Assembly (NCBI GenBank): GCA_030653545.1
Contig: JAURZE010000032.1
Coordinates: 1-50,177, forward strand
Length of the DNA: 50,177 bases
From: Nitrospira sp.
GTDB taxonomy: Bacteria > Nitrospirota > Nitrospiria > Nitrospirales > Nitrospiraceae
Reading direction: 5' to 3'
The translations under genes were made by a program, and so were the position numbers. Positions 1-50,177 of this stretch are shown piece by piece. The first letter of the stretch is position 1; each line of letters begins with the position of its first letter. The notes beneath the pieces are model-generated. The model made no database searches. It was not told the DNA's origin and saw only the letters and a list, made by a program, of their open reading frames with translations.

Positions 1-142
1 GGAAATGGTCATGCCGGGGGATAACGTGAGTGTGACGGGTGAATTGATCAGCCCGATCGCCATGGAGCAGGGGCTCCGCTTTGCGGTGCGCGAGGGCGGC
101 AAGACGGTCGGCTCCGGCGTGGTCACCGAGATTCTGGCGTAG
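1..142 (+). CDS. tuf: Elongation factor Tu, C-terminal end (partial)
   Basis: Frame 2 reads the last 47 codons of EF-Tu, from [11 protein letters not shown] through RFAVREGG to VVTEILA and a TAG stop at 140-142. EF-Tu delivers aminoacyl-tRNA to the ribosome. The piece is the end of domain 3, the beta-barrel with the family's typical RFA(V/I)REGG motif. The 5' part lies outside the window. It directly precedes rpsJ, the usual str-S10 junction. Confidence 0.97.
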
Positions 143-178
143 ATCAGTTTTTTTAGCCGATAGAATGGGGAGTTGAGC

Positions 179-490
179 GTGAAGGTTGATCAAAGAATCA
201 GGATCCGGTTGCGCGGATTTGACTACCGTGTGCTCGATCAATCAGTGGCGGAAATCGTCGAGACGGTCAGGCGGAGCGGGGCGAAAGTTGTCGGTCCTAT
301 TCCTTTGCCAACCAAGATCGAGAAATTTACCGTGCAGCGATCGACGCACGTTGATAAGAAGTCCCGCGAGCAGTTTGAGATGCGGACACATAAACGGCTT
401 CTCGATATCATGCAGCCTACTCCTGAAACGATGGATTCACTGATGAAGTTGAATCTTGCTGCTGGAGTGGACGTCGAAATCAAGTTGTGA
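179..490 (+). CDS. rpsJ: 30S ribosomal protein S10
   Basis: S10 (NusE) is part of the 30S head and also a transcription antitermination factor. The protein (103 aa from this start) has the family signatures [18 protein letters not shown] and the C-terminal [11 protein letters not shown] chose GTG at 179 because GGGGAG at 167-172 sits at a proper ribosome-binding distance; a TTG at 173 would begin right against that site. First gene of the S10 block, 36 bases after tuf. Confidence 0.96.
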
Positions 491-519
491 CATCGGGTTT
501 GATTGAAGGGTTGAACGAG

Positions 520-1140
520 ATGACAAACGGGTTGCTTGGGAAGAAATTAGGCATGACGCAGGTGTTTGACGAGACCCGTCTGACGCCTGTCACGGTGATT
601 GAGGCTGGCCCATGCCGCGTCGTCACGATCAAGACCAAAGAACGCGATGGCTACGAGGCGGTTCAGCTCTCGTACGGGGAAGTGAAGGAGCGAAAGCTGT
701 CCAAGGCAGAGTTGGGGCACTTGAAAAAACAGCAAGCTCCAGCCAGCCGAGTGCTTCGTGAGTTTGAGAAGGTTGGAGATGTTACGGTCGGTGAATCCGT
801 CACGGTCGGCATGTTTAAGAAGGGTGACTGGGTTGATGTCGTGGGCATCTCGAAGGGTAAGGGGTTTCAGGGAGTTGTAAAGCGCCATAATTACGCCGGC
901 GGTCCTGAATCTCATGGTTCGATGTTTCATCGTCACCCCGGTTCCATGGGTGCCAGTTCGTACCCATCACGCGTCTGGAAGGGAAAGACTCTTCCGGGGC
1001 ACATGGGTGCTGAGCGTGTCACGGTCCAAAGGCTGAAAGTTGTGGATTCAAGGCCTGAAGAAAATTTGCTTTTCGTTCGCGGTGCTATTCCCGGTGCGAC
1101 GAATGGTCTTATTGTCGTCAGAAAGTCGAAGAAGGGTTAG
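520..1140 (+). CDS. rplC: 50S ribosomal protein L3
   Basis: L3 binds near the 3' end of 23S rRNA and starts assembly of the 50S subunit. The sequence shows [13 protein letters not shown] at the N-terminus, [14 protein letters not shown], and the [12 protein letters not shown] / GKTLPGHMG loop that reaches the peptidyl transferase centre. ATG 520 follows GAAGGG by 9 bases and gives the usual family N-terminus (206 aa); an in-frame GTG at 487 overlaps rpsJ and adds an atypical extension. Confidence 0.96.
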
Positions 1141-1143
1141 GAC

Positions 1144-1767
1144 ATGCCCACGGTCGATGTCGTAGATTTGCACAGTAAGAAAGTTGGGACGGTTGACTTG
1201 CCGCAGGCGGTGTTCGGGTGTGAGCCGCGCGCGTCTTTGGTTCACGAAGCTGTCGTCATGCAGCGGGCTTGTGAGCGCCAGGGAACGGCCTCAACGCTGC
1301 GTCGCGGCGAAGTCAGTGGTTCCGGCAAGAAGCCATGGAAGCAGAAGCACACGGGCCGAGCTCGGGCTGGTTCGGTTCGGTCGCCTGTGTGGCGTCATGG
1401 CGGGAGCGTGTTTGGACCGAAGCCCCGAAGCTACGCCTATACGATGCCGAAAAAGAAGTACAGGGCAGCGTTGCAAAGCGCATTGTCGGCTAAATTGATC
1501 GATGGAAAAGTCATTGTGGTTTCGGATTTCGCGCTTGAGCAGCCGAAGACAAAGTTGTTGGCGAAGGCGCTGGACCAATTTGGATTGGGAGAGACGGCTT
1601 TGTTGGTGGCGGCGGATACACAAGTCGCAATGCTCCAGGCGGCTCGTAATCTGTCTTCCGTTAAAGTGGTCAGCGCGGATCAGCTGAATGTCTATGACGT
1701 CGTTCGGGCTGGCGTGGTCGTGATTCATGAGCGAGAGCTTGCCCGTGTGACAGAGGTGTGGTCATGA
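1144..1767 (+). CDS. rplD: 50S ribosomal protein L4
   Basis: L4 (207 aa) lines the peptide exit tunnel and in some bacteria represses its own S10 operon. The tunnel loop is visible as RRGEVSGSGKKPWKQKHTG followed by ARAGSVRSPVWRHGG. It starts 3 bases after rplC, and its TGA stop overlaps the rplW ATG (ATGA at 1764-1767), so translation of the two is probably coupled. Confidence 0.96.
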   Translation: MPTVDVVDLHSKKVGTVDLPQAVFGCEPRASLVHEAVVMQRACERQGTASTLRRGEVSGSGKKPWKQKHTGRARAGSVRSPVWRHGGSVFGPKPRSYAYTMPKKKYRAALQSALSAKLIDGKVIVVSDFALEQPKTKLLAKALDQFGLGETALLVAADTQVAMLQAARNLSSVKVVSADQLNVYDVVRAGVVVIHERELARVTEVWS

Positions 1768-2057
1768 AGCTGGATATGCATGCAGTGCTGGTGCAGCCGT
1801 TGTTGACGGAGAAGCTGACGTCGATTCGTGAGACGACGAATACGGTTGGATTTATCGTTCATCCCGATGCGAATCGGGTGCAGATTAAGCAGGCCGTCGA
1901 GACTTTGCTGAAGGTGAAAGTTGAGCGAGTCAATGTGATGAATGTGTTGGGGAAGGTCAAGCGCCTTGGCCGTTTCTCTGGCAAGCGATCTGATTGGAAG
2001 AAGGCATTCGTCACGTTGAAAAAGGGCGAAAAGCTTGAAATGTACGAGAGCGCTTAG
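1764..2057 (+). CDS. rplW: 50S ribosomal protein L23
   Basis: L23 (97 aa) sits at the tunnel exit and docks trigger factor and SRP. Family features visible are VLVQPLLTEK at the start, VGFIVHPDANRVQIKQAVE, and KVERVNVMNVLGK. ATG 1764 overlaps the rplD stop by 4 bases and has AGAGG at 1752-1756 as ribosome-binding site; an in-frame GTG at 1758 is less likely. Confidence 0.95.
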   Translation: MKLDMHAVLVQPLLTEKLTSIRETTNTVGFIVHPDANRVQIKQAVETLLKVKVERVNVMNVLGKVKRLGRFSGKRSDWKKAFVTLKKGEKLEMYESA

Positions 2058-2081
2058 GGTTGAGGGAAGGTAGGACTTCGC

Positions 2082-2924
2082 ATGGGATTGAAAACATATA
2101 AGCCAACGTCTGCAGGGCGTCGCGGAATGACCGCCGTCACGACTGAAGACTTGACAAAGAAGAAGCCTGAAAAGTCTCTGACGGCTTTCCATCATCGAAG
2201 CGGTGGACGCAATACGGATGGCCGGACGACCGTGCGTTTCCGTGGGGGTGGACACAAGCGGCTCTATCGCAAGATCGATTTTAAGCGCGATAAGGTTGGG
2301 ATTCCTGCCAAGGTGGTCTCGATTGAGTACGATCCGAATCGCTCTGCGCGTATCGCTTTGCTGGCCTATGTCGACGGTGAGAAGCGGTATATTCTCGCCC
2401 CAGTTGGCTTGGCTGTTGGCTTGACGGTGCAGTCTGGGGTCAACTCGGAGGTTCGCCCAGGGAATGCGCTTCCGCTCTCAAGTATGCCGTTGGGAACGAC
2501 CATCCACAATATCGAATTGAAGGTTGGTAAGGGCGGTCAGCTTATTCGAAGTGCTGGAGGATCTGCGCAGGTCATGGGGCGAGATGGGGACTATGTCCAG
2601 ATTCGTTTGAAGTCCGGCGAGATGCGTAAGGTCTTGTCGGCGTGCATGGCGACGGTTGGTCAGGTCGGGAACGTCGATCACGAAAACGTGAGCGTGGGTA
2701 AGGCAGGCCGTACTCGATGGAAGGGGAAGCGTCCCCACGTCCGTGGCGTCGTCATGAACCCGGTCGACCATCCACATGGTGGAGGCGAAGGTAAGTCGGG
2801 TCAGGGTAATCCTCATCCGGTCTCTCCCTGGGGGCAGCCGACCAAGGGTTACAAGACGAGAAAGAACAAGAAGACGGACAAGTTCATTATCGCGAGACGT
2901 AAGTCAGGGGTACGCAATGGCTAG
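2082..2924 (+). CDS. rplB: 50S ribosomal protein L2
   Basis: L2 is needed for subunit association and the peptidyl transferase centre. The 280-residue protein begins [17 protein letters not shown], carries the [20 protein letters not shown] block, and near its C-terminus has the nearly invariant [18 protein letters not shown] loop with its histidine. The end overlaps rpsS by 8 bases. Length and both signatures are normal. Confidence 0.97.
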
Positions 2925-3204
2925 ATCAATCAGTAAGGGCGCTTTCGTCGATGATCATTTGCTGAAGAAAGTTGAGCATATGAATGAGACGAAAGATCGG
3001 AAGATTATTAAGACCTGGTCGCGTCGTTCGACCGTGATTCCCGACATGATTGGGCACACGCTCGCCGTGCACAATGGGAAGAAGTTTATCCCAGTCTTTG
3101 TGACGGAAAATATGGTGGGGCACAAACTCGGTGAGTTTGCTCCGACTCGGTTTTTCAAGGGCCACGGTCAGGCGAAGACTGAAAAGGCTGTTGCGCTCAA
3201 GTAG
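2917..3204 (+). CDS. rpsS: 30S ribosomal protein S19
   Basis: S19 (95 aa) is in the 30S head and contacts the A-site tRNA. It begins [20 protein letters not shown], followed by [17 protein letters not shown] and [19 protein letters not shown] 2917 overlaps the end of rplB by 8 bases; an upstream in-frame start at 2776 lies within rplB and gives nothing S19-like. Fifty bases separate it from rplV. Confidence 0.96.
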
Positions 3205-3254
3205 TCTGTCGGTCAGATTGGCGCCCGCTCAGCGATTGGGTAAAGGATAAGGAC

Positions 3255-3617
3255 ATGACTGAAGCACGTGCGATTCTCAGATTTGTTCGGGTGGCTCCTC
3301 GGAAGGCTCGGCCGGTCATTGACATGATTCGCGGTCAGCAGGTTCCTCAGGCGCTCGCCATGTTAAAGCTTACTCCCCGCCAGGCGGCTCGTGTCGTGGA
3401 GAAGATTCTCCGCTCAGCGGTGGCGAATGCCGAACAGAAGGAAATGGGCGATAGTGAATCGATGGTGATTTCGAAGGCTTTTGTCAACGGCGGTCCTACG
3501 CTAAAGCGTTTTCGGGCTCGTTCCCAAGGTCGCGCAAATTCCATTCATAAGCGCACGAGTCATATTACTGTGGTTGTCGCCGCGCCATCGGTCGGCGAGT
3601 CGAAGAAGTCAGCGTAA
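3255..3617 (+). CDS. rplV: 50S ribosomal protein L22
   Basis: L22 (120 aa) extends a beta-hairpin into the exit tunnel. Seen: [21 protein letters not shown] near the N-terminus, and the hairpin with [27 protein letters not shown] toward the end (written here in pieces of the family motif). Start ATG 3255 follows AAAGGATAAGG. A short lysine/serine tail closes the protein. Standard position between rpsS and rpsC. Confidence 0.95.
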
Positions 3618-3659
3618 CAACGATCACAATCTAGCTAGAGCAGACTGAGGCAAGATTTT

Positions 3660-4331
3660 ATGGGTCAGAAAACACATCCAATCGGGTACCGGCTAGGCTA
3701 CAACATCACCTGGAATTCTCGGTGGTATGCGGGGAAGGACTATGCCAAGCTTCTTCACCAGGATATCAAGATTCGAAAGGTCGTGAAGGCAAGGCTCTTT
3801 CACGCCGGTGTTTCCAAGGTTGAGATTGAGCGTTCTGGCGACCAGACTCGTGTCATTATTCATACGGCTCGTCCTGGCATCATTATCGGGCGAAAGGGTG
3901 CTGAGGTCGATAAGCTGAAGGCGGATCTTGAGAAGCAGTACGGTGGACAGGTCTATATCACCGTGAAGGAAATTAAGAAGCCTGAACTCGATGCTCAGTT
4001 GGTTAGTGAGAATGTCGCCACCCAGCTTGAAAAGCGTGTAGCCTTCCGACGGGCCATGAAGCGCAGTGTGCAATCTGCTCTTCGGCTTGGGGCGCAAGGA
4101 ATTAAAATTATGGTGGCTGGGCGTCTTGGTGGGGCGGAAATCGCTCGCACCGAATGGTACCGCGAAGGTCGGGTTCCGCTTCATACGCTTCGCGCCAATA
4201 TCGATTATGGCTTCGCTGAAGCGCATACAACGATGGGACAGATCGGTGTGAAAACGTGGCTCTTCAAGGGAGAGTTGCTGCCAGCTCAACCGGTCAAGTC
4301 AGATTCATTCCTCGAACGGCGGCTCGGGTAA
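3660..4331 (+). CDS. rpsC: 30S ribosomal protein S3
   Basis: S3 (223 aa) forms part of the mRNA entry channel. It starts [14 protein letters not shown], contains a KH-type RNA-binding core with the [14 protein letters not shown] loop at about residues 74-87, and the C-terminal domain with [20 protein letters not shown] and [10 protein letters not shown]. Length and motif order are typical. Twelve bases before rplP. Confidence 0.96.
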
Positions 4332-4343
4332 GGAGAACGCATT

Positions 4344-4757
4344 GTGTTAGCGCCAAAGAAAGTCAAGTTTAGAAAAATGCAGAAGGGCCGTATGCGTGGG
4401 AAGGCCTATCGCGGCGGTCAGATTACTCTGGGTGAATTTGGCCTCAAGGCACTCGAGCCTGGATGGGTGACCAGCCGGCAGATTGAAGCCGCACGTATTG
4501 CCATTACCCGCTTTGTCAAGCGCGGCGGGCAGGTGTGGACAAGAATTTTCCCGGATAAGCCGATTACCAAGAAGCCGGCGGAAACTCGCATGGGTAAAGG
4601 TAAAGGAAACCCTGAGTATTGGGTAGCCGTGGTGAAGCCTGGTCGCATTTTGTACGAAATGGATGGCGTTCCGTTGGATGTGGCGAAGGAAGCGTTTCGG
4701 CTCGCATCGCACAAGTTGCCGGTTGCCACCAAGTGTGTTGCCCGGGGTGAATTTTAA
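4344..4757 (+). CDS. rplP: 50S ribosomal protein L16
   Basis: L16 (137 aa) organises the A-site side of the 50S subunit. GTG 4344 is preceded by AAGGAGA at 4330-4336 and gives [19 protein letters not shown], matching the family's usual MLxPKRxKFRK start. Also visible are [34 protein letters not shown], and the C-terminal [10 protein letters not shown]. Confidence 0.96.
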
Positions 4758-4790
4758 TTAGGTCTCATAGCGGTTCGAGGAGTAGGTGAC

Positions 4791-5000
4791 ATGGCGTTGG
4801 ATCTGAAAGAGTTGCGGCAGTTGACGGCCCCGGAGTTGGTCGAAAAAGAAAAGCAGTTGGTGCAGGAGTTGTTTAACTTGCGCTTTCAGCTTGGCACCGG
4901 AAGGCTGGAAAATCCGATGCAGATCAGGAAGACCAAGCGTGAGATCGCTCGAGTAAAGACCGTTTTGCAGGAAGTCTCTCAGGCTGAGACGAAAGGGTAA
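4791..5000 (+). CDS. rpmC: 50S ribosomal protein L29
   Basis: L29 (69 aa) lies beside L23 at the tunnel exit. The two-helix pattern is clear: [20 protein letters not shown], then [16 protein letters not shown] and [18 protein letters not shown] 4791 follows GAGGAGTAGGTGAC. Standard position between rplP and rpsQ. Confidence 0.95.
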
Positions 5001-5012
5001 GGGGTTCAGATT

Positions 5013-5276
5013 ATGTCTGATGCAGTCAAGAAGCGTGAGTGGGTCGGCCGTGTGTTGAGCAATAAGATGAACAAGACCGTGGTGGTCTCCGTTGAACGCT
5101 CAGTGACGCATCCGCTGTATCGCAAGGTCCTGCGGAGAATCTCGAAGTTTAAGGCGCATGACGAGCAGAATGTTTGTAAGATCGGCGACCGTGTGCGCAT
5201 GGTTGAGACGCGACCGATCAGCAAAGACAAGCATTGGCGAGTGGTTGAAGTGATTCAGAAGGGCCGAGCAGAATAG
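5013..5276 (+). CDS. rpsQ: 30S ribosomal protein S17
   Basis: S17 (87 aa) is an OB-fold primary binder of 16S rRNA. Signatures: [64 protein letters not shown] 5013 comes 12 bases after rpmC. Length is normal. Confidence 0.95.
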
Positions 5277-5318
5277 TTTGATGTGGTTGTGACTCTAAGG
5301 TAAGGAAAGACCGCTAGC

Positions 5319-5687
5319 ATGATTCAGAACTATAGCTATATGGATGTGGCAGATAACTCCGGTGCGAAGCAGGCGATGTGCTTCCATGTCTTCGGAGGGA
5401 CGCGTCGTCGGTATGCGTCCTTGGGTGACATCGTGGTCGTCGCGGTGAAGGAGGCTATCCCGCATGCCAGCGTCAAAAAAGGCGATGTCAGTCGTGCGGT
5501 GATTGTCCGGACCACCAAGGAAGTTCGACGTGAGGACGGTTCCTACATCAAGTTTGATCGCAATGCCTGTGTGTTGATCAACAAAGAAGGGGAACCGATC
5601 GGGACGCGCATTTTCGGTCCGGTCGCACGTGAATTGCGTTGGAAGAAATTCATGAAGATCATCTCCCTGGCACCTGAAGTGCTGTAG
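5319..5687 (+). CDS. rplN: 50S ribosomal protein L14
   Basis: L14 (122 aa) is at the subunit interface and is the docking site of the silencing factor RsfS. It begins [21 protein letters not shown] and carries [35 protein letters not shown], and [20 protein letters not shown]. The last residues are EVL instead of the more common EVV/EVL variants of the family; length is typical. Confidence 0.96.
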
Positions 5688-5693
5688 GGACAC

Positions 5694-6038
5694 GTGGTGG
5701 GGGTTGTCGTGCAAGCACTTCGGAAAAGCAGAATTCGAAAAGGCGATACGGTGGTCGTGATCACGGGGCGTGAGCGCGGAAAGTCCGGGAAGGTCCTTTC
5801 TGTGGACTTGACGGCCGGTAAGGTGATTGTGGAGAAGCTGAATATCATCAAGCGCCATACTAAGCCGAGCCAAAAGGTCAAGCAAGGTGGAATCCTTGAG
5901 CGGGAAGCTCCGTTGGCGATCTCCAATGTCATGTATGTTTGTCCCGTGACGCAAAAGCCGACCCGTGTGGGGATTCGTAGGCTTGAGGATGGTCGACGGG
6001 CACGGTTCAGTAAGAAATCGAACGAGACTTTCGAGTAG
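5694..6038 (+). CDS. rplX: 50S ribosomal protein L24
   Basis: L24 starts 50S assembly and lies at the tunnel exit. The KOW motif is seen in [21 protein letters not shown], followed by [18 protein letters not shown] and [16 protein letters not shown]. The start is uncertain: GTG 5694 (114 aa), GTG 5697 or GTG 5709 (109 aa) are in frame. GTG 5709 has a GGTGGGGG stretch close upstream; 5694 has only weak AGGGA. I report the longest. Confidence 0.93.
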
Positions 6039-6053
6039 TCTGAGGAGCACGGA

Positions 6054-6707
6054 ATGGCGAAGGTTGAAAAAGGTAAGGCAGGTAAACCCTCCGAGCGGAA
6101 GTCCTCAAAGAAGGACGCGGAGGCTGCGCCTAAGCAGCTAGACGAGAATAGTCATGAGTCGAGTTTTAAGCCGCGACTCCGTGATGCCTATCAGGAGAAG
6201 GTGATCCCGGCACTCATGAAAGAGTTTGGGTATAAAAATGTGATGCAGGTTCCCAAGCTTGAGCGCATCGTGCTCAACGTCGGAATGGGAGAAGCCATTC
6301 AAAACGTGAAGTTGCTTGAGAGCGCGGTCACCGAATTGGGCACGATTACGGGCCAGAAGCCCGTCGTTACCAGAGCGAAGAAGGCGATCGCCGGATTCAA
6401 GCTCAGGCAGGGACTCCCGATCGGCGCGAAGGTCACATTGCGAAGCCGTCGCATGTATGAATTTTTCGATCGGCTCGTCACTCTGGCATTGCCCCGCATT
6501 CGAGATTTCCGTGGTGTTTCGCCGAAGGCTTTCGATGGTCGCGGCAACTATACCTTAGGGGTCAAAGAGCAGTTGATATTCCCTGAAATCAAGTATGACG
6601 AAGTGGCCTCCATTCATGGTATGGATATCACGATAGTCACGACAGCACAGACGAATGACGAAGGGAAGGCCTTGCTGAAACATCTCGGGATGCCGTTCCG
6701 GGCATAG
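6054..6707 (+). CDS. rplE: 50S ribosomal protein L5 with N-terminal extension
   Basis: L5 binds 5S rRNA in the central protuberance. The core starts near residue 41 ([20 protein letters not shown]) and includes [35 protein letters not shown] and [18 protein letters not shown]. The total of 217 aa is about 35-40 longer than the usual ~180: residues 2-40 are a lysine/glutamate/serine-rich, probably disordered tail. ATG 6054 follows TGAGGAGCACGGA, so the extension appears to be translated. No ATG or GTG fits the core start as well. Confidence 0.95.
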
Positions 6708-6749
6708 AGGTTTCTGGCTTACGCACGTAACTGAGCAGAAGGAGTTCAT

Positions 6750-6935
6750 GTGTCACGTTTAGCGCTACGGAATAAAGCGGCAAAAAAGCCAAAGTTTTCG
6801 TGCCGGTCGTACAATCGGTGCCCGTTGTGTGGTAGGGTGCGTGGCTTTTTAACTCGCTTTCATATGTGCAGAATTTGTTTCCGCCTCTTGAGCCTCCGCG
6901 GGGATATCCCTGGTGTGCGCAAGTCTAGTTGGTAG
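6750..6935 (+). CDS. rpsN: 30S ribosomal protein S14, zinc-binding type Z
   Basis: S14 (61 aa) is in the 30S head. This is the short zinc form: CPLC and CRIC form a C-X2-C plus C-X2-C zinc site around residues 25-43, with [10 protein letters not shown] before and the C-terminal [14 protein letters not shown] 6750 is used (AAGGAG at 6739-6744); the ATG at 6748 is in another frame and hits a stop after four codons. Confidence 0.95.
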
Positions 6936-6981
6936 TAGCGGCAGCTCTGAGACATTAGGACTGGAAAGAAAAGGGAATAGC

Positions 6982-7377
6982 ATGTTGACTGATCCAATTA
7001 GTGATCTTCTTGTTCGACTCAGAAACGGTTCGCAGCGCCGTCACGATACAGTGTCTGTCCCTGCCTCCAAGCTCAAGCGGGCCATTCTTGAGCTGCTCAA
7101 GCAAGAGGGCTATGTCCATGACATTGCTGATGCTGTGCAGGATGGGCATCCGGTGTTTACGGTGCAGATGCGCTATGTCAACGAGGGGCAGCCAATGATC
7201 ACAGGCTTACAGCGGATCAGCAAGCCTGGGCGTCGCGTGTACGTTGGCAGCAAGGATATCGCCAAAGTCCGAAATGGAATCGGCATGGCGATCCTGTCGA
7301 CTTCTAAGGGAATCATGACCGACCAGGAATCGCGGAAGAATGGCCTGGGCGGTGAAGTATTGTGCTCAGTCTGGTAG
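6982..7377 (+). CDS. rpsH: 30S ribosomal protein S8
   Basis: S8 (131 aa) binds the central domain of 16S rRNA and in enterobacteria represses the spc operon. It starts MLTDPISDLLVRLRNGSQRRH and ends in the family motif GIAILSTSKGIMT-like (GMAILSTSKGIMTDQESRK) GLGGEVLCSVW. ATG 6982 follows AAAAGGGAATAGC; the upstream GTG/ATG at 6913 overlaps rpsN and yields no S8-like sequence. Confidence 0.96.
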   Translation: MLTDPISDLLVRLRNGSQRRHDTVSVPASKLKRAILELLKQEGYVHDIADAVQDGHPVFTVQMRYVNEGQPMITGLQRISKPGRRVYVGSKDIAKVRNGIGMAILSTSKGIMTDQESRKNGLGGEVLCSVW

Positions 7378-7402
7378 CAGCGTAAAGGACAAGGAAGAGA
7401 AC

Positions 7403-7939
7403 ATGTCGCGGATTGGGAAAATGCCGATTGCTATTCCTGCGGGAGTAGAAGTGAAAGTAGTGGGACCCAAGGTCTCGATCAAGGGTCCACTTGGGAAAAT
7501 GGATTGGCCGCTTGAGCAGGGGCTTGGCGCTGTGGTTGAGAATGGGCAGCTGCTCGTCAATCGCTTGAGTGAAGACCGTAATGTTCGGGCTCTCCATGGC
7601 TTGGCTCGTGCCGAATTGAGCAATATGGTTCTGGGAGTCTCAAAGGGTTATGAGCGCTCACTGGAGATCACAGGGGTCGGTTACAAGGTGGCGCTCCAGG
7701 GCCGGACGATGAGCTTCAATGTTGGCTATATCAATCCCGTACTCTTTCAAATTCCAGCCGGGATCGAAGTCAAAGTCGACAAGCAGACCCTCATCAATGT
7801 CAAAGGTTTCGATAAGCGATTGGTCGGTCAGGTAGCGGCAAACTTGCGTGCGATCAAGCCCCCCGATGTGTACAAGCAAAAGGGTGTCCGTTTTATGGGC
7901 GAGGTCTTGCGTAAGAAAGAAGGAAAGACGGGGAAATAG
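7403..7939 (+). CDS. rplF: 50S ribosomal protein L6
   Basis: L6 (178 aa) is located near the GTPase centre. It starts [19 protein letters not shown] and contains GPLGKMDW, the [22 protein letters not shown] block, and the C-terminal [19 protein letters not shown] 7403 has AAGGAAGAG just upstream. The in-frame extension back to 7340 overlaps rpsH and is not L6-like. Confidence 0.96.
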
Positions 7940-7947
7940 GGGCGACG

Positions 7948-8313
7948 ATGAATACAGCAGAAAAATCAAGACAACTCGAGCAAAGAAGACAGCGCGTTCG
8001 CAAGCGTGTAATTGGGACCACCGAGCGCCCACGGCTCAATGTGTTTCGAAGCCGCTCGCATATCTATGCACAGGTGATCAACGATTTGAACGGCTCAACT
8101 TTGGTTGCCGCCTCGTCGCTTGATAAAGACCTGAGGAAGACGTTGAAGTCTACCGGCAGCATGGAGGCCGCAAAGGCGGTCGGAAAGCTGTTGGCTGATC
8201 GGGCGAAGGCGGCCAATGTGTTGACCGTTGTGTTTGATCGCGGTGGACGTATGTATCATGGTCGCATTAAAGCCCTCGCCGAAGCGTCGCGTGAGGGTGG
8301 ACTTCAGTTTTAG
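7948..8313 (+). CDS. rplR: 50S ribosomal protein L18
   Basis: L18 (121 aa) binds 5S rRNA with L5 and L25. Family features: [23 protein letters not shown] (split motif), [21 protein letters not shown], and the end [28 protein letters not shown]. It lies 8 bases after rplF; the 59-base gap to rpsE holds a small GC-rich hairpin (about 8332-8351) with no obvious role. Confidence 0.95.
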
Positions 8314-8372
8314 AACGCTCACTCCTGTGAGTCCTGCCTGTTTCGGGCGGGAAGGAAGAAGAGAGGGATTGC

Positions 8373-8882
8373 GTGCGAGTTAATCCAGACGAATTGAACC
8401 TGAAGGACAAGGTCGTTTTCATCAACCGAGTGGCCAAGGTTGTGAAAGGCGGCAAGCGATTTAATTTCTGCGCTCTGGTAGTGGTCGGAGACGGCCATGG
8501 CTGGGTCGGTATTGGAAAAGGTAAGGCGGCAGAAGTGCCGGTGGCGATTTCCAAAGCTGTCGAACAGGCGAAGAAGAATCTCGTGCATGTCTCGCTTAAG
8601 GGAGGGACGATCCCCCATGATGTGCATGGGTTGTTTGGTGCGGAGCATGTCCTCTTGAAGCCAGCCGTCGACGGGACCGGTATTATTGCCGGTGGTGCTG
8701 TGCGAGCCGTCGTTGAAGCGGTTGGTGTGCACAATATCATTGCCAAGACGCTCGGCCGCGGCAATCCATTCAATACTGTGCGAGCCACGTTGGCGGGCCT
8801 CAGTCAGCTACGTAATCCTGAGGAAGTGCTCAGGCTTCGACGAGCAGCTGCCGGGGAGCGACTTGAAAGGGCGAGTGCGTAA
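8373..8882 (+). CDS. rpsE: 30S ribosomal protein S5
   Basis: S5 (169 aa) helps decoding accuracy and has mRNA helicase activity with S3 and S4. It begins [20 protein letters not shown], carries [20 protein letters not shown] and [17 protein letters not shown], and [21 protein letters not shown] 8373 has GAGAGGGAT upstream. Its TAA overlaps the ATG of rpmD by one base. Confidence 0.96.
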
Positions 8883-9100
8883 TGGCTACTGCAAAAACTG
8901 ACAAGGCAGCGAAGTCTACTGTTCCGGCCGTGCGGGTGACTTTGCGGCGGAGCCCGATTGGGACGCCCCAGACGCATCGGCTTGTGTTGCGTGGGCTTGG
9001 CCTCCGCCACATTCGACAAACAGCGGTTCATCCTGATACCCCACAGGTTCGTGGTTTGATTAAAAAGGTGGGTTATCTGCTTGAGGTGGGGAAACCATGA
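8882..9100 (+). CDS. rpmD: 50S ribosomal protein L30
   Basis: L30 (72 aa) binds 5S/23S rRNA. The core is [29 protein letters not shown] and [14 protein letters not shown], shown here only in part as the family pattern. A 15-residue Ala/Lys-rich leader precedes the usual N-terminus. One-base overlap with rpsE and ATGA overlap with rplO point to coupled translation. Confidence 0.94.
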
Positions 9101-9546
9101 ATTTGCACGATCTATCCCCGGCACGGGGTGCGAAGAAAAAGCGGAAGAGAATCGGCCGTGGACCAGGATCTGGTCATGGAAAGACCGCTACAAAGGGACA
9201 TAAGGGTATTAAGGCGCGTTCCGGCGGAGGCAAGAGGCCCGGTTTTGAAGGCGGTCAGATGCCATTGGTCCGTCGTCTGCCGAAGTTTGGGTTTACGAAC
9301 CCATTTAGGACCGAATATAACGTTCTGAATCTCAAGAGCTTTGAAACCTGGACTGGTCCTTCAACTGTGACGCCGCAGGCATTGGTTGATGCGGGGTTGG
9401 TCAAGCGCAAGCGCTTGCAGATTAAGATTTTGGGGAACGGAGAGCTGACCAAGCCGTTGGTCATTCAGGCGCATAAATTCAGCGAATCCGCCAAGGCCAA
9501 GATCCAAGCTGCCGGTGGTCGAGTCGAGGTTATCGGCGGTGCTTGA
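9097..9546 (+). CDS. rplO: 50S ribosomal protein L15
   Basis: L15 (149 aa) has a long basic extension into 23S rRNA. It begins [20 protein letters not shown], followed by the [18 protein letters not shown] glycine/lysine stretch and [21 protein letters not shown] 9097 overlaps the rpmD stop; the end overlaps secY by 8 bases, the usual close arrangement. Confidence 0.96.
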
Positions 9547-10858
9547 GCGACTTTTTACCAGCTTCCAGAATATCTTTAAGATTCCTGAGCTGAGGACCCG
9601 TGTCCTGTTTACGCTTGGGATGCTTGTTGTCTATCGAGTGGGCGCTCACATTCCTACTCCTGGGATCAATGGCGACGCACTCTCTGATTTCTTGGCGAAG
9701 CAGGGTGGCGCGCTGCTCGGATTTCTGGACATCTTCTCAGGCGGCTCTCTCTCTAGGCTGACGATTTTCGCCTTGGGCATTATGCCCTACATCAGTGCGT
9801 CCATCATTCTTCAATTGCTCACCGTGGTGGTCCCGCATCTCTCCAAGCTTGCGAAAGAGGGAGAGCGTGGTCGCAAAAAAATCATCCAGTACACCCGCTT
9901 TGGCACGATCGTAATCGCGCTGATTCAGGGGTTTGGTATTGCGATCGGTCTTGAGCAAATGAATCAAGGCGCCTTCGTGTTGAACGGAGGATGGGCATTT
10001 CGTCTGATGACGGTCATTACGCTCACGGCCGGTACCGGTTTTCTCATGTGGCTCGGCGAGCAAATTACTGAGCGCGGGATCGGCAATGGAATTTCACTCA
10101 TCATCTTCTCGGGAATCGTAGCCCGTCTTCCAGCGGCGGTGGCTCAGACCTTCGATCTCTACAAGGTCGGGCAGCTCAATATTATATTGTTGGTTGCCCT
10201 TGCTGTGTTGATGGTCTCCGTGGTGGCTGCGATTGTGTTTCTTGAGAGTGGCCGACGCAAGATTCCTGTTCAGTATGCGAAGCGCGTCGTGGGGCGCCGT
10301 GTCTTTGGTGGGCAGAGCACGCATATTCCGTTGAAGATCAATACGGCTGGCGTCATCCCTCCGATCTTTGCCTCGTCGATTATCGCATTTCCTGCAACGA
10401 TTGCCGGCTTCTTCGAAACTCCTTGGGTGAAGGCGATTGGCTCACAGCTTGCGCCAGGATCCTTGCTCTATACGCTCATGTACGTCGGGCTCATCCTCTT
10501 CTTCTGTTTCTTTTACACAGCCGTGGTTCTAAATCCTGTTGATATGGCTGACAACATGAAGAAGTATGGGGGATTTGTGCCCGGCATTCGACCTGGGCAG
10601 AGGACGTCTGATTACATCTACAATGTACTGACGAAGATCACATTCGCGGGGGCTATCTATCTCGCCATTGTGTGCGTTATCCCTGAGTTTTTGATCTATA
10701 AGATGAACGTCCCGTTCTATTTTGGCGGTACGTCACTCTTGATCGTAATCGGAGTAGGGCTGGATACGGCCCAACAGATCGAGTCCCATATGCTGATGCG
10801 TAATTATGAGGGTTTTCTCGGCAAAGGGATGGCTCCATTGCGCGGCAGGAATGGGTAA
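9539..10858 (+). CDS. secY: Preprotein translocase channel subunit SecY
   Basis: SecY (439 aa) is the ten-helix channel of the Sec translocon. Seen are the N-terminal [16 protein letters not shown] with the first membrane segment, [23 protein letters not shown] (plug and TM2 region), [13 protein letters not shown], the cytoplasmic loop [34 protein letters not shown], and the C-terminal GIRPG and [12 protein letters not shown]-like helix. GTG 9539 is chosen (GAGGT at 9526-9530) because it gives the common MLERLF start; the upstream GTG 9515 lies deeper within rplO. Confidence 0.96.
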
Positions 10859-10864
10859 TCGGCG

Positions 10865-11521
10865 ATGCAGCTGGTCTTTCTTGGGGCCCCTGGAGTAGGG
10901 AAGGGCACGCAGGCTGAAAAGGTTGCTGCCCAATATGGAGTGGCCAAAATCTCGACCGGTGATTTGCTGCGAGAAGCTGTCAGGGCCCAGACTGCTCTTG
11001 GGAAAGATGCCAAGAGTTACATGGATCAGGGAAAGTTAGTTCCTGATTCTGTCGTCATCGGATTGGTGCGTGACAAGCTGAGCGATCCAAGTTGCGCCAA
11101 CGGTTTCGTGCTTGATGGTTTTCCACGGACTGTGCCGCAGGCTGAAGAATTGGGTCATGTTCTTTCACAGCGTAATATTCGTCTCGATCGTGTGATCAAC
11201 TTTCAAGTGTCACGTGAAGATGTCGTGCGTCGCCTCAGTGGTAGGCGGAGTTGCCCAAAATGCCAGGCCACTTTTCATGTGGATTTTGCGCCTCCGAAGA
11301 AGAGTGATTGCTGTGATCGGTGTGGGGAAGCGCTCGTGCAACGCAGCGATGATAAGCGGGATGCGATTGAGACGCGGTTGCGGGTTTACGAAGAGCAAAC
11401 CTTGCCATTGATTGCGTACTACGATTCGAAGGGTCTTTTGACTCATCTAGATGGAGCCAGCGCGGTCGAGACGGTGTATCAGAATTTAACGAAACTGCTG
11501 ACTCCGTTTAAGAAAGTATGA
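10865..11521 (+). CDS. adk: Adenylate kinase, zinc-containing long form
   Basis: Adenylate kinase catalyses AMP + ATP to 2 ADP in the cytoplasm. The 218-residue protein has the P-loop GAPGVGKGTQA (about 7-17), the AMP-binding STGDLLREAV, and VLDGFPRT. The LID segment carries CPKC and CDRC about 17 residues apart, the four-cysteine zinc site of the long form. It lies 6 bases after secY and overlaps map by 4 bases, the normal spc arrangement. Confidence 0.96.
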   Translation: MQLVFLGAPGVGKGTQAEKVAAQYGVAKISTGDLLREAVRAQTALGKDAKSYMDQGKLVPDSVVIGLVRDKLSDPSCANGFVLDGFPRTVPQAEELGHVLSQRNIRLDRVINFQVSREDVVRRLSGRRSCPKCQATFHVDFAPPKKSDCCDRCGEALVQRSDDKRDAIETRLRVYEEQTLPLIAYYDSKGLLTHLDGASAVETVYQNLTKLLTPFKKV

Positions 11522-12282
11522 TCATTCTGAAGACGCCTGCTGAAATTGATGTGATGGCTCAGGCGTCGCGAGTAGTTGCTGAAGCGCTAGAAGTTGTCAG
11601 GAATGCCGTGAGGCCTGGCGTGACCACGGAGGATCTTGACCGTATCGCAGAGCAAGCCATACGTGACCGCGGGGCTATCCCAGCATTCAAGGGATACCGC
11701 AGCTACCCGAAGACTCTCTGCGCTTCAGTCAATGAACAGGTTGTTCATGGAATTCCTTCAAAACGGAAACTGAAGGACGGCGATATCATCGGTCTAGACT
11801 TGGGGGCGGTTGTCGGCGGGTTTTATGGTGACTCTGCAGTCACTGTGGCGGTCGGCGAAACCAGTGAGTCTGTTGCTCGATTGATTCAGGTGACGCAAGA
11901 AGCTCTTGATCTGGGTATCCAAAAGGCGGTAGTCGGTAATCGGCTTACCGACATTTCTTATGCGGTACAGCGCCATGTTGAAGCAGCTGGATATTCAGTC
12001 GTAACGGAGTTCGTCGGCCATGGTATCGGCCGTCAACTTCATGAAGAACCTCAAGTGCCCAACTACGGGAAGGCTGGTCAGGGGCCGCGTCTACAGTACG
12101 GGATGGTTCTGGCGATCGAGCCGATGGTCAACATGGGTGGCAGTGCGGTGCGTGTGCTTGAGGATCGGTGGACGGCGGTGACGGCAGACGGTAGCCTTTC
12201 AGCCCACTTTGAGCATACAATAGCAATTCAGCCGTCGGGGCCGGCGCGGGTGCTCAGTCAGAGAGTGCTAGACGCCGCATAA
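11518..12282 (+). CDS. map: Methionine aminopeptidase, type I
   Basis: MetAP removes the initiator methionine from new proteins. The 254-residue sequence is close to the bare catalytic (type Ia) length. Metal-ligand motifs are visible: [21 protein letters not shown] (two Asp), [12 protein letters not shown] (His), AIEPMVNMG (Glu) and FEHTIAI (Glu). ATG 11518 overlaps the adk stop as ATGA. It closes the secY-adk-map segment. Confidence 0.96.
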
Positions 12283-12311
12283 TTGTAGTACAGATAGAGG
12301 AATGGGAGTAC

Positions 12312-12530
12312 GTGGGAAAAGAAGACATTATCGAAATACAGGGAACGGTAGCAGAGACATTACCCAATGCCATGTTTCGTGTGAAACTTGATAATGGACA
12401 TATTCTACTAGCTCATATTTCTGGAAAAATGAGGATGCACTTTATCCGAATTCTTCCGGGCGACAAAGTCACGGTGGAGATGTCTCCATACGATTTGACG
12501 AGAGGCCGAATCACTTACCGTTTCAAGTAG
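12312..12530 (+). CDS. infA: Translation initiation factor IF-1
   Basis: IF-1 (72 aa) is an S1/OB-fold protein that blocks the A site during initiation. The pattern is classic: [58 protein letters not shown]. The start codon is GTG at 12312 after AATGGGAGTAC. It is followed 18 bases later by rpmJ. Confidence 0.97.
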
Positions 12531-12548
12531 TAGGAGCGCTGACGCGTC

Positions 12549-12662
12549 ATGAAAGTAAAGTCATCAGTCAAGCCGATTTGTGCCAAGTGTATGGTCGTTC
12601 GTCGCCGGGGCGTCGTGCGAATTTTGTGTGAGAACCCCAGGCACAAGCAACGTCAGGGATAA
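12549..12662 (+). CDS. rpmJ: 50S ribosomal protein L36
   Basis: A 37-codon gene reading [17 protein letters not shown], then [20 protein letters not shown]. It is the zinc form of L36: C11, C14, C27 and H32 are the C-X2-C-X12-C-X4-H ligands. Position between infA and rpsM is the standard one. The preceding bases AGTAGGAGCGC provide a ribosome-binding site. Confidence 0.96.
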
Positions 12663-12715
12663 CGCCGAGCAGAGTAGGTCTGTGCTCGTCTAGGGAATAG
12701 GAAAGAGGAGAGATC

Positions 12716-13096
12716 ATGGCACGCATCGCAGGCATCGATTTGCCAAGAGACAAGCGGACCGATATCGGCCTCACGTACATCTACGGGATTGGGCGAGCCG
12801 CCGCACGAGAAATTCTGCGGAAGGCCGGTGTGGATGGGGCGATTCGGATCAAGGATCTGAGCGAAGACAAGATCGTCAAGCTCAGAGAAATTATTGATCG
12901 CGATCACCGCGTCGAGGGGGACCTTCGGAAGGAGACGTCCCTGAACATCAAGCGATTGATCGACACCGGGACCTATCGAGGTCTGCGCCATCGAAAAGGG
13001 TTGCCGGTGCGTGGCCAGCGCACGAAGACCAATGCCAGAACGCGGAAGGGCCGACGTGCTGGTGTGACAAGCAAACCGAAACCGACAGCCAGATGA
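12716..13096 (+). CDS. rpsM: 30S ribosomal protein S13
   Basis: S13 (126 aa) contacts the P-site tRNA and L5 at the top of the 30S head. It begins [20 protein letters not shown] and has [13 protein letters not shown], the helix-hairpin-helix part, and [20 protein letters not shown] with the basic C-terminal tail. ATG 12716 follows AAAGAGGAGAGATC. First gene of the alpha segment. Confidence 0.96.
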
Positions 13097-13135
13097 TCGA
13101 GCGCATCGCTCGTGTTCTGAAGTGAAGGAGTGTCT

Positions 13136-13519
13136 ATGAGTGTGAAGAAGGGCAAGAAGAAGGAACGCCGGATTGTTCAGGCCGGTGTGGCGCATGTCCA
13201 GGCATCCTTCAATAATACGATTGTCACGATTACTGACATGGGCGGCAATACGGTCGTCTGGGCCAGCTCTGGCAATCAGGGGTTTAAGGGCTCTCGTAAG
13301 AGTACCCCGTTCGCGGCACAGCGTGCCGGCGAAGCGGCCGCCCGTAAAGCCATGGAGAGTGGCATGCGTCAAATTGATGTGTATGTGAACGGGCCTGGGG
13401 CTGGTCGTGAATCAGCCATTCGCTCGCTCCAGGCCGCTGGCCTGCGCATCAATCTGATTCGCGATGTCACGCCGATTCCCCATAACGGCTGCCGTCCACC
13501 GAAGCGGAGACGGGTGTAG
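13136..13519 (+). CDS. rpsK: 30S ribosomal protein S11
   Basis: S11 (127 aa) forms the 30S platform. Typical blocks: [47 protein letters not shown] and the end [21 protein letters not shown] 13136 is 5 bases after AAGGAG (13125-13130). An in-frame GTG at 13130 overlaps that site and is not preferred. Confidence 0.96.
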
Positions 13520-13597
13520 CCGCGGGGAGTATCAAGGTTCGAGTCTGCAGCAATGTTGGCGCCAGAATTCAGGCGTCCTGTAACCGGAGGTAATGCA

Positions 13598-14224
13598 GTG
13601 GCTAAGTATCGGGGTCCAGTTTGCCGTCTCTGTCGACGCGAAGGCGAGAAGCTCTTTTTGAAGGGCACTCGGTGCATGACCGAAAAGTGTGCCATTGAGC
13701 GACGGAGTTATCCTCCAGGTCAACATGGGCAGGGGCGCCCCAGGAATTCTGACTACAGCATGCAGTTGCGGGAAAAGCAGAAGCTGAAGCGGATCTACGG
13801 ATTGCAGGAATGCCAATTTCGGGGTCTCTTTGAGAAGGCCGAGCGGCAATCCGGTGTGACTGGCGATGCGTTATTGCGTTTATTGGAATGTCGATTGGAC
13901 AATGTGGCCTATCGCCTTGGATTTGGCGCATCGCGTAAGCAAGCCCGTCAGATTGTGAGCCATGGGCACTTGACCATGAACGGCAAAAAAATCAACGTTG
14001 CCGGAGCCACCGTGAAGACTGGCGATGTCATTCAGGTGCGTGAACGAAGCAGAAATTTGCTCTCCATCCAAACGTCACTGGAAGGTGTCGATGGGCGCGG
14101 AATTCCGGATTGGTTGGAGCTTGATAAGGGCACGCTCAAGGGAGTCGTTCGTACCTTGCCGACAAAGGAACAGATCACGCTGCCGGTCAACGAGCAGATG
14201 GTCGTCGAATTGTATTCTCGATAG
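13598..14224 (+). CDS. rpsD: 30S ribosomal protein S4
   Basis: S4 (208 aa) nucleates 30S assembly. It starts [20 protein letters not shown] and carries C9, C12, C26 and C31, the zinc-site pattern found in many S4 proteins. The S4 RNA-binding domain follows with [19 protein letters not shown] and [17 protein letters not shown] 13598 lies 6 bases after GGAGGT; the in-frame ATG at 13553 would add an unrelated 15 residues. Confidence 0.95.
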
Positions 14225-14310
14225 CACATTGGGCCGGTAGGGAGCCGTCTGCGTTTCTGCATCCTCCCTATTCGGTATGCTGGTCACTCGATGGTTGTGA
14301 AGGGGGAGTC

Positions 14311-15312
14311 ATGATTAAAGCGATGAAAGACTTTCAGATCCCGATGCGGGTTGAAGTCGATAAGGATGCGAATTCCCCAGTGTTCGGTCGATTCACCACC
14401 GAGGCGTTTGAGCGGGGGTTCGGGACCACGATTGGAAATTCACTTCGCCGTGTATTGTTGTCGTCGTTGACCGGAGCCGCCGTGACGACGGTGAAGATTG
14501 AGGGCGTCCTGCACGAGTTTTCAACGATACCCGGTGTCACGGAAGACGTGACTTCCATTATCTTGAACATCAAGAGCCTGCGCTTGGCTCTTCATACCGA
14601 TAAGCCGAAGACGATTCGTTTGAGGAAGAAGGGACCAGGCGAAGCCAAGGGGTCCGATATTATCCACGATGCCGATGTGACCATTCTCACGCCGGATCTG
14701 CATATTGCGACGCTGGATAAAGATGCCACGTTAGATATTGAAATGACGGTGAAGCATGGTCGTGGGTATGTTCCGGCTGAGCGCAATAAGGAAGAAGGAT
14801 TGCCGATCGGTGTCATCGCGATCGATTCCGTGTTCTCGCCCATCAAGCGCGTGAACTTTCATGTGGAAAATGCGCGCGTTGGTCGCATGACCGACTATGA
14901 CAAGTTGACGATGGAGATCTGGACAGATGCGACCATCAGTCCACGTGATGCCTTGTCGACGGCGGCGAATATTTTGCGCGATCACCTCGATATCTTCATC
15001 AATCCTGAAGAGCGTGGCGAAGGCAAGCGCGAGGCGGGATATGATGAGTCGGAGCTTGAAGAGAATAAGAATCTCTCGCGGAGTGTGAATGAGCTCGAGC
15101 TCTCCGTTCGAGCGGCGAATTGCTTGAAGAATGCCAACATCAAGACCATTCGTGATCTGGTTCAGAAGACGGAAAACGAAATGCTCAAGACGAAGAATTT
15201 CGGCAAGAAGTCGCTGAATGAGATCAAGGAAATATTGTTGGAGATGGGTCTCACGCTGGGAGGACGGGTTGAAGCCGGATCCTCCAGCAACGGGAGTTCG
15301 CAGTCAGAGTAA
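14311..15312 (+). CDS. rpoA: RNA polymerase alpha subunit
   Basis: Alpha (333 aa) dimerises to assemble RNA polymerase, and its C-terminal domain contacts UP elements and activators. The N-terminal domain shows [20 protein letters not shown] (about 37-56) and [18 protein letters not shown]. The C-terminal domain shows [20 protein letters not shown] and [18 protein letters not shown] 14311 follows AAGGGGGAGTC. It is followed 21 bases later by rplQ. Confidence 0.97.
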
Positions 15313-15333
15313 TTTTCAGCGAAGGGGAATGCC

Positions 15334-15765
15334 GTGCGACACAGAAAAAAAGGCCGTCAACTTGGTCGGCAGACGAAGCATCGATGGGCCCTGTTCCGGA
15401 GCCTTGTGACCTCGCTCTTGGAGCATGAGCGTATTGAGACGACCGAGGCGAAGGCAAAAGAGATTCGCGGGTTTACCGATCGGATGATTACGTTGGGGAA
15501 GGAAGGAACCTTGCCGGCCCGTCGCCGGGCCCTCGCGTTTATCCGGAGCAAAGATGTGGTTTCAAAACTGTTCAGCGATGTTGCGGGACGATTCAAGGAT
15601 CGGCAGGGTGGGTACACCCGTATGGTGAAGACTCGCCGCCGCATCGGCGACGGGGCGGAAATGGTGGCGATCGAGTTGGTGACGATGGTGGAGAAGGCCT
15701 CATCCAAGGCGGCCGCCCTTCCGGCGACGACGACTCCCGCCGTTTCTCCGGAAGCCTCTGCCTAG
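15334..15765 (+). CDS. rplQ: 50S ribosomal protein L17
   Basis: L17 (143 aa) lies at the bottom of the 50S subunit. It begins [20 protein letters not shown] and has [23 protein letters not shown] and [19 protein letters not shown] (parts of the family motif). The last 30 residues are an Ala/Pro/Thr-rich tail longer than in E. coli. GTG 15334 follows AAGGGGAATGCC. Last gene of the ribosomal block. Confidence 0.95.
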
Positions 15766-15791
15766 CGCTATCTGCGGTTGTGTGTTGAGTA

Positions 15792-15837
15792 GAAAGAGCT
15801 CCTCACGTGTCATACGTGGGGAGCTCTTTCTCTTTTT
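15792..15837 (+). terminator. Intrinsic terminator of the ribosomal block
   Basis: The left arm GAAAGAGCTCCTCACGT (15792-15808) pairs with ACGTGGGGAGCTCTTTC (15814-15830) over 17 base pairs with one G-T wobble, leaving a 5-base loop. The run TCTTTTT follows at once. It lies 27 bases after rplQ and is a strong rho-independent terminator. Confidence 0.95.
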
Positions 15838-15852
15838 GGTGAACAGCGGGCG

Positions 15853-15881
15853 TTTACTTGCTTGATCCTCAGTGCTACTAT
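15853..15881 (+). promoter_or_regulatory. Candidate sigma-70 promoter for lptC
   Basis: TTTACT (15853-15858) and TACTAT (15876-15881) are separated by 17 bases and lie 45 bases before the lptC start, just after the rplQ terminator. Each hexamer matches the consensus in 4 of 6 positions, so this is a plausible but unproven promoter for lptCAB-rpoN. Confidence 0.4.
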
Positions 15882-15925
15882 CGTGCCAGAGTTGCGCCTA
15901 GTTTATCTGGTAGCCGGTGTGATGC

Positions 15926-16498
15926 ATGTGGGATGTAGTAGCCAGACGAAGCCTCCTTACTGTAAGTGGAGCACTGGCAGCATTCCTGATTTATCTGCTG
16001 TTTGTGAACGCAGACTCCGCTCCCACAAATCAGCCTGTTGCGCCAGGTGCCATTGAAAGCGCAGATGCGAAAATCTCTGATTTTACCTTCACACAGACCA
16101 AGGGCGATGTGGTGCAGTGGCGGGTGCAGGCCAAGCAGGCACGCTTATTCGAGTTGGAGAAGCGCGCAGTCCTGAGCGAGGTTGAAGTGACGCTCTATGG
16201 ACAAGCCGGGAAAGAGGTGACCGTTCTGGGGGACGAAGGCGCGCTCGATACGGCCACGAAAAACTTCGTCTTGGCGAATCGAACGGAGCCGCTGATCATC
16301 GCGACGGGAAGCGGATATACGATCTATACCAATCACCTGGCATGGACCGATGCCACAAAGATCATTCAGACCGGTGATCCTGTCCGCATTGTCGGCAATG
16401 GATTGGAAATTACCGGCAAAGGATTACTGGGACGGACAGAGTCTGAAGAGTTTGAGGTACTTGATGATGTTCATGTGGATCTCGTTTCTGGTTCTTAG
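15926..16498 (+). CDS. lptC: LPS export periplasmic bridge protein LptC
   Basis: LptC links the inner-membrane LptBFG transporter to LptA and passes lipopolysaccharide along the periplasmic bridge. The 190-residue protein has one N-terminal membrane anchor (about 9-27, LLTVSGALAAFLIYLLFV) and a beta-jellyroll-type domain with DFTFTQTKGDVVQWRVQAKQA, typical of the YrbK/DUF1239 family. Context decides the call: lptA and lptB follow at once. ATG 15926 has no strong ribosome-binding site. Confidence 0.85.
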   Translation: MWDVVARRSLLTVSGALAAFLIYLLFVNADSAPTNQPVAPGAIESADAKISDFTFTQTKGDVVQWRVQAKQARLFELEKRAVLSEVEVTLYGQAGKEVTVLGDEGALDTATKNFVLANRTEPLIIATGSGYTIYTNHLAWTDATKIIQTGDPVRIVGNGLEITGKGLLGRTESEEFEVLDDVHVDLVSGS

Positions 16499-17069
16499 TC
16501 TCTTGGCCCCGGTCATAGCCGAATCTGTGACACCTGTGGGTGCGGCTGTCTCTGCTGGGTCAGCTCCCGCTCAGGCTCCGACAACTATTACCGCAAAAAA
16601 AATGACGGTGCGTAATCAGGATAGTCAGGCCGTCTTTGAAGGGTCGGTTATTCTGACGCAAGGGACGTTGATGGTCTATTCGGACAAGATGGTGGTGTCG
16701 TTCTCCCCTCAGGCTGCGGATGCCAAGAAAGGGGAGCCTGGAGAAATCAAGAAGAGCGATCCCTCTTCTACAGCCAAATCAATAGGCAAGGGTGCCGATG
16801 TGATGCCAGGGGCTTCAGGTCGGTCCGTCAAGCAGATTGAGGCGACTGGCCATGTGCGCATCGAAAAAGAGACCGGAAATGCGACCTCCAATAAGGCGGT
16901 GTTCGACAATAGTCGACGGGTTGTGACCTTGACCGGGGATCCGGTGGCTTGGGAGAAGGGGACGCGAGTCAGCGGTGAGAAGATCGTGATTTACCTGGAT
17001 GAAGATCGAAGTGTCGTTGAAGGAGGTTCGCATCTCCTCATCGACGGCGAACGTGGCGGAATGAAATGA
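16464..17069 (+). CDS. lptA: LPS transport periplasmic protein LptA (OstA-like)
   Basis: LptA polymerises into the periplasmic bridge for LPS. A signal peptide is clear (MMFMWISFLVLSLLAP, cleavage near AES). The OstA-type repeats ITAKKMTVRNQDSQAVFEGSV and GHVRIEKETGNATSNKAVF are typical. ATG 16464 (201 aa) has GAGGT at 16454-16458 and overlaps the end of lptC by 35 bases; ATG 16467 or 16473 are also possible. A low-complexity linker (about 80-115) separates the halves. Stop overlaps lptB as ATGA. Confidence 0.85.
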   Translation: MMFMWISFLVLSLLAPVIAESVTPVGAAVSAGSAPAQAPTTITAKKMTVRNQDSQAVFEGSVILTQGTLMVYSDKMVVSFSPQAADAKKGEPGEIKKSDPSSTAKSIGKGADVMPGASGRSVKQIEATGHVRIEKETGNATSNKAVFDNSRRVVTLTGDPVAWEKGTRVSGEKIVIYLDEDRSVVEGGSHLLIDGERGGMK

Positions 17070-17848
17070 CGCAGGGAGCCGAATCGGAATTGGTTGGGAC
17101 GTCGGGTTTCGTGACCGGTCCGCACACCTCGTGCTTGCGAGCTCGAGGGTTGGAGAAGAGTTTTCGCGGGCGAAAAGTCGTCAAGGGCGTGGCAATCGAA
17201 GTGCGTGCCGGCGAAGTGGTCGGGCTGCTTGGTCCGAACGGCGCGGGGAAGACCACGATCTTCGATATGGTAGTGGGTCTCTGCCAGCCGGACGAGGGGG
17301 AGATAACGTTTAACGGCGAGTCCATCACGGATTTGCCGATGTATCAACGGGCCAGGCGGGGGATCGGGTATCTCCCGCAAGAGTCGTCGGTCTTTCGTCG
17401 CCTTTCCGTAGAGAAGAATGTCTTGGCGATTTTGGAAATCCTAGGCTATCCTCGTGGTGAGCGGATGGCACGGGTTGATGAGTTGCTCAAGGACCTTGAT
17501 CTCCTCCACATTCGTGGCAGTATGGCGTATGCGCTGTCAGGAGGAGAGCGTCGTCGATTGGAAATCACCAGGGCCTTAGCAACGAGCCCCTCCTTCATGC
17601 TCCTGGATGAACCGTTCGCCGGGATTGATCCGATCGCGGTGGCCGACATTCAGCAGATTATTCTTCGACTGAAAGACAAGGGCATTGGGATTCTCATCAC
17701 CGATCATAATGTTCAAGAGACGTTATCCATTACCGATCGTGCCTATATTATTAATGAAGGATTGATCCTGGAATCCGGTTCTCCGGAGGCCATTGTCAAG
17801 AGTGAAACCGCTCGGGCTGTGTATCTTGGAGAGCGATTCAAGCTGTAG
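17066..17848 (+). CDS. lptB: LPS export ABC transporter ATPase LptB
   Basis: LptB hydrolyses ATP at the inner membrane to drive LPS extraction by LptFG, whose genes are not in the window. All ABC motifs are present: Walker A GPNGAGKTT, Q-loop YLPQESSVFRRLSVEKNV, signature LSGGERRRLEI, Walker B FMLLDEPFAGIDP, H-loop ITDHNV. The 260 residues include a ~22-residue N-terminal leader not usual in LptB (~240 aa). It overlaps lptA by 4 bases. Confidence 0.94.
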   Translation: MTQGAESELVGTSGFVTGPHTSCLRARGLEKSFRGRKVVKGVAIEVRAGEVVGLLGPNGAGKTTIFDMVVGLCQPDEGEITFNGESITDLPMYQRARRGIGYLPQESSVFRRLSVEKNVLAILEILGYPRGERMARVDELLKDLDLLHIRGSMAYALSGGERRRLEITRALATSPSFMLLDEPFAGIDPIAVADIQQIILRLKDKGIGILITDHNVQETLSITDRAYIINEGLILESGSPEAIVKSETARAVYLGERFKL

Positions 17849-17866
17849 AGGGTTGAATATCCAGTT

Positions 17867-19375
17867 ATGAAACTTCGTCTCGATTTGAGGCTTAGCCAGA
17901 AGCTAATCATGACGCCGCAGTTGCAGCAGGCGATTAAGCTGTTGCAGCTATCTCGTCTCGAATTGCAGCAAAGTCTGACCCAGCATCTGCTCGAAAATCC
18001 GCTTCTTGATGAAGTGCAGGCCGAAGTTGAGGAAGCTGAAGCGGCGGCTGCAGAAGGAAAAACGGAAGACCCCTCTGCAACGGCCACACAAGATAACGCG
18101 GAGGAGGCGGGAACTCCTGAGGAGCGAGGCTCGCCCGAAGAGTTTTCAGCCTCTGGATGGGAAGAGTACTTTGGTTCGGATCGTCGAGCCGGGGACTCGG
18201 AATATCCCTCCTCGTCTCAAGATGAGTTTCCCTCTTACGAGCAGACGGTAGCCAAAGCCACATCACTGGAAGAGCATTTGCTTTGGCAGCTCTCGCTCTC
18301 GGGTCTTTCAGAACGAGAGAAAGCCATTGGACGTTTGCTTATCGGAAATTTGGATGACGATGGCTATTTGAGAATAACTCTGGCCGAAGTGGTCAGCGGG
18401 AGCGAATTTGCGGAGGTGGAGGCTGAGTCGGTCCTCAAGGACATTCAGACTTTTGATCCAACCGGCGTCGGGGCACGTGATCTGCCGGAGTGCCTACTGC
18501 TTCAACTTGGCCATCTGGGCAAGAACCCGATGGGGTCGCTCGGTGCAAGGCCTGGTGCGCTCAAGGGGGCCGTCGTTGAAGGTATTATTCTGCATCACCT
18601 CAAGGACCTTGAAAAGAAACAGTATGCCAAGATTGCCAAAGCCTTGAATGTCACCGTTGAGGAAGTCTTCGAGGCGACGAAGCTGATCGGGGATCTGGAG
18701 CCGAAACCAGGTCGTCCGTTCACGAACACGCAGAATTACGTGATTGTGCCCGACGTCTTCGTCGTCAAGAACGAAGGAGAGTGGGTGGTCTTACTGAACG
18801 ACGACGGTTTGCCGCGTATGCGGATCAGCCCGTATTACAAGCAACTCATGACGGCTGGTGATGGCGGGACGGCTGAAACTAAGTCTTACCTCGATGAAAA
18901 GCTCAGAGCCGCCCAGTGGGTGATTCGGAGTATCGATCAACGGAATAAAACGATCGTCAAGGTCGTGACGAGTATTGTGAAGTTTCAGGAGCAGTTTTTT
19001 GAGCAAGGGATTGAACATCTAAAGCCCTTGGTCCTCAAGCAGGTGGCGGAGGACATCGGGATGCATGAATCGACGATTAGTCGAGTCACCGCCAACAAGT
19101 ACATGTACTGCCCGCAAGGGATGCTCGAATTAAAGTTCTTCTTCAACGCAGGACTTCAACGCGCTGATCAGCCCTCTGACATGATGTCGTCGGTGTCGGT
19201 CCGTGAAATGATTCGGAAAATGATTGCCGAGGAGGATGTGCAGCGCCCGCTGAAAGATGAGGAGATTGCGGCGCGTCTGAAACTCCAGCAGGTCCTGATC
19301 GCGCGTCGTACGGTGGCGAAGTATCGCGCCGAGGATAACATCCCTTCTGCAAGCCAGCGAAAACGCCATTTTTAG
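17867..19375 (+). CDS. rpoN: RNA polymerase sigma-54 factor
   Basis: RpoN recognises -24/-12 promoters and needs AAA+ activators such as the one at 47.1 kb. The 502-residue protein has the glutamine/leucine-rich region I (LSQKLIMTPQLQQAIKLLQL, residues ~8-27), an acidic region II (~50-120), the core-binding part, and the helix-turn-helix (ESTISRVTANKYM). The RpoN box reads ARRTVAKYRA, the last position differing from the usual ARRTVAKYRE. It follows lptB by 18 bases, a classic lptB-rpoN arrangement. Confidence 0.96.
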   Translation: MKLRLDLRLSQKLIMTPQLQQAIKLLQLSRLELQQSLTQHLLENPLLDEVQAEVEEAEAAAAEGKTEDPSATATQDNAEEAGTPEERGSPEEFSASGWEEYFGSDRRAGDSEYPSSSQDEFPSYEQTVAKATSLEEHLLWQLSLSGLSEREKAIGRLLIGNLDDDGYLRITLAEVVSGSEFAEVEAESVLKDIQTFDPTGVGARDLPECLLLQLGHLGKNPMGSLGARPGALKGAVVEGIILHHLKDLEKKQYAKIAKALNVTVEEVFEATKLIGDLEPKPGRPFTNTQNYVIVPDVFVVKNEGEWVVLLNDDGLPRMRISPYYKQLMTAGDGGTAETKSYLDEKLRAAQWVIRSIDQRNKTIVKVVTSIVKFQEQFFEQGIEHLKPLVLKQVAEDIGMHESTISRVTANKYMYCPQGMLELKFFFNAGLQRADQPSDMMSSVSVREMIRKMIAEEDVQRPLKDEEIAARLKLQQVLIARRTVAKYRAEDNIPSASQRKRHF

Positions 19376-19429
19376 TCTGCGCCCGCTGGGCATGGCGCAG
19401 AAATCGGTTCACGTAAGGAGACACTTCGT

Positions 19430-19993
19430 ATGAAGCTACGAATCACTGGCCGCCACATGGATGTGACGCCCGCACTTCGTCGGTATCTTGAGACGCGATT
19501 CGATCGGCTGGATCGGTACGAATTGAAAGTCGGGATTGTTCAAGTGGTCTTGAGCGTTGAGAAGCTGCAGCATAAGGCAGAAGCCGTCTGTGTGGTCCAC
19601 GGGAAACGTGTGCAAGCGAAAACCTCGACGCGAGAAATGTACGCGACGATCGATGCCTTGGTGGACCGTATCGATGGGCAGCTCAGAAAGCTGAAGGAGC
19701 GATTGGTCAGTCATAAGCCTGCAAAGGCTACCCGAGTCCGGTCGGTGCGCGCGCTGGCGGCCGAGTGGCAAGCGGAGCCAGCCTTCAAGGTGGAGCGTCG
19801 AGCTGTGCCGGTCCTGTCCCTCGCGGAGGCACATGATCGGTTCGGTGATCACAGTGAGGCCTTTCTGTTGTTTGCACATATTGAGACCGGGAATCTCCAT
19901 GTGCTTCAACGGAGCACCGGGGGGCGGGTGTTGGTCTTTGAGCCTTTTGCTGAAGGTCGTCGAGGGCATTCCTTCCCAGGGGCAAGAGAATGA
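19430..19993 (+). CDS. hpf: Ribosome hibernation promoting factor, long form
   Basis: HPF binds idle ribosomes; the long form joins 70S into 100S dimers by its C-terminal domain. The 187-residue protein has an S30AE domain (about 1-95: LRITGRHMDVTPALRRYLE, KTSTREMYATIDALVDRIDGQL) and, after a linker, a C-terminal domain (~125-180) with PVLSLAEAHDRFGDHSEAFLLF and the ETGNLHVLQRSTGGRVLVFEP dimerisation motif type. It lies between rpoN and rapZ as in many bacteria. ATG 19430 follows AAGGAGACACTTCGT. Confidence 0.9.
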   Translation: MKLRITGRHMDVTPALRRYLETRFDRLDRYELKVGIVQVVLSVEKLQHKAEAVCVVHGKRVQAKTSTREMYATIDALVDRIDGQLRKLKERLVSHKPAKATRVRSVRALAAEWQAEPAFKVERRAVPVLSLAEAHDRFGDHSEAFLLFAHIETGNLHVLQRSTGGRVLVFEPFAEGRRGHSFPGARE

Positions 19994-20115
19994 GTGTCCG
20001 GCTTGAGGCTGGCAGGATCTAGTTCCGAATTCGGCGAAAGGCCGTCTGGGTTTATCGCCTCGGTGAGTGTGAGTTTCTCTTCCATGGTAAAGCTAGTTGT
20101 CCCCAATTAAGTCGT

Positions 20116-20982
20116 ATGGCGCAGCTTAATCTCGTCATTGTCAGTGGCCTCTCCGGATCCGGTAAGTCGCACGCGCTGAAAGCGTTCGAGGATGCCGGCT
20201 ATTTTTGTATCGATAACCTCCCGCCTGCGTTAATCCCGACGTTTGTGGAATTGTGCAATCAGCAAGGGGGGGAGATATCGAACGTCGCGCTGGGCGTCGA
20301 TGTTCGTGAGCGAGTCTTCTTTGCTGATTTGGTCGGGACGCTTGAGCGGGTGAGAGCCCTCGGGTACGCGATTCGGCTGCTCTTTTTGGAAGCCCGAGAT
20401 GAAGTGCTTGTCAGGCGATTTTCCGAGTCGCGTCGCCCGCATCCGCTCCTGCCACATTTGCCGGTCCTAGAAGGGGTTCGGTTTGAGAAAGAACGGGTTG
20501 CTGAGTTGCGCCGCCATGCTGATCGGATTATCGATACGTCTGATCTGACCGTGCACGAACTCCGGGACGTATTGACGAAGGAGTTTTCCCGAGGTCCTGC
20601 CAGTCGGCGTTTGACGGTAACCTTGCTGACGTTTGGATATAAATTTGGCGTTCCCTACGATATTGATTTGCTGTTTGACGTTCGGTTTCTGAAGAATCCG
20701 TTTTTTGTTCCCGACCTCAAACCCCTTCCAGGGGATGATCCCCGTGTTCGTGCCTTTGTGTTGTCCGATCCAGACGCCATTGACCTCCTGGTGCAGCTGG
20801 AGAGCATGCTGAAGTTCTTGATCCCTCTCTATGAGCGTGAACAGCGCAGCTATCTCACCATTGCGATTGGGTGCACCGGCGGGCGTCACCGTTCAGTCGC
20901 GATTGCAGGTCGGCTCCGGGAGAGCCTTGGCGCAATCGGTCATGAAGTGATCCTCAAGCATCGAGATCTGCAGAAGTCCTAA
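20116..20982 (+). CDS. rapZ: RapZ-family nucleotide-binding protein
   Basis: RapZ/YvcJ proteins bind nucleotides; in E. coli RapZ guides RNase E to a small RNA that controls GlmS. The 288-residue protein has the P-loop GLSGSGKSHALKAFED (about 10-25), FCIDNLPPALIP, FLEARDEVLVRRFSESRRPHPL and the C-terminal AIGCTGGRHRSVAIA. The target RNA system is not visible, so the exact role here is open. The 122-base gap before it has no clear promoter or ribosome-binding site. Confidence 0.9.
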   Translation: MAQLNLVIVSGLSGSGKSHALKAFEDAGYFCIDNLPPALIPTFVELCNQQGGEISNVALGVDVRERVFFADLVGTLERVRALGYAIRLLFLEARDEVLVRRFSESRRPHPLLPHLPVLEGVRFEKERVAELRRHADRIIDTSDLTVHELRDVLTKEFSRGPASRRLTVTLLTFGYKFGVPYDIDLLFDVRFLKNPFFVPDLKPLPGDDPRVRAFVLSDPDAIDLLVQLESMLKFLIPLYEREQRSYLTIAIGCTGGRHRSVAIAGRLRESLGAIGHEVILKHRDLQKS

Positions 20983-21038
20983 GGAGGATTCTCAGGCGCT
21001 GCAGTCCACGCTGCTTCCTGTCAGTTCGGTTGTGTTGC

Positions 21039-21066
21039 TTGACAGGTCGAGCATATTGACTATACT
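21039..21066 (+). promoter_or_regulatory. Sigma-70 type promoter before the MerR-like gene and pilM
   Basis: TTGACA (21039-21044) is a perfect -35 box; TATACT (21061-21066) lies 16 bases downstream and matches the -10 consensus in 5 of 6. It is 45 bases before the start of the small regulator and the only strong promoter seen for pilMNOPQ. Confidence 0.65.
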
Positions 21067-21110
21067 TACCTTGTATCTGCAGAACCTAGCTTCCCTCAGG
21101 CACATTTCAC

Positions 21111-21323
21111 GTGAAGAAACGAAACGCGATTCGCAAGATATCAGGGTATAAGACGAATCAGGTGTGTGACTTGTTCGATATATCGAAAGCCACGTTGTTT
21201 CGATGGGAGCGCGAAGGGTTGATTTCTGGTCCTCCTCGAGACTGGCGAAACTGGCGGCTATATACGCAGGAGAATATAGCGGAAATTCAGAAAATGATTC
21301 GCGCTCGAAAGTTTGTCCTGTAG
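21111..21323 (+). CDS. Small MerR-like DNA-binding protein
   Basis: A 70-residue protein made almost only of a MerR-type winged helix: KISGYKTNQVCDLFDISKATLFRWEREGLI (helix-turn-helix), then GPPRDWRNWRLYTQENIAEIQKMI (wing and next helix). There is no effector or dimerisation domain, so it may act as an Xis-like or architectural regulator. GTG 21111 has no strong ribosome-binding site. It lies 17 bases before pilM behind the promoter at 21039-21066, so it may be co-transcribed with and regulate the pilus genes (inference). Confidence 0.75.
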   Translation: MKKRNAIRKISGYKTNQVCDLFDISKATLFRWEREGLISGPPRDWRNWRLYTQENIAEIQKMIRARKFVL

Positions 21324-21340
21324 AGTAGCTGGTGAGGGAT

Positions 21341-22447
21341 ATGCTAAGCACATTTAAAAACATGTTTGAGACTGACATTGTCTCGTTACTGACTCCCAAG
21401 CGTCAGCTGGTTGGGCTCGACATTGGGTCGAGCGCAATTAAGTTGGTGCAGTTGAGAGAAAGTAAGGGCCGGTACTACCTCCAGAAGTTCGGCATGAAGC
21501 CGTTGGAGCCGGAAGTGATCGTAGATGGAACGGTCATGGACGAAGGGCGAGTGGTCTCGGCAATTCGTGAGTTGTTTGAGGAATCTAACGTCAAAAATAA
21601 GCAAGTCGCGGTGTCCATCTCAGGTCATGCCGTCATTGTGAAGAAAATCAGCTTGCCTCCGATGCCCGATGAGGAGCTGGAAGGGCAAGTGAAATTAGCG
21701 GCGGAGCAATATATTCCGTTCGATATCAATGAAGTGAATATCGATTTCCATGTGCTTCCGGCTGATGCTTCAGGCGAGGGGTCCGGGGAGATGTCGGTTA
21801 TTCTCGTGGCGGCAAAGAAGGACAAGATTAATGAGTTGACCGAGTTGGTCAAGGGTGCTGGATTGATGCCAATGGTCATGGACGTCGATGCCTTTGCCAT
21901 AGAAAATATGCACGCGATTAACTATCCCCTGGCGCAAGATGAAACGACGGCTCTGGTGAATCTGGGAGCCAGCGTGATGAACGTCAACATTATCCGCGGT
22001 GGCGTTTCCTTGTTTACCCGGGATATCCCGTTGGGCGGCAATCGCTACACGGAAGCGATTCAGAGGGAAATGGGCTTGTCCTACGAGGAAGCTGAAGAGA
22101 CCAAAAAAGGCGAGCGAAGCGGGAAGGCCGCCTCGGGTTCTATTGACAGTGTGATTGATAGCGTCAATGGAGAAGTGGCCTCAGAAATTGCCAGAACGGT
22201 TGATTACTTCAAGACCTCTGCCTCAAATGTGGGGCTGGATCGTGTTTTAGTGTGTGGCGGGGTCGCACGCGTCAGCGGGCTCGTGCAGCAATTAAGCGAT
22301 CGCATGCAAACGCCGGTTGAAGTTGCCAATCCGTTTAGTGAAATTGATACATCGGGAAGTGACTTCGATCAGGATGCCCTGGCTGAAATGGCGCCGCTGG
22401 CTTCTGTTGCGGTAGGACTGGCCTTGAGATCAGTGGGGGACCGATGA
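21341..22447 (+). CDS. pilM: Type IV pilus inner-membrane platform protein PilM
   Basis: PilM is a cytoplasmic actin-like ATPase-fold protein that binds the PilN N-terminus. Seen are the phosphate-1 motif VGLDIGSSAIKLVQLRES, SISGHAVIVKKISLPPMP, EQYIPFDINEVNIDF, VNLGASVMNVNII and VCGGVARVSGLVQQLSDRM. ATG 21341 (368 aa) follows GGTGAGGGAT; GTG 21332 adds three residues and is possible. It overlaps pilN by 4 bases. Confidence 0.94.
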   Translation: MLSTFKNMFETDIVSLLTPKRQLVGLDIGSSAIKLVQLRESKGRYYLQKFGMKPLEPEVIVDGTVMDEGRVVSAIRELFEESNVKNKQVAVSISGHAVIVKKISLPPMPDEELEGQVKLAAEQYIPFDINEVNIDFHVLPADASGEGSGEMSVILVAAKKDKINELTELVKGAGLMPMVMDVDAFAIENMHAINYPLAQDETTALVNLGASVMNVNIIRGGVSLFTRDIPLGGNRYTEAIQREMGLSYEEAEETKKGERSGKAASGSIDSVIDSVNGEVASEIARTVDYFKTSASNVGLDRVLVCGGVARVSGLVQQLSDRMQTPVEVANPFSEIDTSGSDFDQDALAEMAPLASVAVGLALRSVGDR

Positions 22448-22995
22448 TTCGTATCAATCTACTTCCTGGCCCTAAAGGGCGCACGGCCAAACCTCAGTAT
22501 GATGTTCGGGCGCAGGCCTTACTGGGTGTTGGCGTGCTCTTGGTCACGATCGCAGGTTGTTGGTGGTACTCTTCTTCTCTTGATGAGGTCATCGAGGCGA
22601 GGCAGGAAGAGAAGCTCGCTAAAGAGAAGCAAGTTGTCCAGCTCAAAGAACAGGTGAAGCAGGTACAGGACTTTGAGCAGAAGAAGAAGTTGCTAGAGGA
22701 TAAGAATCGGGTGATTGATCAGCTTGAGTCGGCGCGGGTCGGGCCGGTCAAAGTCTTGGATTTTGTGAGCCAAAGTATTGAGCCCTTGAAGGTCTGGCTC
22801 ACCAATTTGAAGCTATCTGCGGAAAATGTAGAAGTAGAAGGAAAGGCCTTGACGAATGATGATGTTGTCGAGTTCGTTAATAATCTGCGCCGGACCGATT
22901 TTTTCGCAAATATCAATCTCCAGGAAAGTAAGGCCGCAGTAGAGAATAAGATCAATATCTACCAGTTTAAACTGGCATTTCGCCTGAAAGGTTGA
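22444..22995 (+). CDS. pilN: Type IV pilus assembly protein PilN
   Basis: PilN (183 aa) is a bitopic inner-membrane protein of the alignment complex. The cytoplasmic start MIRINLLPGP is the conserved PilM-binding motif (INLLP). One membrane segment follows (about 27-42, ALLGVGVLLVTIAGCWW), then a coiled coil rich in E/K/Q (~45-100) and a periplasmic ferredoxin-like domain. Overlaps both pilM and, near its stop, the pilO start region. Confidence 0.92.
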   Translation: MIRINLLPGPKGRTAKPQYDVRAQALLGVGVLLVTIAGCWWYSSSLDEVIEARQEEKLAKEKQVVQLKEQVKQVQDFEQKKKLLEDKNRVIDQLESARVGPVKVLDFVSQSIEPLKVWLTNLKLSAENVEVEGKALTNDDVVEFVNNLRRTDFFANINLQESKAAVENKINIYQFKLAFRLKG

Positions 22996-22997
22996 GC

Positions 22998-23639
22998 ATG
23001 GCGTTGCCTTCTATCAATCTAGAGACGCTGCGCAGTATCCCTGCTCCGCAGAAGCTGGCCCTCCTGGGTTTGCTTGTGGGGGTGCTGATGGCGGGGTTCT
23101 ACTTCTATATTGCAGAGCCAAAAGCCGCGGCAATTGACATGCTTCAAGCGGACAACGCACGGTTGGACGGAGAAATTCAGACTCTCACGATCAAGGCGAA
23201 GCACCTCGACGAACTGCTCGCTGCCAATAAACAGCTTGAGATCGAATTGGCAAAAAAGAAGGAACGACTTCCTCCGGAAGAAGAAGCCGTCATGTTGTTG
23301 AAACAAGTGTCCGATCTTGGTGTCCGCCTGGGGCTCGATATTAGGTTGTGGCGGCCAGGAGCTCAGGCAGAAGATGCGTCGAAACTGTTTGTGAAGATGC
23401 CTGTCGCCGTCGAAGCTACCGGGGCCTACCATACAACGGCACTATTTTTTGATCGTATTAATCGGTTGCCGAGAATTATTACAGTCTCTGGTCTCAAGAT
23501 GGGGACGCCAAAGATGGAGCAGGGACGAATTGTGTCCCAGGCGCAATTTGATCTTGTGGCATATGCGGCTCCTCCGGAGAAGCAGGCTGCCGCGATTCCG
23601 GTGCCAAATGTTGTGAAGCCAGCTCCGGTTGGCAAATAG
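22998..23639 (+). CDS. pilO: Type IV pilus assembly protein PilO
   Basis: PilO (213 aa) pairs with PilN in the inner membrane. It has one membrane segment (about 17-36, KLALLGLLVGVLMAGFYFY), a coiled coil, and the periplasmic domain with KERLPPEEEAVMLLKQVSDLG, VEATGAYHTTALFFDRINRLPRI and ISGLKM-like (VSGLKMGTPKM). ATG 22998 is preferred (AAAGG upstream) over TTG 22992. Confidence 0.92.
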   Translation: MALPSINLETLRSIPAPQKLALLGLLVGVLMAGFYFYIAEPKAAAIDMLQADNARLDGEIQTLTIKAKHLDELLAANKQLEIELAKKKERLPPEEEAVMLLKQVSDLGVRLGLDIRLWRPGAQAEDASKLFVKMPVAVEATGAYHTTALFFDRINRLPRIITVSGLKMGTPKMEQGRIVSQAQFDLVAYAAPPEKQAAAIPVPNVVKPAPVGK

Positions 23640-23653
23640 GGGATTGAGGAGCT

Positions 23654-24283
23654 ATGCAACTGTCTAGTGTGGAGCGGATAGTGCGTGTGCCAAGAATTCC
23701 AGCGGGCACCATCTTCCTTGCTGGCGTATTGCTGTTCGTCGCAGGCGCGGAAGTTGGCGCCGGGACTTTGACCCCATCGAATCAAATCAGCCCGCTACGG
23801 CAGGATTCGATTAAGCTGCCTGCCGCTCCTGAAATCCAACGGCAAACCATCGCTCCGACCTTGATGGCCAATCCTTCGGTTGAAGGTGAGGCCTCGCTCT
23901 CATCTCCATCTACTCTTCCTGATACTGGGAGCGGATTTGGATATGATCCATCAGGCCGTCGAGATCCGTTTGCGCCGGTCGTGCAGCAACTCCAACCAGG
24001 AAAGATGGATGTCAGTCTTCCTCCGCTCCAACGGGTCAATTTGACGGAGCTGAATTTAATCGCCATTGTGTGGGGCGCGTACGGGTACACGGCGATGGTC
24101 CAGACTCCTGATGGGTATGGGTATGCCGTCAGACGAGGGACACGCCTCGGGCAGAACAATGGCGTTGTGAGTGCTATTACGGAGCGAGGAATCATCGTGC
24201 AAGAGCGGTTTACCGATGTCTATGGGAAAAAACAGGAGCGAGAATACGTAAAGCTTCTTCACCCGAAAGAGGGCGCAGAATGA
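23654..24283 (+). CDS. pilP: Type IV pilus assembly protein PilP
   Basis: PilP (209 aa) connects the PilN/PilO complex to the PilQ secretin. A hydrophobic N-terminal segment (IFLAGVLLFVAGAEVGAG) is present but I see no lipobox cysteine, unlike the Neisseria/Pseudomonas lipoprotein. The family motif RRDPFAPVVQQL is at about 102-113, followed by the beta domain with LTELNLIAIVWGAYGYTAMVQ. It overlaps pilQ by 4 bases. Confidence 0.9.
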   Translation: MQLSSVERIVRVPRIPAGTIFLAGVLLFVAGAEVGAGTLTPSNQISPLRQDSIKLPAAPEIQRQTIAPTLMANPSVEGEASLSSPSTLPDTGSGFGYDPSGRRDPFAPVVQQLQPGKMDVSLPPLQRVNLTELNLIAIVWGAYGYTAMVQTPDGYGYAVRRGTRLGQNNGVVSAITERGIIVQERFTDVYGKKQEREYVKLLHPKEGAE

Positions 24284-26295
24284 AAACACTAGCGGCAGTG
24301 GCAGGTACTTCGTTTCGCCGGGCATGGTGGCTGGGGATGGTGGGTGCCCTGTTGAGCGCTCAGACTGTTCAAGCTGAGCCATTGCTTACTCAGGCGGTTG
24401 GCCTTGAGCAGAGGGCGCATGACCAGGCAACCATTGCGTCCGATGCGATCGATGCTCCAGCCCAAATGGTCACAAAGATTGAAGTCCGTCCGGAAGGGGA
24501 CGAGGTTACCGTCCTTGTGAAGGGCGATGGGAAATTGTTCTCGTCCGCTCGATTGTTGGACGAGAATCGGCTGGTTGTTGATCTCATCTCAGTGTCGTCG
24601 GCGCTTAAATCTCCCCTGGTCTCGGGGCAGCATCAGCTCCTTAGAAAAGTCAGAGTTGGATATCATGCTGATAAGGTTCGTCTTGTTCTCGAGCTTCTTG
24701 GTCGTCCCTCATTTTCGGTCACTCCTGTTGGACATGACATTCTGGTTTCGTTAAAGCCGAGGGCGGTGGGCGCGAATGTGGTTCCGGTGAACGTGCCCTT
24801 GTCTCCTGAAGGAAGCATCCCCGACCCTGTTGGAATAGGCGGGAGCGAGTTTGCAGATCCTGGACAGGTAGTGCCGAGGGAGATCCGCGCAAAGAAGGGG
24901 CAGGTTATGGGGCTTGCGCAAGGGAAGTTCAAGGTCCGAACCATTCAGATGGCCACGGAGAGCGCAACTCCTGAAAGCGATTCAAGAGGAGATGATCTTG
25001 TTGCCGGTCAGACACGCTTTGCTGGACGCCGGATCTCGTTAGATTTTCAGCAGGCCGATATCACCAATATCCTTCGTCTCATCGCTGAGGTCAGTGGATT
25101 TAATATCGTAGTGGGCGAAGGGGTGAAGGCCAAGGTAACCATGAAGCTTGTCAGCGTGCCCTGGGATCAAGCCCTGGATATGCTGCTCAAGATGAATGGG
25201 TTGGGCATGATTCGTCAGGGAACAATCGTGTGGGTTGATACGCTGACGAACATTGCCAAGCAGCAGGATGAAGAGGCCCGCGCAAAGGAAGCAAAGACCA
25301 AAGCTGAAGAGCTGGTAGATCGCGTATTCTACATCAGGAATATTCAAGCTCAGGAACTGCAGACAGCATTGCGGCAGTATTTGAGCCCCCGTGGGGTCAT
25401 GAATATCAGCGCCGGAAGCAATGCGTTGATCGTGCGAGATACCGAAACCAAGCTTGCGGTGATGAAACAATTGGTGGATGGATTGGATCTTCAAGTGCCA
25501 CAGGTTCAGATTGAAGCGCGCATTGTTCAGGCCGATACGGTCTATGCGCGTGGTATGGGCATTCAATGGGGTTTTCAGAATGCCGACTTCAGTGCTAATA
25601 AGTTTAACTTCTTCGGGAACGCTACCGGCGCATTTGCCCCCTTGGGTGGTACGGCTGCTGGGCAGAGTGGGACCGGGACAATCCCCCGTGATTTTATTGT
25701 GAATCTTCCTGCCCAGGTTGGTGGACTTCCGGCGGTTCCGGCGATCGGGTATCAGTTTGGTAAACTGGCACCTGGTTTTGCCTTGGATTTGCGGCTATCT
25801 GCAGGAGAGTTGCTGGGGTTAAGCAAAGTGATCGCAGCTCCAAAGATCACTACGCTGGATAAACGTGAGGCGAAGATTTCACAGGGTGAATCGATTCCGT
25901 TCCAAACCACGTCGCTCCAGGGGACGCAGACGACATTTGTGGATGCGAATCTTGAGCTGAATGTGACTCCGCAAATTACGTCGCGCGATCCGAAGGAAGT
26001 CGGAAAGCAGATCCTTATGAAGGTTCGCGCTACTCGCAATGCGGTCGGTGCTCGAAGCAATCCTGCGGGTCCGAGTATTGATCGTCGTGAAGCGACGACT
26101 CAGGTTATTGTTCGCGATGGCGAGACGATGGTGATAGGCGGTGTGTTTGTGGATACCCAGAATAATAACGTGCAGGGAGTTCCGTACCTGTCACGAATTC
26201 CTGTCCTGGGATGGCTCTTTAAGAATAAATCGGAGAGCGTGTCGAAGCAGGAATTGTTGATTTTCATGACGCCGACGATTATTCGTACGACATAG
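24280..26295 (+). CDS. pilQ: Type IV pilus secretin PilQ
   Basis: PilQ forms the outer-membrane gated pore for the pilus. The 671-residue protein has a signal peptide (cleavage after VQAE region), one AMIN domain (about 60-155), an STN/N0 domain (ISLDFQQADITNILRLIAEVSG, ~245-265), a NolW-type domain (FYIRNIQAQELQTALRQYLS) and the C-terminal secretin domain with VIAAPKITTLDKREAKISQG, VNVTPQI-like and VPYLSRIPVLGWLFKNKS. Only one AMIN domain is seen. A terminator follows. Confidence 0.95.
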   Translation: MKTLAAVAGTSFRRAWWLGMVGALLSAQTVQAEPLLTQAVGLEQRAHDQATIASDAIDAPAQMVTKIEVRPEGDEVTVLVKGDGKLFSSARLLDENRLVVDLISVSSALKSPLVSGQHQLLRKVRVGYHADKVRLVLELLGRPSFSVTPVGHDILVSLKPRAVGANVVPVNVPLSPEGSIPDPVGIGGSEFADPGQVVPREIRAKKGQVMGLAQGKFKVRTIQMATESATPESDSRGDDLVAGQTRFAGRRISLDFQQADITNILRLIAEVSGFNIVVGEGVKAKVTMKLVSVPWDQALDMLLKMNGLGMIRQGTIVWVDTLTNIAKQQDEEARAKEAKTKAEELVDRVFYIRNIQAQELQTALRQYLSPRGVMNISAGSNALIVRDTETKLAVMKQLVDGLDLQVPQVQIEARIVQADTVYARGMGIQWGFQNADFSANKFNFFGNATGAFAPLGGTAAGQSGTGTIPRDFIVNLPAQVGGLPAVPAIGYQFGKLAPGFALDLRLSAGELLGLSKVIAAPKITTLDKREAKISQGESIPFQTTSLQGTQTTFVDANLELNVTPQITSRDPKEVGKQILMKVRATRNAVGARSNPAGPSIDRREATTQVIVRDGETMVIGGVFVDTQNNNVQGVPYLSRIPVLGWLFKNKSESVSKQELLIFMTPTIIRTT

Positions 26296-26316
26296 TCAAA
26301 CAGCAGAACGGCGTTG

Positions 26317-26367
26317 GATCGGCCCGTACTTGTTGCAGGTGGCAATGAGTACGGGCCGATCATTTTT
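26317..26367 (+). terminator. Intrinsic terminator after pilQ
   Basis: GATCGGCCCGTACT (26317-26330) pairs perfectly with AGTACGGGCCGATC (26348-26361), 14 base pairs with a 17-base loop, followed by ATTTTTGG. It closes the pil operon. The following 200 bases up to aroB hold only a weak promoter-like TACGAT (26455-26460) and no gene. Confidence 0.92.
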
Positions 26368-26570
26368 GGAGGAGTCGGCTCCGCAGTGCAGTGGCTGGGG
26401 AAATGGCCGTGCGACCAGTGAGGCGATCACCTTTTAGTTCGTCCGAACCTATGCTACGATCCGCGCGGTTTTTCATGCGAGCAGCATGAGCTAGTTGCGA
26501 ATAGCCAGTACTGTGCAGGTCCTGAAGGTCCGTTTCATAGACTGAGGCGATTTCTGGAGAGTGTTGGAAT

Positions 26571-27686
26571 ATGGGCAGAGTAGAACAACGAGTGTCGGTG
26601 TCGCTTAAAGCGCGAAGCTACGACATTGTCATCAAGCCGGGCTTGATCGACGAGCTTGCGATGCGTCTTCAGTCCATTGCCACAACCGAACGTATCGGCA
26701 TTGTGACGGATCGGCATGTTGCCAGGCACTATCTTGGCGCCGTGCTGGAGCAATGTGAGCAGGCCGGCCTCCACCCGGTCCCAATCGTATTGCCGCCAGG
26801 GGAAAAGAATAAGACGCTTGCGACTGTTGGGAAGATTTTGGATGTGCTGGCGAAGGAGCGCTTTGAGCGGAAGTCGTTGTTGATGGCGCTTGGGGGAGGG
26901 GTTGTAGGGGATGTGACGGGATTTGCTGCAGCGATTTACCAGCGAGGGATTCCGTTCGTCCAGGTTCCGACCACATTGGTCGCGCAGGTGGACTCGAGCG
27001 TCGGAGGAAAAACCGGCGTCGATCATCGGTTGGGAAAGAATCTCATCGGAGCATTTCACCAGCCCAAGGCCGTCTGGATTGATACCGCGCTTTTGCGTAC
27101 GCTTCCGAAACGGGAGTGGATTGCAGGTCTGGCCGAAGTGATCAAGTACGGTATCATTGCCGACAAGGGGTTTTTTGCGTATCTCGAACGAACAATGCCG
27201 GCTATTCTGAAACTTGAGCCTCAGGCTGTCATGCAGATTGTGAAACGTTCCTGTGAGATCAAGGCCCAGGTGGTGGCAGAGGATGAGCAGGAGTCGGATC
27301 GTCGAAGGATTTTGAATTACGGACATACGATCGGACATGCCCTAGAGGCCTTAGGCGACTATCAGTCGTTGATTCATGGGGAGGCTGTTGGCATTGGGCT
27401 TGTGCTTGAGGCCGATTTAGCCAGGCACCAGGGGTATTGCGACTCTCAGACGGTTGAGCAAATCAGGGCGGTCGTCCGTTCTGCCGGTTTGTCTGATCGT
27501 CTGACAAGTCCTTCTATGGGGAAGGTGTGGGCGGCGATGCAGCACGACAAGAAGGTCTCGCAGGGGAAAGTGGTGGGTGTGTGGCCGTCCGCGATCGGAC
27601 GAGTTCGGATTGCGCCGCTTGAGCGAGCCACGTTTGCTGAGTGGTTTCACACTGTTCCTGCAGGGGCCAGAGGGCGATCAAAGTGA
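26571..27686 (+). CDS. aroB: 3-dehydroquinate synthase
   Basis: AroB converts DAHP to 3-dehydroquinate, the second shikimate-pathway step, using NAD and a divalent metal. The 371-residue protein has the NAD-binding LGGGVVGDVTGFAAAIYQRG (~102-121), VPTTLVAQVDSSVGGKTGVDH, and the metal-site motifs NYGHTIGHALE and HGEAVGIG. ATG 26571 has GGAGAG upstream. Forty-nine bases separate it from the ANTAR gene, so the two may share a transcript. Confidence 0.96.
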   Translation: MGRVEQRVSVSLKARSYDIVIKPGLIDELAMRLQSIATTERIGIVTDRHVARHYLGAVLEQCEQAGLHPVPIVLPPGEKNKTLATVGKILDVLAKERFERKSLLMALGGGVVGDVTGFAAAIYQRGIPFVQVPTTLVAQVDSSVGGKTGVDHRLGKNLIGAFHQPKAVWIDTALLRTLPKREWIAGLAEVIKYGIIADKGFFAYLERTMPAILKLEPQAVMQIVKRSCEIKAQVVAEDEQESDRRRILNYGHTIGHALEALGDYQSLIHGEAVGIGLVLEADLARHQGYCDSQTVEQIRAVVRSAGLSDRLTSPSMGKVWAAMQHDKKVSQGKVVGVWPSAIGRVRIAPLERATFAEWFHTVPAGARGRSK

Positions 27687-27735
27687 ATAGGGAAACACGT
27701 GCAATGAGGGACATCCTCTGTCGGGATCTATAAAT

Positions 27736-28998
27736 ATGGCATCAAAAAAACTCTCATCCGCGCAATTAGAGCAAGCATTGCGAGAAAAGACTCGCGAGGT
27801 GGATGTGCTGCATCGGATTAGCGAGTCGATCAGTAACACGCTCGATCTTGAGGCCGTGCTCCGGCATATTGTCGATGTTGTGGTCGAGGTGACGAAAGCG
27901 GACGCCTGTCTTCTGTATCTGCTGTCTGACGGCCGGGATGAATTGATTCTTCGGGCCTCGAAAAATCCTCATCCTCGCCTGATCGGGCGCATTACGATCG
28001 GTCTGGGCGAAGGCATCACCGGCTGGGTGGCCCGTGAGCGGACGCGTGTGGTCGTTCCCAATAATGCCAGTGAGGATCCTCGGTTCAAGTTTTTCAATAA
28101 CCTTCCCGAGGATCGGTATCAGGCTTTTGTCTCCGTGCCGATTCTCGCCAAGAAAGAGGTGAGCGGCGTCATCAATGTGCAGCATAAGCGCTCTCGTCGC
28201 TATCGAGAAGATGAACTCGCGCTCCTCACCACTATTGCCAATCAGGTCGGAGGCGCAATTGAGAATGCCCGCCTCTACGATCAGATGCGCCGGAAGGCGC
28301 TGCAGTTGGAAACGTTGTCGCAAGTCTCAGAGACGGTTGCGTCCAACCGGATAACGGACGATGTTCTTCAGCTGATTGTGACCATGACCGCGCAGATGTT
28401 GGGCTCGAAAATCTGTTCGATCATGCTGCTGGACGAAGCCAGCGGAGAGCTGCGGATTGCTGCCACGCAAAGCTTGAGCGAATCGTATCGGCGAAAACCC
28501 AATCTCAAGGTCGGACAAAGTATCAGCGGGAGAGCTGTCCAGGAGCGACGATCAATCATCGTCCCGGATGTGACGAAAGAGCGGGACTATATGTATTCTG
28601 ACTTAGCGGCGAAGGAGGGGTTTTGTTCGCTGCTGTCTGTGCCGATGATGATGCGGGAGAAGTGTGTGGGCGTAATCAATAGTTACACCTCGGTTCCCCA
28701 TACCTTTACGTCGGAGGAAGTGCGGCTCATGCAGGCGATCGCCAATCAGGCGGCAATTTCCATCGAGCATACAACGTTGTTGGAAAAATCGTTCGAGATG
28801 CAAGAGGCCCTGGCCGTCCGGAAGTTGTTGGATCGTGCGAAGGGGTATCTCATGCGATCCAAGAGGCTGTCTGAGGAAGAATCCTTCAAGCTCATTCAAC
28901 GGCAAAGTATGGACTTGCGGAAATCCATGAGAGAGATTGCTGAAGCAATCCTGCTTGCCGGGGATATCGATGAGCGCGCCGAGAAACGAAAGGTCTGA
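27736..28998 (+). CDS. GAF-GAF-ANTAR RNA-binding regulator
   Basis: The 420-residue protein has a short N-terminal coiled coil, two GAF sensor domains (about 40-180 and 215-355) and a C-terminal ANTAR domain (~358-412: LLDRAKGYLMRSKRLSEEES, FKLIQRQSMDLRKSMREIAEAIL in family pattern). ANTAR domains bind paired hexaloop RNA hairpins and prevent terminators, as known for NasR and EutV. There is no receiver or NIT domain, so the signal must enter through the GAF domains or a partner. Five matching RNA leaders lie 2.4-13 kb downstream. The link between protein and leaders is inferred. Confidence 0.9.
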   Translation: MASKKLSSAQLEQALREKTREVDVLHRISESISNTLDLEAVLRHIVDVVVEVTKADACLLYLLSDGRDELILRASKNPHPRLIGRITIGLGEGITGWVARERTRVVVPNNASEDPRFKFFNNLPEDRYQAFVSVPILAKKEVSGVINVQHKRSRRYREDELALLTTIANQVGGAIENARLYDQMRRKALQLETLSQVSETVASNRITDDVLQLIVTMTAQMLGSKICSIMLLDEASGELRIAATQSLSESYRRKPNLKVGQSISGRAVQERRSIIVPDVTKERDYMYSDLAAKEGFCSLLSVPMMMREKCVGVINSYTSVPHTFTSEEVRLMQAIANQAAISIEHTTLLEKSFEMQEALAVRKLLDRAKGYLMRSKRLSEEESFKLIQRQSMDLRKSMREIAEAILLAGDIDERAEKRKV

Positions 28999-29198
28999 CC
29001 AGGTTCGGAGTTCTCGAATCCGGTCTGGTGCAGCGGATTCAAGTGCCGGACGGTTGAAATGTTGATCGATGTTCCGTCCTTCCTTAGCGTTCTATTTTGC
29101 GATGGTCCCACTACATAGACTCTTGATCATCCACATCTCACGTTCCGATCAAGTTGAGGTTGTTGGAATTGTGCCTGTCTGAGTTTGTGGAGGAGTGG

Positions 29199-30065
29199 CT
29201 AGGGTGAGGCTTTCGGTTTTGACTTGGGCTTGGGTTTGGTCTCCTGTTCCGCTAGCTGCTTCTTGAGCGCCTCCAACTCTGCACGCAAGCCTTCCAGCTC
29301 CTGTGCCTGTTTATCCACGATGGCCCTGATGGCCGGAGCGGACTCGGCTGTCCGCGGGGCGGAACCACTTGCCGGCACGGGAAGGGCTATGGCCGGGGTA
29401 GGGGAAGTCGGGGTGAGCGGTACGGCTGACGGGAGTTTTGCCAGCAGTCCATACGCGAGTGCGACTCTAGGCCGATCCTGCTCGATTTCCATCCAGGTTT
29501 GCGGTGTGGCCGAGGGGATTTGGAAGTCACGAGGCTCGAACGAGAGGGCGTAAATCGAGAGTTGTTCGTCACGCCGATCCGCCAGTGAATGATAATGGCT
29601 GATGGCAAGATACAACACCGGGCCGTCGATGTAGAGTGTTCCATCGGTCACATCGTTGCCGCTCCCGACCTGAAACTTGACTCGGTGGTCCGGTTGCGCC
29701 CGTTTGAGCGCCGTAGCAACGGCCGGGGCTAGAAAAGCGACCTGCTGTGGTGAGAACACCCGGGTGGGTTTCACTCCCTCATATGCGCTGTGATCGTCCG
29801 ATGGGTAAATGCCGATGGAGAGTCCGGCAAACGTCTTGGCTAATGTATCGAGAGGCAGGTCGATCGGGTGACTGGCTTTGAATGCTTTGAGGGGGCCGCT
29901 GTAGCGCATGGTCGTGCCCCGATTGGAGAGCTGCTGGAGGTAGACCGCGCCGTCTGCGCTGTCGGTTACCAGTGTCTGATCGGAAAAGGCTCCGCACCCG
30001 GCCAAAAGCAGAGATCCAACTAGTATGCTGCAGCTCAGTGCGGGTCTGGTTGAATGCCGGATCAT
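29199..30065 (-). CDS. Putative outer-membrane lipoprotein of unknown function
   Basis: I do not recognise a family. From ATG 30065 the 288-residue protein begins MIRHSTRPALSCSILVGSLLLAGC, a clear lipoprotein signal with lipobox LLAGC. The body (~25-200) has many alternating hydrophobic residues, then a Pro/Ala/Thr-rich linker, an E/L/K coiled coil (DKQAQELEGLRAELEALKKQ) and a Lys/Pro tail (KPKPKSKPKASP) that could touch peptidoglycan. It is convergent with the ANTAR gene and divergent from nadE. In-frame starts further upstream (to 30146) exist but would bury the signal. Confidence 0.75.
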   Translation of the reverse strand: MIRHSTRPALSCSILVGSLLLAGCGAFSDQTLVTDSADGAVYLQQLSNRGTTMRYSGPLKAFKASHPIDLPLDTLAKTFAGLSIGIYPSDDHSAYEGVKPTRVFSPQQVAFLAPAVATALKRAQPDHRVKFQVGSGNDVTDGTLYIDGPVLYLAISHYHSLADRRDEQLSIYALSFEPRDFQIPSATPQTWMEIEQDRPRVALAYGLLAKLPSAVPLTPTSPTPAIALPVPASGSAPRTAESAPAIRAIVDKQAQELEGLRAELEALKKQLAEQETKPKPKSKPKASP

Positions 30066-30145
30066 GAGACGCAGTCTAACATAGGTTCTTGAGCGAATCT
30101 TCAGGTCTTCAGGCAACCTCTTCGTTAGAAATGCGGTTTCCTCCA

Positions 30146-30175
30146 TTGACAGGAACGCGGTGGCATTGCTATAAC
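30146..30175 (+). promoter_or_regulatory. Candidate sigma-70 promoter of nadE
   Basis: TTGACA (30146-30151) and TATAAC (30170-30175) are 18 bases apart. Transcription would begin just before the first hexaloop hairpin at 30190, giving a ~255-base leader for nadE. The 373-base gap between the lipoprotein start and nadE is filled by this promoter, the ANTAR-type leader and, at about 30343-30377, an imperfect hairpin of unknown role. Confidence 0.6.
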
Positions 30176-30189
30176 TCGCCCACTAAATT

Positions 30190-30244
30190 CGGAGACAACG
30201 GGGTCTCCGGCTGCTTTGATCGCATTGGTCGGACAATGACGTCC
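30190..30244 (+). promoter_or_regulatory. ANTAR-type double-hexaloop RNA motif, nadE leader
   Basis: Hairpin 1: CGGAGAC (30190-30196), loop AACGGG, GTCTCCG (30203-30209), 7 pairs. Hairpin 2: GGAC (30231-30234), loop AATGAC, GTCC (30241-30244), 4 pairs. Both loops have A1 and G4. The 21-base linker holds a small hairpin GATC/GGTC (30218-30230). The right arm of hairpin 2 is also the left arm of the terminator that follows. Confidence 0.75.
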
Positions 30245-30297
30245 TCCGGCGTTTTCACCCTGTTACGGGAAGAAAAGCCTGAGGGCGTTTTTTTTTG
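30239..30297 (+). terminator. Leader terminator of nadE, exclusive with hexaloop hairpin 2
   Basis: ACGTCCTC-C-GGC-G-TTTTC (30239-30256) pairs with GAAAAGCC-T-GAGGGCGT (30272-30288), 16 pairs with one mismatch and one bulge, then a run of nine or more T. Its left arm begins inside the loop of hairpin 2, so only one of the two can form. Confidence 0.85.
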
Positions 30298-30438
30298 TTG
30301 TGAATGCTGAACACAGCCGCAGGCTTCGTTCTCACTAGTTCAGAACCTCGACGTACCGGACTGGTATGCCTCGGTTCTTCACGTCGCTGCAGCCTTGCGG
30401 GCGACTGTTTTGAGCATTGTTTTGGAAACGGGTAGTTC

Positions 30439-32205
30439 ATGCGCATTCTTCGAATTGCTATGGCCCAGATGAACCCCACGGTCGGCGATATTGCCGGGAA
30501 TACCCGTGCGATCAAGCGCTGGATCAAGGAGGCTCGGAAGGCTAAGGCGGATGTGGTGGCTTTCCCGGAACTGGCGGTGACGGGGTATCCACCGGAAGAT
30601 TTGCTGCTCAAGCCGCGCTTCGTAGCGGACAATCTGCGGGCGCTGGATGAGCTTGCGAAGGAATGTAAGGGCGTGCTCGCGGTGGTCGGCCATGTCGGCC
30701 AGGGACAGGCGGGCAACGGGAAGTCCCGGCAATCGGTGGTCGCGGCGGGGCAGCATGAATTGACCAACTCGGCGGCACTCATCGGCGAGCGGGGCGTGCT
30801 GTGCCAATACAGCAAGTGGATCCTTCCGAACTATGGAGTCTTCGACGAGAGCCGCTACTTTCACCCCGGCCGAACCTTGCCGGTGATCGCACTTCGCGGG
30901 GTCACTATCGGGCTGAATGTCTGTGAAGACATCTGGTTTCCGGACGGCCCGACACGTCTGCAAGCCGCTGCCGGCGCCGATGTCATCATCAACATCAACG
31001 CGTCTCCCTTTCAGATCGGGAAGAGCCGGATTCGCGAGCAGATGCTGGCGACGCGCGCCCGGGAGAACGGCGTGATCGTGACCTACACCAATACCGTGGG
31101 CGGGCAGGACGAGCTGGTGTTCGACGGCAATAGCCTGGTGCTCGATCAGACCGGCGCAGTCATCGCGCGGGCCAAAGCATTCCAGGAAGATTTCCTCCTG
31201 GTTGACTTGAATGCCGATGCGGTGATGCGGCACCGAATGGCGCAGCGGCGGAATAAGGCGCTGAGTGCCAAGCTGGCGGGCGCCGTCGAGCGGATGACTG
31301 TGAAGCTCCCCGCCGCTCCGAAGCGTGCGCGCGTCCTCCCGGGGCTCGAGCCTTTGCGGGAGGAATTGGACGAGGTGTATGCCGCGCTGGTGCTCGGGGT
31401 GCGGGACTATGTCCGGAAAAACGGATTCAAGAAAGTCGTCATCGGATTGAGCGGGGGAATCGACTCGGCTATCACCGCCGTGATCGCGGTCGATGCGCTG
31501 GGCGCAGACAACGTGCTCGGCCTGTTTATGCCTTCGCCCTATACGTCGCAGGACAGCGGTGACGATGTGGCGGAGTTGGCCCGGCGGCTGCACATCGCCT
31601 ATGACACGATTGCGATTACCCCGACGTTCGACGCCTATCGGCAGTCGCTTGCCTTGTCGTTTGAGGGACGGCCGGTCGATACGACCGAGGAGAATCTTCA
31701 AGCGCGCATCCGGGGCAATCTGCTCATGGCCTTTTCGAATAAGTTCGGCCATCTCGTGCTGACCACCGGCAATAAGAGTGAAATGAGCGTGGGCTACGCG
31801 ACCCTCTACGGGGATATGGCCGGCGGGTTTGCCGTGATCAAGGACGTGCCGAAGACCATGGTCTATGACCTTTCGCATTTGCGCAATGCGGTCGGGAAGA
31901 CCCCCGTGATTCCCAAACGTGTCCTCGATCGTCCGCCGACGGCAGAATTGCGCCCGAACCAGAAAGACGAAGATAGTCTGCCGCCCTATCCGGTACTGGA
32001 TCCGATCCTCAAGGCCTATGTGGAAGAGGACCGGTCGCTGGAAGAAATCGTGGCGATGGGATTCGACCGGGCCGTGGCGGCCAAGGTTATCGGTCTAGTG
32101 GATCGCAGTGAATACAAACGGCGTCAGGCGCCGATCGGGATCAAGATTTCGCATCGGGCATTCGGGAAGGATCGGCGCATGCCGATCACCAACGGGTATC
32201 GATAA
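30439..32205 (+). CDS. nadE: Glutamine-dependent NAD+ synthetase
   Basis: NadE makes NAD+ from nicotinate adenine dinucleotide, ATP and glutamine. The 588-residue protein has an N-terminal nitrilase-type glutaminase domain with E44, K126 and C162 as the apparent triad (FPELAVTGYP, YSKWILPNYG, LNVCEDIWFP) and a C-terminal synthetase domain with the P-loop GLSGGIDSAITAVIA and TTGNKSEMSVGYATLYGD. It uses glutamine nitrogen, which fits its position in the nitrogen region and its ANTAR-type leader. No strong ribosome-binding site before ATG 30439. Confidence 0.95.
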   Translation: MRILRIAMAQMNPTVGDIAGNTRAIKRWIKEARKAKADVVAFPELAVTGYPPEDLLLKPRFVADNLRALDELAKECKGVLAVVGHVGQGQAGNGKSRQSVVAAGQHELTNSAALIGERGVLCQYSKWILPNYGVFDESRYFHPGRTLPVIALRGVTIGLNVCEDIWFPDGPTRLQAAAGADVIININASPFQIGKSRIREQMLATRARENGVIVTYTNTVGGQDELVFDGNSLVLDQTGAVIARAKAFQEDFLLVDLNADAVMRHRMAQRRNKALSAKLAGAVERMTVKLPAAPKRARVLPGLEPLREELDEVYAALVLGVRDYVRKNGFKKVVIGLSGGIDSAITAVIAVDALGADNVLGLFMPSPYTSQDSGDDVAELARRLHIAYDTIAITPTFDAYRQSLALSFEGRPVDTTEENLQARIRGNLLMAFSNKFGHLVLTTGNKSEMSVGYATLYGDMAGGFAVIKDVPKTMVYDLSHLRNAVGKTPVIPKRVLDRPPTAELRPNQKDEDSLPPYPVLDPILKAYVEEDRSLEEIVAMGFDRAVAAKVIGLVDRSEYKRRQAPIGIKISHRAFGKDRRMPITNGYR

Positions 32206-32256
32206 CCGTGTGTGTTGCGGGGAGCCTTCGCGGGGCTCCTTCGCCTGTGCCGCATC

Positions 32257-32299
32257 GACCGACGAAGGGGTTGGTCATTTTCACTGGCAATGGCGCCAG
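32257..32299 (+). promoter_or_regulatory. ANTAR-type double-hexaloop RNA motif before the outer-membrane protein
   Basis: Hairpin 1: GACCGAC (32257-32263), loop GAAGGG, GTTGGTC (32270-32276), 7 pairs including one G-T. Linker of 7 bases. Hairpin 2: CTGGC (32284-32288), loop AATGGC, GCCAG (32295-32299). Loop position 4 is G in both; position 1 is G in the first and A in the second. There is no terminator after it; instead ATGGCGCC of hairpin 2 (32290-32297) is complementary to GGCGCCAT at 32364-32371, which covers the end of the ribosome-binding site and the start codon. Confidence 0.65.
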
Positions 32300-32369
32300 A
32301 GTTCGTCATTTTGTTGCTCTCGCTTTGGGAGCAATGAAGAGGCAGGTCTTTTATTCATTTGGAGGCGCC

Positions 32370-33284
32370 ATGCAAAAGGTAGGGTATCGAGGTGTGCGTG
32401 GGTGGGTCGTTGGAACTCTGTTGGGGATCAGTGGGCTTGTTCTTTCTCCAGGAGTGTCTCAGGCCGGTATGACGGATGATTTGATGGATACCACGAAGCA
32501 TCCGGTGTCAGTGACGATGGCCATGCAGGCCGACAGTTTCTTCGGTTTCAATCCGGCGATCTATGGGACCTATGGCCTGACCGACAATGTGGCGCTGGCA
32601 TTCAGTGTGACCTATTGGACGGCCATTTCTGGAATCGGCGTCCACAATAACAACCCGTGGCTGGAAACGGACATGGGGTTGAATCTGACCTTTTTGGACA
32701 AGCGTCTCTCTATTACACCCATGATTGGATTTGTTCATGGACAGTTGCTGTCCTCCCGCGGGGGATTCTTTTCGAACGGCGATGGCGCCACAAACGAACG
32801 GACGACGGCATTCGAGGGTATCGTGCCGAGTCTGACCATGAATTATGTCGACGATCGTTTTGAGGGCGAGTTTTACATGGGGTACTACAAAGCCATTCGG
32901 GAAGAGGGCGGGAAAGCCGGACAGCCCGGCGCGTCAAATTGTACCCAGGTCGGCTCAGGTGATCCCAATTGCTTGCTGACTTCGGCACGCGGAGTGGGGG
33001 GGCGCGGTTCGTGGGACTTCTTGCATTATTGGGCGAACGTGGGCTATCGGGCGAACAGCATGTTTTCACTGGGCGTACACTATGAACAGCTGCTCTCAAC
33101 GCGCGCATCCGCGACAGGCTTAGGAGGAGGATCGCTGCCCGGCTATCAGCAGGATTACTATCGCTGGATTGGACCGTATGTGGAAATGAAGCTGGCGGGC
33201 GGGATGGCGTTCCGGTTTACCGCGGGAAAAGACATGGGGAACAACGAAGATTTCTACAAGTTGAAGTTTACTAAGACGTTCTAG
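32370..33284 (+). CDS. Putative outer-membrane beta-barrel protein
   Basis: A 304-residue protein with a signal peptide (MQKVGYRGVRGWVVGTLLG, cleavage near SQAG) and many alternating, aromatic-rich strands (AIYGTYGLTDNVALAFSVTYW, YMGYYKAIREEG, YRWIGPYVEMKLAGG) ending in a terminal aromatic residue (KLKFTKTF), as in outer-membrane barrels. I do not know a named family with certainty. Position between nadE and amtB suggests uptake of a nitrogen compound (inference). ATG 32370 follows GGAGG at 32361-32365; an in-frame start at 32208 would run through the RNA motif and destroy the signal peptide. Confidence 0.75.
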   Translation: MQKVGYRGVRGWVVGTLLGISGLVLSPGVSQAGMTDDLMDTTKHPVSVTMAMQADSFFGFNPAIYGTYGLTDNVALAFSVTYWTAISGIGVHNNNPWLETDMGLNLTFLDKRLSITPMIGFVHGQLLSSRGGFFSNGDGATNERTTAFEGIVPSLTMNYVDDRFEGEFYMGYYKAIREEGGKAGQPGASNCTQVGSGDPNCLLTSARGVGGRGSWDFLHYWANVGYRANSMFSLGVHYEQLLSTRASATGLGGGSLPGYQQDYYRWIGPYVEMKLAGGMAFRFTAGKDMGNNEDFYKLKFTKTF

Positions 33285-33304
33285 GGCCTAGACGGGCATG
33301 AACG

Positions 33305-33350
33305 GGAGTGGGGCGGGGGGAGCCGATTTCTCCCGCTCCACTCCTTGGGT
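33305..33350 (+). terminator. GC-rich terminator-like hairpin before amtB
   Basis: GGAGTGGGGCGGG (33305-33317) pairs with CCCGCTCCACTCC (33332-33344), 13 pairs with one G-T wobble, followed by the T-poor TTGGGTTTG. It may end or reduce transcription from the outer-membrane protein into amtB. The loop is 14 bases and shows no hexaloop motif. Confidence 0.55.
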
Positions 33351-33381
33351 TTGTGACATTCCGATGCGAAGGAGGCAGATC

Positions 33382-37737
<4,356 letters not shown>

Positions 37738-37790
37738 CCGTCGAAAAGGTCTCACGCAGGTTGTTGTGAGGAGCCTGAAAGGAGGAGGGG

Positions 37791-39200
37791 ATGAACGTCC
37801 GTGAAGTGTTAGAGTTTGCGAAGAAGAACAAGGTCCAGGTGGTGGACTTGAAGTTCGTCGATTTGATCGGAACCTGGCAGCATTTTACGATTCCGCTCGG
37901 CGAGTTGACGGAAGACCTCTTCAAGGACGGGTCCGGTCTGGACGGCTCATCGATCCGTGGATGGAGGGCCATCAACAACAGCGACATGCTGGTGGTGCCC
38001 GATCCCTCGACTGCGACCATGGATCCGTTTTGCGCCGTGCCGACGCTGAGCTTGATCGGCAACGTCGTCGATCCGATCACCCGCGAGACCTACAATCGCG
38101 ATCCCCGCTTCATCGCCCAGAAGGCGGAGAAGTATCTCCAGAGCACCAAGATCGGCGACACCTCCTACTGGGGTCCGGAAGCCGAATTCTTTATCTTCGA
38201 TCAGGCCCGCTACGATCAGACGAATCACAGCGGCTACTACTTCATCGATTCCGAAGAGGGTGTCTGGAACATGGGCCAGGAGGGTGTCAACCTGGGCGGA
38301 AAGATCCGTTCCAAGGAAGGCTACTTTCCGGTGGCGCCGACCGACACGCAGCAGGATATCAGGACCGAAATGGTGCTGGAGATGGAGAAGGCCGGCATTT
38401 CCATCGAGAAGCATCACCATGAAGTGGCCACGGCCGGTCAGGCGGAAATCGACATCCGGTTCGACTCGCTGGTCCGGACGGCCGACAAAATGATGATGTA
38501 CAAGTACATCGTCAAGAACGTCGCGCGCCGTCACGGCAAGACGGCGACCTTCATGCCGAAGCCGATTTTCGGCGATAACGGATCGGGCATGCATACGCAC
38601 CAGAGCATCTGGAAGGACGGCAAGCCCCTCTTCGCGGGCAAGGAGTATGCGGGCGTGTCCCAGATGTGTCTCCACTACATCGGCGGCATTCTCAAGCATG
38701 CGCCGGCTCTGGCGGCGATTACCAACCCGACGACCAACTCCTATAAGCGGTTGACGCCGGGATTCGAAGCGCCGGTGCTGCTGGCCTATTCCAGCCGGAA
38801 CCGGTCGGCGGGTATCCGCATTCCGATGTATTCGCCGAGCCCCAAAGCGAAGCGGATCGAAGTGCGCTTCCCGGATCCCGGTGCCAATCCGTATCTCGCG
38901 TTCGCAGCCATGTTGATGGCGGGATTGGACGGCATCGAGAACAAGATCAATCCGGGCGAACCGGCAGAGAAGGATCTCTACGATCTCGAAGCGAAGGAAG
39001 CCGCCAAGATCAAGACCATGCCGGGCAGCCTCGACGAGGCGCTGAACAACCTCGAAAAGGATCACCAGTTCCTGCTGAAGGGCGGAGTCTTTACCGAAGA
39101 TCTGATTGAAGCCTGGATTAGCTACAAGCGTACCAAGGAAGTCGATACCATGCGGTTGCGGCCGCATCCGTACGAGTTCTTTTTGTACTACGACATCTAG
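37791..39200 (+). CDS. glnA: Glutamine synthetase, type I
   Basis: GlnA makes glutamine from glutamate, ammonia and ATP as a dodecamer. The 469-residue protein shows DGSSIRGW, the metal-binding [27 protein letters not shown], the ATP-binding [16 protein letters not shown], and NRSAGIRIP. Tyr397 in LYDLEAK is at exactly the adenylylation position of E. coli GlnA, although no glnE is in the window. ATG follows AAAGGAGGAGGGG. A hairpin CTCAC/GTGAG lies in the 53-base gap before it. Confidence 0.97.
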
Positions 39201-39229
39201 GACGTGGCCGGCCCATTCGAAAGTATGGG

Positions 39230-39258
39230 TTGACGGTGGACTGGAAGCCGTGTTAGAA
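39230..39258 (+). promoter_or_regulatory. Candidate promoter of the nitrite transporter transcript
   Basis: TTGACG (39230-39235) and TTAGAA (39253-39258) are 17 bases apart with a TG just before the -10 box. Transcription would start near 39265, before the first hexaloop hairpin. The 326-base stretch 39201-39526 holds this promoter and two complete ANTAR-type attenuators, and no gene. Confidence 0.45.
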
Positions 39259-39277
39259 GTACTTGTATGAGCTGATT

Positions 39278-39335
39278 GTGGCAAAGGCGCCACGGTCGAG
39301 GCTCTCGACATAAGGCAACGGACAAAGGCGTCCGT
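39278..39335 (+). promoter_or_regulatory. ANTAR-type double-hexaloop RNA motif 1 before the nitrite transporter
   Basis: Hairpin 1: GTGGC (39278-39282), loop AAAGGC, GCCAC (39289-39293). Hairpin 2: ACGGAC (39318-39323), loop AAAGGC, GTCCGT (39330-39335). The two loops are identical and have A1 and G4. The 24-base linker carries a third hairpin, GTCGAG/CTCGAC with a GCT loop (39295-39309). Hairpin 2 overlaps the terminator that follows. Confidence 0.85.
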
Positions 39336-39370
39336 CATTCTGAAAGGGATGGCGGGCGCCTTTTTATTTT
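39324..39370 (+). terminator. Leader terminator 1, exclusive with hexaloop hairpin 2
   Basis: AAAGGCGTCCGTCATTC (39324-39340) pairs with GGGATGGCGGGCGCCTTT (39346-39363) over about 17 pairs with a few G-T wobbles, followed by TTATTTT. The left arm starts at the first base of the hexaloop, so hairpin 2 and the terminator cannot coexist. Confidence 0.9.
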
Positions 39371-39411
39371 CTGAGCCAGTGAGGCTTCTTCGTCGAAGTC
39401 TTGCGCGTAGA

Positions 39412-39454
39412 GGCAGGTCGTGGCAGACCTGTCGTGAGATGGACAAAGGCGTCC
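39412..39454 (+). promoter_or_regulatory. ANTAR-type double-hexaloop RNA motif 2 before the nitrite transporter
   Basis: Hairpin 1: GGCAGGTC (39412-39419), loop GTGGCA, GACCTGTC (39426-39433), 8 pairs with one G-T. Linker of 7 bases. Hairpin 2: GGAC (39441-39444), loop AAAGGC, GTCC (39451-39454). Position 4 is G in both loops; position 1 is G in the first and A in the second. It repeats the logic of motif 1 about 130 bases downstream. Confidence 0.75.
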
Positions 39455-39491
39455 TTTTCCCTTGAGGGAGAAGGACGCCTTTTGTGTTTCT
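39445..39491 (+). terminator. Leader terminator 2, exclusive with hexaloop hairpin 2
   Basis: AAAGGCGTCCTTTTCCC (39445-39461) pairs with GGGAGAAGGACGCCTTT (39466-39482), 17 pairs with one G-T wobble and a TTGA loop, then TGTGTTTC after a T-rich start. As in module 1, the left arm begins at the first base of the AAAGGC hexaloop. Confidence 0.92.
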
Positions 39492-39526
39492 AGACAATCA
39501 TCGGACGACCTAACCTGGAGGGGACT

Positions 39527-40357
39527 ATGCATCACGCGGATCATGAACGGATCGCAGGGGTGGCAAAGAAGAAGGTGGGGTTTCTTGATACATCATTGGG
39601 TGGGTACCTTGTGTTGTCGGCAATGGCCGGCATCTATCTGGGATTCGGCATCGCCCTGATCTTCAGTCTGGGCGCGCCGCTCGCGGCGGCTGGATCGCCG
39701 GTGGTCAAGCTGGTGATGGGCGCCTCGTTCGGTATCGCTCTGACGCTGGTGATTTTCGCCGGGTCGGAACTGTTCACCGGGAACAATATGATTGGAGCGA
39801 TCGGCGGGCTCTCGCGTAGCGTGACGTGGGGCCAAGTTTTCCAGCTCAACTTCTGGTCCTGGTTCGGGAACCTGATCGGATCGTTGGCGCTGGCCTGGCT
39901 CGTGGTGGAGTCCGGCGTCTTTGCCAAGGGGCCGACGGCCGACATGATTCAAAAAGTGGCCGGGGTGAAGATGTCCTTGGGGCCGTGGGAGTTGTTCGTG
40001 CGCGGCATCTTGTGTAACTGGCTCATCTGTCTGGCGGTCTGGACGGCGGGGCGGACGACCAATGACGCGGCGAAGATCATGCTGATTTTCTGGTGTCTGT
40101 TTGCTTTCATCGGGATCGGGTTTGAACACAGCATCGCCAACCAATCGTTCCTGGGTATGGCGCTTTTCATGCCGCACGAGGCCGCCGTGAGCTGGGCGGG
40201 GTTTTGGTACAACCAACTCTTTGTGGTGCTGGGCAATATTGTCGGCGGAGGGATGTTCGTCGGCGGACTCTATTGGCTCGTGAGTCCCTATCGTGTCGAA
40301 GCAGCGGAATCAGTCACCGTCCCGGTACCGGCCGTGTCGGTGCCGGCAGGATCGTAG
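39527..40357 (+). CDS. nirC: Formate/nitrite transporter family protein (likely nitrite)
   Basis: FNT proteins are pentameric channels for formate, nitrite or similar anions. The 276-residue protein has six membrane segments and family motifs GSELFTGNNM, FGNLIGSLALAW, and the central His in GFEHSIANQSF. The neighbourhood (glnA, cyanase, nirA) points to nitrite uptake for assimilation. GGAGGGG lies just before ATG 39527. The substrate is inferred from context only. The last 25 residues are a Val/Pro-rich tail. Confidence 0.88.
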   Translation: MHHADHERIAGVAKKKVGFLDTSLGGYLVLSAMAGIYLGFGIALIFSLGAPLAAAGSPVVKLVMGASFGIALTLVIFAGSELFTGNNMIGAIGGLSRSVTWGQVFQLNFWSWFGNLIGSLALAWLVVESGVFAKGPTADMIQKVAGVKMSLGPWELFVRGILCNWLICLAVWTAGRTTNDAAKIMLIFWCLFAFIGIGFEHSIANQSFLGMALFMPHEAAVSWAGFWYNQLFVVLGNIVGGGMFVGGLYWLVSPYRVEAAESVTVPVPAVSVPAGS

Positions 40358-40399
40358 TGAGAGAGACCGTTTACCTATCCATATTCTTACAAGGAGACG

Positions 40400-40846
40400 A
40401 TGACGATGTCGAAAGATGAAATTCGGAAGGCCATCAAGGAGAAGCGGGTCGCCAAGAAAGTGACCATTGCCGAGGTTGCGAAGGTTGTGGGGAAAAATCC
40501 CACCTTTGTTGCCGCCGCGTTGAACGGCAATCATAAGTTCACGGCTGATGAAGCCAAGAAGGTCGGTGACTTGATCGGCCTGGATGCCGAGTTGACTGCG
40601 TCGCTCAGCAAGTTTCCGGTACGCACGGATTTCCCCAATACCACAGACCCCTTCAAGTACCGCCTGTTGGAGATTATCGGAGTCTACGGGGATTCGTTGC
40701 GTGAACAAGCGAATGAAATGTTCGGCGACGGGATCATGAGCGCGATCGATTATACGATGGAGATGGAAAAGGTGACGGGCAGTCAGGGCGAGGCCCGCTG
40801 CAAGATTACGTTGAACGGGAAGTGGCTCGAGTATAAGACGTTCTAG
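40400..40846 (+). CDS. cynS: Cyanate hydratase (cyanase)
   Basis: Cyanase turns cyanate and bicarbonate into ammonia and CO2. The 148-residue protein has an N-terminal helix-turn-helix-like domain and the catalytic residues R88, E91 and S114, which equal R96, E99 and S122 of E. coli with a constant shift of 8 (YRLLEIIGVYGDSL, FGDGIMSAIDY). Start ATG 40400 or 40406: AAGGAG at 40391-40396 is closer to ideal for 40406. It lies 42 bases after the transporter and supplies ammonium from cyanate. Confidence 0.96.
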   Translation: MTMSKDEIRKAIKEKRVAKKVTIAEVAKVVGKNPTFVAAALNGNHKFTADEAKKVGDLIGLDAELTASLSKFPVRTDFPNTTDPFKYRLLEIIGVYGDSLREQANEMFGDGIMSAIDYTMEMEKVTGSQGEARCKITLNGKWLEYKTF

Positions 40847-40863
40847 CAAGATCGAGGAACGCT

Positions 40864-40910
40864 GGCGCCGACGATGTTGTCGGCGCCGTTCGGCTGGCAA
40901 TGGCGCCAGC
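40864..40910 (+). promoter_or_regulatory. ANTAR-type double-hexaloop RNA motif between cynS and nirA
   Basis: Hairpin 1: GGCGCCGAC (40864-40872), loop GATGTT, GTCGGCGCC (40879-40887), 9 perfect pairs. Linker of 5 bases. Hairpin 2: GCTGGC (40893-40898), loop AATGGC, GCCAGC (40905-40910). Position 4 is G in both; position 1 is G then A. There is no room for a promoter after cynS, so it acts as an intercistronic switch. Confidence 0.78.
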
Positions 40911-40960
40911 TTCCGGGGCTCTTGAGCGGGGCCTGCTGGAGGCTGGCGCCATTGTGTTTC
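40899..40960 (+). terminator. Intercistronic terminator before nirA, exclusive with hexaloop hairpin 2
   Basis: AATGGCGCCAGCTTCC (40899-40914) pairs with GGAGGCTGGCGCCATT (40938-40953), 16 pairs with one G-T, enclosing a GC-rich loop with its own small hairpin. The tail GTGTTTC is only moderately T-rich. The left arm begins exactly at the first base of the hexaloop. Confidence 0.75.
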
Positions 40961-40982
40961 ACGGCGCAGAAAGGAGGCGACG

Positions 40983-41204
40983 ATGGACATGGAACGAGCC
41001 GGTGATAGGGAACACATGGGATTGGAGAAGACCCTCGGAGACCTGCTGCGCGCCCGCCGAGCGGTGACGCTCGACGATATCGCCGGCGTGCTGGGAGGAG
41101 ACTGTTTTGCGCAGATCTTTCTCACCGTCGATCGGTGGAGCCGGGCGGGAATCGTACGATTAGTACGGGATGTCACTGGATATCGGGTAGAGTTAATCAA
41201 CTAG
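40983..41204 (+). CDS. Small winged-helix-like protein of unknown function
   Basis: A 73-residue acidic/basic mixed protein with a good ribosome-binding site (AAAGGAGG, 5 bases before ATG). I do not recognise a family. The middle part, RRAVTLDDIAGVLGG and FLTVDRWSRAGIVRLVRD followed by GYRVELIN, looks like a winged helix-turn-helix with a C-terminal beta wing. It lies 17 bases before nirA and after the ANTAR-type switch, so it may regulate or assist nitrite reduction (inference). Confidence 0.7.
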   Translation: MDMERAGDREHMGLEKTLGDLLRARRAVTLDDIAGVLGGDCFAQIFLTVDRWSRAGIVRLVRDVTGYRVELIN

Positions 41205-41221
41205 ACCGTGAGGAGGACGGG

Positions 41222-42784
41222 ATGAACAAGATCGAGGCGATCAAGGCTGAGCGTGACGGATTGGCGGTGCGGGAGATGATTGCCCACTATGCGACGACCG
41301 GGTGGGAATCGATTCCTGAGGCCGATGTCCAGCGGCTCAAGTGGTATGGCCTCTTTCTGCGCAATCCTACGCCGGGATTGTTCATGGTACGGGTGCGGAT
41401 TCCCGGCGGGCATACGTCGTCGTATCAACTGCGGGCGTTGGCCGAGATTGCGTCGACCTATGGCAACGGAGTCTTGGATCTGACCACCAGGCAACAAGTC
41501 CAACTCCGGAACATCAAGATCGAAGATGTGCCGGCGGTCTTTGCCCGGATGGACGGGGTCGGCCTGACCTCCATGCAAACCGGCATGGACAATGTCCGGA
41601 ACGTCATGACCTGCGCCATCGCCGGGCTCAACCCGGATGAGGTCGTTGAGACTACGGCGCTGGTGCGGGCGATCAACGAAGCGATTCTCGGCAATCCGGC
41701 CTACTCCAATCTGCCGCGCAAGCTGAATGTGGCGGTGACCGGCTGCCCGCATAACTGCGTGCATATGGAGACGCAAGATCTGGCGCTTGTGCCGGCGCAC
41801 TATGATTTGGGGCATGACCGGTGCGCGGGATTCAATGTGCTCGTGGGGGGCAAGCTGGGATCGGGCGGGTATCGAATCGCCACGCCCCTGGATGTGTTCG
41901 TCAATCCGGCCGAGGCGTTGGATGTGTGCCGCGCGATTCTGGAAATCTATCGTGACCATGGGCCGCGGGAGAGTCGCACGCAAGCCCGTCTCGCGTTTTT
42001 GATCGACGATTGGGGCGAGGTTCGATTTCGCGCCGAAGTTGAAGCTCGTCTAGGCAAGCGGCTCGCGTCGGCCGGAATAGATGCCCGGAAAACGGGAGAG
42101 CAAGACCATGTCGGGATCTTCCGTCAACGGCAACAGGGAATGAACTACGCCGGGCTCAAAGTACTCGTCGGGCGGGTGAAAGCGGCGGATCTCGTGAAGA
42201 TCCTGAATTTGTCGGAGAAGTATGGGAACGGGGAAATCCGCATTACCCCAAGCCAGGCGCTGATCATTCCCAATATCAGCGATCGAATGGTCGGGGATCT
42301 GGCGGACGAACCGCTCTTAAAGCAATTCGCCTATAACCCGTCGGCCCTCTATAAAGGCCTGGTCAGCTGCGTCGGCAGCGACTACTGCAATCTGGCGGTG
42401 ATTGAAAGCAAGGGGCGGGCGGTCGCGGTGGCCAAGGCGCTTGAGGGGCGGCTGGGCAATTCGCTCAAGCCGATCACCATGCACTGGTCCGGCTGCCCCG
42501 CGAGTTGCGGCAATCACTTGGTGGCCGATGTGGGGTTGTTGGGGAAAAAGGCCAAAGTCGACGGGAAGGTCGTCGAGGCGGTGGATATTTACGTCGGCGG
42601 CCGGTCGGGGCCCGATCCGAAGCTGGCAGTCAAGATTATGGAAGATGTGCCCTGCGACAAACTTCCAGCAGTGCTCGAAGGCCTGCTGCCCTACCACACA
42701 CGTGAGAAGATGCACCGCGTCCGCGGCGGCGGAGCCAGGAAAGTGCTGGTGGGAAAGGAAGCAAATATTTCGCCTGCGGCATAG
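41222..42784 (+). CDS. nirA: Ferredoxin-nitrite reductase (assimilatory, siroheme)
   Basis: NirA reduces nitrite to ammonium with six electrons from ferredoxin. The 520-residue protein has the paired ferredoxin-like repeats and siroheme-binding motifs, RQQVQLRNI and GMDNVRNVMTCAIAG. The [4Fe-4S]-siroheme ligands are C383-X5-C389 (SCVGSDYCN) and C425-X3-C429 (GCPASCGN). A sulfite reductase cannot be fully excluded, but the context favours nitrite. ATG 41222 has AGGAGG 5 bases before it; longer in-frame starts overlap the 73-residue gene. Confidence 0.93.
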   Translation: MNKIEAIKAERDGLAVREMIAHYATTGWESIPEADVQRLKWYGLFLRNPTPGLFMVRVRIPGGHTSSYQLRALAEIASTYGNGVLDLTTRQQVQLRNIKIEDVPAVFARMDGVGLTSMQTGMDNVRNVMTCAIAGLNPDEVVETTALVRAINEAILGNPAYSNLPRKLNVAVTGCPHNCVHMETQDLALVPAHYDLGHDRCAGFNVLVGGKLGSGGYRIATPLDVFVNPAEALDVCRAILEIYRDHGPRESRTQARLAFLIDDWGEVRFRAEVEARLGKRLASAGIDARKTGEQDHVGIFRQRQQGMNYAGLKVLVGRVKAADLVKILNLSEKYGNGEIRITPSQALIIPNISDRMVGDLADEPLLKQFAYNPSALYKGLVSCVGSDYCNLAVIESKGRAVAVAKALEGRLGNSLKPITMHWSGCPASCGNHLVADVGLLGKKAKVDGKVVEAVDIYVGGRSGPDPKLAVKIMEDVPCDKLPAVLEGLLPYHTREKMHRVRGGGARKVLVGKEANISPAA

Positions 42785-42850
42785 GGAGCGGAGACTTGAG
42801 GCTGCGCTGCGCATGGGATATCCTCGTGCGTACAACGCAGGAGGGATCAC

Positions 42851-43624
42851 ATGGCAAAACGAGTTCGCACGGGGCTCACACGCAGCGATATTCTCGACCG
42901 GTATATTGAACGCGTCAAACAGATGTTGGTCAAGTTCCAGCCGTTCCTCTCGCGCAAGCGGGGGAACGCGTCTTTGGAAGACTTCGACGAGGCCGCCGAG
43001 GATTTGATCGGGCAGGTTTTCGGCGCCGCCTCGGAAGAAGCCGAAGCCTACTTCTATGCGAAGAGCGGGGAGTCGATCATGCTCCCGGAAGAGGCCCAGG
43101 AGAGCGGCATGCACGATGTGGAACGGGAAACGCTTCAGCAGCGCCGCCAGGTGCTCGCCAGTTGCCTGGCCGATCTGGAGTTGCGCCGCCGGGTGCAGGC
43201 CACGCGGGAAAGCAGCCGTAACGGGAAGAAGCGATCAAGCGCCACGGTGGAGGCCTATATGTCGCACGATGTGCGGAGTATCCATCGCGCGGCGACGGTG
43301 AAGGAGGCTGGGAAGCTGCTGCTGAAGCATAAAGTAGGCTCATTGATGGTGGATGACGGGTCTCGCTACATCGGGATCATCACAGATGGCGATCTCAGCC
43401 GGAAAGTCGTCGCAAAAGGACTGGATCCGAATACGACCACCGTGTCGGCCTGCATGAGCAAGTCGTTCGTCACGATTGAGGAAGATGAGCCTCTGTCTGA
43501 GGCGATGGCGTTGATGAAGAAGCAGGGGATCCGGCATTTGCCGGTAACGGCCGACGGCAGCGTTATCGGGGTGCTATCCGTGTCGGATCTGGTCCGCGCG
43601 TTTAGCGATCAGGAGACAGCGTAG
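42851..43624 (+). CDS. CBS-domain protein
   Basis: The 257-residue protein has an N-terminal alpha-helical region (~1-125, charged, with SDILDRYIERVKQMLVKFQP) that I do not recognise and a C-terminal pair of CBS domains (~130-190 and ~195-255) with VEAYMSHDVRSIHRAATVKEA, YIGIITDGDLSRKVVAKG and GVLSVSDLVRAF. CBS pairs bind adenine nucleotides. It lies 66 bases after nirA with GGAGGGAT upstream and may be co-transcribed. A sensing role in energy or nitrogen status is inference. Confidence 0.85.
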   Translation: MAKRVRTGLTRSDILDRYIERVKQMLVKFQPFLSRKRGNASLEDFDEAAEDLIGQVFGAASEEAEAYFYAKSGESIMLPEEAQESGMHDVERETLQQRRQVLASCLADLELRRRVQATRESSRNGKKRSSATVEAYMSHDVRSIHRAATVKEAGKLLLKHKVGSLMVDDGSRYIGIITDGDLSRKVVAKGLDPNTTTVSACMSKSFVTIEEDEPLSEAMALMKKQGIRHLPVTADGSVIGVLSVSDLVRAFSDQETA

Positions 43625-43674
43625 TCAGGATTCCTGGCGCTCTCGCTCGAGCGCCAGGAGCCGCTGGATGTTTC

Positions 43675-44738
43675 CTACCTTCCTTGTGTCGGTTTCTGCG
43701 CCTTGTTCTCTTTGCCCAGATTCCAGATCGTTTCGGCTTTGCTGCCGATATACCAGAAACTAGCGGCGAGGAGAGCAAAGAAGACGGCCTTGTGCAGGTT
43801 GTCCCAGAACAGCTCGAAGAAACGCGTATAAAGGTTGATGCCGAGAAAGGTCAGGCCGAACCCTTTTGTGATGTCGTTGTCGTGTCGCAACCCGTAATAG
43901 ATGGCCCAGCCCGCTACGGCCGCAAAGAGGATCGACCAGTGGAAGAGTTCGATTTGCTTCACCCGTCCCCATGCAGGGAGGTCGCCGTAGTTCCCGAAGA
44001 TCGACATGATCCACAGGGCGATAAAGAGGTACAGCAGTCCCATCACTAGTGTGCTGCGGAAGAACCGCTGTCCGATCGAGTGTGTTTCCAGTGAGAGCGC
44101 GCAGGCGGTCAGCAGTCCGCCAAACAGGACAAAGCACAGCGGATAATTCATCCCGAGATAGTAGGCGCCCCACCCGACATGTAGCCGGTTTCAGTGCCCA
44201 TCCAGCTGCCCAGCGATGCCAGGGCGAATACCCAGATCAAATTTGCTTCCAGCGCGATGCCGAGTCCCGCATAGACCAGAAACGACAACAACAGCATGAG
44301 AGAGAAGTGCCCGCTGCCTGTGTCGAGCGCAATCCCCAGCTGAGAAATCGCTCCGGCGGTGGCAATCACCCCGAGGAAGAAAATCGCTTCGTTGCGATAG
44401 ACCTTGTCCGGCGCCTGTGCGCGTCTGACTAGTCCCCATCGATAGAGCGCGGCCGCGGCGGTGGCGAGCAGGACGCATCGGGCGATCGGCGGCGTGTCGA
44501 ACAGCCGTTGGAGGAGATCCATCAGCCAGCGATCGGAGAGCGCCGCACTCACCGATGAGACGATCGAGAACAGAGCGATCCAAAACGAATATTTCGCCAG
44601 CTTCCGCCAATCGAATTATTGCACCTCGATCGTGGCGGCCAGGGTCGCGGCCTGCGCGTCCTGAATCAACCCCGCGTCCTGCTTCCATTGTTCGATGGCA
44701 TCACGGACCACGACGGCCTGTTTGCGCGGGAGTTTCAT
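43675..44738 (-). pseudogene. Broken DUF2157-like membrane protein gene
   Basis: On the minus strand ATG 44738 (GAGGA 5 bases upstream) starts a 40-codon N-terminus, MKLPRKQAVVVRDAIEQW and on to AATIEVQ, then TAA at 44618-44616. The same frame continues with FDWRKLAKYSFWIALFSIV and several membrane helices until TGA at 44150-44148. The rest of the protein goes on in another frame, with GWGAYYLGMNYPLCFVLF, to 43675. The shift lies near 44165-44180, where one missing G in a GGGTGGGG stretch would restore the reading frame. At least two lesions break one gene of about 355 codons. The DUF2157 call is from memory of the family. Confidence 0.75.
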
Positions 44739-44943
44739 GACATCCTCATACAGGTGAGAGGCAGCCTGATTTGTTCAAGGTGAATTATAGGGCGGAAAGG
44801 GTGGGCCGGCCATTCAGAATGGGAATTAAGGCACCCTGGTGCAAGAGAAGTTACTATCCGTGAGTGCCGCGGTTGTGTATCTTGCCATGAATTATGCCAT
44901 GAAGCCGGATGCCAGGATCCGTGTCCGGGGAGAACGGGCAGTC

Positions 44944-44973
44944 TTGACTCCTTGTCGGTCGGCGGCCTACGAT
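44944..44973 (+). promoter_or_regulatory. Candidate promoter of the sensor kinase operon
   Basis: TTGACT (44944-44949) and TACGAT (44968-44973) are 18 bases apart, 67 bases before the kinase start. The 302-base gap between the broken gene and the kinase (44739-45040) shows nothing else I can name. Confidence 0.4.
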
Positions 44974-45040
44974 TCACGGGTGCTGAGGCAGGCGGTCTCC
45001 GACGGGCCTGCAACGGTCGCGGATGCCGGTGAGGGAACGT

Positions 45041-47122
45041 ATGCCGCTGAACTGGGCCGGCCCGCAATGGTGGAGAGCGCTCAGGGTCCAACGCAAAGTG
45101 TGGACCGTGCTGGTCCTCCTGCTGGCGCCGCTGCTACTCTGGATCGTCGCCTACCTCTACTTCATCCAACAGCTCCTCGTTATTCAGGACCAGCGGCATG
45201 ATGCGCTGCTTGTGCGTGAGCAGCTGCACGTGCTGCGCCGGCTGGCCATCGATATCGACGATGCTCTTCACGGGTACGTTCTCACGCGGGAACAGACGTT
45301 CTTGATTCTCCTCACCGATGCCAAGTCGAAACTTGATATTGCGTTGAGCGGCAAGGCGGATATATCCGAGAGCAATCATTGGGTGATTAGCTATCTTCAG
45401 CGCATGGAAGGAAGGTTGAGAGAATTGCTGCAGTCGCGCCATGAGCTGGTTCGTGACATTCGTGAAGGGCGCTCGGAACAGGCCCTGTCCTATATCCAGT
45501 CCGGAAAAGGGTTCGATCTGTCGGGTGCGGTGCGCGATGATTTTCGCGAGACAGAAGACCGGCTCGACCGTCAGATGCAAAGCTTCAACGATGAGGCGAA
45601 CCGGATCTCAGAGCGGGCGTTCAAGGGGCTCTGGATGGCGGGAGGAGTCCTGGTGCTCCTGGGGTTTGCTGGGTCGCGGGTATTGACCCGGTCCATCACG
45701 GACCCGATCACCCGGCTGCAGGCGGCGACCGAGATGCTCGGCCAGGACATCGATACGGGCAGGGTTCGGCCCCATCTCCTGGCGATGGGGGAAAGCGGTG
45801 ACGAATTGGGGAAGCTGGCGGCGGCGTATCTCGAAATGTCATCGCGCATCGGTGCGCATATCATGGAACTGGAAGCGTTGCTGGCGATCGGGATGGAAAT
45901 CAACACCATCGGACCGGACGGGCTGGACGGTGTCCTGGCCAGAATCACCGATCGGGCGGCGGAACTCGTCGGAGCCGATGTGTGTCTCGTGATGTTGAAA
46001 AACGAGACGATGGGATGCTGGGTGATCGAAGCGGGATCCGGGAGCTGTGACGAGCGGTTGAAGAAATCCGTGATGCTCTGGGAGGAGTTTCCTGTGTGTG
46101 TGCAGGCCTATGAGAGCGGCCAGCCCGCAATAGGGGAGCAGTGTCGCAGCGATCATTGGCCGCAGGTGGTACGGCGGAACCTCATCGGAAACAGCCTGCT
46201 GGCGATCCCGCTTCGGGCGCAAGGAAAACCATTCGGTGTGCTCGCATTGGTCAGCGAACGGCCTCGGGCGGCTCATGAGTGGAATCAACGTCTAGCCAAG
46301 GGAATGGCGCAGGCAGCGGCGGTGGCGATCTCGAATGTGCGGCTTTATGAAGCCGCGCAGCAAAAACAACGGGGGTTGTCGGCCCGATTACGGCAGTTGG
46401 AGCATTTGGCGGAAACCTTGGCGCACGATCTCAAGGGGCCTGGCGCGAGGATGGAAGAGTTGGCCAGGCTGTTGAGGCGGCAGTATAGCGGTCAAGTCGA
46501 TGAGCGCGCCGCGCGATGGCTCGCGTTGATTCAGGAGAATGGAGAAGATCTTGTCCGGCGCGTAGAGGGAATTTTAGAGGTGGCACGCGTGGGGACCGGT
46601 CAAGGGGCCGTCGCCGCGGTGGACCCTTCCATGGTGATTAGTGAGGTGCTCAAGGAGCGCGCGGAGGAGATCAGCCGTCAACGCACATCGGTACGGGTCG
46701 ATCCGGGGCTGCCGCTCGTAGCCTGTCACGGGTCCTACCTGCGACAGGTATTCGATAACGTGATATCCAATGCGCTCAAGTTTGCCCGCCCGGGCGAACC
46801 GCCGTCGATTCATATCGGCGCGGTGATGCAGGACCGAATGGTGTGTATCTCGGTGAGCGATCGCGGGATCGGCATCCCCCTTGCCCTGCGACAGCGGGTC
46901 TTTCATCCGTTTATCCGGCTGGCGGCGGGATCGGCGCCCGGCAGCGGCATTGGGTTGACGATCGTTCAGCGGATTGTCGAGCTGTACGGAGGCCAGGTGT
47001 GGATCGAGGGAGATGAGGGGGAGGGCTGCACGGTGAAATTTACGGTGCCGTGTCTCGGTGGGCAGGCCTTTGCGATGCCGGGAACCCCTGGCACTATTGA
47101 GGTGGCGGAGCGAGGAATCTAA
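45041..47122 (+). CDS. Membrane sensor histidine kinase with CHASE3-like, HAMP and GAF domains
   Basis: The 693-residue kinase has a first membrane helix (VWTVLVLLLAPLLLWIVAYLYF), a periplasmic helical CHASE3-like sensor (~45-185), a second helix (GLWMAGGVLVLLGFAGS), a HAMP domain, a GAF domain (~280-430), the phospho-acceptor H462 in LAHDLKGP, and an ATPase domain with N box DNVISNALKFA, G1 SDRGIGIP and G2 SGIGLTIVQRI. ATG 45041 follows GGTGAGGG; ATG 45023 adds six residues. It lies 11 bases before the response regulator. Confidence 0.93.
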   Translation: MPLNWAGPQWWRALRVQRKVWTVLVLLLAPLLLWIVAYLYFIQQLLVIQDQRHDALLVREQLHVLRRLAIDIDDALHGYVLTREQTFLILLTDAKSKLDIALSGKADISESNHWVISYLQRMEGRLRELLQSRHELVRDIREGRSEQALSYIQSGKGFDLSGAVRDDFRETEDRLDRQMQSFNDEANRISERAFKGLWMAGGVLVLLGFAGSRVLTRSITDPITRLQAATEMLGQDIDTGRVRPHLLAMGESGDELGKLAAAYLEMSSRIGAHIMELEALLAIGMEINTIGPDGLDGVLARITDRAAELVGADVCLVMLKNETMGCWVIEAGSGSCDERLKKSVMLWEEFPVCVQAYESGQPAIGEQCRSDHWPQVVRRNLIGNSLLAIPLRAQGKPFGVLALVSERPRAAHEWNQRLAKGMAQAAAVAISNVRLYEAAQQKQRGLSARLRQLEHLAETLAHDLKGPGARMEELARLLRRQYSGQVDERAARWLALIQENGEDLVRRVEGILEVARVGTGQGAVAAVDPSMVISEVLKERAEEISRQRTSVRVDPGLPLVACHGSYLRQVFDNVISNALKFARPGEPPSIHIGAVMQDRMVCISVSDRGIGIPLALRQRVFHPFIRLAAGSAPGSGIGLTIVQRIVELYGGQVWIEGDEGEGCTVKFTVPCLGGQAFAMPGTPGTIEVAERGI

Positions 47123-47133
47123 CGAGGTCAATC

Positions 47134-48603
47134 ATGGCACAGAGCGGAGTTCTCGACATTCGTACGATGAAAAAGCGATCCAAGATCCCGTTTACGATCT
47201 TGATCGTCGAAGACAATGCCACGGATGTGGAATTGATGCTGCACGCGCTGGAAGACGCCGACCTCAAGCCCCTCGGCGGAGACTTCGAGATGGAAGTCCG
47301 TGCGACCGCGGAGGGAGCGCTCGATCTGCTCAAGGAGCGTGCGGTGGATCTGGTTCTGACGGATATGATGTTGCCCGCCATGGACGGACTGGATCTGGTG
47401 AGCCGCATTCAGTCGATCGATCCCAACCTGCCGGTCCTGGTCGTGACGCGCATGAACGGCGTGTCGATGGTCGTCGATGCGATGCGTCGAGGTGCGTTTG
47501 ACTATGTGGTGAAACCGGTCAACGCGAAGGATCTGGGTATGCGACTGCACCGGGCGATCCGGATTTCTGAGATTCTGAGGCGCCATGCCGTCTACGAATA
47601 TCAGGAACGCCAGGAAGGCGAAGCCAACAGCCTGGTCGGTGAGAGCGCTTCGTTTGAACGGGTGATGCGGACCATCCAGGAAGCCGCGCGGGTGCGCTCG
47701 ACGGTCTTGATCACGGGTGAAACCGGGACCGGCAAAGGGATGATCGCGAGAGCGATTCATCACCAGAGCCCTGAACGGGATCGCCCCTTCCAGGTGATCG
47801 ATTGCACCACGGTGCCTGAAGGCATGATGGAGAGCGAGCTGTTCGGCCATGTGCGGGGCGCGTTCACCGGTGCGATCGCCGATAAGCCGGGTTTGATCGA
47901 ACTGGCGAACGGGGGTACGGTCTTTCTGGATGAAATCGGCGAACTTCCGTTGCTGCTGCAAGCCAAGCTCCTTCGTGTGCTGGAGGAAAGTGAAGTGCGT
48001 CCCGTAGGCGGCACCAGAGTCCGGCGGGTCGACATGCGGTTTATCGCCGCCACAAATCAGAATCTGGAAGACCGCGTCCGTGAGGGGACTTTCCGCCGCG
48101 ATCTGTATTATCGTCTTGCCGTGGTGTCGATTCCGGTGCCGCCGCTGCGCGAGCGCCCGATGGACATTCCCGTGATGGCGCGACACCTGCTCGCGCGCCT
48201 CTCGCGCGAAATGGGGCGTGCCAGATGCCATTTCGACGAAGCGGCGCTCGGGGTGCTCTCCGCCTATTCGTGGCCCGGCAACGGACGGGAGTTGCGCAAC
48301 GTGGTGGAGCGCGCGGTGATGCTCGCGGCCGGGGACACGGTCACAGAGCGCGACGTGCGCCCTTTGCTTCCGAAGCGGGACGTGGAGCGTATGCTGTCGC
48401 ATGAACGGGATCTCTGCGCCTTGCCCTATACGGAGGCCAAAGAACGGGCCATCGAGGAATTCACCAAGGTCTATTTGCGCGACAAACTGGCTGCCGCGGG
48501 CGGGGTCATTACCAAGGCGGCTGAAAACAGCGGTATTCCCCGCCAGCATTTCTCTCTGCTGATGAAGCGATTTCTTGGCACCGAGGGGTCGGACGAGTCC
48601 TAG
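47134..48603 (+). CDS. Sigma-54-dependent response regulator (NtrC family)
   Basis: The 489-residue regulator has a receiver domain with phospho-acceptor D77 (DLVLTDMM), an AAA+ domain with Walker A GETGTGKGM, the sigma-54-contacting GAFTGA at residues 242-247, Walker B GGTVFLDEIGEL and RFIAATNQNLE, and a C-terminal helix-turn-helix (GVITKAAENSGIPRQHFSLLM). Such proteins remodel RpoN-RNA polymerase at -24/-12 promoters. It is paired with the kinase, and a -24/-12 promoter lies 353 bases downstream before nxrA. Confidence 0.95.
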   Translation: MAQSGVLDIRTMKKRSKIPFTILIVEDNATDVELMLHALEDADLKPLGGDFEMEVRATAEGALDLLKERAVDLVLTDMMLPAMDGLDLVSRIQSIDPNLPVLVVTRMNGVSMVVDAMRRGAFDYVVKPVNAKDLGMRLHRAIRISEILRRHAVYEYQERQEGEANSLVGESASFERVMRTIQEAARVRSTVLITGETGTGKGMIARAIHHQSPERDRPFQVIDCTTVPEGMMESELFGHVRGAFTGAIADKPGLIELANGGTVFLDEIGELPLLLQAKLLRVLEESEVRPVGGTRVRRVDMRFIAATNQNLEDRVREGTFRRDLYYRLAVVSIPVPPLRERPMDIPVMARHLLARLSREMGRARCHFDEAALGVLSAYSWPGNGRELRNVVERAVMLAAGDTVTERDVRPLLPKRDVERMLSHERDLCALPYTEAKERAIEEFTKVYLRDKLAAAGGVITKAAENSGIPRQHFSLLMKRFLGTEGSDES

Positions 48604-48762
48604 CCGTTGTCTCCTCTTCGTAACGAGTCCACCCTGCAGCGGCATCGCGCAGCGAACGGCCCGCGTTCTCACCATTTCCTTTCTGTAACAAGCCTGCTGC
48701 CTGAGGCGGTCACCGCGAAGGTAATCAGAAGAAATTGCCTGTCCTGGACGAACGAATAGCCG

Positions 48763-48827
48763 GATATGCGGATCGCAAGATATTGATCGATAAGATTTTT
48801 ATCTGAGTGCTTTCCGGTTCGCATATC
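48763..48827 (+). promoter_or_regulatory. Inverted repeat, possible activator-binding site upstream of nxrA
   Basis: GATATGCG (48763-48770) and its inverse CGCATATC (48820-48827) are separated by 49 bases, which contain a small hairpin GATAA/TTATC. They lie 129-193 bases before the sigma-54 promoter, the usual range of enhancer sites for NtrC-type activators. That the neighbouring regulator binds here is inference. Confidence 0.45.
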
Positions 48828-48955
48828 GCCGTATTCTCGTGAGTGGTTTATACGATTGTGTTTTCCGCCATGAAGTTTTATCCGACGCCAATGTTTGCAA
48901 GCATTCTCAATGGGTTAGTCAGTCCTCAATCCTCCTGATCACGAGAAATGTTTTC

Positions 48956-48971
48956 TGGCAACGACCTTGCT
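48956..48971 (+). promoter_or_regulatory. Sigma-54 (-24/-12) promoter of nxrA
   Basis: TGGCAACGACCTTGCT has GG and GC exactly at the -24/-12 spacing and matches the TGGCA...TTGCW consensus except for the two bases after TGGCA. Transcription would start near 48983, about 124 bases before the nxrA ATG. The 503-base gap 48604-49106 holds this promoter, the inverted repeat and a second SD-like AGGGAGGTGAG (49038-49048), but no convincing gene. Confidence 0.75.
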
Positions 48972-49106
48972 CTATCCATACCTGCTGGCGTGGGCCTGGT
49001 CTGTTGTTTGAAACTTGCTGCCGAACGTTTCCGTGAAGGGAGGTGAGAGAAGCCGGTTGTGAAGAAGGAGACAGAGAGTGGTCTTTTTAGCAGGGAGGTT
49101 ATTCAT

Positions 49107-50177
49107 ATGTTTTTGTCACGCAGACAGTTTTTGAAAGTCTCTGCGGGAACGGTGGCCGCGGTGGCGGTGGCCGACAAGGTCCTGGCGTTGACCGCGCTCC
49201 AGCCGGTCATCGAAGTCGGGAACCCGCTGGGTGACTACCCGGATCGGTCGTGGGAGCGGGTCTATCACGATCAATACCGGTACGATTCATCCTTTACGTG
49301 GTGTTGTTCACCAAACGATACGCACGCTTGCCGCATTCGGGCCTTCGTCCGGAACGGTGTGGTGATGCGCGTCGAGCAGAACTACGACCACCAAACCTAT
49401 GAAGACCTCTACGGCAACCGCGGCACGTTCGCCCACAATCCGCGCATGTGCTTGAAGGGGTTCACCTTCCATCGCCGCGTGTACGGCCCCTATCGTTTGA
49501 AGGGTCCGTTGATGCGGAAAGGCTGGAAGGCGTGGATGGACGACGGCTCCCCCGAGCTGACGCCAGACACCAAGCGGAAATACAAGTTTGACAGCCGCTT
49601 CCTGGACGACATGCTCCGCGTGTCCTGGGATACGGCCTTCACCTATGCGGCCAAGGCGATGGTGATCGTTGCCACGCGGTATAGCGGTGAAGCCGGTGCC
49701 CGGAGGTTGCGCGAGCAGGGCTATGCGCCGGAAATGATCGAAATGATGAAGGGCGCCGGGACCCGGTGCTTCAAGCATCGCGCGGGGATGCCGGTCCTGG
49801 GCATCATAGGTAAGATGGGCAACACCCGGATGAACGGGGGGATCAACGCGTTGTTGGACACCTGGATTCGGAAGGTCAGCCCGGAACAGGCGCAGGGCGG
49901 CCGTTATTGGTCGAACTACACCTGGCACGGCGACCAGAACCCCGCCCACCCCTGGTGGTCCGGGGCGCAGGGGTCCGACATCGACCTGTCCGACATGCGC
50001 TTCTCCAAGCTGAACACCAGCTGGGGGAAGAACTTTGTCGAAAACAAGATGCCGGAAGCGCACTGGAAGTTGGAATGTATCGAGCGCGGCGCCCGCGTGG
50101 TCGTCATCACGCCCGAATACAATCCAACCGCCTATCGTGCCGACTACTGGATGCCGCTGCGTCCGGAGTCCGACGGC
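49107..50177 (+). CDS. nxrA: Nitrite oxidoreductase alpha subunit NxrA, N-terminal part (partial)
   Basis: NxrA is the molybdenum catalytic subunit that oxidises nitrite to nitrate, here of the periplasmic type. The 357 codons present begin MFLSRRQFLKVSAGTVAAVA, a Tat-type signal. Next come the FeS-binding region SFTWCCSPNDTHACRIRAFV with a later NPRMCLKG cysteine, and GNRGTFAHNPRM, all of the type-II DMSO reductase family. The gene runs off the window. ATG 49107 has GGGAGG 8 bases upstream; an in-frame GTG at 49059 would bury the Tat signal. The call rests on my recognition of Nitrospira NxrA. Confidence 0.92.
   Translation, partial: MFLSRRQFLKVSAGTVAAVAVADKVLALTALQPVIEVGNPLGDYPDRSWERVYHDQYRYDSSFTWCCSPNDTHACRIRAFVRNGVVMRVEQNYDHQTYEDLYGNRGTFAHNPRMCLKGFTFHRRVYGPYRLKGPLMRKGWKAWMDDGSPELTPDTKRKYKFDSRFLDDMLRVSWDTAFTYAAKAMVIVATRYSGEAGARRLREQGYAPEMIEMMKGAGTRCFKHRAGMPVLGIIGKMGNTRMNGGINALLDTWIRKVSPEQAQGGRYWSNYTWHGDQNPAHPWWSGAQGSDIDLSDMRFSKLNTSWGKNFVENKMPEAHWKLECIERGARVVVITPEYNPTAYRADYWMPLRPESDG

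Follow-up and report, generated by a model that had tools for sequence, protein, structure and literature searches.

Among known systems, those closest to the locus reported here are the NasR-nasF leader of Klebsiella oxytoca and the EutV-eut leaders of Enterococcus faecalis, which carry two hexaloop hairpins (P1 and P2) whose fourth loop base is G (G4) and the second of which, P2, overlaps an intrinsic terminator. The Nitrospira leaders share this design, and the accompanying ANTAR domain has most of the contact residues; unlike NasR and EutV, the Nitrospira protein has two GAF domains as its input rather than a NIT or receiver domain, and its leaders differ in that position 1 of the first loop is G in three of five and that loop-to-loop spacing is 25-26 or 38-41 bases. 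As in the NasS-NasT system of Bradyrhizobium diazoefficiens, where a nirA leader hairpin and lowered glnK2 in the mutant have been reported (PMC6759348), an ANTAR protein would read a nitrogen regulon; there, however, a separate sensor, NasS, holds NasT, whereas in Nitrospira sensor and ANTAR domain share one chain. Several nitrogen-gene leaders per genome were also predicted by Ramesh 2012 for Desulfotomaculum acetoxidans and Pelobacter carbinolicus (PMC3369931), although those multi-operon regulons lie in other phyla and cover other gene sets. A dual hexaloop linked to a translation start, as proposed below for leader 2, has been described for actinobacterial ANTAR RNAs (PMC8164766). The actinobacterial motif itself covers the ribosome-binding site or start codon, whereas P2 of leader 2 competes with a long-range helix.

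Nitrospira oxidize nitrite in natural and engineered ecosystems. We analysed a Nitrospira contig stretch of 50,177 nucleotides, hereafter the window, in which a sequence-only reading had proposed a local ANTAR antitermination regulon for nitrogen genes. The relevant features are as follows.

27736-28998, forward strand: GAF-GAF-ANTAR protein, 420 aa (Pfam; PF03861 search of its genome; EutV RNA-contact residues mostly retained)
30189-30300, forward strand: leader 1, before nadE; P1 loop 30197-30202 (AACGGG), P2 loop 30235-30240 (AATGAC); terminator overlaps P2
30439-32205, forward strand: nadE, glutamine-dependent NAD synthetase (CN_hydrolase and NAD_synthase; Pfam)
32257-32372, forward strand: leader 2, preceding the DUF6733 gene; P1 loop 32264-32269 (GAAGGG), P2 loop 32289-32294 (AATGGC)
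32370-33284, forward strand: DUF6733 protein gene, heading a row continued by amt, glnK, glnD and glnA (Pfam on a longer ORF; start codon by direct reading)
33298-39200, forward strand: amt, P-II (glnK), glnD and glnA (domain searches)
39276-39363, forward strand: leader 3, heading the tandem pair that precedes nirC; hexaloops at 39283 (AAAGGC) and 39324 (AAAGGC); terminator 39324-39363
39403-39482, forward strand: leader 4, tandem partner of leader 3 ahead of nirC; hexaloops at 39420 (GTGGCA) and 39445 (AAAGGC); terminator 39445-39482
39527-40357, forward strand: nirC-type formate/nitrite transporter (domain searches)
40400-40846, forward strand: cynS, cyanase (domain search)
40866-40953, forward strand: leader 5, preceding a small ORF and nirA; hexaloops at 40873 (GATGTT) and 40899 (AATGGC); terminator-like hairpin 40899-40953, its T-run weak
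41222-42784, forward strand: NirA-type ferredoxin nitrite reductase (domain search)

We propose, with a probability of roughly 85%, that one GAF-GAF-ANTAR sensor reads the P1-P2 leaders and antiterminates nadE, nirC-cynS and nirA, and that the leader of the DUF6733-amt row acts at translation. The protein would be a one-component sensor of nitrogen status; when it is in one of its ligand states, the ANTAR domain would grip both hexaloop hairpins of the nascent leader through G4 and keep P2 folded, the overlapping terminator would then be blocked, and RNA polymerase would read through into the genes behind. The parts, the mutually exclusive folds, the conservation, the covariation of P1 and the co-occurrence within one genus are read from sequence; that the ANTAR protein binds the leaders, in which direction binding acts and which signal drives it, we infer. 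The antitermination interpretation given earlier is largely supported.

The five double-hexaloop leaders claimed for the window all exist. Each consists of two stem-loops whose stems have 3 bp or more and whose loops have six bases, and by direct reading loop position 4 is G in 10/10 loops while position 1 is A in all five second loops and two of the five first loops. The terminator 5' arm begins in the second hexaloop of leaders 1, 3, 4 and 5 (30190, 39276, 39413, 40866); no convincing terminator was found in leader 2 (32257). P2 and terminator are mutually exclusive when these four leaders are folded, with the free fold (the terminator state) favoured over forced P1-P2 by 7.6, 11.9, 18.1 and 14.4 kcal/mol, respectively. 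The cyanase gene has no leader of its own, standing after nirC and before leader 5 (40866). Matches to sigma-70-like promoters are hardly more numerous than in shuffled sequence (6 against a mean of 4.1).

Dual hexaloops with A1 and G4 and stems of at least 4 bp, taken without a terminator, show modest enrichment (16 against a mean of 6.15 in 20 Markov sequences); with stems of at least 5 bp there are 4 against 0.8, two of the four being claimed sites. A descriptor that includes the overlapping terminator returned four sites over both strands, all of them claimed ones, against 0 in 20 Markov sequences, but it was devised after the sites had been seen, misses 40866 and takes 32257 only through a weak incidental hairpin. 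A covariance model built from relatives only, with the window left out (R1), found 30190 (45.1 bits, E 2.6e-10), 39276 (36.0 bits, E 5.2e-8) and 39403-39456 (20.9 bits, E 3.4e-4, well aligned only in the P2 half), hence three of the five leaders, and neither 32257 nor 40866. A second model (R2) recovers all five at E <=2.6e-5, having been trained on them. Outside the window the best matches in the same genome had E 0.063 (R1) and E 0.465 (R2), with 150 of more than 1400 candidates scored; because a genome-wide run of R2 lists just three of the window's five leaders, and given that number of scored candidates, leaders with short linkers may be overlooked. The top match outside the window (C3:1934-2000) holds no dual hexaloop when read by eye. 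Rfam gave no match in the window at gathering threshold; we rejected membership in RF00625 (Pseudomonas sRNA P11), to which leaders 4 and 3 score 25.8 and 25.3 bits against a gathering score of 70.

The ANTAR domain matches Pfam PF03861 at 4.9e-18 (65.1 bits against a curated cut-off of 27.3) and GAF is matched over two stretches, which confirms the identity assigned earlier; searching the whole genome with PF03861 yielded this gene as the only one detected. No NIT input domain of the kind found in the NasR-type nitrate regulator was seen, the Pfam search of the 27736-28998 protein matching only GAF models and ANTAR. A structure model (pLDDT 77.3, pTM 0.42) is consistent with two GAF domains, a long helix and ANTAR, and its Foldseek matches were to tandem-GAF and PtsP GAF domains, from which a ligand is not readable. 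For the contact residues we aligned the protein to structure 6wsh_A, which we take to be EutV with its numbering shifted by 2 (the entry reads only 'Response regulator'). Among the EutV contacts listed in PMC8934654, R142, K143, K149, E160, M172 and R175 are identical, Y164 is replaced by F and K147 by R, and R168, N173 and R177 differ; the six identical residues and position Y164 are at least 98% conserved across 80 homologues. The double-GAF input does differ from NIT and receiver inputs, but GAF-input ANTAR proteins are already listed as an architecture in PMC3369931 and PMC7496416, in passages that give no characterised example. If our reading is right, targets could be identified here for an ANTAR protein with GAF input, a class for which PMC3369931 had no characterised examples in 2012.

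The sequence-only reading had suggested a covariance-model check on relatives, and the outcome was favourable on each count: the leaders are conserved, P1 covaries, the loops retain G4, and inside the window's own genus leaders and the ANTAR gene occur together. Scanning 40 whole loci without imposing loop letters, we found matches in 19 of 3010 scan windows; G4 was present in 19/19 of both loops, and A1 in 17/19 P1 and 19/19 P2 loops. Anchored at nadE, the loop-agnostic scan matched 17 of 40 loci and 0 of 200 Markov upstreams, with G4 in 17/17 P2 and 15/17 P1 loops and A1 in 15/17 P1 and 11/17 P2 loops, the remaining six P2 loops having G. Five of the six P1 pairs changed on both sides and 95.1% of cells were paired, a level reached by 0 of 500 shuffles, in an alignment fitted to the model whose seed was chosen by a descriptor requiring stems and G4. 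P2 stems are nearly invariant and so give almost no covariation support.

Homologues of the nadE leader also stand before nadE in relatives, and leaders there further precede porin, nirC, NrtA-like, UrtA-like, amt and NirB-type genes; many of the genes downstream serve nitrogen acquisition. Within the reach of the models the regulon is local in the window's genome; in relatives its leaders extend to porin, NrtA-like, UrtA-like, amt and NirB-type genes too. Leader 5 was present in three of nine corresponding stretches (its own genome, G120 and G063). In G071 a leader follows ureD, with no long same-strand ORF behind it. Judged by these predicted sites, the leader system is widespread in Nitrospirales and not peculiar to this window. 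The sequence-only reading knew of no description of the regulon in a nitrite oxidizer; we likewise found no paper on a Nitrospira GAF-GAF-ANTAR regulator or its RNAs, with supplementary Table S2 of Ramesh 2012 (1902 genomes), which possibly lists N. defluvii, lying outside the search. PMC6311188 and PMC6606698 describe the Nitrospira nitrogen-assimilation cluster and how ammonia switches nitrite reduction off, in passages that name no regulator, and the ANTAR protein with its mapped RNA sites offers a concrete, conserved candidate.

A possible objection is that these hairpins simply end transcription of the genes before them (glnA, cynS and others) as intrinsic terminators usually do, or serve as attenuators, without any ANTAR role. 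Leaders 3 and 4 lie directly 3' of glnA and both fold as strong terminators, the G071 leader behind ureD is followed by no long ORF on that strand, and outside the window's genus leaders occur with or without a detected ANTAR gene, a pattern that slightly lowers our confidence in the ANTAR reading and slightly raises the standing of this rival. However, a plain terminator would require no hexaloop hairpin ahead of it and no G4, and yet P1 covaries and G4 is kept where the scans did not impose it; tandem pairs are met again in front of nirC or NrtA-like genes in relatives, and leaders are rare in own-genus genomes that lack the ANTAR gene (5/65). We consider this explanation very improbable.

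Leader 2 differs from the other four. Complementarity links its P2 loop and 3' arm to the end of GGAGGCGCCATG (32361-32372), the Shine-Dalgarno/AUG region of the DUF6733 gene, and P2 can pair with that region at 14 out of the 16 DUF6733 starts that we looked at, of which seven had been retrieved by this very pattern; the P2 loop begins 79-92 bases upstream of where the start codon ends. On this pairing, leader 2 is tied to the DUF6733 start codon and is not terminator-based. We propose that P2 would alternate with a helix over part of the Shine-Dalgarno and AUG, giving translational control of either sign. In 14/14 DUF6733 leaders, chosen by their P2 and start-site letters, free folds pair 7 to 9 of the 12 Shine-Dalgarno-AUG bases into P2, most simply read as release upon binding. 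When P1-P2 is forced in the same letter-chosen set, the mean unpaired probability of GGAGG drops in 12/14 and rises in only 2/14, which weakens a clean model in which ANTAR frees the Shine-Dalgarno. Repression upon ANTAR binding, as reported for mycobacterial and actinobacterial ANTAR RNAs (PMC8164766), would fit the 12 leaders whose Shine-Dalgarno then pairs more often with other bases, and fits poorly with the free folds and with the other two; we hold it to be a real contender at somewhat short of even odds.

As the signal for the proposed sensor we favour glutamine or general nitrogen status acting through GAF-A, with nitrite or nitrate second. GAF-A resembles PtsP GAF domains and is closer to those of PtsP and NifA than to NreA, and glutamine binding has been reported for the GAF domain of EINtr (PtsP) (PMC4848567). 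That the same regulon answers to nitrite or nitrate, like NasR and NasT with their nitrate response (PMC7496416, PMC6759348), would suit the nirC, NrtA-like, nirA and NirB-type targets and a weak match to the nitrate-sensing NCBIfam NreA (E 1.4e-4, 21.7 bits against a cut-off of 175). We find it rather unlikely, given that a nitrite oxidizer would live surrounded by nitrite and nitrate, that amt, UrtA-like genes and nadE are also targets, that GAF-A is less close to NreA than to PtsP and NifA, and that the octaheme nitrite reductase of N. japonica is reportedly unexpressed once ammonia is added (PMC6606698).

Across the family, leaders were found in 103/104 genomes with the ANTAR gene and 11/71 without it. 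Within the window's genus (at E 0.01) the figures are 14/14 and 5/65; outside it they are 89/90 and 6/6, the latter six genomes being 72-89% complete. The co-occurrence therefore rests on one genus, because 65 of the 71 ANTAR-lacking genomes lie there and all six outside it bear leaders, and its signal is inflated by shared ancestry. Two near-complete genomes, G071 and G118, lack the ANTAR gene and have strong leaders. An AMO-family gene occurs in thirteen ANTAR-bearing genomes (12 of another genus, plus G072, 54% complete); the system thus does not go hand in hand with nitrite as the sole nitrogen source.

We tentatively suggest, while thinking it may well prove too broad, that across Nitrospirales nitrogen acquisition is under one conserved master switch acting after initiation, a single GAF-GAF-ANTAR one-component sensor that works through terminator-coupled and start-codon-coupled leaders, senses glutamine by its PtsP-like GAF domain, and was discarded with its RNA sites as one comammox lineage gave up nitrite assimilation. 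A general loss in comammox is rejected, the ANTAR gene being absent from 48 of 49 AMO-bearing genomes of the window's genus and present in 12/12 of another genus. The presence/absence pattern within the window's genus connects loss of the regulator and its RNA sites with one comammox lineage.

To the extent that sequence can show it, the GAF-GAF-ANTAR protein (27736-28998) and the double-hexaloop leaders of the window form a real ANTAR regulon, as the sequence-only reading had proposed; this rests on the leaders, the G at loop position 4 (G4), covariation in the first hairpin (P1) and co-occurrence within the window's own genus. ANTAR regulons as a kind are known; the new aspects, as far as we found, are the GAF-GAF input architecture and the phylum, for neither of which did we find a published account. 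Searching by title and abstract for ANTAR or antitermination in Nitrospira or nitrite oxidizers returned nothing on the regulator or the RNAs within a mostly open-access literature, and the accessible portion of PMC4395418 does not treat the subject.

Contig 32 of a 99.9% complete genome of 3.94 Mb carries the window. Its gene order is aroB, GAF-GAF-ANTAR, a reverse ORF (no Pfam match), nadE, DUF6733, amt, P-II, glnD, glnA, nirC, cynS, a 73-codon ORF and nirA; nitrogen clusters of this kind, including nadE, are already in print (PMC6311188, in the part available). The same ANTAR protein occurs in loci from Nitrospira or relatives, including N. moscoviensis (88% identity) and N. defluvii (86%). 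The 73-codon ORF (40983-41204), flanked by leader 5 and nirA, is present in several relatives. Downstream of the nitrogen cluster, 45023-48603 matches a histidine kinase and an NtrC-like sigma-54 regulator, possibly a second layer of nitrogen control. The leaders are:

30190, leader 1, before nadE
32257, leader 2, before DUF6733
39276, leader 3, first of a tandem before nirC
39403, leader 4, second of the tandem
40866, leader 5, before the 73-codon ORF and nirA

Direct reading bears out all five, with G4 in 10 of 10 loops and A at position 1 (A1) in 5 of 5 second loops; A1 is found in just 2 of 5 first loops. By loop-to-loop distance the leaders form two groups, with 25-26 bases in leaders 2, 4 and 5 and 38-41 in leaders 1 and 3. 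On their own, dual hexaloops carrying the A1/G4 letters exceed chance only modestly. A descriptor that adds an overlapping terminator, composed after the sites had been seen, finds four window sites, all of them among those claimed, and none in 20 Markov sequences. Across loci L001-L111, a set that includes the window and in which some loci have a genome in common, it finds 56 sites in 1.40 Mb, versus one in 0.95 Mb of Markov sequence generated from 60 of these loci.

Loop G4 is kept in relatives. A scan requiring stems and an overlapping terminator, with no loop letters imposed, matched 19 of 3010 windows across 40 whole loci (L002-L041), with G4 in 19/19 of both loops and A1 in 19/19 second loops. 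Upstream of nadE it matched in 17 of 40 named loci and in none of the other 23, with G4 in 17/17 second and 15/17 first loops and A1 in 11/17 second loops (the remaining six have G); Markov upstreams gave 0/200. A covariance model (R1) built from 30 leaders of relatives, window excluded, recovers three window leaders, the third chiefly through the half with its second hairpin (P2); 32257 and 40866 escape it. Covariation, the other check proposed, is evident for P1, where 5 of 6 pairs are altered on both sides and 0/500 shuffles equal the observed values (60 matches, 80 named loci), and tells little about P2, whose stems are near-invariant; both alignments are biased to structure, the seed coming from a descriptor demanding stems and G4 and the second being fitted to the model. 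Locus L006 (10438-10500) holds two overlapping leader-like pairs with a common middle hairpin (loops AGCGTC, AAAGTA, AACGAA), seen also in L104.

The ANTAR gene was matched in 104 of 175 family genomes (twice in two of them) and R1 at E 0.01 in 114. Leaders occur in 103 of the 104 ANTAR+ genomes (the exception is G133) and in 11 of the 71 ANTAR- genomes (G002, G004, G013, G063, G071, G074, G118, G127, G154, G155, G170); the Fisher p of 3e-34 takes no account of relatedness, and a single genus supplies the contrast. In that genus, the window's own, the anticipated co-occurrence holds: 14/14 ANTAR+ versus 5/65 ANTAR- genomes carry leaders at E 0.01 (14/14 versus 3/65 at E 1e-5, 14/14 versus 7/65 at E 0.1). 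Outside it, leaders are found in 89/90 ANTAR+ and also in 6/6 ANTAR- genomes; as the completeness of the six ranges from 72 to 89%, the missing gene may be an assembly gap. Among the own-genus ANTAR- genomes, G063 has its contig end roughly 1.1 kb away from the leader, and the matches in G074 and G127 are weak. AMO-positive G071, with no ANTAR match, has a well-formed leader behind ureD (L198 10109-10171) and no long ORF after it on the same strand; the letters past it resemble by eye those past the window's nadE leader, so it may be a relic. G118, 99% complete and with no ANTAR match found, has a strong leader preceding a lipoprotein-like ORF (L199 10226-10291), with a third hexaloop-like hairpin by eye.

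Longest ORF starting within 650 bases behind the leader, for 142 of the 164 listed R1 matches (not independent; genomes recur among sets), with families labelled by Pfam on representatives only
nadE: 44/142
BBP2 porin cluster: 31/142
Family without Pfam match: 21/142
nirC: 15/142
dCache-PAS histidine kinase cluster: 8/142
NrtA/CynA-like protein (NMT1_2): 6/142
Peripla_BP_5 protein, which we take to be UrtA-like: 2/142
amt: 1/142
NirB-type reductase: 1/142
Other genes: 10/142
No ORF within 650 bases: 3/142

Ten loci picked from outside the closest group show the order ANTAR, leader, nadE. A leader pair follows glnA in all ten loci holding that place, its second copy scoring weakly in some; it precedes nirC in six (L182, L185, L191, L193, L196, L197) and an NrtA-like gene in four (L184, L187, L189, L195).

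In folding, leaders 1, 3, 4 and 5 freely adopt P1 plus the terminator, and forcing P1-P2 costs 7.6, 11.9, 18.1 and 14.4 kcal/mol, respectively. By analogy, EutV and NasR point naturally to a mechanism in which putative binding of the ANTAR protein would stabilise P2 and so cause antitermination. EutV contact residues are mostly retained in the window protein; Tyr164 is Phe, and R168, N173 and R177 differ.

Leader 2, where the two folds differ by only 1.1 kcal/mol, represents a type of uncertain sign within the regulon. At the DUF6733 gene start, GG(C/T)G(C/T)CAT is complementary to the loop and 3' arm of P2 in this leader. A pattern search of the 175 genomes gave 31 matches in 28 genomes (reversed control, 8), and translation behind window-like matches gave DUF6733 in 7/7, from three genera; an eighth locus tried yielded nothing. 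The hairpin and complementary start site accompany 14 of 16 distinct DUF6733 starts in the loci examined, seven of the 14 fetched by the pattern itself, and both are missing at those of L193 and L197; the loop-to-loop distance is 25 bases in 14/14. Among seven sequences compared, start-site changes preserve pairing via G-U, and a loop change in L025 costs one pair; since no double change was seen among the seven, the predicted helix is supported by conservation, not covariation. In the free fold of the 14 leaders, 7 to 9 of the 12 Shine-Dalgarno-AUG bases pair into P2. Because forcing P1-P2 lowers Shine-Dalgarno accessibility in 12/14 and raises it in 2/14, either sign of ANTAR effect fits, and a simple Shine-Dalgarno-release switch is counted against.

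As to the signal, the nearest sequences to the GAF-A domain are an unnamed Geobacter domain (3e0y) and the GAF domains of PtsP (3ci6, 3trc), with NifA also matched. The EINtr (PtsP) GAF domain is reported to bind glutamine (PMC4848567, in the part available), and we infer that glutamine or general nitrogen status is the preferred candidate.

The AMO family (PF02461) is found in 49 of 79 own-genus genomes, just one of them ANTAR+ (G072, 54% complete), and outside the genus in 12 genomes, all of genus g17, all ANTAR+ and 11 with leaders. Therefore one comammox lineage, so labelled by AMO match alone, is without the ANTAR system and another retains it. Nitrite assimilation is described as absent from comammox in the available part of PMC6311188. 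Full-length NirA occurs in 11 of the 79 own-genus genomes, ten ANTAR+ plus G063, with partial 36-37% matches in four more; the ANTAR+ genomes without it are G055, G094, G122 and G123. For N. moscoviensis, an octaheme reductase is reported in place of NirA (PMC6606698, in the part available). The genome of L182, a close relative, carries a second NirA homologue (71% identity) elsewhere, at G120:C58:259326-260849.
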